DNA from: Microcaldota archaeon
GTDB lineage: Archaea; Micrarchaeota; Micrarchaeia; Micrarchaeales; CABMGC01
Reading direction: 5' to 3'
Length of the DNA stretch: 39,083 nucleotides
NCBI GenBank assembly: GCA_028866785.1
Contig: JAGWHN010000006.1
Coordinates: 1-39,083, forward strand
In this document: positions 1 through 39,083 of the stretch, in pieces
Numbering within the stretch: the stretch's first letter is position 1
How the letters are laid out: the number at the start of each line of letters is the position of its first letter
Program-made: the position numbers and the translations under genes
Notes under the pieces: generated by a model
Told to the model about the DNA's origin: nothing
The model's database searches: none
What the model saw: only the letters and a program-made list of their open reading frames with translations

Positions 1-84
1 GGGACTGAGCTCAGGCAGGGCACCCTTCATTCAATATTGAAGCAGGCAAATTTGACTAAGGAGGACATATTAAAATATGCGTAA
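1..84 (+). CDS. C-terminal end of a HicA/YcfA-like mRNA interferase (partial)
   Basis: An open frame runs from the window edge to TAA at 82-84 and encodes 27 residues beginning GTELRQGTLHSILKQANLTK. The pattern G-x-E-L-x-x-G-T-L-x-x-I-L-x-Q-A matches the end of the HicA/YcfA double-stranded-RNA-binding-like family, whose full members are toxin mRNA interferases or related RNA binders. The start, the catalytic His region and any HicB partner lie outside the window, so activity cannot be judged. The assignment rests only on this tail. Confidence 0.5.
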   Translation, partial: GTELRQGTLHSILKQANLTKEDILKYA

Positions 85-102
85 ACTATTTGCAGCGAAA
101 TT

Positions 103-543
103 TCATACATCAAGCAGAACTTTTATTGACCAGCTTTTTCCAGTTTTCTTTACCCTGAGAAGGTGCGGAGTCACCGCTTTTACATCAAAAAGGGAGATGT
201 ATTCCTTTGACTTTTTGCAGAAGATGCACGCGTTTATCTTGATTTTGTCCTTTTCTTCAGAAATCCTATTCACCTTGAGCTTGAAGGCAGGCACTCCCCT
301 TTGATCAATCTCGGAGACCATGCGCTGCAGCAAAAACCAGACAATCTCATTTTTGTTTGAGGCCCTCTCGGTTATCCTGACAGTTTTTATTTTTGATTTT
401 GATTTTTTGAGCTCCTTTTGGTCAAACATCGTGCCCAGCAGGGCAAGGCCCGAGTTTTCAAGCGCATCCTTGAAGCTCTTTCCATAAGCGACAAAGGCCA
501 CATCCGCGGTGTGCGGAACGTATCGAAAATTAGGCTTTGGCAT
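103..543 (-). CDS. Archaease (activator of RtcB tRNA ligase)
   Basis: The 146-residue protein has the archaease signature near its N-terminus (YVPHTADVAF) and the later KAVTPH block. Archaease speeds guanylylation and turnover of RtcB, the ligase that joins tRNA halves after intron removal. The frame extends 11 codons further upstream, but the ATG at 543 is preferred because a TATA-like element at 561-574 lies about 24 nt before it and the family normally begins just before the HTAD motif. This predicts a leaderless mRNA. RtcB itself is encoded at 20576-22015, and intron-containing tRNAs at 4118 and 20279. Confidence 0.93.
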   Translation of the reverse strand: MPKPNFRYVPHTADVAFVAYGKSFKDALENSGLALLGTMFDQKELKKSKSKIKTVRITERASNKNEIVWFLLQRMVSEIDQRGVPAFKLKVNRISEEKDKIKINACIFCKKSKEYISLFDVKAVTPHLLRVKKTGKSWSIKVLLDV

Positions 544-560
544 GATGCAATATATAGACA

Positions 561-574
561 AATTTATATATATC
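561..574. promoter_or_regulatory. Shared bidirectional TATA element
   Basis: The AT-only stretch TTTATATATA is nearly self-complementary. Its centre is about 24 nt from the archaease ATG (543, minus strand) and about 24 nt from the 5' side of the C/D sRNA (about 591, plus strand). Both distances suit an archaeal TATA box, so one element probably drives the two divergent transcripts. This is inferred from spacing. Confidence 0.55.
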
Positions 575-590
575 AAAGCCCCTTTGTTAT

Positions 591-650
591 CTGTCCGATG
601 AAGACGAGAGTAACTGCTGAGAAGTGATGAAGTCCATTTCGACTGAGGGC
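591..650 (+). ncRNA. C/D-box guide sRNA (2'-O-methylation guide)
   Basis: The four boxes of an archaeal C/D sRNA occur in order: C-like CCGATGA (595-601), D' CTGA (617-620), C' GTGATGA (624-630) and D CTGA (643-646). Guide segments lie between them at 602-616 (15 nt) and 631-642 (12 nt). The C' to D part is consensus. The C box departs at its first two bases, but the GA bases needed for the kink-turn are kept. CC before the C box and GG after the D box could form the closing pairs. A TATA element lies about 25 nt upstream. Such RNAs direct fibrillarin (22855-23514) to methylate rRNA or tRNA. By the D+5 rule the D guide would target a sequence like TCGAAATGGACT; the target was not identified. 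Confidence 0.72.
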
Positions 651-664
651 GAATAAGTGTTTAG

Positions 665-2164
665 ATGCTTTTTAAGGATAAAAACGGGTTGGCGCTTTTC
701 TTCCTTGTCCTTTCGATAATAATACTGCTCGTAAACCCTTTTCTGATAACCAGTCCGATCATAGACAACCTTGATCCCTCAAGCTACGTGATTGTCCCGA
801 TAATAATGCTGCCGTTGCTTGCGGTGTTCATGTTCAAGAGCAAGCTTGATTCGCAGGTTGACAGTGGGGACATTGCGATTGGAATCTGCTTGTTTGCAGT
901 ATTCATAGCGCTCATCGTGGGCCTACAGCTTGCATTCCCGTATCAGTTCCTAAGCTATAGGGCAGATATGCTAATACTGCCGCTTGCAGTCGCGGCAATC
1001 TCGATAGTCCTTTTTGGGGCTAAAAATATTGGAAAGTTTTGGGCACTGATTTTGTATCCAGCGCTTGCGTCTCCGCTGCTGTTCTTGCCAGCACTTGACT
1101 TGAACAACGCATTTGCGCAGATAAATACGCTCACCGTTTACGGAGTGCTCCACTTGTTCGCCCAAAAAATCTCCTACGTTGCCCCATTCACAATAACAAC
1201 TTCCACGTATGCGATAGGGATAGGCACCGCGTGCGCGGGAATTGCTGTTTTTGTGGCCCTTGTGCTTTTCTTGATACCAATTGCGTACCTTCTAGAGGGA
1301 AAATTAAAAAATAAGATTTACTGGGTCGCATCAGGTTTTGTGCTGCTGCTTGCCCTGAATTTCATCAGGATGGCTGGAATCGGTGCAATCTGGCTTTTGT
1401 ATGGTCCCAATGCAACAGTTGGATTTGTACATAGCTTTGTGGGAATATTGCTTTTTTACCTTTCAATAATCGTGATAATACTGCTGGCAGGAAGATACGG
1501 CCTTGGCTTCCCAAAAAGGGGGAAAGAGAGAAGGGCAACGGGTGGCGCAAATATCACTGCCCCTGCAGTTGCAATAGTGCTTAGTTTGGCGTACCTTCTG
1601 ATCTCCTCGAATTATACTGCGCAAATACAAGTTCCGATTGCGGCGAACATAAGTTATAACTTCAGCTCCTCATCCCTAGTCGCATTTGCTGGGAATTTCA
1701 AGAATGTGCATGGTTGGAGCTTCTCGGCTCTTCCAAACCAGACAAACCTAGGAGGGGTACTCGCACTATCAAACAGCAGCTTCAATTCAAGCTACCCGAT
1801 AATACTTCTTTTATCAAAGCCGAACCAGAGCACCCTTGACCTGATACTAAACGATACAGTTCTAATCGGCAAGTACAATTTTGTGGACCAAAAACTGGTG
1901 CCAGGAACAATGTATGAGGTATCGTCGAATGATACCCTATTTTACCTGATGGTGAAGCCGGTGCCATTCCTCTTTGAGAATGGATCTTACGGGCTTGTGA
2001 CAAGCTACATAGTAATGCCGCAAACAGCGCAAAAGGTCACCTGCGCAAGATCATATGATGGCATTTATACCTCTCTTGACAATCTTATTCTGCAACAGGA
2101 TGCAAACCAAACCGAGAGGGGCAATCTAGAGAATGCGTACTGCCTCTCTTCGGAATTTGTGTGA
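665..2164 (+). CDS. Archaeosortase/exosortase-family membrane transpeptidase
   Basis: The 499-residue protein has a polytopic membrane region (about residues 8-280) followed by an extracytoplasmic C-terminal domain of about 200 residues rich in Asn/Ser sequons. The exosortase/archaeosortase triad is visible: Cys190 in TACAGI, Arg235 in NFIRM and His256 in VHSFVG, each at the edge of a transmembrane helix. The family cleaves C-terminal sorting tags of surface proteins and attaches them to lipid. No protein with an obvious PGF- or PEF-type sorting tail was seen here, so substrates are unknown. The C/D sRNA ends just upstream. The next gene starts 4 nt after the stop. Confidence 0.82.
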   Translation: MLFKDKNGLALFFLVLSIIILLVNPFLITSPIIDNLDPSSYVIVPIIMLPLLAVFMFKSKLDSQVDSGDIAIGICLFAVFIALIVGLQLAFPYQFLSYRADMLILPLAVAAISIVLFGAKNIGKFWALILYPALASPLLFLPALDLNNAFAQINTLTVYGVLHLFAQKISYVAPFTITTSTYAIGIGTACAGIAVFVALVLFLIPIAYLLEGKLKNKIYWVASGFVLLLALNFIRMAGIGAIWLLYGPNATVGFVHSFVGILLFYLSIIVIILLAGRYGLGFPKRGKERRATGGANITAPAVAIVLSLAYLLISSNYTAQIQVPIAANISYNFSSSSLVAFAGNFKNVHGWSFSALPNQTNLGGVLALSNSSFNSSYPIILLLSKPNQSTLDLILNDTVLIGKYNFVDQKLVPGTMYEVSSNDTLFYLMVKPVPFLFENGSYGLVTSYIVMPQTAQKVTCARSYDGIYTSLDNLILQQDANQTERGNLENAYCLSSEFV

Positions 2165-2168
2165 TATT

Positions 2169-3125
2169 ATGCGATTCGAATACTCCGCGGGCGCCTTCGT
2201 CTACAAGAAGGAAGGGGATAGGGTGCTAATACTTTTCTTGGTGAGGGACAACAAGAAATTTGACATCCCAAAGGGCCACATTGAGAAAGGAGAGAATGCA
2301 GAGCAGGCAGGAAAGCGAGAAATTTTGGAGGAGTCTGGGCTGAGCGTTGAGTTTATTCCGGGATTTAAGGATGTCTCAAAATACTTTTTCCTTGAAAAAG
2401 GCACAAAAATACTAAAAAGAGTGACACTCTTTCTTGCAAAAATCGGAAATGAAAAAGTAAAGATATCGGAGGAGCACGCCGGATTTAGGTGGATGGGAAG
2501 GGAAGAGGCGCTTGAGAGGATAGGCTACAAAGACATGAAGAAGCTGCTCAAACGCGCATATGATTACATAGAAAAATATGAAAAAATCGCGGAATTGAAC
2601 CTTGATTACGCAAAGCTTCCCAAGCTGCAAAAGAGCTGGGATTTAAGCTCCACTTTCGTTCCAGGGGAGGGGCCGGTGGATGCAAAAACTATGCTCATCG
2701 GCCAGGCGCCAGGCGCAAATGAGGACGTGCTAAAGAAGCCGTTCATCGGAAGGAGCGGAAAGGTGCTTGACAGGATGCTAGAAATTGCGGGACTTAAAAG
2801 AGAGAAAGTTTACATCACAAGCTGCGTCCAGTTCTTCCCGCCTAAGAACAGGGGGCCAACAGATGAGGAGGTGGCTCTTTGCAGGGAATTTTTACTCAGG
2901 CAAATCGAGATAATCAACCCGAAGAACATCATACTGCTAGGCAACTTTGCGACAAACAACCTCCTTGGGTTTGACAAGGTTTCGCAGAACCACGGAAAGG
3001 TTGTGAAGAAGGACGGAAGGAATTTCCTGATTGCCTTTCATCCAGCGATGGCGCTGCGCTCAAGCAAGGTGGTCGCAAAGCTCATGGAGGAGGATTTTGC
3101 AAGCTTCAAGGAGAAGATGGATTAG
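2169..3125 (+). CDS. Nudix hydrolase fused to family 4-like uracil-DNA glycosylase
   Basis: The 318-residue two-domain protein has at its N-terminus (about 1-140) a complete Nudix box, with GHIEKGENAEQAGKREILEE followed by SGL, the signature of hydrolases of nucleoside diphosphate derivatives. The C-terminal part (about 155-318) resembles family 4 uracil-DNA glycosylase: GQAPGANED, PFIGRSGKVLDRML, PPKNRGPTDEEV and AFHPAM. The usual GEAPG is GQAPG. Of the four Fe-S cysteines expected in family 4, only the one in EEVALC remains: the N-terminal CxxC pair is absent and the Cys before RPP is Phe. ATG at 2169 is chosen because the Nudix domain starts there. A combined nucleotide-pool and base-excision role is inferred. 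Confidence 0.85.
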   Translation: MRFEYSAGAFVYKKEGDRVLILFLVRDNKKFDIPKGHIEKGENAEQAGKREILEESGLSVEFIPGFKDVSKYFFLEKGTKILKRVTLFLAKIGNEKVKISEEHAGFRWMGREEALERIGYKDMKKLLKRAYDYIEKYEKIAELNLDYAKLPKLQKSWDLSSTFVPGEGPVDAKTMLIGQAPGANEDVLKKPFIGRSGKVLDRMLEIAGLKREKVYITSCVQFFPPKNRGPTDEEVALCREFLLRQIEIINPKNIILLGNFATNNLLGFDKVSQNHGKVVKKDGRNFLIAFHPAMALRSSKVVAKLMEEDFASFKEKMD

Positions 3126-4061
3126 TTAGAGCTTGAGCTGTTTTATCTCCTTGATTGCAAGCAAATATGATGCCGCAGTTATAAGTAGGACCACGGCCAC
3201 GATGCCCATGCCTATGTCAAAGTTGTTCAGGTTCGGTATGCTAATCCCTGTGGCGAGTTCAAAGCTGCCAAGTGGGGGCACAATGAAAATCAAAACGCCC
3301 ACTAGCGCAAAAACTAGACCTCCGTAACCGAGAGTCCTTCCAGAAGTTTTTCTGGAAATGAATGTTATCTGCTTCTCTGAGTATTTTCTCCTCTGCAGCC
3401 AGCTGCCGATTGCGTACCCCAGGATAACCTGCATGATTAGCGTACCGATTCCAAACAGGAATCCCGGAATCCATGCATACCAGATGCTTGGCATCTTCGG
3501 GACTATGGAAGTGTAAATCAGAAGATCTATGGCGCCAAAGCCGAATCCCGCTATCGCGCCATGAAGCGTTGCAAGTGGCAGAGGCACTTTCCTTGGCTCG
3601 AGGAATGAACGCTCCGCGAAGATATTGTGCTCGTCGAGTCCCTCCTCCTTGAACTGTTGATGTGAACTCTCATGCTTGTGCGTGTGCCTTCCCGTAAATA
3701 GGTGTACGATAGAGTCAACAAGCTCTGCAAAGAAGTGAAAGTCAATGTAGACGTTCTTCCTTAGGATGTAGAATCCCGAGATGCTCATTACAAGACCGAC
3801 CGCAATGAAAACTATCGAATCGGTGTAGATTCCGGTGAAAAATGAGGCGAGGGCGGTGAAGGAGAGTAGCCCTAAAAGCGCCCTTTGGGCCGTAAAGCCA
3901 AGCGAAAAGAAGAGCCCCGCTTTTGCGCCCCCTTTCTTGTTGAATGCACCTATAGAGTAGCTAAATGTTATAGGCCAGGTGTGCTCGTCAGGCGTTATGC
4001 CGTGTATTATCCCGAGCACAAAGGCAAGCGTCAGATAATAGTAAAGGTCTGGAATTATCAT
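3126..4061 (-). CDS. NicO/RcnA-like divalent metal transporter, membrane
   Basis: The protein of about 311 residues has several hydrophobic segments. The first helix contains HGITPDEHTW, an equivalent of the His/Asp metal-binding motif of NicO-type nickel/cobalt transporters, and a second His motif (LHGAIAGFGFGAID) follows a His-rich cytoplasmic loop with HTHKHESSH. This layout suggests transport, probably export, of Ni, Co or a similar metal. The ATG at 4061 is preferred to the adjacent TTG at 4064. The gene ends directly against the stop of the Nudix-UDG gene on the other strand. Metal and direction are not established. Confidence 0.6.
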   Translation of the reverse strand: MIIPDLYYYLTLAFVLGIIHGITPDEHTWPITFSYSIGAFNKKGGAKAGLFFSLGFTAQRALLGLLSFTALASFFTGIYTDSIVFIAVGLVMSISGFYILRKNVYIDFHFFAELVDSIVHLFTGRHTHKHESSHQQFKEEGLDEHNIFAERSFLEPRKVPLPLATLHGAIAGFGFGAIDLLIYTSIVPKMPSIWYAWIPGFLFGIGTLIMQVILGYAIGSWLQRRKYSEKQITFISRKTSGRTLGYGGLVFALVGVLIFIVPPLGSFELATGISIPNLNNFDIGMGIVAVVLLITAASYLLAIKEIKQLKL

Positions 4062-4117
4062 CAAATCAGGCGGGGCAGTTAGGCTTTAATAATATTGGAG
4101 ATAAAAGGCTTTATATT

Positions 4118-4216
4118 GGGTCCGTAGCTTAGTCCGGTTGGAGCGCCCGACTGATAGGGTATTTTATAAATACCTCAAAAATCGGGAGGTCTTGCGTTCA
4201 AATCGCAACGGGCCCA
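4118..4216 (+). tRNA. tRNA-Ile(GAT) with intron at 37/38
   Basis: The cloverleaf is complete: acceptor GGGTCCG pairs with CGGGCCC (one G-T pair), the D-arm has GG in its loop, anticodon stem CCCGA pairs with TCGGG, and T-arm TTGCG-TTCAAAT-CGCAA is followed by discriminator A. The anticodon is GAT at 4153-4155. The anticodon loop is 31 nt, so about 24 nt (4157-4180) is an intron at the usual 37/38 site. It folds into a hairpin with GGTATTT paired to AAATACC. G26 is present and CCA is not encoded. An upstream TATA-like CTTTAATAAT (4083-4092) lies about 30 nt before the 5' end. Confidence 0.93.
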
Positions 4217-4278
4217 TCTTCATTTTTCAGCATTTTGTTAAGAATAAAAAGATTTGTTACCAACTAAGTATTGGTGAA

Positions 4279-4872
4279 ATGGCTTACTCGCTTTCTGAAG
4301 GGGAAACTCTTGTGCGCGCAGCTAGGCACACTGTCGACCTCTACTTGAACTCTACAAAATTCAACAAGGCGATAGTCGAGAAAAGGGCTTCCCACCTTGA
4401 TGAGCACCATGGAATATTCGTTAGCATAAGGCACTATCCTCTAGGAGCAACGCGCGGCTCTGCAGCGCTGATAAAAGGGGTCAAGCCCGTAAGGAGCCTA
4501 ATTGTTGACGCGGCAATAAAGGCGGCATTTGAGGATGAGAGGCACGTCTCGGTTTCAACGCATGAGCTGGATCACATAGTCTTCGAAGTTGGTGTCATCA
4601 CGCACAGAGCAAAGCTTAGCGGGCCAGTCTCAAAGATGAAGATCAAGCCAGGGGGAGAGGGCATCATGCTTGAGTATGGATACAAAACGGGATTTTTGCT
4701 TCCCGAGGAAGTAAGGAAGGGGGAGAAGGTTGAAAAGCTCCTTGAAAGGCTCTGCAAGATTGCGGGGCTTGATGCTCACGACTACAGGAGATCCGACTTA
4801 AACTTCCACAAATTTTCGGCGCAGAAGTTCATCGAGACGGAGCCTCATGGCGCAGTTGAGGAAGTTTTGTAG
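4279..4872 (+). CDS. AMMECR1-domain protein
   Basis: The 197-residue protein shows the AMMECR1 fold features: an N-terminal helix region, GIFVSIRHYPLGATRGSAAL (a form of the GCIGT-type loop) and PGGEGIMLEYGYKTGFLLPE. AMMECR1 proteins are widespread and their biochemical function is not settled; a nucleotide or RNA-related role is often suggested. The open frame runs back into tRNA-Ile, so ATG 4279 is chosen; it has GGTGA just upstream and matches the family start. The stop codon abuts the ATG of the polymerase gene, suggesting a two-gene operon. Confidence 0.85.
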   Translation: MAYSLSEGETLVRAARHTVDLYLNSTKFNKAIVEKRASHLDEHHGIFVSIRHYPLGATRGSAALIKGVKPVRSLIVDAAIKAAFEDERHVSVSTHELDHIVFEVGVITHRAKLSGPVSKMKIKPGGEGIMLEYGYKTGFLLPEEVRKGEKVEKLLERLCKIAGLDAHDYRRSDLNFHKFSAQKFIETEPHGAVEEVL

Positions 4873-5949
4873 ATGAAATTGATACTGCTTGTTGACATGG
4901 ACTACTTCTTTGCGGCATGCGAGGAGCTTAGGCACCCGGAATACAGAACAAAACCGCTAGTCGTCGGAGCTGACCCAAAAGGAGGTACCGCCCGCGGGGT
5001 TGTTAGCACCTGCAACTACCTTGCGCGAAAGTTTGGAATCCACAGCGCAATGCCCATCTCAATGGCATACAAACTCAAGAAGGACGCAATCTTCCTTCCG
5101 GTTGACTATCCCTACTATGAAAAAATGTCAGCTCAGGTCATGCAGATACTCAAGTCCTTTGCAAAGAAGTTCGAGCAGGTTAGCGTAGACGAGGCCTTTT
5201 TGGACATAACAGGAAAGGTTGATGGATACGAACAGGCTCTCGATTACGCAAAGAGGATCAAGGGAGCCATAAAGCAGGAGACCGGTCTTCCATGCTCAAT
5301 CGGGATAAGCACCAATAGGGTGCTTGCGAAGATGGCGTGCGAGGCTGGCAAGCCGGACGGGGTGAAGATGGTGAAAGGGGAGGAGGGCGCCGCATTCCTC
5401 GCACCCATGCCAGTAGGAAAGCTCTACGGAGTTGGAAACAAGACTGCAACAAGGCTTGAGGCAATGGGATACAAGAAAATAGGAGACCTTGCAAATGCCA
5501 ATCTGGCAAATCTGGTGGACCAGCTCGGAACATGGGGAGGGGAGCTGTACAGAAGCGCAAGGGGGATGAGCGATGATGAGCTTGTCGAGAACTATGAGAT
5601 AAAGTCAATAGGAAGGGAGCGAACCTTTGAGAAGGACACAAAAAGCAGGGAGGAGATTGCAAAAATGATGGACTCGATTGCAAAGGAGGTTGCCGAAGAG
5701 GTGAGAAGGCAGGGAATTTCATACAAGACAGTCACTGTGAAGATCAGATATTCCAATTTTTCCGAGCACCTGAAGAGCAAAAGCATCGGGCACTATACGG
5801 ACGATACGGCAGAGATGCTCGAAACTGCACTAAAACTCTTTGATCTAGGTGTTGAAGAGGGGAGAACAATCAGGAAAATTGGAATCAGAGTATCAAATCT
5901 GAAAAATTATAAAGGGCAAAAACATATACTTGATTTCAATAGCACCTAA
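4873..5949 (+). CDS. dinB: DNA polymerase IV, Y-family translesion polymerase
   Basis: The 358-residue protein has Y-family catalytic carboxylates in VDMDYFFAA (Asp8) and SVDEAFLD (Asp106, Glu107). Phe13 occupies the steric-gate position used against ribonucleotides. The thumb (YGVGNKTATRLEAMG) and little-finger regions are full length. The C-terminus QKHILDFNST fits a PIP box (Q-x-x-I-x-x-F) for binding PCNA. It should copy past damaged bases. It starts directly after the AMMECR1 stop. Confidence 0.95.
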   Translation: MKLILLVDMDYFFAACEELRHPEYRTKPLVVGADPKGGTARGVVSTCNYLARKFGIHSAMPISMAYKLKKDAIFLPVDYPYYEKMSAQVMQILKSFAKKFEQVSVDEAFLDITGKVDGYEQALDYAKRIKGAIKQETGLPCSIGISTNRVLAKMACEAGKPDGVKMVKGEEGAAFLAPMPVGKLYGVGNKTATRLEAMGYKKIGDLANANLANLVDQLGTWGGELYRSARGMSDDELVENYEIKSIGRERTFEKDTKSREEIAKMMDSIAKEVAEEVRRQGISYKTVTVKIRYSNFSEHLKSKSIGHYTDDTAEMLETALKLFDLGVEEGRTIRKIGIRVSNLKNYKGQKHILDFNST

Positions 5950-5961
5950 TTTCATAAATTT

Positions 5962-6312
5962 TTACTCGGGCCTTTTGACATGACATAGGACATATAGAAA
6001 TTCTTTGGTCTCTAAAATATCAGTTTTAAAAATTATTTCTTTCTCTTCAGGGGTACGATTTCTAAGCTGGAATTTGACCGCTTTTAATATATCTTTTTTA
6101 AATCCACGCCTCCCTTCCTTGTTTGCTAGGTTGACAGGCATAATTGCAAGGGCATCAAAATCTGCAAAAAATTGATTGCGGAAGAAAGTTGCAGTTTTTC
6201 CGTCCTTCCTTCTTTCTAAGGAGAAATCATTAGTTTTATAATGAATTTTATCCAGAAAATGCTCCACTATTTCTGAAGCCTTTTCCTGAGGAGTTTGTTG
6301 CAAAGTTTTCAT
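5962..6312 (-). CDS. Hypothetical protein, 116 residues
   Basis: This is a small soluble protein with no recognised domain. It is charged, with a central FADFDALAIMP segment and C-terminal KEFLYVLCHVKRPE. The spacing of acidic residues recalls small PDDEXK nucleases, but that is too weak for a call. Its DNA is AT-richer than its neighbours, with AT-ending codons common, possibly a sign of transfer. A TATA-like TTTTTAAAAG lies about 25 nt before the ATG, predicting a leaderless, separately transcribed gene. Confidence 0.6.
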   Translation of the reverse strand: MKTLQQTPQEKASEIVEHFLDKIHYKTNDFSLERRKDGKTATFFRNQFFADFDALAIMPVNLANKEGRRGFKKDILKAVKFQLRNRTPEEKEIIFKTDILETKEFLYVLCHVKRPE

Positions 6313-6347
6313 ACCGTGAATCTATTTTCTGCTTTTAAAAACGTACC

Positions 6348-7325
6348 TCATTCGCCGTTTGTTTTTATTTTTTTAAGCGATTCCTCAAACTTAAGCATGG
6401 AAATGTGCTCCCTCACCCTAAGTGCCGCCTTAACCCCTGCCGATGCGGCGGTGACAGCCTGCTTGTAGAATCTATCAGCAACGTCTCCTGCTGCGTAGAC
6501 TCCCTCAATGTTCGTTAGCACGTCCTCTTTTGTGACGATGTATTCATCCTTGTCAAGCTCAAGCTGCCCCTTAAATAGCGAAGTGTTCGGCTGGTGGCCA
6601 ATCGCTACAAAAACTCCGTCAATTTTCATCTCGCTGACCTGACCCGTCTTGAGATTCTTTAGCCTGACTCCAGTGACCTTTTTGTCACCGGTGATTTCTT
6701 CAACTGCTGTCTCCCAGAGGAACTTTATCTTTGGATTGGCAAACGCCCTCTGCTGCATTATCCTGCTTGCTCGAAGCGAATCTCTTCTGTGAACGACTGT
6801 CACGCTATTTGCAAATCTTGTCAGGAATAGGGAGTCTTCCATCGCCGTGTCCCCTCCGCCCACGACTATCACGTCCTTGTTCTTGAAGAATGCGCCATCG
6901 CATGTTGCACAGCTTGAGACGCCCCTTCCCGTAAAGTTCTTCTCTGAAGGCAGTCCAATCCACTTTGACGATGCGCCAGTTGATATTATGAGCGTGAGGG
7001 TCTCGTAGACGGTGTCGTTTACATAGACTTTTATCGGCTTTGAGTTGAGTTCCACCTTTGTGATGTCGCCCTCCACATACCTTGTCCCGAAGCTCGTTGC
7101 CTGCTCCTCCATAAGCCTGATCAGCTCAGGACCTGCAATCTTTGAATACCCAGGATAGTTTTCGATGTCGGTTGTGAGCAAAAGCTGGCCTCCGCTGCTC
7201 ACCCCCTTTATCAAAAGCGGGTTGAATCCCTCCCTTGCAGTATAGAGTGCCGCTGAGAGCCCTGCCGGACCCGAACCGATAATTATGACGTTCTCAACCA
7301 CTTTGACACCAATAGAATTTGACAA
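6348..7325 (-). CDS. trxB: Thioredoxin reductase
   Basis: The 325-residue flavoprotein has the N-terminal FAD motif VIIIGSGPAGLSAAL, the redox pair CATC (Cys139, Cys142), an NADPH-binding GGGDTA and the second FAD motif near VYAAGDVAD. It reduces thioredoxin-like proteins with NAD(P)H. No ATG is suitably placed. TTG at 7325 is used; GTG at 7301 is an alternative that still precedes the FAD motif. The TATA-like element at 7347-7355 is centred 26 nt from the TTG, which favours a leaderless TTG start. No thioredoxin gene is adjacent. Confidence 0.93.
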   Translation of the reverse strand: MSNSIGVKVVENVIIIGSGPAGLSAALYTAREGFNPLLIKGVSSGGQLLLTTDIENYPGYSKIAGPELIRLMEEQATSFGTRYVEGDITKVELNSKPIKVYVNDTVYETLTLIISTGASSKWIGLPSEKNFTGRGVSSCATCDGAFFKNKDVIVVGGGDTAMEDSLFLTRFANSVTVVHRRDSLRASRIMQQRAFANPKIKFLWETAVEEITGDKKVTGVRLKNLKTGQVSEMKIDGVFVAIGHQPNTSLFKGQLELDKDEYIVTKEDVLTNIEGVYAAGDVADRFYKQAVTAASAGVKAALRVREHISMLKFEESLKKIKTNGE

Positions 7326-7345
7326 TACATATTTTGTTTGAATAC

Positions 7346-7355
7346 CTATTTAAAG
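7346..7355. promoter_or_regulatory. Shared TATA element between trxB and the beta-CASP gene
   Basis: The self-complementary core TATTTAAA centres near 7351. It lies 26 nt from the trxB start (7325, minus strand) and about 23-26 nt from the probable GTG start of the divergent nuclease gene (7374). One symmetric element therefore fits both promoters. Inferred from spacing only. Confidence 0.45.
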
Positions 7356-7373
7356 TTTGATACGCCAGTTAGA

Positions 7374-8363
7374 GTGGCGAGCCTCTTGTCTATTGGAATC
7401 GATAATTACGACATAGAACTTGACCTCGGCCACACTTTTTCCAACCTGAATTTTGTCTCCCATGCGCACAGCGACCACACCAACAGGGCAAGGAAGGGCA
7501 AGGAGATACTCGCAAGCATTGAGACCAAGGAGCTAATTGAGGCAAGGAAGGGAATTGGGGTCTCGCTTTCCGAAAAGCCGCTCAACATAGAGCTTTTGGA
7601 CTCAGGGCACATACTCGGCTCGAAACAGCTTTTCATCGAATCCCCGGAATTCGGTTATTCTGTTGTTTACACAGGGGACTACCAGATGCAGGAATCTCCG
7701 ACTGCCAGGAAAATCCAGATCAACCAGGCAGATGTGGCAATTGTTGACTCCACTTACACGGACCCGGAGATGGTTCTTGATGATCGTGGCGAGGTAATCG
7801 ATACTATTCAGTACTATGTTAAGAACAAGGTGGACAGGGGGATTGTGATATTCGGCGCATACTCGCTTGGAAAGGCGCAGGAGCTAATCAAGATAGTAAA
7901 TGAGATAGGAGTGACGCCAGCGGTGAGCAAGGGAATCTCAAGGCTAAACAGGGTCTATGAGAAGTTTGGAATCGGACTTGACTATGCATCTGTTTATGAC
8001 AGCGAAGTTAAGTTTGACCAGCTTGTAAGGCAGAATTTTGTTGGGATAGTCGAGTCCCAGAGGCTAAATGAACTTGGAAGGAAATTATCCGCAGTCTACA
8101 ACAAGAGGGTGTTCACCGCAGTCGCAACAGGGTGGGCAAAATCTTACAACTTCGGGACGGACGTCCAGTTTCCTCTAAGCGACCATGCGGATTTCAGACA
8201 GAGTCTTCAGTATCTTGAGGCGACGAGCCCGAAGATTGTCTATTCGGTTGGGAAAGAGGCAAAAATTATGGCAAACAACCTCTCAAAGTTCGGATATAAG
8301 GCAAAAGCCCTCTCCACCACGAAGGACTTTAGCGCTCCGATTCCTGAAAGGGCCAGTGTTTAG
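7374..8363 (+). CDS. Metallo-beta-lactamase/beta-CASP nuclease-like protein
   Basis: The protein of about 330 residues has the beta-lactamase-fold metal motif SHAHSDH, DSGHILGS, YTGDYQM and the later PLSDHADF, as in archaeal CPSF/SNM1-related exonucleases. The likely role is RNA 3'-end or DNA-end processing. It lacks the KH domain of archaeal CPSF1 and is not next to a ligase gene. The frame is open from TTG 7338, but that codon lies upstream of the probable TATA element, so GTG at 7374 is preferred. The true start is uncertain within about 40 nt. Confidence 0.85.
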   Translation: MASLLSIGIDNYDIELDLGHTFSNLNFVSHAHSDHTNRARKGKEILASIETKELIEARKGIGVSLSEKPLNIELLDSGHILGSKQLFIESPEFGYSVVYTGDYQMQESPTARKIQINQADVAIVDSTYTDPEMVLDDRGEVIDTIQYYVKNKVDRGIVIFGAYSLGKAQELIKIVNEIGVTPAVSKGISRLNRVYEKFGIGLDYASVYDSEVKFDQLVRQNFVGIVESQRLNELGRKLSAVYNKRVFTAVATGWAKSYNFGTDVQFPLSDHADFRQSLQYLEATSPKIVYSVGKEAKIMANNLSKFGYKAKALSTTKDFSAPIPERASV

Positions 8364-8397
8364 CTAAGTTTATATTGCTTGATTGGTAAATCGGATT

Positions 8398-9399
8398 ATG
8401 GAGGAGCAAAGCAAGCGCGACAGCTACAGGGAGATGCTGCTGCTACTGATACTCGGCTCGGTGCTCCTCATTTTTGCGGCAGTATATTTCATACAGATAT
8501 TTTCAGTCGAGTACGGAGTTGGGGCAGGGGCGGCGCTTCAGAGCAGTGCAAGCAACGTAATTGTGAATCAGAGCCTTCAGGTTTTCTCCTCCCAGCTAAG
8601 CGTCTTGAACCAATACGTGCTTGAGTCCTACCTTGCACTGATTCTAGGTCTGCTGCTCGCACTGATCTCGGTCGTGCTATACATACACAGGAGCAACAGG
8701 TATGACGAGACGAATAGGAAATACATGACCATCCACACTACAGTCACTGTCGTCTACATAATCCTCTTCTTCATCATCTTCTCAGGATTCATACACTCGA
8801 CGCTAAGCATAATGGTGTACCTGGGATACTTCGGGATGTTTGTCTGCATAATAACTGACATCTATTTCGAGTACAATGCAAGGATTGCAAGCTCGAGGAA
8901 GGTGGGAGTTAGGGCGATAAGCATAAACCCGGACACCCCTTACACCAACCTTCAGGTGCTAAAGGGACAGCTCTTCTCAAAGCTAAAGGGAAACGTTAGG
9001 ATAGTCGACAAGCACTTCAACTCAAATGCAATAGCAAACATGCACAGGCTCTTTGCTGGAGAGCTTGAGAGCATTGATTCGATAACGGTTATCACTTCCG
9101 AGGAGATGCTCGACTCTAGTTTTGGCGATGATTACAGGGACATAACAAAGGAATTTGGAAACGAGCACGTTGCCATCACAATACTTGTCATGCCAAGGGA
9201 AGAAGCGGGAAAGCAGCACGAGAGATTTGTGTTCGATGACATAGGGGCGTTCAAGATACCGCCGCTCAACATAATAAACAAGAAAAGCGAGCATGTGACA
9301 AAGATAAACCTTGAGGAGGCAAGAAGGCGGTTTGAGTACCTATCCCAGCGCTCGACAAAAATAGAAAACTTCCTGTTAAGGCAAGGCAAGGGAGAGTGA
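8398..9399 (+). CDS. Membrane protein with four TM helices and a possible PLD-like cytoplasmic domain
   Basis: The 333-residue protein has two pairs of hydrophobic helices (about residues 12-35, 70-95, 112-135 and 140-160), with a polar loop between helices 1 and 2 and a cytoplasmic domain of about 165 residues. Within that domain RIVDKHFNSNAI, SITVITSEEMLD and HERFVFDD are arranged like phospholipase-D-like or MIT-C-type domains, with only one HxR-like motif, so catalysis is doubtful. ATG 8398 is chosen over TTG 8383 because TTTATATT (8369-8376) lies about 26 nt upstream. The function is unknown. Confidence 0.7.
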   Translation: MEEQSKRDSYREMLLLLILGSVLLIFAAVYFIQIFSVEYGVGAGAALQSSASNVIVNQSLQVFSSQLSVLNQYVLESYLALILGLLLALISVVLYIHRSNRYDETNRKYMTIHTTVTVVYIILFFIIFSGFIHSTLSIMVYLGYFGMFVCIITDIYFEYNARIASSRKVGVRAISINPDTPYTNLQVLKGQLFSKLKGNVRIVDKHFNSNAIANMHRLFAGELESIDSITVITSEEMLDSSFGDDYRDITKEFGNEHVAITILVMPREEAGKQHERFVFDDIGAFKIPPLNIINKKSEHVTKINLEEARRRFEYLSQRSTKIENFLLRQGKGE

Positions 9400-10056
9400 T
9401 CAGCTCTTTCCGTAGACAATGACCACGTCATTGTCTGTGCCGTTTGCATTCCAGGCTTCCACGAAAAGTTTTTTGTCGACTTTGTAGTTTGGGGTCGGGC
9501 TGTCTGGGCCTGAATCGTGAAAGTAAATATTTTTTGCATCGAATCCCGTCATTACCACAAAATGGCCCTGATAGGGACCATGATGTCCCGTAATTTTGTG
9601 CCAGTCAAGCAGGACCATTGGAACATGACCCTGCAAAAGATGGGCCTCTAGCTCTGGGAGGGAGAGAATTCTTTTTTCAAATAGTTTGGTCTTTAGTATT
9701 TTCTTGACTGCAGACATCATCGCATCCATGTCGGTGAGTTTAAGATAAACTTCTGCATCCTTTCCATAGTGCCTTCTTATGAACGGCTCTCCCTCAAGGA
9801 AAGGTTCTGGGTCAACGCTTGAAAAATATCTGACTTTTAGCCCTGCCTCGTGCAGAAAAGGGACAATTTGGAAGGTATATGTGTTGAAGCCGAGCTTTCT
9901 TCCTGTAATTTTGTCTAAATATTCTGCATCAAACTCCTTTCCCAGAAAATACTTTAGTACAGACTGCATCGAAACCTGAAAACACCTGTTCCCATCTGCA
10001 GTAACGTTTGGGTAAAATGGAACGCTAAGGTGACATTCCTTTGCATTTGCCTCCAT
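9400..10056 (-). CDS. C39-like papain-fold cysteine peptidase
   Basis: The 218-residue cytoplasmic protein carries the C39-type triad: Cys25 in GNRCFQVSMQSVL, His165 in GPYQGHFVVMTGFD and Asp181 in IYFHDSGP. No signal peptide, transmembrane segment or transporter domain is present, so it is not a classical bacteriocin exporter. Its cut site and substrate are unknown. It ends exactly against the preceding plus-strand gene. A second protein of this class is at 19490-20260. Confidence 0.75.
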   Translation of the reverse strand: MEANAKECHLSVPFYPNVTADGNRCFQVSMQSVLKYFLGKEFDAEYLDKITGRKLGFNTYTFQIVPFLHEAGLKVRYFSSVDPEPFLEGEPFIRRHYGKDAEVYLKLTDMDAMMSAVKKILKTKLFEKRILSLPELEAHLLQGHVPMVLLDWHKITGHHGPYQGHFVVMTGFDAKNIYFHDSGPDSPTPNYKVDKKLFVEAWNANGTDNDVVIVYGKS

Positions 10057-10115
10057 GATGCTACTGGCGTGATAAAGTTAATATAGATTGATACTAGATT
10101 TACATTGGTGTTGCT

Positions 10116-10424
10116 GTGGCAAAAATTGAAGTTGGAAAAGTTTCTGAGATTCCCGTAGGGCAAATGAAAAGTGTTACAAAGGGAGACAACAGGATACTTG
10201 TTGCAAATGTAGAGGGAAAGCTCCATGCAATGAGGGCAATCTGCCACCATGAGGGAGGCCCTTTAGACGAAGGAACATTAAGCGGAAAGGAGGTTACCTG
10301 CCCGTGGCACGGATCGATGTGGGACGTCACTACAGGAAAGCTAATCTGGTTCGCGACGCATCTGGAGGACGAGCCGATTTACCCGGTCATAATTGAAGGG
10401 GAAAAGGTCTTTGTCGAAGCTTAA
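10116..10424 (+). CDS. Rieske-type [2Fe-2S] ferredoxin
   Basis: The 102-residue soluble protein has the two Rieske cluster boxes: Cys43-x-His45 (ICHHEGGPL) and Cys62-x-x-His65 (CPWHGSMWD). It lacks a membrane anchor, so it resembles small dioxygenase-type electron carriers rather than the cytochrome bc subunit. Its redox partner is not evident nearby. GTG at 10116 is the start. The gene is divergent from the C39-like peptidase, with AT-rich TTAATATAG near 10079 between them. Its 3' end overlaps the convergent dehydratase gene by 4 nt. Confidence 0.92.
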   Translation: MAKIEVGKVSEIPVGQMKSVTKGDNRILVANVEGKLHAMRAICHHEGGPLDEGTLSGKEVTCPWHGSMWDVTTGKLIWFATHLEDEPIYPVIIEGEKVFVEA

Positions 10425-10711
10425 TTCCCAGGGCTTGTGCCAATCTGATCAATCAACCTGGCGAGGGTGAAATCCAGTTCTGTGATTCCACCCTCATCGT
10501 GCGTGTCTAGGTTGAGGGTTACCTTGTTGTAAACATTGTTTATTTCCGGGTGGTGATTGATTGATGAGGCGACTATGGCAACCTTGTCGATGAATCTGAT
10601 TGCATCCTCGAAAGTTTCAAATTTGAACTCCTTGTGAAGCCTTCCTTTTTCTGCGCTCCACCCTTCAAGGGATTTTAGTTCCTGCCCGATTTGGGAATTG
10701 TCAAGCCTCAT
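10421..10711 (-). CDS. phhB: Pterin-4a-carbinolamine dehydratase
   Basis: The 96-residue protein matches the DCoH/PCD family over its whole length, with the active-site block INHHPEINNVYNKVTL, then THDEGGIT and DFTLA. The enzyme dehydrates 4a-hydroxytetrahydropterin. No aromatic amino acid hydroxylase is seen here; in archaea related proteins may act on molybdopterin or other pterins. It overlaps the Rieske gene tail to tail. Confidence 0.93.
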   Translation of the reverse strand: MRLDNSQIGQELKSLEGWSAEKGRLHKEFKFETFEDAIRFIDKVAIVASSINHHPEINNVYNKVTLNLDTHDEGGITELDFTLARLIDQIGTSPGN

Positions 10712-10779
10712 TTTTCCACCATATGCCTTAATACTTAACGATTGATAAATTCTATTAACTAGCCGAGGATTCAGATTTT

Positions 10780-11745
10780 ATGTTCGTTATTGAGGCGAAG
10801 AACCTTACAAAGAAGTTCGACAAGCTTACCGCGGTGAGCAAGCTTAACCTTAAGATAAAGGAAGGGGAGATTTTTGGGCTGCTCGGCCCAAACGGGGCAG
10901 GCAAGACAACGACTCTCTCCATGCTTGCGACGCTTATCCCACCAAGCGATGGGAGCGCTAGCGTAAACGGATTTGATGTTGTGAAGGAGCCTTCAAAGGT
11001 CAGGCACAGCATAGGGTTTGTGTTTCAGGACCCTAGCTCCGATGACCTGCTCACCGGGAGGGAAAATCTGTATTTGCATGCGCTCATGTACGGCGTTGAT
11101 ATGCACGACATCAACAAGAAGATGGACGACGTTCTAAGGCTCGTTGACCTAACCGAGAGGCAGCATGAGAGGATGAAGCTCTACTCTGGAGGCATGAGGA
11201 GGAGGCTTGAGCTTGCAAGAGGGCTCTTGCACGAACCGAAGATACTATTCCTCGACGAGCCGACGCTGGGCCTCGACCCGCAGACAAGGCAGCACCTCTG
11301 GGGATACATAAAGAAGCTTTCGACCGAAAAGAAGGTCACCATAATAATCACAACTCATTACATGGAGGAGGCGGACGAGCTCTGCGACAGGATCGCGATA
11401 GTGGACCATGGGAAGATAATAGCGCTTGATACGCCACACAACCTAAAGCACGGCATGGGAGGGGATGTTGTGAGGATCAAGGCGAAAAAGCCAAACGTTA
11501 CTGCGCTAAGAAAGCTAAAGTATGTCAAGGGAATAAAGCGCGAAGACGGATTTTTGACATTCACGGTAAATGACGCGGGCAAGCACCTTCAGGAGATACT
11601 CAAGAAAGTGGGGGAGGTCGAGAGCGTCGAATCGCACTCGCCTACGCTAAACGATGTCTTCCTGCGCTTTACGGGAAACGAGATCAGGGACCAGGAGGGG
11701 GAAGGAGGCTACTTCGAGAGGATGATGCACAGCAGGAACAGGTGA
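10780..11745 (+). CDS. ABC transporter ATP-binding subunit (DrrA-type)
   Basis: The 321-residue ATPase contains Walker A GPNGAGKTT (about 36-44), signature YSGGM, Walker B ILFLDEPT, the D-loop LGLDP and the switch His in TTHYMEEA. The C-terminal extension of about 90 residues is typical of DrrA/NatA-type subunits of exporters. The permease starts 4 nt after the stop, so the two form an operon. The cargo is unknown. Confidence 0.95.
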   Translation: MFVIEAKNLTKKFDKLTAVSKLNLKIKEGEIFGLLGPNGAGKTTTLSMLATLIPPSDGSASVNGFDVVKEPSKVRHSIGFVFQDPSSDDLLTGRENLYLHALMYGVDMHDINKKMDDVLRLVDLTERQHERMKLYSGGMRRRLELARGLLHEPKILFLDEPTLGLDPQTRQHLWGYIKKLSTEKKVTIIITTHYMEEADELCDRIAIVDHGKIIALDTPHNLKHGMGGDVVRIKAKKPNVTALRKLKYVKGIKREDGFLTFTVNDAGKHLQEILKKVGEVESVESHSPTLNDVFLRFTGNEIRDQEGEGGYFERMMHSRNR

Positions 11746-11749
11746 GAAT

Positions 11750-12505
11750 ATGGGAGAATTAAACGGATTGTATGCGCTCTGGTACAGGGAGCTAAAGGTA
11801 TTCACAAGAGAGAGATCGAGAGTCGTTGGCTCGCTTGTCCAGCCGCTGATGTGGCTGGTCATATTTGGAACGGGGCTAGGCTCCAGCATAGCAATAGGCG
11901 GGGCGAACTACCAAACCTTCATCTATCCAGGCATACTTGCAATGACTGTGCTCTTCGGCTCGCTCTTCTTTGGGCTTTACATAATAATGGACAAGCGCGT
12001 TGACTTCCTAAAGGAGGTGCTTGTTGCGCCCCTTAGCAGGACAACAATCTTCTTCGGCAAGATACTCGGAGGCGGGACGGACGGGATAATACAGGTCCTT
12101 ATGCTGATGGTACTTGGCGCGCTCTTCTTCGGAATACACTATACGCTTTACTCCGCAATCATGACCTTGGTTATAATCAGCATTCTGATGGTATCGGTAA
12201 TAAGCATAGGGCTGATATTTGGCTCCCTCATGAGCAGCCCGGAGGGCTTTGGGCTGGTATCTAGCTTTGTGATCTTCCCGCTCTTCTTTTTGAGCGGGGC
12301 ACTCTATCCTGTAAACAATCTTCCATCATGGCTGCACATCTTTGTTAGCTTAAATCCGGTATCTTACGCGGTTGATGCGCTAAGGTCGGTCATAATCGGG
12401 ACCCAGAGCAGCTTTGGATTTGGAATGGATTTTGCAGTGCTGATAGGCTTTGCAGTGGCGATGGTGATTGTGGGCACAGAGGCATTTAAAAGAATGAAAC
12501 TCTAA
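11750..12505 (+). CDS. ABC-2 type permease
   Basis: The 251-residue integral membrane protein has about six hydrophobic helices and the ABC-2 pattern: an N-terminal amphipathic YRELKVFTRERSR segment, and FLSGALYPVNNLPSWL before the last helices, as in DrrB-like permeases. It pairs with the ATPase encoded 4 nt upstream to form an exporter. The substrate cannot be read from sequence. Confidence 0.93.
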   Translation: MGELNGLYALWYRELKVFTRERSRVVGSLVQPLMWLVIFGTGLGSSIAIGGANYQTFIYPGILAMTVLFGSLFFGLYIIMDKRVDFLKEVLVAPLSRTTIFFGKILGGGTDGIIQVLMLMVLGALFFGIHYTLYSAIMTLVIISILMVSVISIGLIFGSLMSSPEGFGLVSSFVIFPLFFLSGALYPVNNLPSWLHIFVSLNPVSYAVDALRSVIIGTQSSFGFGMDFAVLIGFAVAMVIVGTEAFKRMKL

Positions 12506-12520
12506 CTCCTTTTGGTATTT

Positions 12521-13207
12521 ATGGCAAAGATTGCGGGAATCGGGGAAAGGGCATTGGTAGAGGCGGTAGGAGTTTTCTTTTTGACATTTATCGGTGCGGG
12601 CTCGGTGATCGCCGCGCAGTTTGCGGGGCTTGGCAGCTCAAGCCTGCTTGTCATTGCGCTTGCAAACGGTCTGGCGCTTGCGCTTGCAGTCTCGTTTGCA
12701 ATGAACATTTCAGGGGGGCATATCAATCCCGCGGTCACGATTGCCACCGTAGTGAACAAGTCGATGAAAATCGGCGACGCCGCAATCTACATTGTGGCGC
12801 AATTAATCGGAGCGTTGGTGGCCGGATTTCTCTTGGTATCGATTTACCCTGCAGTTGCTGGCAGTGCGGTAAATTACGGAACTCCGTCGCTTGGAGCTTC
12901 GATCGGAGTTTCCCAGGGAATCTTATTCGAGTCGGTGATGACCTTCATTTTGGTCTTTACGATAATGGGGACCGTGGTTGACCGAAGGGCACCGAAGATA
13001 GCGGGCTTTGGCGTTGGACTTGCGGTGGTAATTGACGTGCTTGCAGGAGGCCCATTCACTGGCGCCGCCATGAACCCTGCAAGATGGTTTGGCCCGGCAA
13101 TCGCATCAGGATTCCTCGCAAACTGGTATGTCTACATCATCGGACCTCTTGCAGGCGCGATAGTGGCAGGACTTCTTTACAAGTACCTGATTTTCAAGCA
13201 AAAGTAG
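12521..13207 (+). CDS. Aquaporin/MIP-family channel
   Basis: The 228-residue channel protein has both NPA boxes, GGHINPAVT and GAAMNPARWFGPA, within six membrane helices arranged as two repeats. The Arg after the second NPA is the selectivity-filter residue. It probably conducts water or small neutral solutes. ATG 12521 is chosen over TTG 12512; TTTAAAAG at about 12485-12492 is a plausible TATA box. A tRNA-Ala gene begins just beyond the stop on the opposite strand. Confidence 0.95.
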   Translation: MAKIAGIGERALVEAVGVFFLTFIGAGSVIAAQFAGLGSSSLLVIALANGLALALAVSFAMNISGGHINPAVTIATVVNKSMKIGDAAIYIVAQLIGALVAGFLLVSIYPAVAGSAVNYGTPSLGASIGVSQGILFESVMTFILVFTIMGTVVDRRAPKIAGFGVGLAVVIDVLAGGPFTGAAMNPARWFGPAIASGFLANWYVYIIGPLAGAIVAGLLYKYLIFKQK

Positions 13208-13210
13208 GAG

Positions 13211-13282
13211 TGGACTCTGCGGGAATCGCACCCGCGACCTTTCCGTTGCGAACGGAACGCTCTACTACTGAGCCAAGAGCCC
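13211..13282 (-). tRNA. tRNA-Ala(CGC) with altered D- and T-loops
   Basis: All stems pair fully: acceptor GGGCTCT/AGAGTCC, D-stem GCTC/GAGC, anticodon stem TTCCG/CGGAA and T-stem GCGGG/CCCGC, with discriminator A. The anticodon loop TTCGCAA gives CGC. The G3-T70 alanine identity pair is present, and so is G26. Two oddities: the D-loop AGTAGTA is 7 nt and lacks the usual GG pair, and the T-loop is TGCGATT, with G at position 55 where T is nearly universal. CCA is not encoded and no intron is present. Confidence 0.93.
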
Positions 13283-13346
13283 TTATGCTAAGCCTAATAC
13301 TAATCTTATGGTAGGCTCCGCTATTTAAAATTATTCAATTCATATA

Positions 13347-14735
13347 ATGCTGATGGACAGAAAGACCAGGATTGCTGCGCAAAAGATCTACAAGAGGGTT
13401 TTGCAGGAGATAAAGCCCAGCAAGCTCGAGATTGAAACGACAATCGCCAACTCCAACAGGATAATGGCAAGGCTCAAGAAGCTCGTCCCAAGGAGCGTTG
13501 AGCTGATGGTGGTGGGGAGCATCGCGAGGAGCACGAACCTGAGGGGCGACCATGACATTGACATCTTCATGCTATTTGACAAAAAGGTCCCGGTAAAGAC
13601 CATGGAGAGGCTGGGGCTTGGGTACGGAAAGAGGCTAGTAGACACCAAGAAGGGGGAGAAGTACGAGCTAAAGTACGCGGAGCATCCGTACTCGAGGCTC
13701 TACCTAAACGAGATGAACATAAAGATAGACCTGGTTCCAGCATACAAGATAGAGAATGTGGAGGAGCTTGCGACAGCGGTCGACAGGACTCCGTTCCACA
13801 CAAAATTCATGAACGAGCACTTGAGCGAGAAGCAGCGCGACGAGGTCAGGCTGCTAAAGTACATGCTCAAGAACCACAACATCTACGGAGCGGAGGTGAA
13901 GATAAAGGGCTTTTCGGGATACCTCTGCGAGCTTCTCATCTACAGCTTCGGCTCCTTTGAGGGACTGATGGAGAGCGCATCAAATTTCAAGATGCCGCTG
14001 TGCATAGTGCCTGGCGAAAAGGAGGCAAAGGTGGACAAAGGCGTATTCAGGAAATTCAATGCCGAGTTTGTAGTAATAGATCCAGTAGACAAGGACAGGA
14101 ACGTTGCCGCAGGCGTTTCGCTTGAATCCCTCGGAAGGTTCGTTTCGCTTGCAAGGAGCTTCGTGCAGAAGCCTGACTTGAGGCATTTCTTCGGAGATGG
14201 ATTCTCATCGCTGCAGGCACACAAAAAAATCGCAGAGTTCGTGAAAAAGTCGAACCTCAACTCTTACCTCGTCATCACCAAGGTCCCCAACAAGAGCGAG
14301 GACATAGTATGGCCGCAGCTGAAAAAGACGTCGGAAATAGTGGCTGCGCACGCAAAAAGATTCGGGTTCTCCATATATCTCAGCGCGGTATGGATAGACG
14401 GCACTGAGGGAATGATGCTTTTCCTCGCCCCGAAGGAGAGGATAGAGACGAGGCTCTTTGTGGGCCCCAGCATCTTCCAGAAGAATGCGGCGGTGCCCTT
14501 TGCAAGCGCGCACAGGAAAGCGCTCGGGATCTTTTTGGAGGGCGATAGAATCGCGGCACTTGACTACAATAAGTACAGGACCCTTGAGGAGCTGCTCATG
14601 GACGTTGTGAAGGGCAGGATAATAGAACAAAGGAAGGACATAAAGGTGAAGGGTTCAAAGCTCCTGATCAACACAATCCCAAAGGAGTACTCGAGCAGCA
14701 TATTTGTCGAGCTGCGCAACAGGCTAAGGATCTGA
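13347..14735 (+). CDS. cca: CCA-adding tRNA nucleotidyltransferase (archaeal class I)
   Basis: The 462-residue enzyme has the class I signature GSIARSTNLRGDHDIDIF, with metal-binding Asp70 and Asp72 and a third Asp at 128 (KIDLVPAY). The central and C-terminal tRNA-binding regions are full length. It adds or repairs the 3' CCA on tRNAs, and none of the four tRNA genes here encodes CCA. TATTTAAAA at 13322-13330 lies about 22 nt before the ATG, suggesting a leaderless transcript. It ends directly against the convergent AK6 gene. Confidence 0.95.
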   Translation: MLMDRKTRIAAQKIYKRVLQEIKPSKLEIETTIANSNRIMARLKKLVPRSVELMVVGSIARSTNLRGDHDIDIFMLFDKKVPVKTMERLGLGYGKRLVDTKKGEKYELKYAEHPYSRLYLNEMNIKIDLVPAYKIENVEELATAVDRTPFHTKFMNEHLSEKQRDEVRLLKYMLKNHNIYGAEVKIKGFSGYLCELLIYSFGSFEGLMESASNFKMPLCIVPGEKEAKVDKGVFRKFNAEFVVIDPVDKDRNVAAGVSLESLGRFVSLARSFVQKPDLRHFFGDGFSSLQAHKKIAEFVKKSNLNSYLVITKVPNKSEDIVWPQLKKTSEIVAAHAKRFGFSIYLSAVWIDGTEGMMLFLAPKERIETRLFVGPSIFQKNAAVPFASAHRKALGIFLEGDRIAALDYNKYRTLEELLMDVVKGRIIEQRKDIKVKGSKLLINTIPKEYSSSIFVELRNRLRI

Positions 14736-15290
14736 TCAGAGCGCAAGCTCCTTGTTGCGCTTTATTATACCCACAAGCTCGCGGAGCAGGCTTATTGGCG
14801 GAGCACGGATTTTCTTGCCATGCGCAAGGGCGACAATCTTCGGAATGGCGGAGCTGCCCATGAGCTCATAGGAAACATCATAGTTTTTCTGCGACGCAAA
14901 TCCGCAGTAGTCTATCGCCTCGCTGACCAGATTATCCCTGATTTTCTCGGTGGGATACCCCCTTGCCTTTAGCCTTTTGTGAAGCGTCCCAAGATGCTCC
15001 CTCAATGTGATTGCAATTGCCCCCTTTATCTTTATGTCGCAGAGCAGATGGCCCTCAAAAATAAGTGTGCCGCTCTTGTGGGCGCTTGCGATTCTGTTCA
15101 CGGCCGCCTCTAGCCTGTCTAGATTCACGATCTTTGAGCCGAACTTGTCCTTTCCGATGTAGAGGGAGTTCTTCTTCGCGATTGAATTCGCATCGTATAG
15201 CTTTGCGTCCCTTAGCCTTGATAGAAGCTTTTTGGCGAGCGTGGTCTTCCCGACGCCAGGGGTACCCGTTATGAGCAGTATTCGCCTCAT
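14736..15290 (-). CDS. AK6/Fap7-type adenylate kinase-like P-loop NTPase
   Basis: The 184-residue protein starts MRRILLITGTPGVGKTTLAK, a P-loop typical of the AK6/hCINAP/Fap7 family, followed by FEGHLLCDI and the lid-like LKARGYPTEKIRDNLVSEAI, which ends in the family pattern E-A-I-D-Y. Fap7 proteins act in late 18S/16S rRNA maturation with uS11 and also show adenylate kinase activity. ATG 15290 is chosen because the P-loop begins there; it overlaps the TGA of the upstream gene (ATGA), indicating translational coupling. Confidence 0.9.
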   Translation of the reverse strand: MRRILLITGTPGVGKTTLAKKLLSRLRDAKLYDANSIAKKNSLYIGKDKFGSKIVNLDRLEAAVNRIASAHKSGTLIFEGHLLCDIKIKGAIAITLREHLGTLHKRLKARGYPTEKIRDNLVSEAIDYCGFASQKNYDVSYELMGSSAIPKIVALAHGKKIRAPPISLLRELVGIIKRNKELAL

Positions 15291-15883
15291 AGCCTGGCCT
15301 GTATCGAATCCAGCCTGAAGTTTATCTCCTCCCTGCTCGACTCTATGTTCAAGATCACGCTGCTCGGCGGATTTACGCTCAGGGAGTAGTTTTTCGGGCC
15401 CGAGAAAAGCCAGGAGCCGATTGTGAAGGCCTTGTATGTGGTTGAAACGTCCGCAACGTATGTGCATGAGCCTATGAGCCTTCCGATAAGAAGCTCTATT
15501 GCCGTATCCTCCGTTGAGATCACTATTGTCTCCTCGTTGTCGGTGTCCCTCTCGACAGAGATAGGCTTTATCATTGGCACATTCATCGCCTGCGCCTTTG
15601 CCTTTATGTAATCGGTTATTTTTGAATAAAGCTCATTTGCGCCCTGAAGCTCTGAGTTGAACCTGCGCTCCTCGTCCTCGAGGTTCTTTAGTAGAGAGTC
15701 AAAATAGGAGTTCACGTCGCCCCTGAGGTTGCCGAGTATCTCCTTCGCATTTGGCTTGCGCGAAAGCGAGGTCGAATCAGCCACAATCTCCTGAAGGCTG
15801 AGTAGGTACTTCTCGCCAAGCTGCTTGTCTATGGTCCGAATGAAGCTCGCTGTTTCGGGGCTTATCCCAGTATCCTCTGCCAT
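15287..15883 (-). CDS. Hypothetical protein coupled to AK6 gene
   Basis: The 198-residue soluble protein has no recognised domain. The N-terminal half is helical and charged, with a likely coiled coil around residues 55-95 (LLKNLEDEERRFNSELQ). The C-terminal half is beta-rich (about 115-198), with ETIVISTEDTAIELLIGRLIG. Its stop overlaps the AK6 start by ATGA, so the two are probably co-translated and functionally linked, perhaps in ribosome assembly. It is divergent from the DUF357 gene across an AT-rich promoter (TTTTAATAAAG, about 15909-15919). Confidence 0.72.
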   Translation of the reverse strand: MAEDTGISPETASFIRTIDKQLGEKYLLSLQEIVADSTSLSRKPNAKEILGNLRGDVNSYFDSLLKNLEDEERRFNSELQGANELYSKITDYIKAKAQAMNVPMIKPISVERDTDNEETIVISTEDTAIELLIGRLIGSCTYVADVSTTYKAFTIGSWLFSGPKNYSLSVNPPSSVILNIESSREEINFRLDSIQARL

Positions 15884-15953
15884 CCAATCGCTAACACATC
15901 CTCATTTGCTTTTAATAAAGCTTTGCGGGCAAATAGGTAGTGTAGGTTGTTTG

Positions 15954-16193
15954 ATGGTCGAGGTCAGGGAAAGGATAGAGATTGACATTAAAAAATTCGA
16001 GGACAGCATAAGGAAGGTCCAGGGCGTAAAGCTCACCGAGAGGGAAAACGAGATCGTCGAACTCTCAAAGATGTACGCGAGCGACTGCAGATCATGGCTC
16101 GACAAGGGGGACCTTTACACCTCCTTTTGCAGCATAGCATATGCGCACGGGCTCTTGGACTCGATACTAAAGATCAAGGAGCTAATAGAGTGA
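15954..16193 (+). CDS. DUF357-family small helical protein
   Basis: The 79-residue protein is all-helical and matches the archaeal DUF357 family: TERENEIVELSKMYASDCRS followed by FCSIAYAHGLLDSILKIK. The family function is unknown. Its stop lies 4 nt before the trm1 ATG, and the short distance suggests co-transcription with the tRNA methyltransferase. The ATG at 15954 is the family-consistent start, although the frame is open further upstream. Confidence 0.85.
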   Translation: MVEVRERIEIDIKKFEDSIRKVQGVKLTERENEIVELSKMYASDCRSWLDKGDLYTSFCSIAYAHGLLDSILKIKELIE

Positions 16194-16197
16194 GAGG

Positions 16198-17289
16198 ATG
16201 CTGATCGTGGAGGGAAGGGCAAAAATCAAGACGGGTGAGAACACCTTCTACAATCCGAAAATGAGAGGGCTCAGGGACATCTCGGTCCTTTTCCTCAAGG
16301 CAAGCAAAATGACAGGTTATTCACTGCTTGACTCGACATGCGCAACTGGAGTGAGGGGAATAAGGTACATTTTAGAGGCGGACGCAGGGAAGTGCGTCTT
16401 CCTTGACATAAACAAGAGGGCATACCTCAGCGCAAGAATTAACTTAAGGCAAAATAAGATCAGCGCAAGAATACTAAACGAGAGCATACAGGAGTTTTGC
16501 AATACGCAAGACGAAAGCTTTGACGCGATTGATCTTGATCCGTTTGGGAGCGCTGCGCCTTACATATACGACATCATGAAGGTCGCAAAGGACAAGACGC
16601 TGCTCATGGTGACTGCGACGGACACCGCGGTGCTCTGCGGCGCGGAGCAAAGCGCCTGCATGAAGACCTACGCCTCCCAGCCGATACACAACGAGCTTTG
16701 CCATGAGGGTGCTGTCAGGATCCTGACAAACTACATAGCAAGGATAGCGGCCCAGTTCAACTTCGGCATCTCTGTAAAACTTGCCATTGCAAATTTGCAT
16801 TACGTTAGGGTCTTCATAGTCCTCGAGCACGGGGCAAAAAAGGCGCTTGATAGCGTCAGGCAGAGCGGCTTTGGGGAGTTCTGCAGCAGCTGCAGGAATT
16901 TTGCACTCTCAAAGGGAATTGCGCCAAAATTGGGAGCCAAGTGCAAGAACTGCAAATCCCCGATGTATATTTTTGGGCCTCTTTGGCTTGGCGGCATGAT
17001 GGACAAGGAGCTCATAAGGGAGATGAAAATCAGGATGCCAAAGGAGATGGAGGAGGGAGCAGCAAAAATAGTCGGGAAATTGGACGAGGAGCTTGATCTC
17101 CCATTCTTCTACTCCGTTTCGAAAATAACCAGGCAGCTTGGAATAGGATCGGTTTCAAAGGAGAGTGTAATCAAAAAGCTCTCTGAAAAGCATCAGGTAA
17201 GCAAGACGCACTTTGACCTTGACGGGATCAAGACGGACGCCGGGATAAAGCAGGTCACTTCGGCGATCAAGTGGGCGTCTAGGGAATAA
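16198..17289 (+). CDS. trm1: tRNA (guanine26-N2)-dimethyltransferase Trm1
   Basis: The 363-residue enzyme has the SAM-binding region LLDSTCATGVRGIRY, the catalytic-site motif DLDPFGSAAPY, and a C-terminal zinc site with CSSC and CKNC pairs. It dimethylates G26 of tRNA, a base present in all four tRNA genes of this window. It is preceded 4 nt upstream by the DUF357 gene, and its last 11 nt overlap the convergent carbamate kinase gene. Confidence 0.96.
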   Translation: MLIVEGRAKIKTGENTFYNPKMRGLRDISVLFLKASKMTGYSLLDSTCATGVRGIRYILEADAGKCVFLDINKRAYLSARINLRQNKISARILNESIQEFCNTQDESFDAIDLDPFGSAAPYIYDIMKVAKDKTLLMVTATDTAVLCGAEQSACMKTYASQPIHNELCHEGAVRILTNYIARIAAQFNFGISVKLAIANLHYVRVFIVLEHGAKKALDSVRQSGFGEFCSSCRNFALSKGIAPKLGAKCKNCKSPMYIFGPLWLGGMMDKELIREMKIRMPKEMEEGAAKIVGKLDEELDLPFFYSVSKITRQLGIGSVSKESVIKKLSEKHQVSKTHFDLDGIKTDAGIKQVTSAIKWASRE

Positions 17290-18142
17290 TCGTAGTGCAG
17301 TTCTTGAAATTAATCACATCTGTCGCATTCTTCATGCCGCCTATCGCCGCCCTCCTGCGCGCAAACCAGACAAACTCCATGCACGCCTTTACCTTCGGCT
17401 GCATGCTTCCCTCCTCGAATGCGCCCTCCTTAGAATAAGCAAACAGCTCGGCTGCGCCAACTTTGCGCAGGAGGATCTTGCCTTTCTTGCCAAAATTGAG
17501 GTACGCACCATTCACATTCGTGAGTATGAAAAGGCCCTGTGCGCCTATCGACTTTGCGATGAGAGCGGAGGTGTAGTCCTTGTCCAAAACCGCATCGGCA
17601 AAGTTGAAGCGCATGCCGTTGTAGAAAATCGGGACGCCGCCCCCACCGCCCGCTATCACGATGTAATTTTTTGATAGCAGATCCTTTATCGAGTCTAAAT
17701 TCAGTATCTCAAGGGGCTTTGGGGAAGGCACAACCCTGCGATAGCCCTTCGCCAGCTTTTTAAGTCTTTTGAGGCCGAGTTTGCTCGCCTGCTCCCTTGA
17801 GTAGAATTTGCCTATGGGCTTGCTCGGGCTCTTGAATGCAGGATCCTTTGGATCCACCAGGACCCTTGTGAGTAAAGTCTCGACCTTTACCGCTCTGCCC
17901 CTCTTCTTGAAGTACTTTATAAGCTCCTCCTCTAAACGCAGCCCAATTTGGGCCTCCGTTTGGGCGGTTAGAGTCCCCAAAATACCCTTCTCGAGGTCCG
18001 AAAGCGCGCCCACCTGGGGCCCATTGCCGTGTGTTATGACCACTTTGCCCCTCTTTGAAAGCATGTAAATCGCCTCGAGGACACTATCCAAGTTTTTGGA
18101 AGAATCTAAGGCATTCCCTCCTATTGCGACGACATTAATCAT
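17279..18142 (-). CDS. arcC: Carbamate kinase
   Basis: The 287-residue amino acid kinase-fold protein has VAIGGNAL, THGNGPQVG, IAGGGGGVPI, the DKDYTSALIA active-site block and LTNVNGAYLNF, all characteristic of carbamate kinase, which makes ATP from carbamoyl phosphate. No arginine deiminase or ornithine carbamoyltransferase gene is nearby. The frame continues upstream to 18187, but ATG 18142 is the family start. Confidence 0.93.
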   Translation of the reverse strand: MINVVAIGGNALDSSKNLDSVLEAIYMLSKRGKVVITHGNGPQVGALSDLEKGILGTLTAQTEAQIGLRLEEELIKYFKKRGRAVKVETLLTRVLVDPKDPAFKSPSKPIGKFYSREQASKLGLKRLKKLAKGYRRVVPSPKPLEILNLDSIKDLLSKNYIVIAGGGGGVPIFYNGMRFNFADAVLDKDYTSALIAKSIGAQGLFILTNVNGAYLNFGKKGKILLRKVGAAELFAYSKEGAFEEGSMQPKVKACMEFVWFARRRAAIGGMKNATDVINFKNCTTIIP

Positions 18143-18210
18143 GTAATTACCATAGTTTTGCGAGCAACCATGCGTTTTTGGGCCCACATAGTACTATTTT
18201 GGACAGAAGC

Positions 18211-18232
18211 ATTAAATATGAGTTAACTCATA
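18211..18232 (+). promoter_or_regulatory. TATA box with overlapping 16-bp palindromic operator
   Basis: A TATA-like ATTAAATA (18211-18218) runs into the perfect palindrome TATGAGTTAACTCATA (18217-18232). A dimeric repressor on this site would block TBP/TFB or RNA polymerase for the downstream zinc-finger gene, whose transcript should begin near 18240. The regulator is unknown. Confidence 0.55.
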
Positions 18233-18239
18233 ATCAGTA

Positions 18240-18328
18240 GTGTAAGTCACATAGCAGTCAGAGTCAGTGCCCAAAGGGGTGGCCTCGGGGGAGGAGAGCG
18301 GGAAACCGCAAGGGAATAGGGGGAGAAC
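18240..18328 (+). promoter_or_regulatory. GC-rich structured 5' leader of zinc-finger gene
   Basis: The leader is about 90 nt, unusual where most genes look leaderless. It holds three AGTCA copies (18246-18270), then two possible hairpins: CCTC-GGGG-GAGG and GCGG-GAAA-CCGC, the latter with a GNRA tetraloop. A strong GGGGGAG ribosome-binding site lies 3-4 nt before the ATG. It may be a regulatory leader or an independent small RNA. It matches no riboswitch class I recognise. Confidence 0.4.
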
Positions 18329-18706
18329 ATGGAATTGGGAGAGACTATGGAGGGGACACAGTTAGGGGTGGAATTCAACATGAAAGTTGCCGCCTCTGAC
18401 GGAATGAAATACCTTGTGAGCGAAGCTGAGGAGAGGGACCTCAAGAAAATGATAGAGAGCAGCTGCATGCACTGCAACAAGCTCATGGCGAGGGACGAGA
18501 TAAAGGTCGTGCCTCCGCAGGCAATACAGGAGCAGGACAAGTACGTTTCAAGGGGCACCGTCTCAAGGAGGGTGCTTTGCACAAAGTGCTACGAGGCAAT
18601 GACCTCAAGCACAAGGGAGAGGGTCAGGATGCGCTACCGCCAGATCGGCAGCACGCTTAGGCGCAGACTCTTCAGGGCGCTTGCAAACGGCACGGCCGGC
18701 AGATGA
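18329..18706 (+). CDS. Small treble-clef/zinc-ribbon-like protein, function unknown
   Basis: The 125-residue protein has two CxxC knuckles, CMHC and CTKC, about 37 residues apart, a likely single zinc site, followed by a basic C-terminal helix (RERVRMRYRQIGSTLRRRLF) suited to nucleic acid binding. No known family was recognised. Upstream are a palindromic operator and a GC-rich leader, so it is probably regulated. A T-rich tract after the stop may end transcription. Confidence 0.72.
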   Translation: MELGETMEGTQLGVEFNMKVAASDGMKYLVSEAEERDLKKMIESSCMHCNKLMARDEIKVVPPQAIQEQDKYVSRGTVSRRVLCTKCYEAMTSSTRERVRMRYRQIGSTLRRRLFRALANGTAGR

Positions 18707-18708
18707 GT

Positions 18709-18745
18709 TCTATTTTTAATTTTATTTTCCTTTTACTAACTGTTT
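18709..18745 (+). terminator. T-rich terminator tract
   Basis: Directly after the zinc-finger gene, the plus strand has successive T runs (ATTTTTAATTTTATTTTCC and TTTTAC), as expected for archaeal polymerase termination. No strong hairpin precedes them. Confidence 0.5.
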
Positions 18746-18757
18746 AGCTTGCTTGTT

Positions 18758-19417
18758 TTATGGATTCTTTTTCGCCTTGGTTTCCCTAATGAGGGGGCCT
18801 AGGCTGAACTGCATCTCGGGAACAAAAAGTGACTTTAGCTCCTGATATTTTTCAACGAACTCTGTGCCCTTGGGCATGGTCTTGTACACTGCGTCAGAAT
18901 TTTGGGAAACATCGCGCAACAAGCGAAGCTCTTCCTTGCTTAATTTTTTGATCATGCCGCAGGACTCAAGGGTCGGAAGGAACCCTACCGTCCTGGGGTA
19001 GCCCTCCCCTAGCTTCCCAAGGGAAGACACATTTGCGTAATCGGTGGCCTTCCTTAGGATTTTGTAGACAAGCTCGGTGTCCAGGGTGGAATAAAATGAG
19101 GGAGGAGGGTTCTGAGGCCTAAAGAACTGCTCTATCTCAGCATAAATCTTCAGCGCTCTCTCGCCCTTTTCGGTGCAGGAGAACATGGTGAAGCCCTTCC
19201 TGTCCTTTACACTGTTCCTTTCGGCCTTCCTTTTCTCCTCGCCATCAAGAATCTTCACAAGCCCAAATGAGCCCAGCAGAGTTATTTTTTCCCTCGCATA
19301 GTTGGGCGATATGTTTGCGGCCCGAACAACATCGGAAATTATTACAGGCATGCGGAACTCGTTTAGGATGTCGATCTGAACCTTAAAAGAAGGCCTGTAT
19401 GGGGCTTTTGTTTGCAT
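18758..19417 (-). CDS. Winged-helix transcriptional regulator-like protein
   Basis: The 219-residue protein has a winged-helix domain in its first 90 residues (ILNEFRMPVIISDVVRAANI, then GLVKILDG and a wing) and a second helical region resembling another winged helix (about 115-200, with GYPRTVGFLPTLESCGMIKKL). It is probably a DNA-binding regulator of unknown target. It is downstream of the second C39-like peptidase on the same strand, 72 nt away. Confidence 0.68.
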   Translation of the reverse strand: MQTKAPYRPSFKVQIDILNEFRMPVIISDVVRAANISPNYAREKITLLGSFGLVKILDGEEKRKAERNSVKDRKGFTMFSCTEKGERALKIYAEIEQFFRPQNPPPSFYSTLDTELVYKILRKATDYANVSSLGKLGEGYPRTVGFLPTLESCGMIKKLSKEELRLLRDVSQNSDAVYKTMPKGTEFVEKYQELKSLFVPEMQFSLGPLIRETKAKKNP

Positions 19418-19489
19418 TACAAAACCGGTCTAGTGCGCTAAAAGAACAGGCTGATTTTAGAAGTCCCACTGCGATAGGGACCTTGTCTG

Positions 19490-20260
19490 TTATTTGCTGC
19501 CCGTCTTCTGGAAGTACTTGGAGTCGATTAGGATCATGTGGTTGTCCGTGTCGAAGCCTAGTGCTGCCTTGAAGGCGTCCTGGTCTATTGTTATCGTGCT
19601 GTCCGAGTAAGGATCATTGATGTAGAAGGTGTCCTTGTCGTATCCCTTGACCACCACCCAGTGAGGGGATGACTCAAGGTACGGATTGATGACCTTTGCG
19701 TCAATTAGCACAATCGGAATGTTCTTTGAGGAGAGCCCCTTCTTGATCGACTGAAGCGTGACCGTTCCCAGCTCCTCCATCACATTTGCATTCTGGGACT
19801 TCGTCTTAATCTCGTTGAATGATGCGCTGAGCGTGTCTAGGTTGACATTCTCGTAGACCGCGAGCTTCTTCTCGTAGCCCTCGTCCTTTGCATTGGTGAT
19901 TATGCCTGCCTTCGCCCCTCTCTTTGCAAGAGCGTATGCAAGACCATATCTTGATCCATGCCAGACCGATCCGTTCACCGCCTCCTGCCAGATGTCAAAC
20001 TCGGACTCCCTCTTGAGCTTGAAGTTAGGGTCGATGAACTTTAGGACCATCATTGCACATGCGGCAGAGCTTGTGAACTCCTCCGTCTGCGGATAGTGAG
20101 GTATGTCAAACATTACGCTGTCCTTGATCTTTGTGCTCTTTAGCTTGGCGATAAGATTCGCCTTGGGCGCTGATGGCGCCTTTGCGGATTTCTTCATTAC
20201 CTTGGCACGCTTGCTAGCCTTAACAGCTTTTCTTGAATTCGTTTTTGTCTTTTTTGCCAT
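19490..20260 (-). CDS. C39-like cysteine peptidase with Lys/Ala-rich basic tail
   Basis: The 256-residue protein has a strongly basic N-terminal tail (about residues 1-45, rich in Lys, Ala and Ser, like a histone H1 tail). A papain-fold C39-like domain follows, with Cys68 in SSAACAMMVLKF, His200 in SPHWVVVKGYD and Asp216 in FYINDPYS. There is no signal peptide or transmembrane helix. The tail suggests nucleic acid or surface binding. The gene starts 19 nt after the 3' end of tRNA-Leu on the same strand, so the two may share a transcript. A terminator-like hairpin (GTCCC/GGGAC, 19463-19481) follows the stop. Confidence 0.72.
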   Translation of the reverse strand: MAKKTKTNSRKAVKASKRAKVMKKSAKAPSAPKANLIAKLKSTKIKDSVMFDIPHYPQTEEFTSSAACAMMVLKFIDPNFKLKRESEFDIWQEAVNGSVWHGSRYGLAYALAKRGAKAGIITNAKDEGYEKKLAVYENVNLDTLSASFNEIKTKSQNANVMEELGTVTLQSIKKGLSSKNIPIVLIDAKVINPYLESSPHWVVVKGYDKDTFYINDPYSDSTITIDQDAFKAALGFDTDNHMILIDSKYFQKTGSK

Positions 20261-20278
20261 GGTATCGCCTTTTTGATG

Positions 20279-20377
20279 TGCAGGGAGGGAGATTTGTTCA
20301 AATACTTTTGAACTCCCGTAGGCCTAAGCCAACAGATCTTGAGTCTGTCGCGTTTGACCAAGCTCCGCCATCCCTGC
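20279..20377 (-). tRNA. tRNA-Leu(CAA) with a 14-nt insertion (probable intron) in the T-loop
   Basis: The cloverleaf: acceptor GCAGGGA/TCCCTGC with discriminator A, D-arm GCG/CGC with GG in the loop, anticodon stem ACAGA/TCTGT with loop CTCAAGA (anticodon CAA), a long leucine-type variable arm, and T-stem GGGAG/CTCCC. The T-loop is 21 nt instead of 7 (20292-20312). Removing 14 nt (for example 20294-20307) restores the consensus loop TTCAAAT. The insertion can form TTCAAA/TTTGAA around AGTA. There is no anticodon-loop intron and no encoded CCA. TTTAATAT about 25 nt upstream is the probable TATA box. Confidence 0.88.
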
Positions 20378-20575
20378 AGCACTAAATATTGTGAGATATG
20401 ATATTAAAGGTTTTGCAAATGCTTGTAGAGTCTTTATCTGATATCTTCTGATATTTATATTTACTTGCTGATTTATACTCGTAAAGCGTGCAATGTTCAA
20501 CAACATATTCACAGAACGTTATGATGCTTCGTTGTTTATAAAGCATCTCTATGTATTCGTATAATAAGTGAGAAA
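20378..20575 (+). promoter_or_regulatory. Intergenic region with rtcB and tRNA-Leu promoters
   Basis: These 198 nt separate two divergent genes. On the minus strand, TTTAATAT (about 20402-20409) fits the tRNA-Leu promoter. For rtcB, TTTATAAAG (20535-20543) is flanked by a 7-bp inverted repeat, GATGCTT (20523-20529) and AAGCATC (20541-20547). A TCTGATAT direct repeat lies mid-region. No convincing coding frame or RNA gene was seen. Confidence 0.45.
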
Positions 20576-22015
20576 TTGGAGTTCAAAAAGGTTGACAGCG
20601 TCAGATTCGAGATTGAAAAGGATAGCTCGCTTGGCATGAATGCGCCAGTGAGGGCATACGCAACCGAGAAGATGCTCGAAAAGATGAAGAAGGACCGCAC
20701 CTTCAACCAGGCCGTGAATGCGACCACCCTTCCCGGAATCGTGGGGAAGGTGATGGTGATGCCAGACGGCCATGAGGGATACGGATTCCCGGTCGGCGGG
20801 GTAGTGGCGTTTGACGCGGAGGAGGGAATCATCTCGCCGGGAGCGATAGGCTTTGACATAAACTGCGGGGTAAGGCTCCTCAAGACGGACCTCACCGAAA
20901 AGGAGGTCAGGCCAAAGCTAGGGCAGCTGATGGACAGGCTATTTGTGAACGTGCCAAGCGGCGTGGGGAGCAAGCTAAAGCTCGGGCTCACGCAGTCCGA
21001 CGTGAAGAAAGTTGCGGAGGAGGGCGCGGGATACATGATCGACAAGGGCTTTGGTTTTGCGGACGATGTGGACAGGATAGAGGAGAATGGGAGGATAGAG
21101 GGAGCGGACATCGACAAGGTGAGCCCGATGGCAAGGAAGAGGGGAATGCAGGCGCTTGGAACCCTTGGGGCGGGAAACCACTTTCTGGAAGTGCAAAAAG
21201 TGGAAAAGATATTCAACGAAAAAATCGCAAAGAGCTACGGACTCTATGAGGACCAGATAGTGATCATGGTCCACACGGGATCAAGGGGCTTTGGGCACCA
21301 GGTGTGCAGCGATTACCTAAAGACGCTTGTGGAGTACCAGCAGAAAAACGGGATAAAGATTGTCGACCCTGAACTTAGCTACGCAAAGATCGGCAGCAAG
21401 GAGGCGGACGACTACCTTGCGGCAATGAACTGCGCGGTCAACTTCGCTTTCACGAACAGGCAGATAATAACCGACTCGATAAGGAAGAGCTTTGAGGAGA
21501 CTTTTGCAAAGGGCTCGGACAAATTGGGGATGGATTTGCTCTACGATGTTGCGCACAACATAGCAAAGCATGAGGAGCATGTCTTTGAGGGGAAAAGGGT
21601 CAATGTCTTCGTCCACAGAAAGGGGGCGACAAGGGCGTTTGCAAAAGGGAGAGACGAGATACCGAAGATCTACAGGAGCGTTGGGCAGCCCGTAATAATC
21701 CCAGGAAGCATGGGAACCGCAAGCTACATACTGTGCGGAAAGGAGGGCGCTATGGAGGAGACATTCGGATCAACATGCCATGGGTCCGGAAGGCTAATGT
21801 CAAGGCATCAGGCAATACGCGATATCCCGGCAGAAAAGACGTTTGGAGACCTCGAGAAAAAGCACATCGAGATAAGGGTCAGGACAAAGAAGCTGATCAG
21901 CGAGGAGGCAGAGTGGGCGTACAAGAATGTCGATGATGTGGTGGGAGTAGTTGAGAGGGCAGGAATTTCGGACATAGTCTCAAGAAATGTTCCGATAGGG
22001 GTCGCAAAGGGATAA
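20576..22015 (+). CDS. rtcB: RNA-splicing ligase RtcB
   Basis: The 479-residue GTP- and Mn-dependent ligase joins RNA 2',3'-cyclic phosphate (or 3'-phosphate) and 5'-OH ends, sealing tRNA exons. The conserved metal and active-site residues are in DINCGVRLL (Cys97), GAGNHFLEV, VHTGSRGFGHQV, DVAHNIAKHEEH and STCHGSGRLMSR (the guanylylated His). The length is that of an intein-free RtcB. The start appears to be TTG at 20576; no in-frame ATG precedes the conserved N-terminus. Its activator archaease is at 103-543. Confidence 0.97.
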   Translation: MEFKKVDSVRFEIEKDSSLGMNAPVRAYATEKMLEKMKKDRTFNQAVNATTLPGIVGKVMVMPDGHEGYGFPVGGVVAFDAEEGIISPGAIGFDINCGVRLLKTDLTEKEVRPKLGQLMDRLFVNVPSGVGSKLKLGLTQSDVKKVAEEGAGYMIDKGFGFADDVDRIEENGRIEGADIDKVSPMARKRGMQALGTLGAGNHFLEVQKVEKIFNEKIAKSYGLYEDQIVIMVHTGSRGFGHQVCSDYLKTLVEYQQKNGIKIVDPELSYAKIGSKEADDYLAAMNCAVNFAFTNRQIITDSIRKSFEETFAKGSDKLGMDLLYDVAHNIAKHEEHVFEGKRVNVFVHRKGATRAFAKGRDEIPKIYRSVGQPVIIPGSMGTASYILCGKEGAMEETFGSTCHGSGRLMSRHQAIRDIPAEKTFGDLEKKHIEIRVRTKKLISEEAEWAYKNVDDVVGVVERAGISDIVSRNVPIGVAKG

Positions 22016-22016
22016 T

Positions 22017-22823
22017 TTAGAGAATTGTTTGGACCCTTTCTATTCCGGAAAGCAGCCTGCTTGCCTGGCGCATCTGCACGTATTTGAGGATTTTTAGGAG
22101 CACCCTTTTTGATTCTCCCAGATTATTCTTGTCAGAGAGAAAAGCGGCATAGTAGTAGAATGATGGAAGGGCCCCGAGCGAAATTCCCTTTTGGAGATAT
22201 GGCTCCTGCTTCTTATTCGCAACGAATGAGTTGTAAACCATCTCAGCATATGGGGTGAGGGGAAGATCCTTTGCGTTTGATTTTAAGACGAGCAGCGATT
22301 TCCTTGCGCTTGAAACTCTGCCCAGCCTAATTTCACAGAGGAATTTCAAGTAAAGTAAATTTGGGTCGGGATTCGTCTTAAGCACTGCGTCGCAGCTTGA
22401 GATGACCTTGAAGAGAAGTGCCTTTGCGCTAGAGAAATGCGAAAGAGCGGACTTCGAATGAACTGAATTTTCCTCCATGTACCCGTTTGGGGTTGCATAG
22501 TCGCGCTTTGCAAACTCTTCGTCCGCGATCAGAAGATGGAGGGCAGCCTTTGCAAACAGGAACCCTGCACCCTGGGTCAGGGCAAAGGCGGAATCGAATG
22601 CCTTAATCGCTCCCTCGTTATCTCCCGATGCAATGGCGGATTGAATGCCGGAGAGGGCATCCGAAAGTGGCTTGCTTTTCATCAGCTCTTTTTGGGTCTT
22701 GTCAGTATAGAGCTCGCAGAACTGGCAGATTCCGAACTGTGAATTGTACGATGGGACGGCGCTTCCGCAGAAGTAGCACTGATACTGGAATGGAGGCGCC
22801 TTATCAAGCAGCTTTGTGTCCAC
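22017..22823 (-). CDS. N-terminal zinc-ribbon protein with helical-repeat body, function unknown
   Basis: The 268-residue protein has two cysteine pairs near the start (CYFC and CQFC, about residues 16-36) that form a likely zinc ribbon, followed by an alpha-helical region with TPR-like spacing (for example GAIKAFDSAFALTQGAGFLF and a later KSLLVLKS repeat). It begins with GTG and lies 31 nt downstream of fibrillarin on the same strand, suggesting co-transcription. No specific family is recognised. Confidence 0.65.
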   Translation of the reverse strand: MDTKLLDKAPPFQYQCYFCGSAVPSYNSQFGICQFCELYTDKTQKELMKSKPLSDALSGIQSAIASGDNEGAIKAFDSAFALTQGAGFLFAKAALHLLIADEEFAKRDYATPNGYMEENSVHSKSALSHFSSAKALLFKVISSCDAVLKTNPDPNLLYLKFLCEIRLGRVSSARKSLLVLKSNAKDLPLTPYAEMVYNSFVANKKQEPYLQKGISLGALPSFYYYAAFLSDKNNLGESKRVLLKILKYVQMRQASRLLSGIERVQTIL

Positions 22824-22854
22824 TTAAATCAAGAGGAGTGGGTAAAAAATGTTC

Positions 22855-23514
22855 TTAACGCTTTCTGAGGACCACGAAAAGGTGGCCTTTGTCAAAAGGC
22901 TCTATGTCTATGCGCTCAAGGATTTCGAAGTGGTCCTTTATCTGGTCCAAAAATTCCTCAAAGATGTCCGAAGGCTTTGCGGAGCTGCTTATGCTCTGGG
23001 ACTTTATCGCGACGTATGCGTATCCCCTTTCCTTCAGGAGCTTTGAGTTTCGAATAAGTATGTCAGATTGGTCCCTTGCAGAGACGTCCATGTAGAGAAC
23101 ATCCACATTCTCCGCGTCTTCTGCATAGTTTTCGCTCAGCCTTGCATCGCAGTGTATCGGGAGCATGTTGTTTCTCTTTGCGCAAACCTGCATCAAGTCT
23201 CGCATGTTCCTCTCCGAGAATTCAACGCAGAACACCTCCCCCTTTGGCCCGACTATGTCGCTGACGTGGCTGGGCGTGGTTCCTGTTGCCGCGCCGAGAT
23301 AGAGAATCCTAGAGCCGATCTTTATCTCCATCTGCTTGAGCCCCTTCAAAATGGCGGCGGCAAGCTTGCTCCTATACGGGTTCCATGTCCTGTACTCTAT
23401 GTTGCCAACTTCAAGCAGCTCCTCATCGTACACCTTGACGCCCGGAACGGAGTTCCTAGTCGCAAGGCGCTTGTCTATCCTAAAGACGTTTTCAAATATC
23501 TCCTTTACCTCCAA
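22855..23514 (-). CDS. flpA: Fibrillarin-like rRNA/tRNA 2'-O-methyltransferase
   Basis: The 219-residue protein matches archaeal fibrillarin over its full length: the N-terminal domain, NPYRSKLAAAI, the SAM motif LYLGAATGTTPSHVSDIVG, VEFSERNMRDLM, DVLYMDVSARDQ and AIKSQSISS. With L7Ae and Nop5 it forms the C/D sRNP that methylates RNA at guide-selected sites. A C/D sRNA is encoded at 591-650. The usual partner gene nop5 is not adjacent. The start is TTG 23514; no upstream ATG fits. Confidence 0.96.
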   Translation of the reverse strand: MEVKEIFENVFRIDKRLATRNSVPGVKVYDEELLEVGNIEYRTWNPYRSKLAAAILKGLKQMEIKIGSRILYLGAATGTTPSHVSDIVGPKGEVFCVEFSERNMRDLMQVCAKRNNMLPIHCDARLSENYAEDAENVDVLYMDVSARDQSDILIRNSKLLKERGYAYVAIKSQSISSSAKPSDIFEEFLDQIKDHFEILERIDIEPFDKGHLFVVLRKR

Positions 23515-23615
23515 AATCTCACGGTTGCTCTCTTCTAATATGCGCGAATTTACTTAAGGTTGCCATCTAACACTTTTAGTTTTTGCTCTTGAAATGTATT
23601 TGGAGAGAGGTCTTT

Positions 23616-25898
23616 ATGATCGACAATGCGGCCATGACAAAGCTGATCTTTGACATCTTTGACTTTGAGTCGAGAAAGTTAGAGACCTCCGAGCTGCTTT
23701 TGCGCTTTGGGGAGGAGCTCAAGCTTATTTTCGGGATAGACAGGGTCGAGGCCAAGCTGCTTGAGAAGGGCGTGGCGCTCTCGCCTGCGGAGGAGTACGC
23801 TGCCAACACGATGAAGCAGACGATAGACAACAGGCTGAGCGACTATTCATCCTTCAAGGAGCTTGCGGACCTTGCAAGGGCGGGGTACAAAAGCTGCGCA
23901 ATCCTTCCGGTGGTCGCAAACTCAAGGAGCATCTGCGTGATAAAGCTGATCTCAAAGCAGGAGGAGAAGTTTGACAAGAACGTTGCAAACGCGCTGCTCA
24001 TCAGCACCATGGTAGTCGGCTCGCAGGTATCTTGGAGGTCGGAGCAGGAGAAGAGCATAAACCTCGCTAAGTATTTTGACGCTGCATTCAACAGCATGAT
24101 GCCCCAGCTGCTCATGGACATAGGCGGCGGAATAATAAAGGCAAACAAGAGCATGCTCATGCTGCTAAATGCGAACTCTACCGAGATTTTGGGAAAGAAT
24201 GTTAGGAGCTTCTTTGAGATTGACGCCGCGGCGATAGGCGCGCTGAAAAAGGGCGGAGCTGCGGAGACTAGGCTTGTTGGAAAGGGGGAGAGGAGGTTCA
24301 AGGTGTCGTCCGGTGAGGTGAACGACAAGATGCTCCATGTCACATTTTACGAGACAACGCAGCTAAGGGAGATGGAGGAGAGGGCGAAGCTGCTCAGCTT
24401 CAGCAACTACGAGTCCCTCCTGATGCTCGACCCGAAGATGAACATAGTCTGGGCCAGCGACAATGTGGAGAAGGTCACGCGATTGCAAAAGAACGGCATA
24501 ATAGGAAGGCAGCTTTTGGACATGGTCGTGGACAGGGAGAGGCTAGTCTCAGGGATAAAGAAGATGGGAAACGGGATATACACCGACTCGGCGAGGGTGA
24601 ACATCGGCAACGGAGTCTTCCAGGACTTAAAGCTCTCGCTGTTTGCAAATCAGATGTACGGGCTTTCGTGCATCGTTGTGAACAACTCGCTTGAGAGCTC
24701 ATTTAGGAGCATCGAGAGGAACTTTGACGAGCTTGTGAAGCTATCCGGAGACGCGATAGTCTTCCTTGACCAGCTCGGCTACGTGCAGAGGCTGAACAAG
24801 AGCGCGGAGAACCTCTTTGGATATAGGGAGCAGGAGCTCGTGGGGGGGCCCGCCACAATGCTCTACGCCACAAAGGAGGGGCAGGAGGCATTTGTTAGGT
24901 CGCTTAGCATTGCAAAGCAGGACACTACGGTGGGAAACGTTTATGCGGTCATGAAGGGAAGGAAGCCTGATGCATTCATACCGTGCGACACAAGCATAAA
25001 GGGCATGACCGACCAGGACGGAAAGCCTGTCGGATACGTCGTGGTTTACAGGGAGCTGCTCACGAAGCGCGCGCTTGAGGAGACGCAGGACGCGCTTGAT
25101 GAGAAGGAGAAGCTGATCGACAAGGTCGAGGCGGAGAGCGACCTCAAGACCCAGTTCATCTACAACATCTCGCACGACCTCAAGACGCCGATAACAAACA
25201 TCAAGGGATTCTCGACCCTCCTCTACAACGGGACGCTAGGGGAGGTGAACGAGGAGCAGAAGGGATACGTGAAGATAATCATAGACGAGTCCGACAGGCT
25301 CATGGAGCTTATCAAGCAGATTTTAGACGTTGCAAAGCTCTCATCCGGAAAGATAAAGCTCGAGCTGCAGCCGATAGACTTCAGAAAACTCGGGGACAAT
25401 CCGAGCATAAAGGCGCTGGAGGAGGTTGCGGCGGGCAAGGGCGTGCTCTTCTCGTGGAATGTGGACTATGACGTGGGGGAGGTCAACATGGACCCAAACA
25501 GGATAATGCAGGTGATAATCAACCTCATCGGGAATGCGATAAAGTTCACGGACCACGGAAGCATCACAATAAACATCTTCAAGAAAGGCAAGAGCGTGCG
25601 CGTCGAGGTGAAGGACACGGGGATAGGGATCGGAAGGGAGGACCAAAGAAAGCTCTTCAGAAAATTCTACCAGGTTCACAGAAAGGACCTAACGATGCAG
25701 GAAAGATCAGGGACGGGGCTGGGGCTCTCGATAGTCAAGGAAATCGTCTCACTCCACAAGGGGAGGCTTGGGGTAAACTCCGAGCCGGGGAAGGGCAGCA
25801 CATTCTGGTTCACGATACCGCTTGACATAAAGAAGAAGAAACCTAAGGAGCAAAAAGAGCAGGCGCAGCCGGAGGAAAATAAGGAGCAGCAGGGCTAA
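23616..25898 (+). CDS. Soluble sensor histidine kinase with GAF-like and three PAS domains
   Basis: The 760-residue protein contains no transmembrane helix. In order: a GAF-like domain (about 1-145), three PAS-like modules (about 150-260, 265-365 and 370-480), a coiled linker, HisKA with phosphoacceptor His520 in NISHDLKTPITNIKGF, and the HATPase domain with N box NLIGNAIKFTDHG, G1 DTGIGIG and G2 GTGLGLSIVKEI. It senses an intracellular signal and should transfer phosphate to a response regulator, a candidate being the one at 27723. ATG 23616 has a GGAGAGAGG ribosome-binding site; the frame runs 11 codons further upstream. Confidence 0.93.
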   Translation: MIDNAAMTKLIFDIFDFESRKLETSELLLRFGEELKLIFGIDRVEAKLLEKGVALSPAEEYAANTMKQTIDNRLSDYSSFKELADLARAGYKSCAILPVVANSRSICVIKLISKQEEKFDKNVANALLISTMVVGSQVSWRSEQEKSINLAKYFDAAFNSMMPQLLMDIGGGIIKANKSMLMLLNANSTEILGKNVRSFFEIDAAAIGALKKGGAAETRLVGKGERRFKVSSGEVNDKMLHVTFYETTQLREMEERAKLLSFSNYESLLMLDPKMNIVWASDNVEKVTRLQKNGIIGRQLLDMVVDRERLVSGIKKMGNGIYTDSARVNIGNGVFQDLKLSLFANQMYGLSCIVVNNSLESSFRSIERNFDELVKLSGDAIVFLDQLGYVQRLNKSAENLFGYREQELVGGPATMLYATKEGQEAFVRSLSIAKQDTTVGNVYAVMKGRKPDAFIPCDTSIKGMTDQDGKPVGYVVVYRELLTKRALEETQDALDEKEKLIDKVEAESDLKTQFIYNISHDLKTPITNIKGFSTLLYNGTLGEVNEEQKGYVKIIIDESDRLMELIKQILDVAKLSSGKIKLELQPIDFRKLGDNPSIKALEEVAAGKGVLFSWNVDYDVGEVNMDPNRIMQVIINLIGNAIKFTDHGSITINIFKKGKSVRVEVKDTGIGIGREDQRKLFRKFYQVHRKDLTMQERSGTGLGLSIVKEIVSLHKGRLGVNSEPGKGSTFWFTIPLDIKKKKPKEQKEQAQPEENKEQQG

Positions 25899-25918
25899 TT
25901 TTTATTTGGAAAATAACT
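25899..25918. terminator. Convergent intergenic T/A tract
   Basis: The 20 nt between the converging histidine kinase and surface-protein genes contain a T run followed by an A run (TTTTTATTTGGAAAATAACT), which can end transcription from both sides. No hairpin of note was seen. Confidence 0.35.
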
Positions 25919-26962
25919 TTAAGGAAGAAGTATTCCGCAGTTGTTCCCTATTCCCGCAGCGAAATTGTAGTTTGCAGTTAGCAGCTCCGTTGTGAGATCG
26001 CTCCATGGGCCGCCAGGTAGGAAGGTTGAGGTGACCAGCGCGCCGTTTGCGTTATTTATCTCAAGCCTTAGCACGGCACCTGAAACCCTCGGGTCCGGGG
26101 CAACGAGCGTGTAAGTCACATTGTATAGCGAAGTGTCAACCTGCTGGATTGCAAAGTTGAGGTTGGTCGGGGTGAAGGTGACGATGCTTGAATAGGCGTT
26201 AGGCCCGGTTGGCTGCGAGCCGAATTTGGCCTGGTACGTCGCATTGTACTGCGCAGGCGTGCAGGATTGCCCGTTAACGTAAAGCGTCTTGAGGTTCTTT
26301 GCCAATGCCCCAAGCGCAGTAGCGTTTGCGTAGGCCATCACCTGTGCCGTCGGAATTGAACTTGCAACGGTTGTTGTGGCGGTTGTGGCAATGGATGTCG
26401 TCACGGTGGTGTGAGAGCCAGAAACTGTTGTCGTTACGCTTGTGGTCACTGTTGTTGTGGTAGCGGCACTGCTTACAGTTCCGCCCTGAAGAATCACGGA
26501 AGGGTTTATCACTCCGACCGAAGGACTCACCCTGATGCCCAGGCTTGCAGGGAGCGGAGTTAGTGTAAGCTTCGCCTGACCCGGAGTGCTTGACTCCAAA
26601 ACAATGTTTATGTTTGCGGAGGAGCCCGAAGAGGAGCTTAGGTTCTCACCCTCTCCGCTTGAGAGCAAGAGGACCATTATTGGCCTTACGAGTATCGGCA
26701 TTCCGGAGACATAGAGCGTAGCGCTTGCGTTAGAGGAGCTTTTCACAAAGAGCGAGTAGATGTTGGTGTTGTTTGGAAGCGTGAAATAGATTGTCCCATT
26801 TGTTGGAACCGTGAAGCTCTGCGTCGCGCTTATGTGCGAGATTGACGAGCCCGCAAACACGAAATACGCAGCCACGACAACAACAATTGCGATCAGCGCA
26901 TAAAGCCTAATCTTTGAGGGGGAGCGATTGCCCTGCCTTTGAAAATTTGGATTAGGAGCCAT
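25919..26962 (-). CDS. Membrane-anchored surface protein with Thr/Ser-rich stalk
   Basis: The 347-residue protein has a short basic cytoplasmic start, one N-terminal transmembrane anchor (about 20-40, LYALIAIVVVVAAYFVF), an extracytoplasmic beta-rich domain, a low-complexity Thr/Ser/Val stalk (about 165-210) and a C-terminal domain with two Cys that may form a disulfide. Asn sequons are frequent, suggesting glycosylation. No C-terminal sorting tail is evident, so it is probably not an archaeosortase substrate. ATG 26962 is chosen over TTG 26971. Confidence 0.72.
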   Translation of the reverse strand: MAPNPNFQRQGNRSPSKIRLYALIAIVVVVAAYFVFAGSSISHISATQSFTVPTNGTIYFTLPNNTNIYSLFVKSSSNASATLYVSGMPILVRPIMVLLLSSGEGENLSSSSGSSANINIVLESSTPGQAKLTLTPLPASLGIRVSPSVGVINPSVILQGGTVSSAATTTTVTTSVTTTVSGSHTTVTTSIATTATTTVASSIPTAQVMAYANATALGALAKNLKTLYVNGQSCTPAQYNATYQAKFGSQPTGPNAYSSIVTFTPTNLNFAIQQVDTSLYNVTYTLVAPDPRVSGAVLRLEINNANGALVTSTFLPGGPWSDLTTELLTANYNFAAGIGNNCGILLP

Positions 26963-27078
26963 GCTGGTCAACCAAGGTCGGTATGCTTATTGCGACGCAC
27001 ATATTTAAGAAGATTATGGGAGCGCCTTGGCGAGAGGGGAGCATAAAAGCTAAGTAGCAATAATCAGAGAATAGTTAC

Positions 27079-27678
27079 ATGGGAAATGTGGATATTGCGT
27101 ATATCATACCCGGCTACACTTCGAATAATGATAGAACTTATTGGAAGATATCAAAGCTATTTGAAAAGGTGGGAATCCGATCGAAAGTAGTCAAAATTAA
27201 ATGGCAAAACAGAGTGATGACCGATTACGTCAGCGAATTGATAGAGAGGATAAGGGAAGACAAACCTAGACGAATTTACCTCCTAGGTCATTCTTTTGGG
27301 GCAATGGTGGCATTCATCGCCGCATCGGGGCAGGTGAATACGCATCATTTAATACTGTGCTCCTTATCGCCATATTTTAGTGAGGACCTTCACTTCAAGA
27401 GGGTTAGGAAATGGAGGAAAGGTCTCGGTGAAAGAAGATGGAGGGACTTTAAGAAAATTAGGTTTAACCAGCTAGTAGGAAAATGCAGGTGCAAAGTTAC
27501 ATTAATGGTCGGGAGCGAGGAGTGGAAAGAAATAATAAACAGGACCAAGGAGGCAAAGAGAAAAATCAGGGGGAGTAGGGCAATCATCGTAGAGGGCGCA
27601 GAGCATGACATAGGCGGAGAAATTTATTTTAACGCTGTAAAAAAATACATCGGCGGATTAGATAGCCGAAAAATATAG
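27079..27678 (+). CDS. Small alpha/beta hydrolase
   Basis: The 199-residue protein has the nucleophile elbow GHSFG (Ser about 71) and the catalytic His in GAEHDI (about 176), in an alpha/beta-hydrolase order starting with AYIIPGY (oxyanion-loop region). The catalytic acid is probably in the MVGSEEW segment. It is short and lacks a large cap domain; the substrate is unknown. It lies between the histidine kinase and response-regulator genes. Confidence 0.8.
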   Translation: MGNVDIAYIIPGYTSNNDRTYWKISKLFEKVGIRSKVVKIKWQNRVMTDYVSELIERIREDKPRRIYLLGHSFGAMVAFIAASGQVNTHHLILCSLSPYFSEDLHFKRVRKWRKGLGERRWRDFKKIRFNQLVGKCRCKVTLMVGSEEWKEIINRTKEAKRKIRGSRAIIVEGAEHDIGGEIYFNAVKKYIGGLDSRKI

Positions 27679-27722
27679 CTAAAATTATATACTTTGCATT
27701 GGCTATACTCAGTGGCGATTAG

Positions 27723-28913
27723 GTGGACGAGGTAGACAACTTCAAGGCGGATCTTCTTTCAGTTATCAATGAGAGGCAGCAGGTTACGTACAATGATCTG
27801 GTTGAGTACAATTCCTCAAAGGGCATAAGCGAGGAGCTCTTGAAGAAAGGGCTCAGCGAACTGCAGGAGATGAATGCGATTGCATCAAGGAGCAGCGGCG
27901 GAATACTAACATATTATATCCTAAAGGAGAAGAACGACTTGCGTAAGATAATGGTCGTCGAGGACGACAAGAACATAAACAAGCTTGTGGCGCTCTCTGT
28001 CGGAAAGGGATTTGACATAACCCAGATATACGACGGGAAGGAGGCGATCAAAAAGGTTAAGTCAATCAAGCCGGACCTTATCGTGCTGGACCTTATGCTC
28101 CCGGGGGCTGACGGGCTTGAGATCTGCCAGTTCATAAAGAAGGACCCAGAGCTTGCGAACACGATCGTGATAATAATCAGCGCAATGGAGGCGACCTCGA
28201 ATAGGTTCAAGGGGATAAAATATGGGGCAGATTACTACATCAAAAAGCCGTTTGACCCAGACGACCTAAAGGGCCTCGTCACAATCTTCCTGAAGAAGAA
28301 GGGGAAGAGGTTTGACCCGCTAATCGACCTTCCAAACGAGGCGAAGATCTCAAACGCGCTTGAGAATGCGCTCAAGGTGGAGGAGGCGCACGAGATCGGG
28401 AGGCTCAGGGTGGAGGGATTCGTCGACTTTGCAAACTCATTCGGCGCAAACTCGGGAATAACGATACTCAGGCTTATTTCGCAGATTCTCCAGGACAAGG
28501 TGAGGGAGAGCGGCGGTAATGTTTTTGTGGGATTCCTAAACAGCGATGACTTTGTGATTGCAGGGAACAAGGCGCATGTTGGAAAGGTCGTCACTGCGAT
28601 AACCGAGGAGTTCAATGCGGTCGTCCCGTTCATCTACCAAAGCGAGGGTTATAAGCCGATAGAGCGCGGGCTAGATGACATGTACGAGGCGGAGAGGCCT
28701 AGCCTTAGCCTTTCGTACACCCCGATACCAAAGAATGCTCTGATGGCAAAGAGGGCGGAGATACTCAAGACCAAGCACAGCGCTAAGGGGATCGGCGCGT
28801 ATACCTACGACGAGCTAAGGGCGATGCTAGGAAGCGACAATCTGGACATAATAATAACAAGGGATGTAAGCGGAGTAAAGCTCTCGGTGGGAAAAGGGTC
28901 AGACAAGGAATGA
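27723..28913 (+). CDS. Response regulator with winged helix, receiver and degenerate GGDEF-like domain
   Basis: The 396-residue protein begins with a winged-helix-like domain (about 1-70). A receiver domain (75-190) follows, with acidic pocket VVEDD, phosphoacceptor Asp123 in LIVLDLMLPG and Lys175 in YIKKPF. A C-terminal domain opens with FDPLIDLPNEAKI, like the DPLTGLPNR start of GGDEF cyclases, and has NSDDF (273-277) in place of GGDEF. The altered motif argues against cyclic-di-GMP synthesis. A protein or nucleotide-binding role is possible. The likely partner is the histidine kinase at 23616. The start is GTG. Confidence 0.8.
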   Translation: MDEVDNFKADLLSVINERQQVTYNDLVEYNSSKGISEELLKKGLSELQEMNAIASRSSGGILTYYILKEKNDLRKIMVVEDDKNINKLVALSVGKGFDITQIYDGKEAIKKVKSIKPDLIVLDLMLPGADGLEICQFIKKDPELANTIVIIISAMEATSNRFKGIKYGADYYIKKPFDPDDLKGLVTIFLKKKGKRFDPLIDLPNEAKISNALENALKVEEAHEIGRLRVEGFVDFANSFGANSGITILRLISQILQDKVRESGGNVFVGFLNSDDFVIAGNKAHVGKVVTAITEEFNAVVPFIYQSEGYKPIERGLDDMYEAERPSLSLSYTPIPKNALMAKRAEILKTKHSAKGIGAYTYDELRAMLGSDNLDIIITRDVSGVKLSVGKGSDKE

Positions 28914-29183
28914 TTACTTTCTCCTCTTCTTCGCCGCTTTCTTATGGGAAGGCTTCTTCTTTGCGGAAGACTTCGATTTTTTCTGGGACCTTGAAGGCTT
29001 CTCCTCATTATCCTCAGCATGGACAAGCAGATGCTCAACATGGTCCTCGTCCGAGACGCCCTGAGATGATGCGCTGTCTGCCATCGCCTGCTCTTCTATG
29101 CTTCCGCGCTCGACTATGTCAGTGACCTCCTGGGTCCTTCTAAGCATCTCTAGCTTCTTCTTTGATGAGGACTTCTTAGGCAT
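28914..29183 (-). CDS. Small Lys-rich hypothetical protein
   Basis: The 89-residue protein is basic at both ends and acidic in the middle (DEDHVEHLLVHAEDNEE), with C-terminal KKSKSSAKKKPSHKKAAKKR. It is probably largely disordered. The C-terminal tail resembles histone H1-type tails and may bind nucleic acid. TTTATAAAT (about 29211-29219) fits a promoter. No family is recognised. It ends against the response regulator gene. Confidence 0.55.
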   Translation of the reverse strand: MPKKSSSKKKLEMLRRTQEVTDIVERGSIEEQAMADSASSQGVSDEDHVEHLLVHAEDNEEKPSRSQKKSKSSAKKKPSHKKAAKKRRK

Positions 29184-29276
29184 TAAACCAATCCTTAGAT
29201 AAGATTCACGAATTTATAAAGAGATAAGGTGGGCTTCGCGCTAAAGTGAATTTTTGGAAACCCATGGAATTGGCAA

Positions 29277-29768
29277 TTAGGTTACCTTAACCGCTATTTT
29301 TCCGTATGCCACATGTGGGAAGCCTGTAGTTGTTTCGGTATAGTTGAATCCCAGTGTCCCGGTGTACAGCTGGCCCGGAGTGAGCGAGATTACATTGCCC
29401 ACGTTGTTGTAGCAGGTCATCGAGATGGAGGAGTTTGAGCCTATCGGCATGTAAATCTGGTTTGCAACCACGATGTTAGGGCCAAGTATGAATGGGGTCG
29501 CTGCGCTGCAGTTGTAGCCAGTTATGTTAAGCGGGCTCTGCGTTGCTTGGATTAGGTTTACAACCAGGACGCCGTTGCTGGAGAGGAAAAATGAGAGGCA
29601 GCTAAATCCTGCAGGAAGGATGCATTCCTGCCCCGCAAACTGGCCCGGGTTGAATATTCCCAAGGCAAACATCGCGCCAAGCACGACTGCAATTATCAAA
29701 AACGCCCAACCGTAGGTAAGTAGATACTCCATTGCGCTTTGGGCCTTAAACGTAATCTTGTCCTGCAT
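29277..29768 (-). CDS. Type IV pilin-like protein with class III signal peptide
   Basis: The 163-residue protein has the archaeal type IV pilin N-terminus: a short charged leader ending ITFKA, a predicted prepilin peptidase site before Gln10, then QSAMEYLLTYGWAFLIIAVV as the hydrophobic assembly helix. The rest is an extracytoplasmic beta-rich domain with three to four Cys and Asn sequons. It probably forms part of a surface filament. The QSAMEYL start is common in Micrarchaeota-like DPANN archaea. No assembly ATPase is in the window. Confidence 0.88.
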   Translation of the reverse strand: MQDKITFKAQSAMEYLLTYGWAFLIIAVVLGAMFALGIFNPGQFAGQECILPAGFSCLSFFLSSNGVLVVNLIQATQSPLNITGYNCSAATPFILGPNIVVANQIYMPIGSNSSISMTCYNNVGNVISLTPGQLYTGTLGFNYTETTTGFPHVAYGKIAVKVT

Positions 29769-29866
29769 TGTACCAAAGGAATTGAGCCTAGAAGTAATAA
29801 AAACCTTTCAAAATACAAAAACGAATGCTGAACAATAAATATAAAGGGCCACGCAAGAATCCGGTT

Positions 29867-30250
29867 ATGAAAACTGCCACGACAATAGAACCACCAAAGA
29901 TTGGTGAGGTCCTTAACATCCTCTCAAAAGAGGGGGCAATAGCTATTTTCAATGCGGTAAGGACGGGGATGGTTGCAAAACAGGAGACTGCAAAAGAGCT
30001 GGGACTAACAAAAAAGCAGTATTACACCAGATTAAAGGAGCTAAAAAGACTCGGGATGGTTGCAAAAGACGGAGAAGTTTACACCCATACAGAATTTGGA
30101 GCAGTCATGGAAAAGAAAATAGAGGAGATAGGCAAGGTTTTGACCAAGGAGGAATTTGCACGTCTTTTGATGGCAGATGTCCTGAGGCAGTCCAAAAAGT
30201 TTACGGACGATGAAATAGGAAATTTTGTCTCCAACAAACTTAAAGGATAG
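29867..30250 (+). CDS. Winged-helix DNA-binding regulator
   Basis: The 127-residue protein has a winged-helix region (about 20-85): AIFNAVRTGMVAKQETAKEL, then GLTKKQYYTRLKELKRLG as recognition helix and a wing near KDGEVYTHTEFG, followed by a charged helix that may be a dimerisation or effector part. It is an ArsR/MarR-like archaeal regulator with unknown targets. ATG 29867 follows AATAAATATAAAGG (29834-29847) at a leaderless spacing. Confidence 0.75.
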   Translation: MKTATTIEPPKIGEVLNILSKEGAIAIFNAVRTGMVAKQETAKELGLTKKQYYTRLKELKRLGMVAKDGEVYTHTEFGAVMEKKIEEIGKVLTKEEFARLLMADVLRQSKKFTDDEIGNFVSNKLKG

Positions 30251-30303
30251 CCAAGGAGGCAAGCGCATTCAAATACATTTGGAGTCAGATAGAAAGAGAA
30301 TCT

Positions 30304-30762
30304 ATGTTACTTTACATTTACACTGACGGAGCAGCGCGTGAAAATCCGGGACCTAGCGCTTCGGGTTTTGTGATTTTTGACGAAAGTAAGAAACTGGTCG
30401 CAAAAAGCTTTTTCTACAACGGCAACAAGACAAACAACATAGCGGAGTACCTTGCGATAATTGCCGCGCTGAAGAAGGTTCTTTCAGAATATGGAGAGCA
30501 AAGCGAGGTCAAATTGTTCTCTGACAGCGAGCTTGTTATCAACCAGCTGCAGGGTAACTACAAGGTGCGGGACCCGAAGCTAAAGGCGCTGCATAAAGAG
30601 GCCCACCAGATAATTTCAAAGCTAAAATCGTGCAGCTTTGCAAACGTGCCAAGGGAGAACAAGTTCATCTCGATGGTTGATGCGCAGCTGAATCGCTTAT
30701 TGGACCAAAAGAGGGATAGGGGAGAGGAGATTTTGAAGGAAGGGGAGCAGAAAAGGCTCTAG
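30304..30762 (+). CDS. rnhA: Ribonuclease HI
   Basis: The 152-residue RNase H fold protein carries the four catalytic acids: Asp8 (YTDGAARENPGP), Glu48 (NNIAEYLAII), Asp74 (LFSDSELVINQL) and Asp126 (SMVDAQLN). It cleaves RNA in RNA-DNA hybrids, for example primers and R-loops. It resembles the archaeal type 1 enzymes without the basic protrusion. It ends 1 nt before the convergent hypothetical gene. Confidence 0.93.
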   Translation: MLLYIYTDGAARENPGPSASGFVIFDESKKLVAKSFFYNGNKTNNIAEYLAIIAALKKVLSEYGEQSEVKLFSDSELVINQLQGNYKVRDPKLKALHKEAHQIISKLKSCSFANVPRENKFISMVDAQLNRLLDQKRDRGEEILKEGEQKRL

Positions 30763-30763
30763 G

Positions 30764-31291
30764 TCATATCCTCCTTTGTATCTCCCTAAAAACGAGTGTT
30801 GCCGGTCCGCCCCTTAAGGAAGCCTCATAGATGGAGGTCATCACAATGGCCCTGTAGTCGGGATTTTCCGCGATCATTGCAGCCGCCTCTATTGCAACGC
30901 TAAATGCGTTTGGGTCTTCATGGTTTGAGAGAAGCCTTCGCTTCACCTCCTCCACACCCTCGTGCAGTTTATGGTGCGCCTGTATGGATTCGAGGGTCTC
31001 GCTTAGCGGGTAGTTACCTTCGTCGTCGAGGCTTTTGCTTACGAGGTCAAGCCCGTTCATCGCATAAAAGAGCAGATTCAGTTCCTTCTTTACTGCGCTG
31101 TCCTCCTTTGAGAGCCTTACCCATGGGCCTGCAGCGTGGAAATCGTATTTTAGGTCGCGTATCTCTGAGGAGAGGATTTTGCTGCTTGATTTGTGGTAAT
31201 TATTGATCAACTCGTGAATTCGGGAAATCTTCTGAGTCATCAGGGATGGAGCAAGGTCGCTCTTTGCGGTCAAAAGCATGGTGTTTGCCAT
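30764..31291 (-). CDS. Hypothetical alpha-helical protein
   Basis: The 175-residue soluble protein is almost entirely helical (ISRIHELINNYHKSSSKILS and SLDDEGNYPLSETLESIQAH among others) with no cysteine or metal motif and no recognised family. The promoter region has TTTTTAAACC about 30 nt upstream. It is convergent with rnhA and divergent from the TPR-AAA gene. Confidence 0.6.
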   Translation of the reverse strand: MANTMLLTAKSDLAPSLMTQKISRIHELINNYHKSSSKILSSEIRDLKYDFHAAGPWVRLSKEDSAVKKELNLLFYAMNGLDLVSKSLDDEGNYPLSETLESIQAHHKLHEGVEEVKRRLLSNHEDPNAFSVAIEAAAMIAENPDYRAIVMTSIYEASLRGGPATLVFREIQRRI

Positions 31292-31418
31292 ATAATCAGA
31301 GTTGATGCTGTTTTTAGGTTTAAAAAGATGAGCTTATGTACGTTTTGTTCTCGGTCGGAAAAACAATAAGAGGGGAAAGGGATAAAAATGGGGAAACACC
31401 ACCTATAGGTGAATTGAC

Positions 31419-32912
31419 ATGGCAGAGAACCCAGACCAACCAAAGAAGGGGACGAACAACCCTGCGGCAAAGGAGGTCTACACGAAGGCAGGGACGCTAT
31501 TTGAGGAGAACAAGTTTGACGAGGCGATTGAGGCCTACTCACAGGCGATCAAGGCAGATCCCAACTATGCAAGCGCTTACTTCAACAGGGCCCTTGCATA
31601 CGCAATAGTGAATAAGTACGACCAGGCGACGCTAGATGCAAGGCAGGTGATGAAGCTTGAGCCGGAAAGCTACGACGCCCCTTATGTGATGGGAATCATA
31701 GAGGAGTATAAGAAGAACTACAACGGCGCAAAGGAGTGGTATGAAAGGGCACTTACTCTCAATCCAAAGTACGAGCAAGCGAAGGCTAGGCTCGACCAGC
31801 TAAAGTCCAAAATGGAAAAGCCGATTGAGCGTGAGACAGAGGAGCCGATAAAGGTGAGCTCCACAAAATCGGAGGATACGGTTATTGAGGACGGGCAGCT
31901 AAAGTCGGTCAAGTTCCATAAGTCGAACGTCAAGTTTGCAGACATTGTGGGAATGAAAAAGCAAAAGGACCTAATTCACCAAAACATTGTGCTTGCAATC
32001 AAAAAGCCAGAGCTTCTTAGGGCGTATGGAAAGAAGCTTGGGCTTGGAGTTCTCTTTTACGGACCACCTGGCTGCGGTAAAACTTATTTCGTCAATGCCA
32101 TAGGGGGAGAGACGGGCAGCAACGTGATCATCGCCGCGATAAACGAGATAATAGACATGTATGCGGGAAACACTGAGAAGAACCTCCACAGGATCTTTGA
32201 GCAGGCAAGGAAGAACACCCCGTGCATCATCTTCTTCGATGAGGTTGATGCAATGGGCGGCAAGAGGGATGGCGGAGGCGATGGAGGAGGATCGCAGAAC
32301 TTCATGAGAATGGCAGTTAACCAGTTCTTGCAGGAGATGGACGGAATAGAGAAGAACCCTGAGGGAATTTTCATAATAGGAGCGACGAACCAGCCATGGG
32401 ACATGGACCCTGCGCTCAAGAGGAGCGGAAGGTTTGGGGAGTCGATTTACATTCCGCCACCAGATTACAAGACAAGAAAGCAGGCATTCATGTACAATAC
32501 AAGGAAGATGCCGCTTGGAAGGATAAACTTTGGAAGGCTTGCAAGAGCGACGATGGGCTTCTCGCAGGCGGACATCGCTGAGATTTGCGATAAGACCGCA
32601 CTAATTCCAGCTGCGGAGGAGGACAAGACGGGAAGAAGAAGGAAGATATTGATGAGGGACTTCTTGCAGATGATAAAGCAGCACGGGGGAACGCTTGAGG
32701 CGTGGTACTCGATGGTAAAGAAGGATATCGTCAACAAGACTGAGACCACGATAGTGGACGGAAAGAAGCAGGAGATAGTGAAGGAGGGGAAGCTCTCGCC
32801 GGAGGAGAAGAACAAGTATAAGGCGCTGGTGAAGGACGTGAAGAACAACTCCAACATTGTCGTAAAGAACATAAAGCAGGCGATAAGGATGTTCAGCCTC
32901 TATGTCGCGTAG
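31419..32912 (+). CDS. TPR-AAA ATPase fusion
   Basis: The 497-residue protein starts with about three TPR units (15-130, for example NKFDEAIEAYSQAIKADPNY), a linker, and a CDC48/Vps4-type AAA module (about 168-385): Walker A GPPGCGKT (215-222), Walker B IIFFDE (270-275), sensor GATN and arginine finger RSGRFGE. The pore-proximal loop is Gly-rich (RDGGGDGGGS). A C-terminal helical tail follows. TPR units probably recruit partners or substrates. The arrangement resembles a Vps4-like remodeller with TPR in place of the MIT domain. Confidence 0.88.
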   Translation: MAENPDQPKKGTNNPAAKEVYTKAGTLFEENKFDEAIEAYSQAIKADPNYASAYFNRALAYAIVNKYDQATLDARQVMKLEPESYDAPYVMGIIEEYKKNYNGAKEWYERALTLNPKYEQAKARLDQLKSKMEKPIERETEEPIKVSSTKSEDTVIEDGQLKSVKFHKSNVKFADIVGMKKQKDLIHQNIVLAIKKPELLRAYGKKLGLGVLFYGPPGCGKTYFVNAIGGETGSNVIIAAINEIIDMYAGNTEKNLHRIFEQARKNTPCIIFFDEVDAMGGKRDGGGDGGGSQNFMRMAVNQFLQEMDGIEKNPEGIFIIGATNQPWDMDPALKRSGRFGESIYIPPPDYKTRKQAFMYNTRKMPLGRINFGRLARATMGFSQADIAEICDKTALIPAAEEDKTGRRRKILMRDFLQMIKQHGGTLEAWYSMVKKDIVNKTETTIVDGKKQEIVKEGKLSPEEKNKYKALVKDVKNNSNIVVKNIKQAIRMFSLYVA

Positions 32913-32968
32913 GCGATGCAATAGAGTATATTAAGCTAATTTTCCATTTAGTTATCTGAGGCATATAG

Positions 32969-33811
32969 ATGGTGGACCCTAAGACTTTCAAGAACGAGTG
33001 GGCGGCTGGGCTCTCGGCTTACCTTGGCACAGAGCAGGTCGCGAAGGGAAGAGTTTTTGCAACGGGGCTCGGAGGAAGCGGACTTGTAGGGGAAATGCTA
33101 AAGCATGCAATGAACGGGAGAGTGGTCTACTCGAAGACTGCATCAAGAGAAAAGTTTGACTGGATTATTGCAATAAGCTACTCCGGAAACACCTGGGAGA
33201 CAATTGGCGTGGTGAACGCCATGAAGAGAAAGGGAACAAAGCTGCTTGCAATAACCTCAGGAGGGAAACTTGCAAAGATGGCAGATCGGGTCATAAAATT
33301 GCCGGAAGGGATGATGGCGCGAGATGCATTTCCTTTCATCTTGAGCGCAGCGCTTGCCGCAGTCGGGGCCAAGGCAGAGCTGAAGAGGGCATTGGCGTCT
33401 GTGAAAAATGCGGATCTGGGCAGTGCGAGAGGGATAATTCCGAAAATCAAAAACAAGTTTCCTGTAATTTACGCATCCGCAGGTATGATAGTCGCCGCAA
33501 AGAGATTCAAGCAGCAGCTAAACGAGAACGCGAAGATGTTTGCGTTCTTCTCCAAGATGCCCGATGCATTCCATAATGACACTGAGCCGTTCTTTTGGAG
33601 GAACGACTCTTTTGTGCCGGTGGTATTGGGACGTGGATACCCAAGGGAGACGACCGCGAGACCGATCCCTAAGGCCATTTTCATTAAGGCAAACAGCGAT
33701 AGTGAAATTGGAGACATTGCAAGGACGATGTGCCTTTTGGATTATGTCTCGCTTAGGCTCACGGAGATAAGAAAGGTAAAAAGGGACTCTTCGAGAAGAT
33801 ACGGAACATGA
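32969..33811 (+). CDS. Phosphoglucose/phosphomannose isomerase, copy 1
   Basis: The 280-residue SIS-fold sugar isomerase matches archaeal bifunctional PGI/PMI: GLGGSGLVGEM, AISYSGNTWET, TSGGKLAKMADR, and the active-site region KQQLNENAKMFAFF with PDAFHND. It should interconvert glucose-6-P or mannose-6-P with fructose-6-P. The C-terminus ends about 25 residues earlier than copy 2 and lacks the conserved GID...LK segment with a catalytic Lys. It may be a partial or altered enzyme. Confidence 0.85.
   Translation: MVDPKTFKNEWAAGLSAYLGTEQVAKGRVFATGLGGSGLVGEMLKHAMNGRVVYSKTASREKFDWIIAISYSGNTWETIGVVNAMKRKGTKLLAITSGGKLAKMADRVIKLPEGMMARDAFPFILSAALAAVGAKAELKRALASVKNADLGSARGIIPKIKNKFPVIYASAGMIVAAKRFKQQLNENAKMFAFFSKMPDAFHNDTEPFFWRNDSFVPVVLGRGYPRETTARPIPKAIFIKANSDSEIGDIARTMCLLDYVSLRLTEIRKVKRDSSRRYGT
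33485..33565 (+). repeat. Near-identical tract shared by isomerase copies (unit 1)
   Basis: This 81-nt stretch matches 34414-34494 with one mismatch, including synonymous sites, while flanking parts of the paralogues have diverged. It spans the MIVAAKRFKQQLNEN...SKMPD active-site region. Confidence 0.75.
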
Positions 33812-33861
33812 ATGTTTAAAAGGAATTGCTGGTAAAGCTTGATTGTTCAAAGAGTGAGCAG

Positions 33862-34791
33862 ATGGTAGCCAAGAAAAAAGAAAGCGGACCTATAGTGATG
33901 GATATTAACAACTGGGAAGAGGAGTGGATTACCGCACTCTCAATGTACCTAGACACTAGACCCATTGCAACCGAGGGCGAGATATTCGCAACGGGAATGG
34001 GGGGAAGCGGGATAGTGGGCGAGGTCCTAAAGCACATTGCAAATAAGGGGGTCGTTTTCTCTAAGCTGCCGATAAAGAAAAGATTTGACTGGGTGCTTGC
34101 AATAAGCTACTCCGGAAACACCACAGAGACGATATACACGATGAAGCAGATGAGGAAGCTTGGCGCAAAGATAATCGCGATAACCTCAGGGGGCAAGCTT
34201 GCAAAGATGGCAGACCACGTGGTGAAATTGCCCGCAGGAATGATGCCAAGGGATGCATTCCCATACATACTTTCTGCAGCGCTCGCGGCAATAGATTGCA
34301 AAAGGGAAATAAAGGACGCAATAACCGCGGTAAAGCAGACAAATCTTAAGAACTCCGAAAAGATAGTCAGAACGCTGCACAACAGAATTCCGGTGCTTTA
34401 CTCTTCAGGTTGGATGATAGTCGCCGCAAAAAGATTCAAGCAGCAGCTAAACGAGAACGCGAAGATGTTTGCGTTCTTCTCCAAGATGCCCGATTCCTTC
34501 CACAATGAGATTGAGCCGTTCTTCTGGAATGATAAGAGCGGATTCATCCCGGTAATAATCGGAAACGGATACCTTGCAAAGGTGACCTCAAAGCTCATAC
34601 CGCACGCATTCCACATAAACGCAAAGAAGACCACAAAAGTCCTCGAGGTGGTGGGATCAATATACCTGCTGGACTATGTGTCTGTGAAGCTTGCCGAGAA
34701 GAAGGGGATAGATAGGATAGCGATACCCGGAATAACCCAGGGAAGAAAAGTGATAAGCGGGCTCAAGAGCTTCCATACGAAGATGGGATAA
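33862..34791 (+). CDS. Phosphoglucose/phosphomannose isomerase, copy 2
   Basis: The 309-residue protein has the full archaeal PGI/PMI set: GMGGSGIVGEV, AISYSGNTTET, SGGKLAKMADHVV, LNENAKMFAF with FHNEIEPFF, and a complete end DYVSVKLAEKKGIDRIAIPG followed by LKSF, which carries the expected catalytic Lys. It is probably the main active isomerase of the pair. ATG 33862 is chosen; the frame also opens from TTG 33826. It is a tandem duplicate of the preceding gene. Confidence 0.9.
   Translation: MVAKKKESGPIVMDINNWEEEWITALSMYLDTRPIATEGEIFATGMGGSGIVGEVLKHIANKGVVFSKLPIKKRFDWVLAISYSGNTTETIYTMKQMRKLGAKIIAITSGGKLAKMADHVVKLPAGMMPRDAFPYILSAALAAIDCKREIKDAITAVKQTNLKNSEKIVRTLHNRIPVLYSSGWMIVAAKRFKQQLNENAKMFAFFSKMPDSFHNEIEPFFWNDKSGFIPVIIGNGYLAKVTSKLIPHAFHINAKKTTKVLEVVGSIYLLDYVSVKLAEKKGIDRIAIPGITQGRKVISGLKSFHTKMG
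34414..34494 (+). repeat. Near-identical tract shared by isomerase copies (unit 2)
   Basis: The partner of 33485-33565: 80 of 81 bases are identical and the only difference is a synonymous G/A in a Lys codon. Confidence 0.75.
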
Positions 34792-34822
34792 GCAATATAT
34801 ACCACCAAAGGCGACTCTGATC

Positions 34823-35119
34823 ATGGCAGCCAACGCTACATTATTTTTGACAGTTACAGACAAGATGGTCGCAAAACCTCAGTTAGGGAAAGTGAAGAGG
34901 GAATTCAAAGGCAGCGTGCTTGCGATAAGGGAAACCTCTCAAAACCGGCCCTTATACTCAACGGGAGGAAATCCGCACAGCGCTAATTTTATGGTAGAGG
35001 TCAAGGTAAAAACAAGCAAGGAGCTCCAGGAGATCACCGATGCGCTAAAGAAAATAGCAAGAGACGATAGAGTTTCTTACTATGTGACGGAAAAGAGCGG
35101 GATTAAACCGCCAGTTTAA
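34823..35119 (+). CDS. Hypothetical small protein with ferredoxin-like-fold pattern
   Basis: The 98-residue protein has no recognised family. The second half (MVEVKVKTSKELQEITDALK, then DDRVSYYVTEKSG) alternates strand-helix-strand like ACT or RNA-binding folds. CAATATATACC (34800-34810) lies about 20 nt before the start, suggesting an independent leaderless transcript. A tRNA-His gene on the other strand follows. Confidence 0.6.
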   Translation: MAANATLFLTVTDKMVAKPQLGKVKREFKGSVLAIRETSQNRPLYSTGGNPHSANFMVEVKVKTSKELQEITDALKKIARDDRVSYYVTEKSGIKPPV

Positions 35120-35123
35120 GACA

Positions 35124-35135
35124 TATTAGAAAAAG
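35124..35135 (-). terminator. T-run after tRNA-His
   Basis: On the minus strand, tRNA-His is followed immediately by CTTTTTC, a T5 run of the kind that ends archaeal tRNA transcripts. Confidence 0.5.
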
Positions 35136-35207
35136 GGCCTAGGCCGGGAATCGGACCCGGTCTAGGGGATCCACAGTCCCCCGTGCAGCCATTACACCAC
35201 CAAGGCC
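35136..35207 (-). tRNA. tRNA-His(GTG), G-1 encoded
   Basis: Acceptor GCCTTGG/CCTAGGC has one T-T mismatch (5-68). An extra encoded 5' G (G-1) faces discriminator C73, the histidine identity feature. D-stem GTG/CAC has GG in the loop; anticodon stem GGGGA/TCCCC with loop CTGTGGA gives GTG; T-stem CCGGG/CCCGG. The T-loop is TCCGATT, with C at position 55 instead of T. G26 is present and CCA is not encoded. CTTAATAATC, about 30 nt upstream, is the probable TATA box. Confidence 0.93.
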
Positions 35208-35259
35208 ATAAGCGTAACTAATCTGTCTTTTAGATTATTAAGCGTTAGTGAATTGCCGT

Positions 35260-35817
35260 TTAATCTCTTGATTTGTGCAGAAAACACTTCACCAAATGGT
35301 CGTTAACCATTCCGGTCGCCTGCATGAAGGAGTAGCATACCGATGGGCCCACAAAATTGAAGCCCCTTTTCTTTAGGTCTTTGCTCATTGCCTCTGAAAC
35401 GGGGGTTGAATAGGGCAGATCAGAGAGTTTTCTGAAACTTTTTGCATTGGGATTTGCTTCGGCAAATTTCCAGACATACCTGTCAAATGTCCCAAACTCC
35501 TTGCGTACTTCAAGGAATTTTCTGGAGTTGTTTATTATTGAATTTATCTTTGCGCGGTTCCTTATTATTCCAGGGTTTTTTAGCAGGGCGTTAAGTTTTG
35601 GGGATTTGTATCTTGAGATTTTAACAAAATCGAAGCGGTCAAGCGCCTTGCGGTAGTTTTTGCGTTTGTTTAGAACGGTGGACCACGAAAGGCCTGCCTG
35701 CATCCCTTCAAGCACAAGCAGCTCGAAGAGTTTTTTATCATCGTGGACCGGGATTCCCCACTCCTTATCATGGTATTCCACCATCAGCTCCCCTACAGCC
35801 CAGTCGCAGCGCTCCAT
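35260..35817 (-). CDS. tag: DNA-3-methyladenine glycosylase I
   Basis: The 185-residue protein has the Tag hallmarks: zinc ligands Cys4 (MERCDWA), His16 (EYHDKEWG), His174 and Cys178 (VNDHLVKC), and the catalytic region LEGMQAGLSW with Glu37. It excises 3-methyladenine from alkylated DNA. The open frame extends 27 codons upstream, but ATG 35817 places Cys4 correctly and CTTTTATTTT about 25 nt upstream fits a TATA box. The family is mainly bacterial, so transfer is possible. Confidence 0.95.
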   Translation of the reverse strand: MERCDWAVGELMVEYHDKEWGIPVHDDKKLFELLVLEGMQAGLSWSTVLNKRKNYRKALDRFDFVKISRYKSPKLNALLKNPGIIRNRAKINSIINNSRKFLEVRKEFGTFDRYVWKFAEANPNAKSFRKLSDLPYSTPVSEAMSKDLKKRGFNFVGPSVCYSFMQATGMVNDHLVKCFLHKSRD

Positions 35818-35903
35818 GCAAAAATAGCGCAACCAAAAAATAAAAGGCTTACGAGAGAAGGTTAGTAAATCTTTCAACAATTCCTTGAAAGAAAACAAAG
35901 ATA

Positions 35904-35925
35904 TTTATATTAGTTTGAATATAAA
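35904..35925 (+). promoter_or_regulatory. Inverted-repeat operator over TATA box of the heat-shock operon
   Basis: A perfect 8-bp inverted repeat, TTTATATT-N6-AATATAAA, lies 8-29 nt before the ATG at 35933 and covers the likely TATA box and start region. A dimeric winged-helix protein, plausibly the operon's own first gene product, would repress from here. Confidence 0.6.
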
Positions 35926-35932
35926 CTTGAAC

Positions 35933-36379
35933 ATGGCAGCGGAAGAGAAGATAGTCGTGCGTCAGGTCCAAAAGCCGCAAAAAGAGAACGTGGACACGCT
36001 CGTCTCATGGTTTTTGAAGTCGCTTGACCTCTCGGAGAATAGCGAAATTGAGCCTGAGCTGCTAAAGGAGATAGTTGGCGCGAACTTCAAGGGATCCGGG
36101 ATAACAAGCCTGGAGCTACACATGAGGCTCGATACCCCAAGGACAACGGTCATTTACCACTTAAACAGGTTCATCAATTCAGGGCTTGTTGTGAGGAAGG
36201 GAAGGAAGTATTTCCTTCGCGCGACAGACATGGAGAGCACCTTTGAGGAGCTCCAGGCGGACATGATGAGGGAATTCGGCAGGATGATGGAGATTGCAGA
36301 GAAGTTTGACCAGATGATGATAGGCGATGTCAACGGAAGAAAACAAGAACCAAGAAAACTTAGCAGAGGAAAAAAATAA
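35933..36379 (+). CDS. Winged-helix regulator at head of HSP70 operon
   Basis: The 148-residue protein has an ArsR-like winged-helix domain (about 35-105): LHMRLDTPRTTVIYHLNRFI as the helix-turn-helix and VVRKGRKYFLRA as the wing. A C-terminal helix (STFEELQADMMREFGRMMEI) is suited to dimerisation. Its position ahead of grpE-dnaK-dnaJ and the operator over its promoter suggest an autoregulated heat-shock repressor. The last 53 nt overlap the start of grpE in another frame. ATG 35933 is chosen at leaderless distance from the TATA box. Confidence 0.82.
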   Translation: MAAEEKIVVRQVQKPQKENVDTLVSWFLKSLDLSENSEIEPELLKEIVGANFKGSGITSLELHMRLDTPRTTVIYHLNRFINSGLVVRKGRKYFLRATDMESTFEELQADMMREFGRMMEIAEKFDQMMIGDVNGRKQEPRKLSRGKK

Positions 36380-36851
36380 TCTCGAAGAGCAGGTCGCGCA
36401 AACCAAGGAGGTAAGCGAGACTGACGAGCTCAAGGAGAGGCTGCTTAGGCTTGCCGCGGAGTTTGACAATTACAAGAAGAGGACCGCAAAGGAGGTCGAG
36501 GCCGCAAAGAACCTCGGAAAGATAGAGATGATAAGGAAGCTCCTTCCCGCAATCGATGAGCTTGAACTTGCGCTAGCCGCAATGAAGGGGAACGGAAATG
36601 ACCAGATAAAGGGCGTTGAGCTCGTCTACTCAAATCTGCTTGAGGTGCTAAAGGTAGAGGGGCTTGCAGTGATGGATGCCAAGGGGAAGGCAGACCCGTT
36701 CAAGCATGAGGTCATGCTCGTCAAGGAAAGCGATGAGGAAGAGGGGACGATCCTCGAGGTCATAAGGAAAGGTTACACATTCAAGGAGATGCTTATTCGG
36801 CCCGCTTCGGTGATCGTATCGAAGGGCAGGGAAGAAAAATTAGGTGAATAA
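36327..36851 (+). CDS. grpE: GrpE nucleotide exchange factor
   Basis: The 174-residue protein has an acidic disordered start, a long dimerisation helix ([20 protein letters not shown]) and a beta domain with the GrpE signature [10 protein letters not shown] and [20 protein letters not shown]. It releases ADP from DnaK. ATG 36327 overlaps the regulator gene by 53 nt, and dnaK starts 2 nt after the stop. Confidence 0.95.
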
Positions 36852-36852
36852 A

Positions 36853-38712
36853 ATGAAAATCATAGGAATAGATCTCGGAACATCGAACTCAGCTGCAGCA
36901 GTGCTTGAGGGAGGAAGGCCAGTGTTGATACCAAGCAGCGAGGGAACATCCCTCTACGGAAAGTCGTTCCCGAGCTACGTCGCGTTTACAAAGGATGGAC
37001 AGAGGCTGATCGGCGAGCCGGCAAAGAGGCAGGCTGTCGCAAACCCTGACGGGACGCTCAACGCATTCAAGAGAAAGATGGGGACGGACTACAAGTACAA
37101 CGTATTCGGGAAGAGTTACTCGCCCCAGGAGCTTAGCGCAATGGTCTTGCAGAAGATCAAGAACGATGCGGAAGCGTTCCTTGGCGAGACGGTCACGAAG
37201 GCAGTCATAACGGTGCCCGCATATTTCAATGACAACCAAAGGCAGGCGACAAAGGATGCAGGGCAGATTGCAGGACTCGAGGTTGTAAGATTGGTGAATG
37301 AACCAACAGCAGCCAGCCTTGCATTTGGAATCGACAAGCAGCAGGGCAAGGAGATGAAGATCCTTGTCTACGACCTAGGGGGAGGAACGCTTGACGTCAC
37401 CATCATGGAATTCGGCAACGGAGTCTTTGAGGTAAAGTCCACAAACGGGGACACCCAGCTCGGCGGAACCGACATGGACAATGCGGTCACGGAGTTCCTT
37501 CTTGCGGAAGTCAAGAAGAGCGCAGGAATTGATGTAGCAAACGACAGGCAGGCGCTTCAGAGAATAAGGGAGGCGGGAGAAAAGGCAAAGATTGAGCTTT
37601 CGACGACTCTCACAAGCGACATTAACCTTCCATTCCTTGGGATGGGCCCAGGAAACGCTCCGGTCCACTTCACATACCAGCTAACAAGGGCAAAGCTGGA
37701 GGAAATTATTGTTCCGATTGTTGAGAGAACAACAAAGCCGGTAATAAATGCGCTCAAGGACGCAAAGCTTGAGCCAGTCAACATTGACAAGGTGATTCTT
37801 GTGGGAGGACCTACAAGAATGCCGATTGTCCAGCGATACGTTGAACAGCTTTTAGGAAAGAAGATTGAAAGGGGAGTTGACCCGATGGAGGCCGTAGCCT
37901 TCGGAGCTGCAATTCAGGCGGGAGTCCTAACTGGAGAGGTCAAGGACATTGTCCTGCTTGACGTGACGCCGCTCTCACTTGGTCTTGAGACCTATGGGGG
38001 AGTGATGACAAAGCTTATCGAGAAGAACACGACGATCCCGATAAAGAAGACGCAGGTCTTCTCAACGGCTGACGACTCGCAGACAAGCGTCGACATCCAC
38101 ATCCTCCAGGGAGAGAGGGCGATGTCCAAGGACAACATAGAGCTTGGACGTTTCATGCTCACAGGGATACCGCCAGCCCCGAGGGGAATGCCCCAAATCG
38201 AGGTCACATTTGACATTGACGCAAACGGAATCCTTCATGTCTCCGCAAAGGACAAGGCGACAAACAAGGAGCAGAGCATGCAGGTTGTCGCTCCGCACAA
38301 AATGAGCAAGGAGGAGATAGACAAGCGGATGAAGGAGGCCGAGCAGTACTCGGAGGAGGACAGGAAGATCCGCGAGTATGTCGAGACGAAGAACAATGCG
38401 GAGGGGATGATATACACGGGGGAGAAGCTCCTCAAGGAGAATGCCGCGAAGATCTCCGCGGAAAACAAGGAGAAAGTCGAGAAGGCGATTGCAGAGACGA
38501 AGGAGGCAATCCAAAAGGAGGATGCGCAGCTAATCTCGCAAAAGTACGAGACCCTAAAGGAGGTAATGCAGAAGATGGGAAGCGACATGTATGCGCAGAG
38601 CTCGCCCGAAGGAGCGCCAGAGGGCGAGCCCCAAACAGGCGCAGAGGGCGCCGGCGAGAATCCTGACAACAAGGAAAATCCAGAGAATCCTGATCCAAAG
38701 GTAGAGAAGTAA
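36853..38712 (+). CDS. dnaK: DnaK (HSP70) chaperone
   Basis: The 619-residue chaperone is full length: ATPase motifs [41 protein letters not shown] and LVGGPTRMP; linker [13 protein letters not shown]; substrate-binding beta domain with GERAMSKDN; helical lid; and an acidic Gly/Pro/Glu-rich tail. It binds unfolded proteins with DnaJ and GrpE. The ATG at 36853 is preferred to GTG at 36844. The stop TAA shares its last base with the dnaJ ATG. Bacterial-type HSP70 operons in archaea are generally regarded as acquired. Confidence 0.97.
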
Positions 38713-39083
38713 TGGCAAAAGACTACTACGAGATCCTTGGAGTCCCAAAAAACGCCAGCGAGGAGCAGATAAAAAAGGCATACAGGGAGCTAGCGCTTAA
38801 GTTTCACCCTGACAGGAACAAGGACAAGGGCTCTGAAGAGAAGTTCAAGGCAATCAACGAGGCCTACTCGGTTCTCGGGGAGCCGGAGAAGAGGCAGCAG
38901 TATGACGCGTACGGCTCGGCTGATTTCGGCCAGGGCTTTTCGGGCGGAAACGCTGGAGGATTCTCGCAGGATGAGATGTTCAGGGACATCTTCAACAACT
39001 TCGGAGGCTTTGAGGACATGTTCTCCCAGGCTGATGCGCAGAGCGTCAACCTTGCACTTTCGTTTGAGGACATAGAGGGCGGG
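38712..39083 (+). CDS. dnaJ: DnaJ (HSP40) co-chaperone, truncated by window edge
   Basis: The first 124 residues are present: the J domain with [20 protein letters not shown] and the HPD motif (FHPDRN), then a Gly/Phe-rich linker (FSGGNAGGF...[11 protein letters not shown]) and the start of the substrate domain (LSFEDIEGG). It stimulates DnaK ATPase. It overlaps the dnaK stop by one base. The zinc-binding and C-terminal parts lie beyond the window. Confidence 0.96.

Follow-up and report, generated by a model that had tools for sequence, protein, structure and literature searches.

The locus

The window, by which we mean the whole analyzed stretch of 39,083 nt from a Microcaldota archaeon, carries a gene for tRNA-Leu with the anticodon CAA on its minus strand. 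The gene matches the Rfam tRNA model RF00005 (45.0 bits, E 1.4e-6), with the surplus bases placed in the T-loop. The T-stem GGGAG/CUCCC encloses a loop of 21 nt, which is 14 nt above normal, and no CCA is encoded at the 3' end. Strand, coordinates, anticodon, loop length, the stem GGGAG/CTCCC and the recovery of TTCAAAT upon removal of 14 nt were all found in the sequence as the original prediction had given them. The features discussed below are:

20377..20279, minus strand: tRNA-Leu(CAA) gene, 99 nt with and 85 nt without the putative intron (Rfam RF00005 match; aligned to 31 relatives, one of them partial)
20308..20377, minus strand: 5' exon up to position 58, ending in GGGAG UUCAA (comparison of junction 58/59)
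20294..20307, minus strand: putative 14-nt T-loop intron between positions 58 and 59 (junction, helix conservation and covariation)
20279..20293, minus strand: 3' exon, AU CUCCC UCCCUGC A (junction comparison)
20310..20313, minus strand: exon strand of the 4-bp central helix, G53 U54 U55 C56 (complements the intron box in 127 of 127 sequences)
20296..20299, minus strand: intron half of the central helix, GAAC, in relatives GRRY (35 substitutions in 127 sequences, none of them non-pairing)
20307..20309, minus strand: expected 5' splice site within the bulge A57 A58 ^ A (covariation register)
20293..20295, minus strand: expected 3' splice site within the bulge A A ^ A (length 3 nt given a 2-nt slip of the T-stem, and 5 nt without it)
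20339..20341, minus strand: anticodon CAA (sequence and Rfam model)
20576..22015, plus strand: RtcB tRNA-splicing ligase, divergent neighbor of the tRNA gene (Pfam RtcB, E 5.3e-165)
103..576, minus strand: archease (Pfam Archease, E 2.6e-21)

Under the settings of this analysis ARAGORN misses tRNA-Leu(CAA); its calls for the window are limited to tRNA-Ala and tRNA-His. The Rfam scan of the window at gathering thresholds returned tRNA matches only. Archease belongs to a family of RtcB activators; a CCA-adding enzyme, Trm1 and fibrillarin are also encoded. The nearest relatives of the RtcB bear Micrarchaeota labels and mark the window as micrarchaeal.

Approximately 30 nt upstream of the tRNA gene (within 20378-20447, minus strand) lies TTTAATAT, which we take to resemble an archaeal TATA box. 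The motif TTTAWW occurs at -40 to -22 in 46 of 72 records, some of which come from the same genome. An ORF resembling C39 peptidases (19490-20260, minus strand) starts 18 nt past the tRNA gene on the same strand. Among the 66 loci having at least 1 kb of sequence ahead of rtcB, 23 show a divergent tRNA-Leu(CAA) within that upstream kilobase. The RtcB of the window is uninterrupted; it is split near residue 96/97 in L005, L013, L066, L067, L068, L069, L072, L073 and L075, and both split proteins tested (L013, L073) contain intein splicing domains.

Distribution of the insert in Micrarchaeota

Around relatives of RtcB 80 loci were fetched, and BLAST located a homologous tRNA-Leu(CAA) in 31 of them, once as the 5' part only, and found none in the remaining 49. 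The T-loop is enlarged in all 30 readable genes. BLAST over 301 genomes of the phylum gave some match in 258; from 120 fetched regions and the other loci we obtained 135 distinct tRNAs. A true insert is present in 127 of these and a 7-nt loop in 7; one row (L316) had been misparsed as an 8-nt insert and was excluded. The insert measures 10-21 nt in the 127 distinct tRNAs, most commonly 13 nt, with a single 10-nt case (L063). The parsed carriers that are assigned to a genome represent 132 genomes and the intact loops 12, with zero overlap.

To count genomes directly we used sequence patterns. The insert pattern gave 137 raw matches in the 301 genomes and its reversed form gave none, which indicates that the insert is not a chance match. 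Three raw matches (G137, G138, G141) have intact loops and matched only via a downstream CTC; their removal leaves 134 genomes as a lower bound. The original prediction regarded T-arm introns as rare outside some Thermoproteales, a view that has to be modified for the present lineage. An uninterrupted T-loop was indicated by pattern in 16 genomes, 15 of them ordinary and one (G102) with a different insert, and no genome among the 301 has both forms by pattern. Neither pattern matches in 151 genomes. One of these, G198, is nevertheless a carrier: its gene (L129) has a 12-nt T-loop insert and escaped the patterns through a changed anticodon loop, CTCAAAA instead of CTCAAGA (A at position 37), and it stands outside the 127.

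A wider occurrence of T-loop introns, in many tRNAs of these genomes, found no support in G021, a genome in one 771-kb contig with 40 tRNA matches above the Rfam cut-off: 35 are ordinary by ARAGORN call (their loops individually unread), four missed by ARAGORN have a 7-nt T-loop on reading, and the last is tRNA-Leu(CAA). The same genome contains a low-scoring tRNA-like sequence (L299). Several short 3'-terminal tRNA-Leu matches lie on contigs C14 and C7 of G009, possibly attachment sites of integrated elements.

Predicted splice junction and bulge-helix-bulge structure

Repeated bases around the insert allow five junctions in the window. If the cut is placed after 2, 3, 4, 5 or 6 loop bases, UUCAAAU is restored in 112, 120, 121, 127 and 93 of the 127 tRNAs, respectively, so that 58/59 (after five loop bases) is the sole junction of the five that is valid throughout. 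UUCAA and AU on the exon side never vary among the 127, and the restored consensus loop UUCAAAU matches six of the seven distinct parsed orthologues without the intron.

The four exon bases G53-U54-U55-C56 complement an intron box GRRY at a fixed distance from the 3' end in all 127 tRNAs. The box reads GAAC in 93, GGAC in 13, GAGC in 11, GAAT in 9 and GGGC in 1; pairing is broken by none of these substitutions, and ten control offsets pair in 0-1 of 127. The insert had been predicted to form its own hairpin. This has to be corrected: T-loop bases UUC of the exon, together with G53, pair with the 3' part of the insert, and a hairpin that uses exon bases is what a splice structure requires.

A second, inner helix is suggested by covariation. 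Its first pair is Watson-Crick in 95 of 114 distinct loops compared to 70.8 after shuffling (p ~2e-4), the second in 33 of 52 compared to 16.5, and the third in 14 of 29 compared to 7.8, where one must keep in mind that the shuffles ignore relatedness. Shifting the partners of the first pair by one base gives 68 of 114 (65.4 shuffled) and 32 of 93 (32.2 shuffled). For the second pair the shifted controls give 12 of 52 (15.3 shuffled) and, with i2 set against the base two positions ahead of the box, 33 of 52 (25.7 shuffled); the latter is likewise above the shuffles, by a smaller margin than the true register. As the inner helix covaries in a register that leaves A57 A58 N unpaired, the 5' bulge has a length of 3 nt, and by the rule for bulge-helix-bulge (BHB) motifs the predicted cut falls after A58. 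The exon sequences point to this junction, 58/59, as well.

The 3' bulge is less regular. Next to an ordinary T-stem it has 5 nt; a slip of 2 nt in this purine-rich stem (mostly GRGAG/CUCYC among carriers) would shorten it to 3 nt. All four pairs of the slipped stem are possible in 125 of 127 tRNAs, and three T-stem registers are nearly equal in energy (mean -5.51, -5.54 and -5.65 kcal/mol). We do not regard slippage as proven, because the same bases build the ordinary T-stem too. The unconstrained minimum-energy fold of the T-arm is without the full set of three UUC/GRR pairs in 25 of 127.

An intron for which certain species use 59/60 or 57/58 as the cut site is an unlikely variant of this reading. 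The repeated A residues allow UUCAAAU at these junctions in 93 and 121 of 127 tRNAs, respectively, and 59/60 is a published intron position according to a review (PMC4090602). However, a cut at 59/60 would leave UUCAAUU in 34 of 127 and a cut at 57/58 a residue other than A at position 58 in 6 of 127, and the covariation fits the 3-nt bulge A57 A58 N with its cut after A58.

Splicing enzymes

The original prediction pointed to the three-unit endonuclease of ARMAN-type archaea, and epsilon2-type EndA is indeed encoded in relatives across the phylum. Members of the splicing endonuclease family turned up in 21 of 22 relatives (none in G006) and in 30 of 30 further genomes. Their frames mostly span ~340-470 aa, and many of them contain a pair of domain matches, which agrees with the three-unit form. 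The match between EndA of G001 and the ARMAN-2 enzyme (4fz2/9w2k, E 1e-152) covers residues 3-382 of 382. With the ARMAN-2 endonuclease as query, matches, some of them weak, were obtained in 280 of 301 genomes. The protein of G261 is 100% identical to the ARMAN-2 enzyme over 383 residues, and the tRNA-Leu(CAA) of this genome has a 13-nt insert; the intron is therefore carried by ARMAN-2 itself or by a strain whose enzyme is identical.

By simple regular expressions, the context of the catalytic tyrosine 236 is present in 50 of 51 proteins (35 of 35 insert carriers), the SVRK motif with lysine 282 in 44 of 51 (33 of 35) and the ARMAN-loop motif QYGxYK with Y160 and K161 in 41 of 51 (33 of 35). 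The residues were located by counting along the alignment of G001 with ARMAN-2. The roles of Y236, K282 and the ARMAN-loop residues Y160/K161 are described in PMC6379350 and PMC12397907, and in the latter the ARMAN-2 epsilon2 endonuclease is reported to cut BHB and bulge-helix-loop substrates. An enzyme for relaxed motifs is thus represented by the epsilon2-type frames of the relatives, from which we would expect one in the genome of the window as well, and the ligase for joining the exons, RtcB, is encoded in the window itself.

Is the insert removed?

We consider it very likely that the 14 extra bases are a very short archaeal BHB intron at 58/59 which is excised by the epsilon2 EndA and sealed by RtcB. 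In the precursor, G53-U54-U55-C56 would pair with the intron bases GAAC and expose two bulges, A57 A58 ^ A at the 5' splice site and A A ^ A at the 3' splice site. Both would be cleaved by the three-unit endonuclease, and the RtcB encoded by the neighboring gene would ligate the exons to an ordinary UUCAAAU T-loop. The earlier reading as a T-loop intron cut by an ARMAN-type endonuclease gains support from the common junction in 127 of 127 tRNAs, the pairing-preserving changes, the covariation in the BHB register, the precise losses described below and the epsilon2-type EndA of relatives.

A retained insert, which would give the mature tRNA an expanded T-loop containing a small stem, is very unlikely, more so than a displaced cut. 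T-loop motifs can tolerate surplus bases beyond position 58, and the stem within the insert is conserved; but this conserved helix consumes G53-C56, bases on which the elbow contacts of the mature T-loop depend. The intron half varies solely in ways that preserve pairing, the loop of insert-free relatives is a plain one of 7 nt, in some combined with a changed T-stem, and the presence of a splicing ligase in the window and of the endonuclease in relatives speaks for removal.

We practically dismiss a degenerate gene copy: only the abnormal loop would favor it, whereas the exon bases UUCAA and AU are the same in all 127 tRNAs, none of the insert-carrying relatives matches the pattern of a second, normal tRNA-Leu(CAA) gene, on which a pseudogene had been made to depend in the original prediction, and the cognate codon UUG is used for 71 of 831 leucines in 24 ORFs of the window, although tRNA-Leu(UAA) might read UUG too. 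The invariant exon bases speak against relaxed constraint, no ordinary second copy was found by pattern in carriers, and the relatives suggest that the genome of the window has no other CAA gene either. A self-splicing group I intron was rejected, as the insert has 10-21 nt, the catalytic core of group I introns some 200 nt or more, and the Rfam scan of the window gave tRNA only.

Gain and loss

The insert was followed on a midpoint-rooted tree of 51 endonucleases. One clade (G102, G104, G112-115, G121, G273) is without the short insert, and the insert-free G137/138/140/141, G143, G205 and G225 are nested among carriers. The insert label changes six times on the tree, four of which are forced by well-supported branches alone; G102 was counted as having a different insert, which leaves the count for the short insert unaltered. 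The insert-free G197 has a very long branch and is unplaced. We read the best tree as one early gain followed by about four precise losses, with a regain in G021 conceivable. Judged by these comparisons, the intron is vertically inherited.

The nested insert-free genes have the loop TTCAAAT, or TTCGAAT in G225. The T-stem is altered in several insert-free genomes, to GTGAG/CTCTC in G137, G138, G140, G141 and G143 and to GGGGG/CCTCC in G205; in G197 it reads GTGAG.

In the outgroup, tRNA-Leu(CAA) has other inserts: 98 extra nt in G102 (L301), giving a T-loop of 105 nt, and inserts in the D-loop in G104 (L302) and G121 (L307).

Relation to known introns and potential function

The kind of intron, an archaeal BHB intron in the T-arm, is already known, and the present case adds a lineage-wide example. 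According to the review (PMC4090602), archaeal T-arm introns lie at positions 53/54, 56/57 and 59/60 and have 11-129 nt. The non-canonical T-arm introns of Thermoproteales and others have both the BHB structure and the location in common with the insert described here. Position 58/59 is unnamed in that list, which ends in "etc.", and the inserts of 10-21 nt include one of 10 nt, below the range of the review. While large-scale intron transposition is described there for Thermoproteales, the Micrarchaeota intron keeps to one site throughout the lineage. A further link is to the epsilon2 system of ARMAN-2, through the near-full-length match of the G001 enzyme and through G261, the genome that matches ARMAN-2 and carries the intron. 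Canonical introns at 37/38 share the BHB rule, and the relative G021 has anticodon-loop inserts as well; the exon half of the helix, however, consists of the elbow-forming bases of the T-loop here and of the anticodon in the canonical introns.

The BHB models of tRNAscan-SE derive from introns of Crenarchaeota together with Euryarchaeota and of Thaumarchaeota, and ARMAN-1 and -2 are listed with multiple-intron tRNAs, as stated in PMC8450103 and PMC4033280, respectively. In the literature searched, we found no description of this T-loop intron in Micrarchaeota and no report of the lineage-wide conservation, the covariation, the precise losses or the 10-nt case. The intron was possibly already listed for ARMAN-2 in the ARMAN endonuclease paper of 2011.

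A hint towards a mechanistic aspect arises from the bases that form the central helix. As the helix occupies U54, U55 and C56 in the precursor, the elbow between D-loop and T-loop should be unable to form before splicing. We offer, as a tentative and rather unlikely idea, that the intron is a folding gate: formation of the elbow and modification of positions 54-58 would wait for splicing, which would order the whole maturation of this tRNA, and slippage of the purine-rich T-stem from one register to another could serve as the switch. The idea extends to tRNA-Leu(UAA), whose insert lies in the partner D-loop, so that both leucine tRNAs reading UUR would be gated at the elbow.

In all eight carrier genomes examined, tRNA-Leu(UAA) has a D-loop insert and an uninterrupted T-loop (L300 and L347-L354: G021, G005, G012, G019, G001, G263, G009, G020). 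This insert is probably a second conserved non-canonical intron.

Such loci yield no gene call from ARAGORN under the settings used here. The broad-specificity epsilon2 endonuclease of the host group has been solved with RNA, which makes the proposed substrate directly testable. With more than 100 natural variants and the precise losses of a minimal, rapidly diverging BHB intron at hand, the sequence limits of its recognition become readable.
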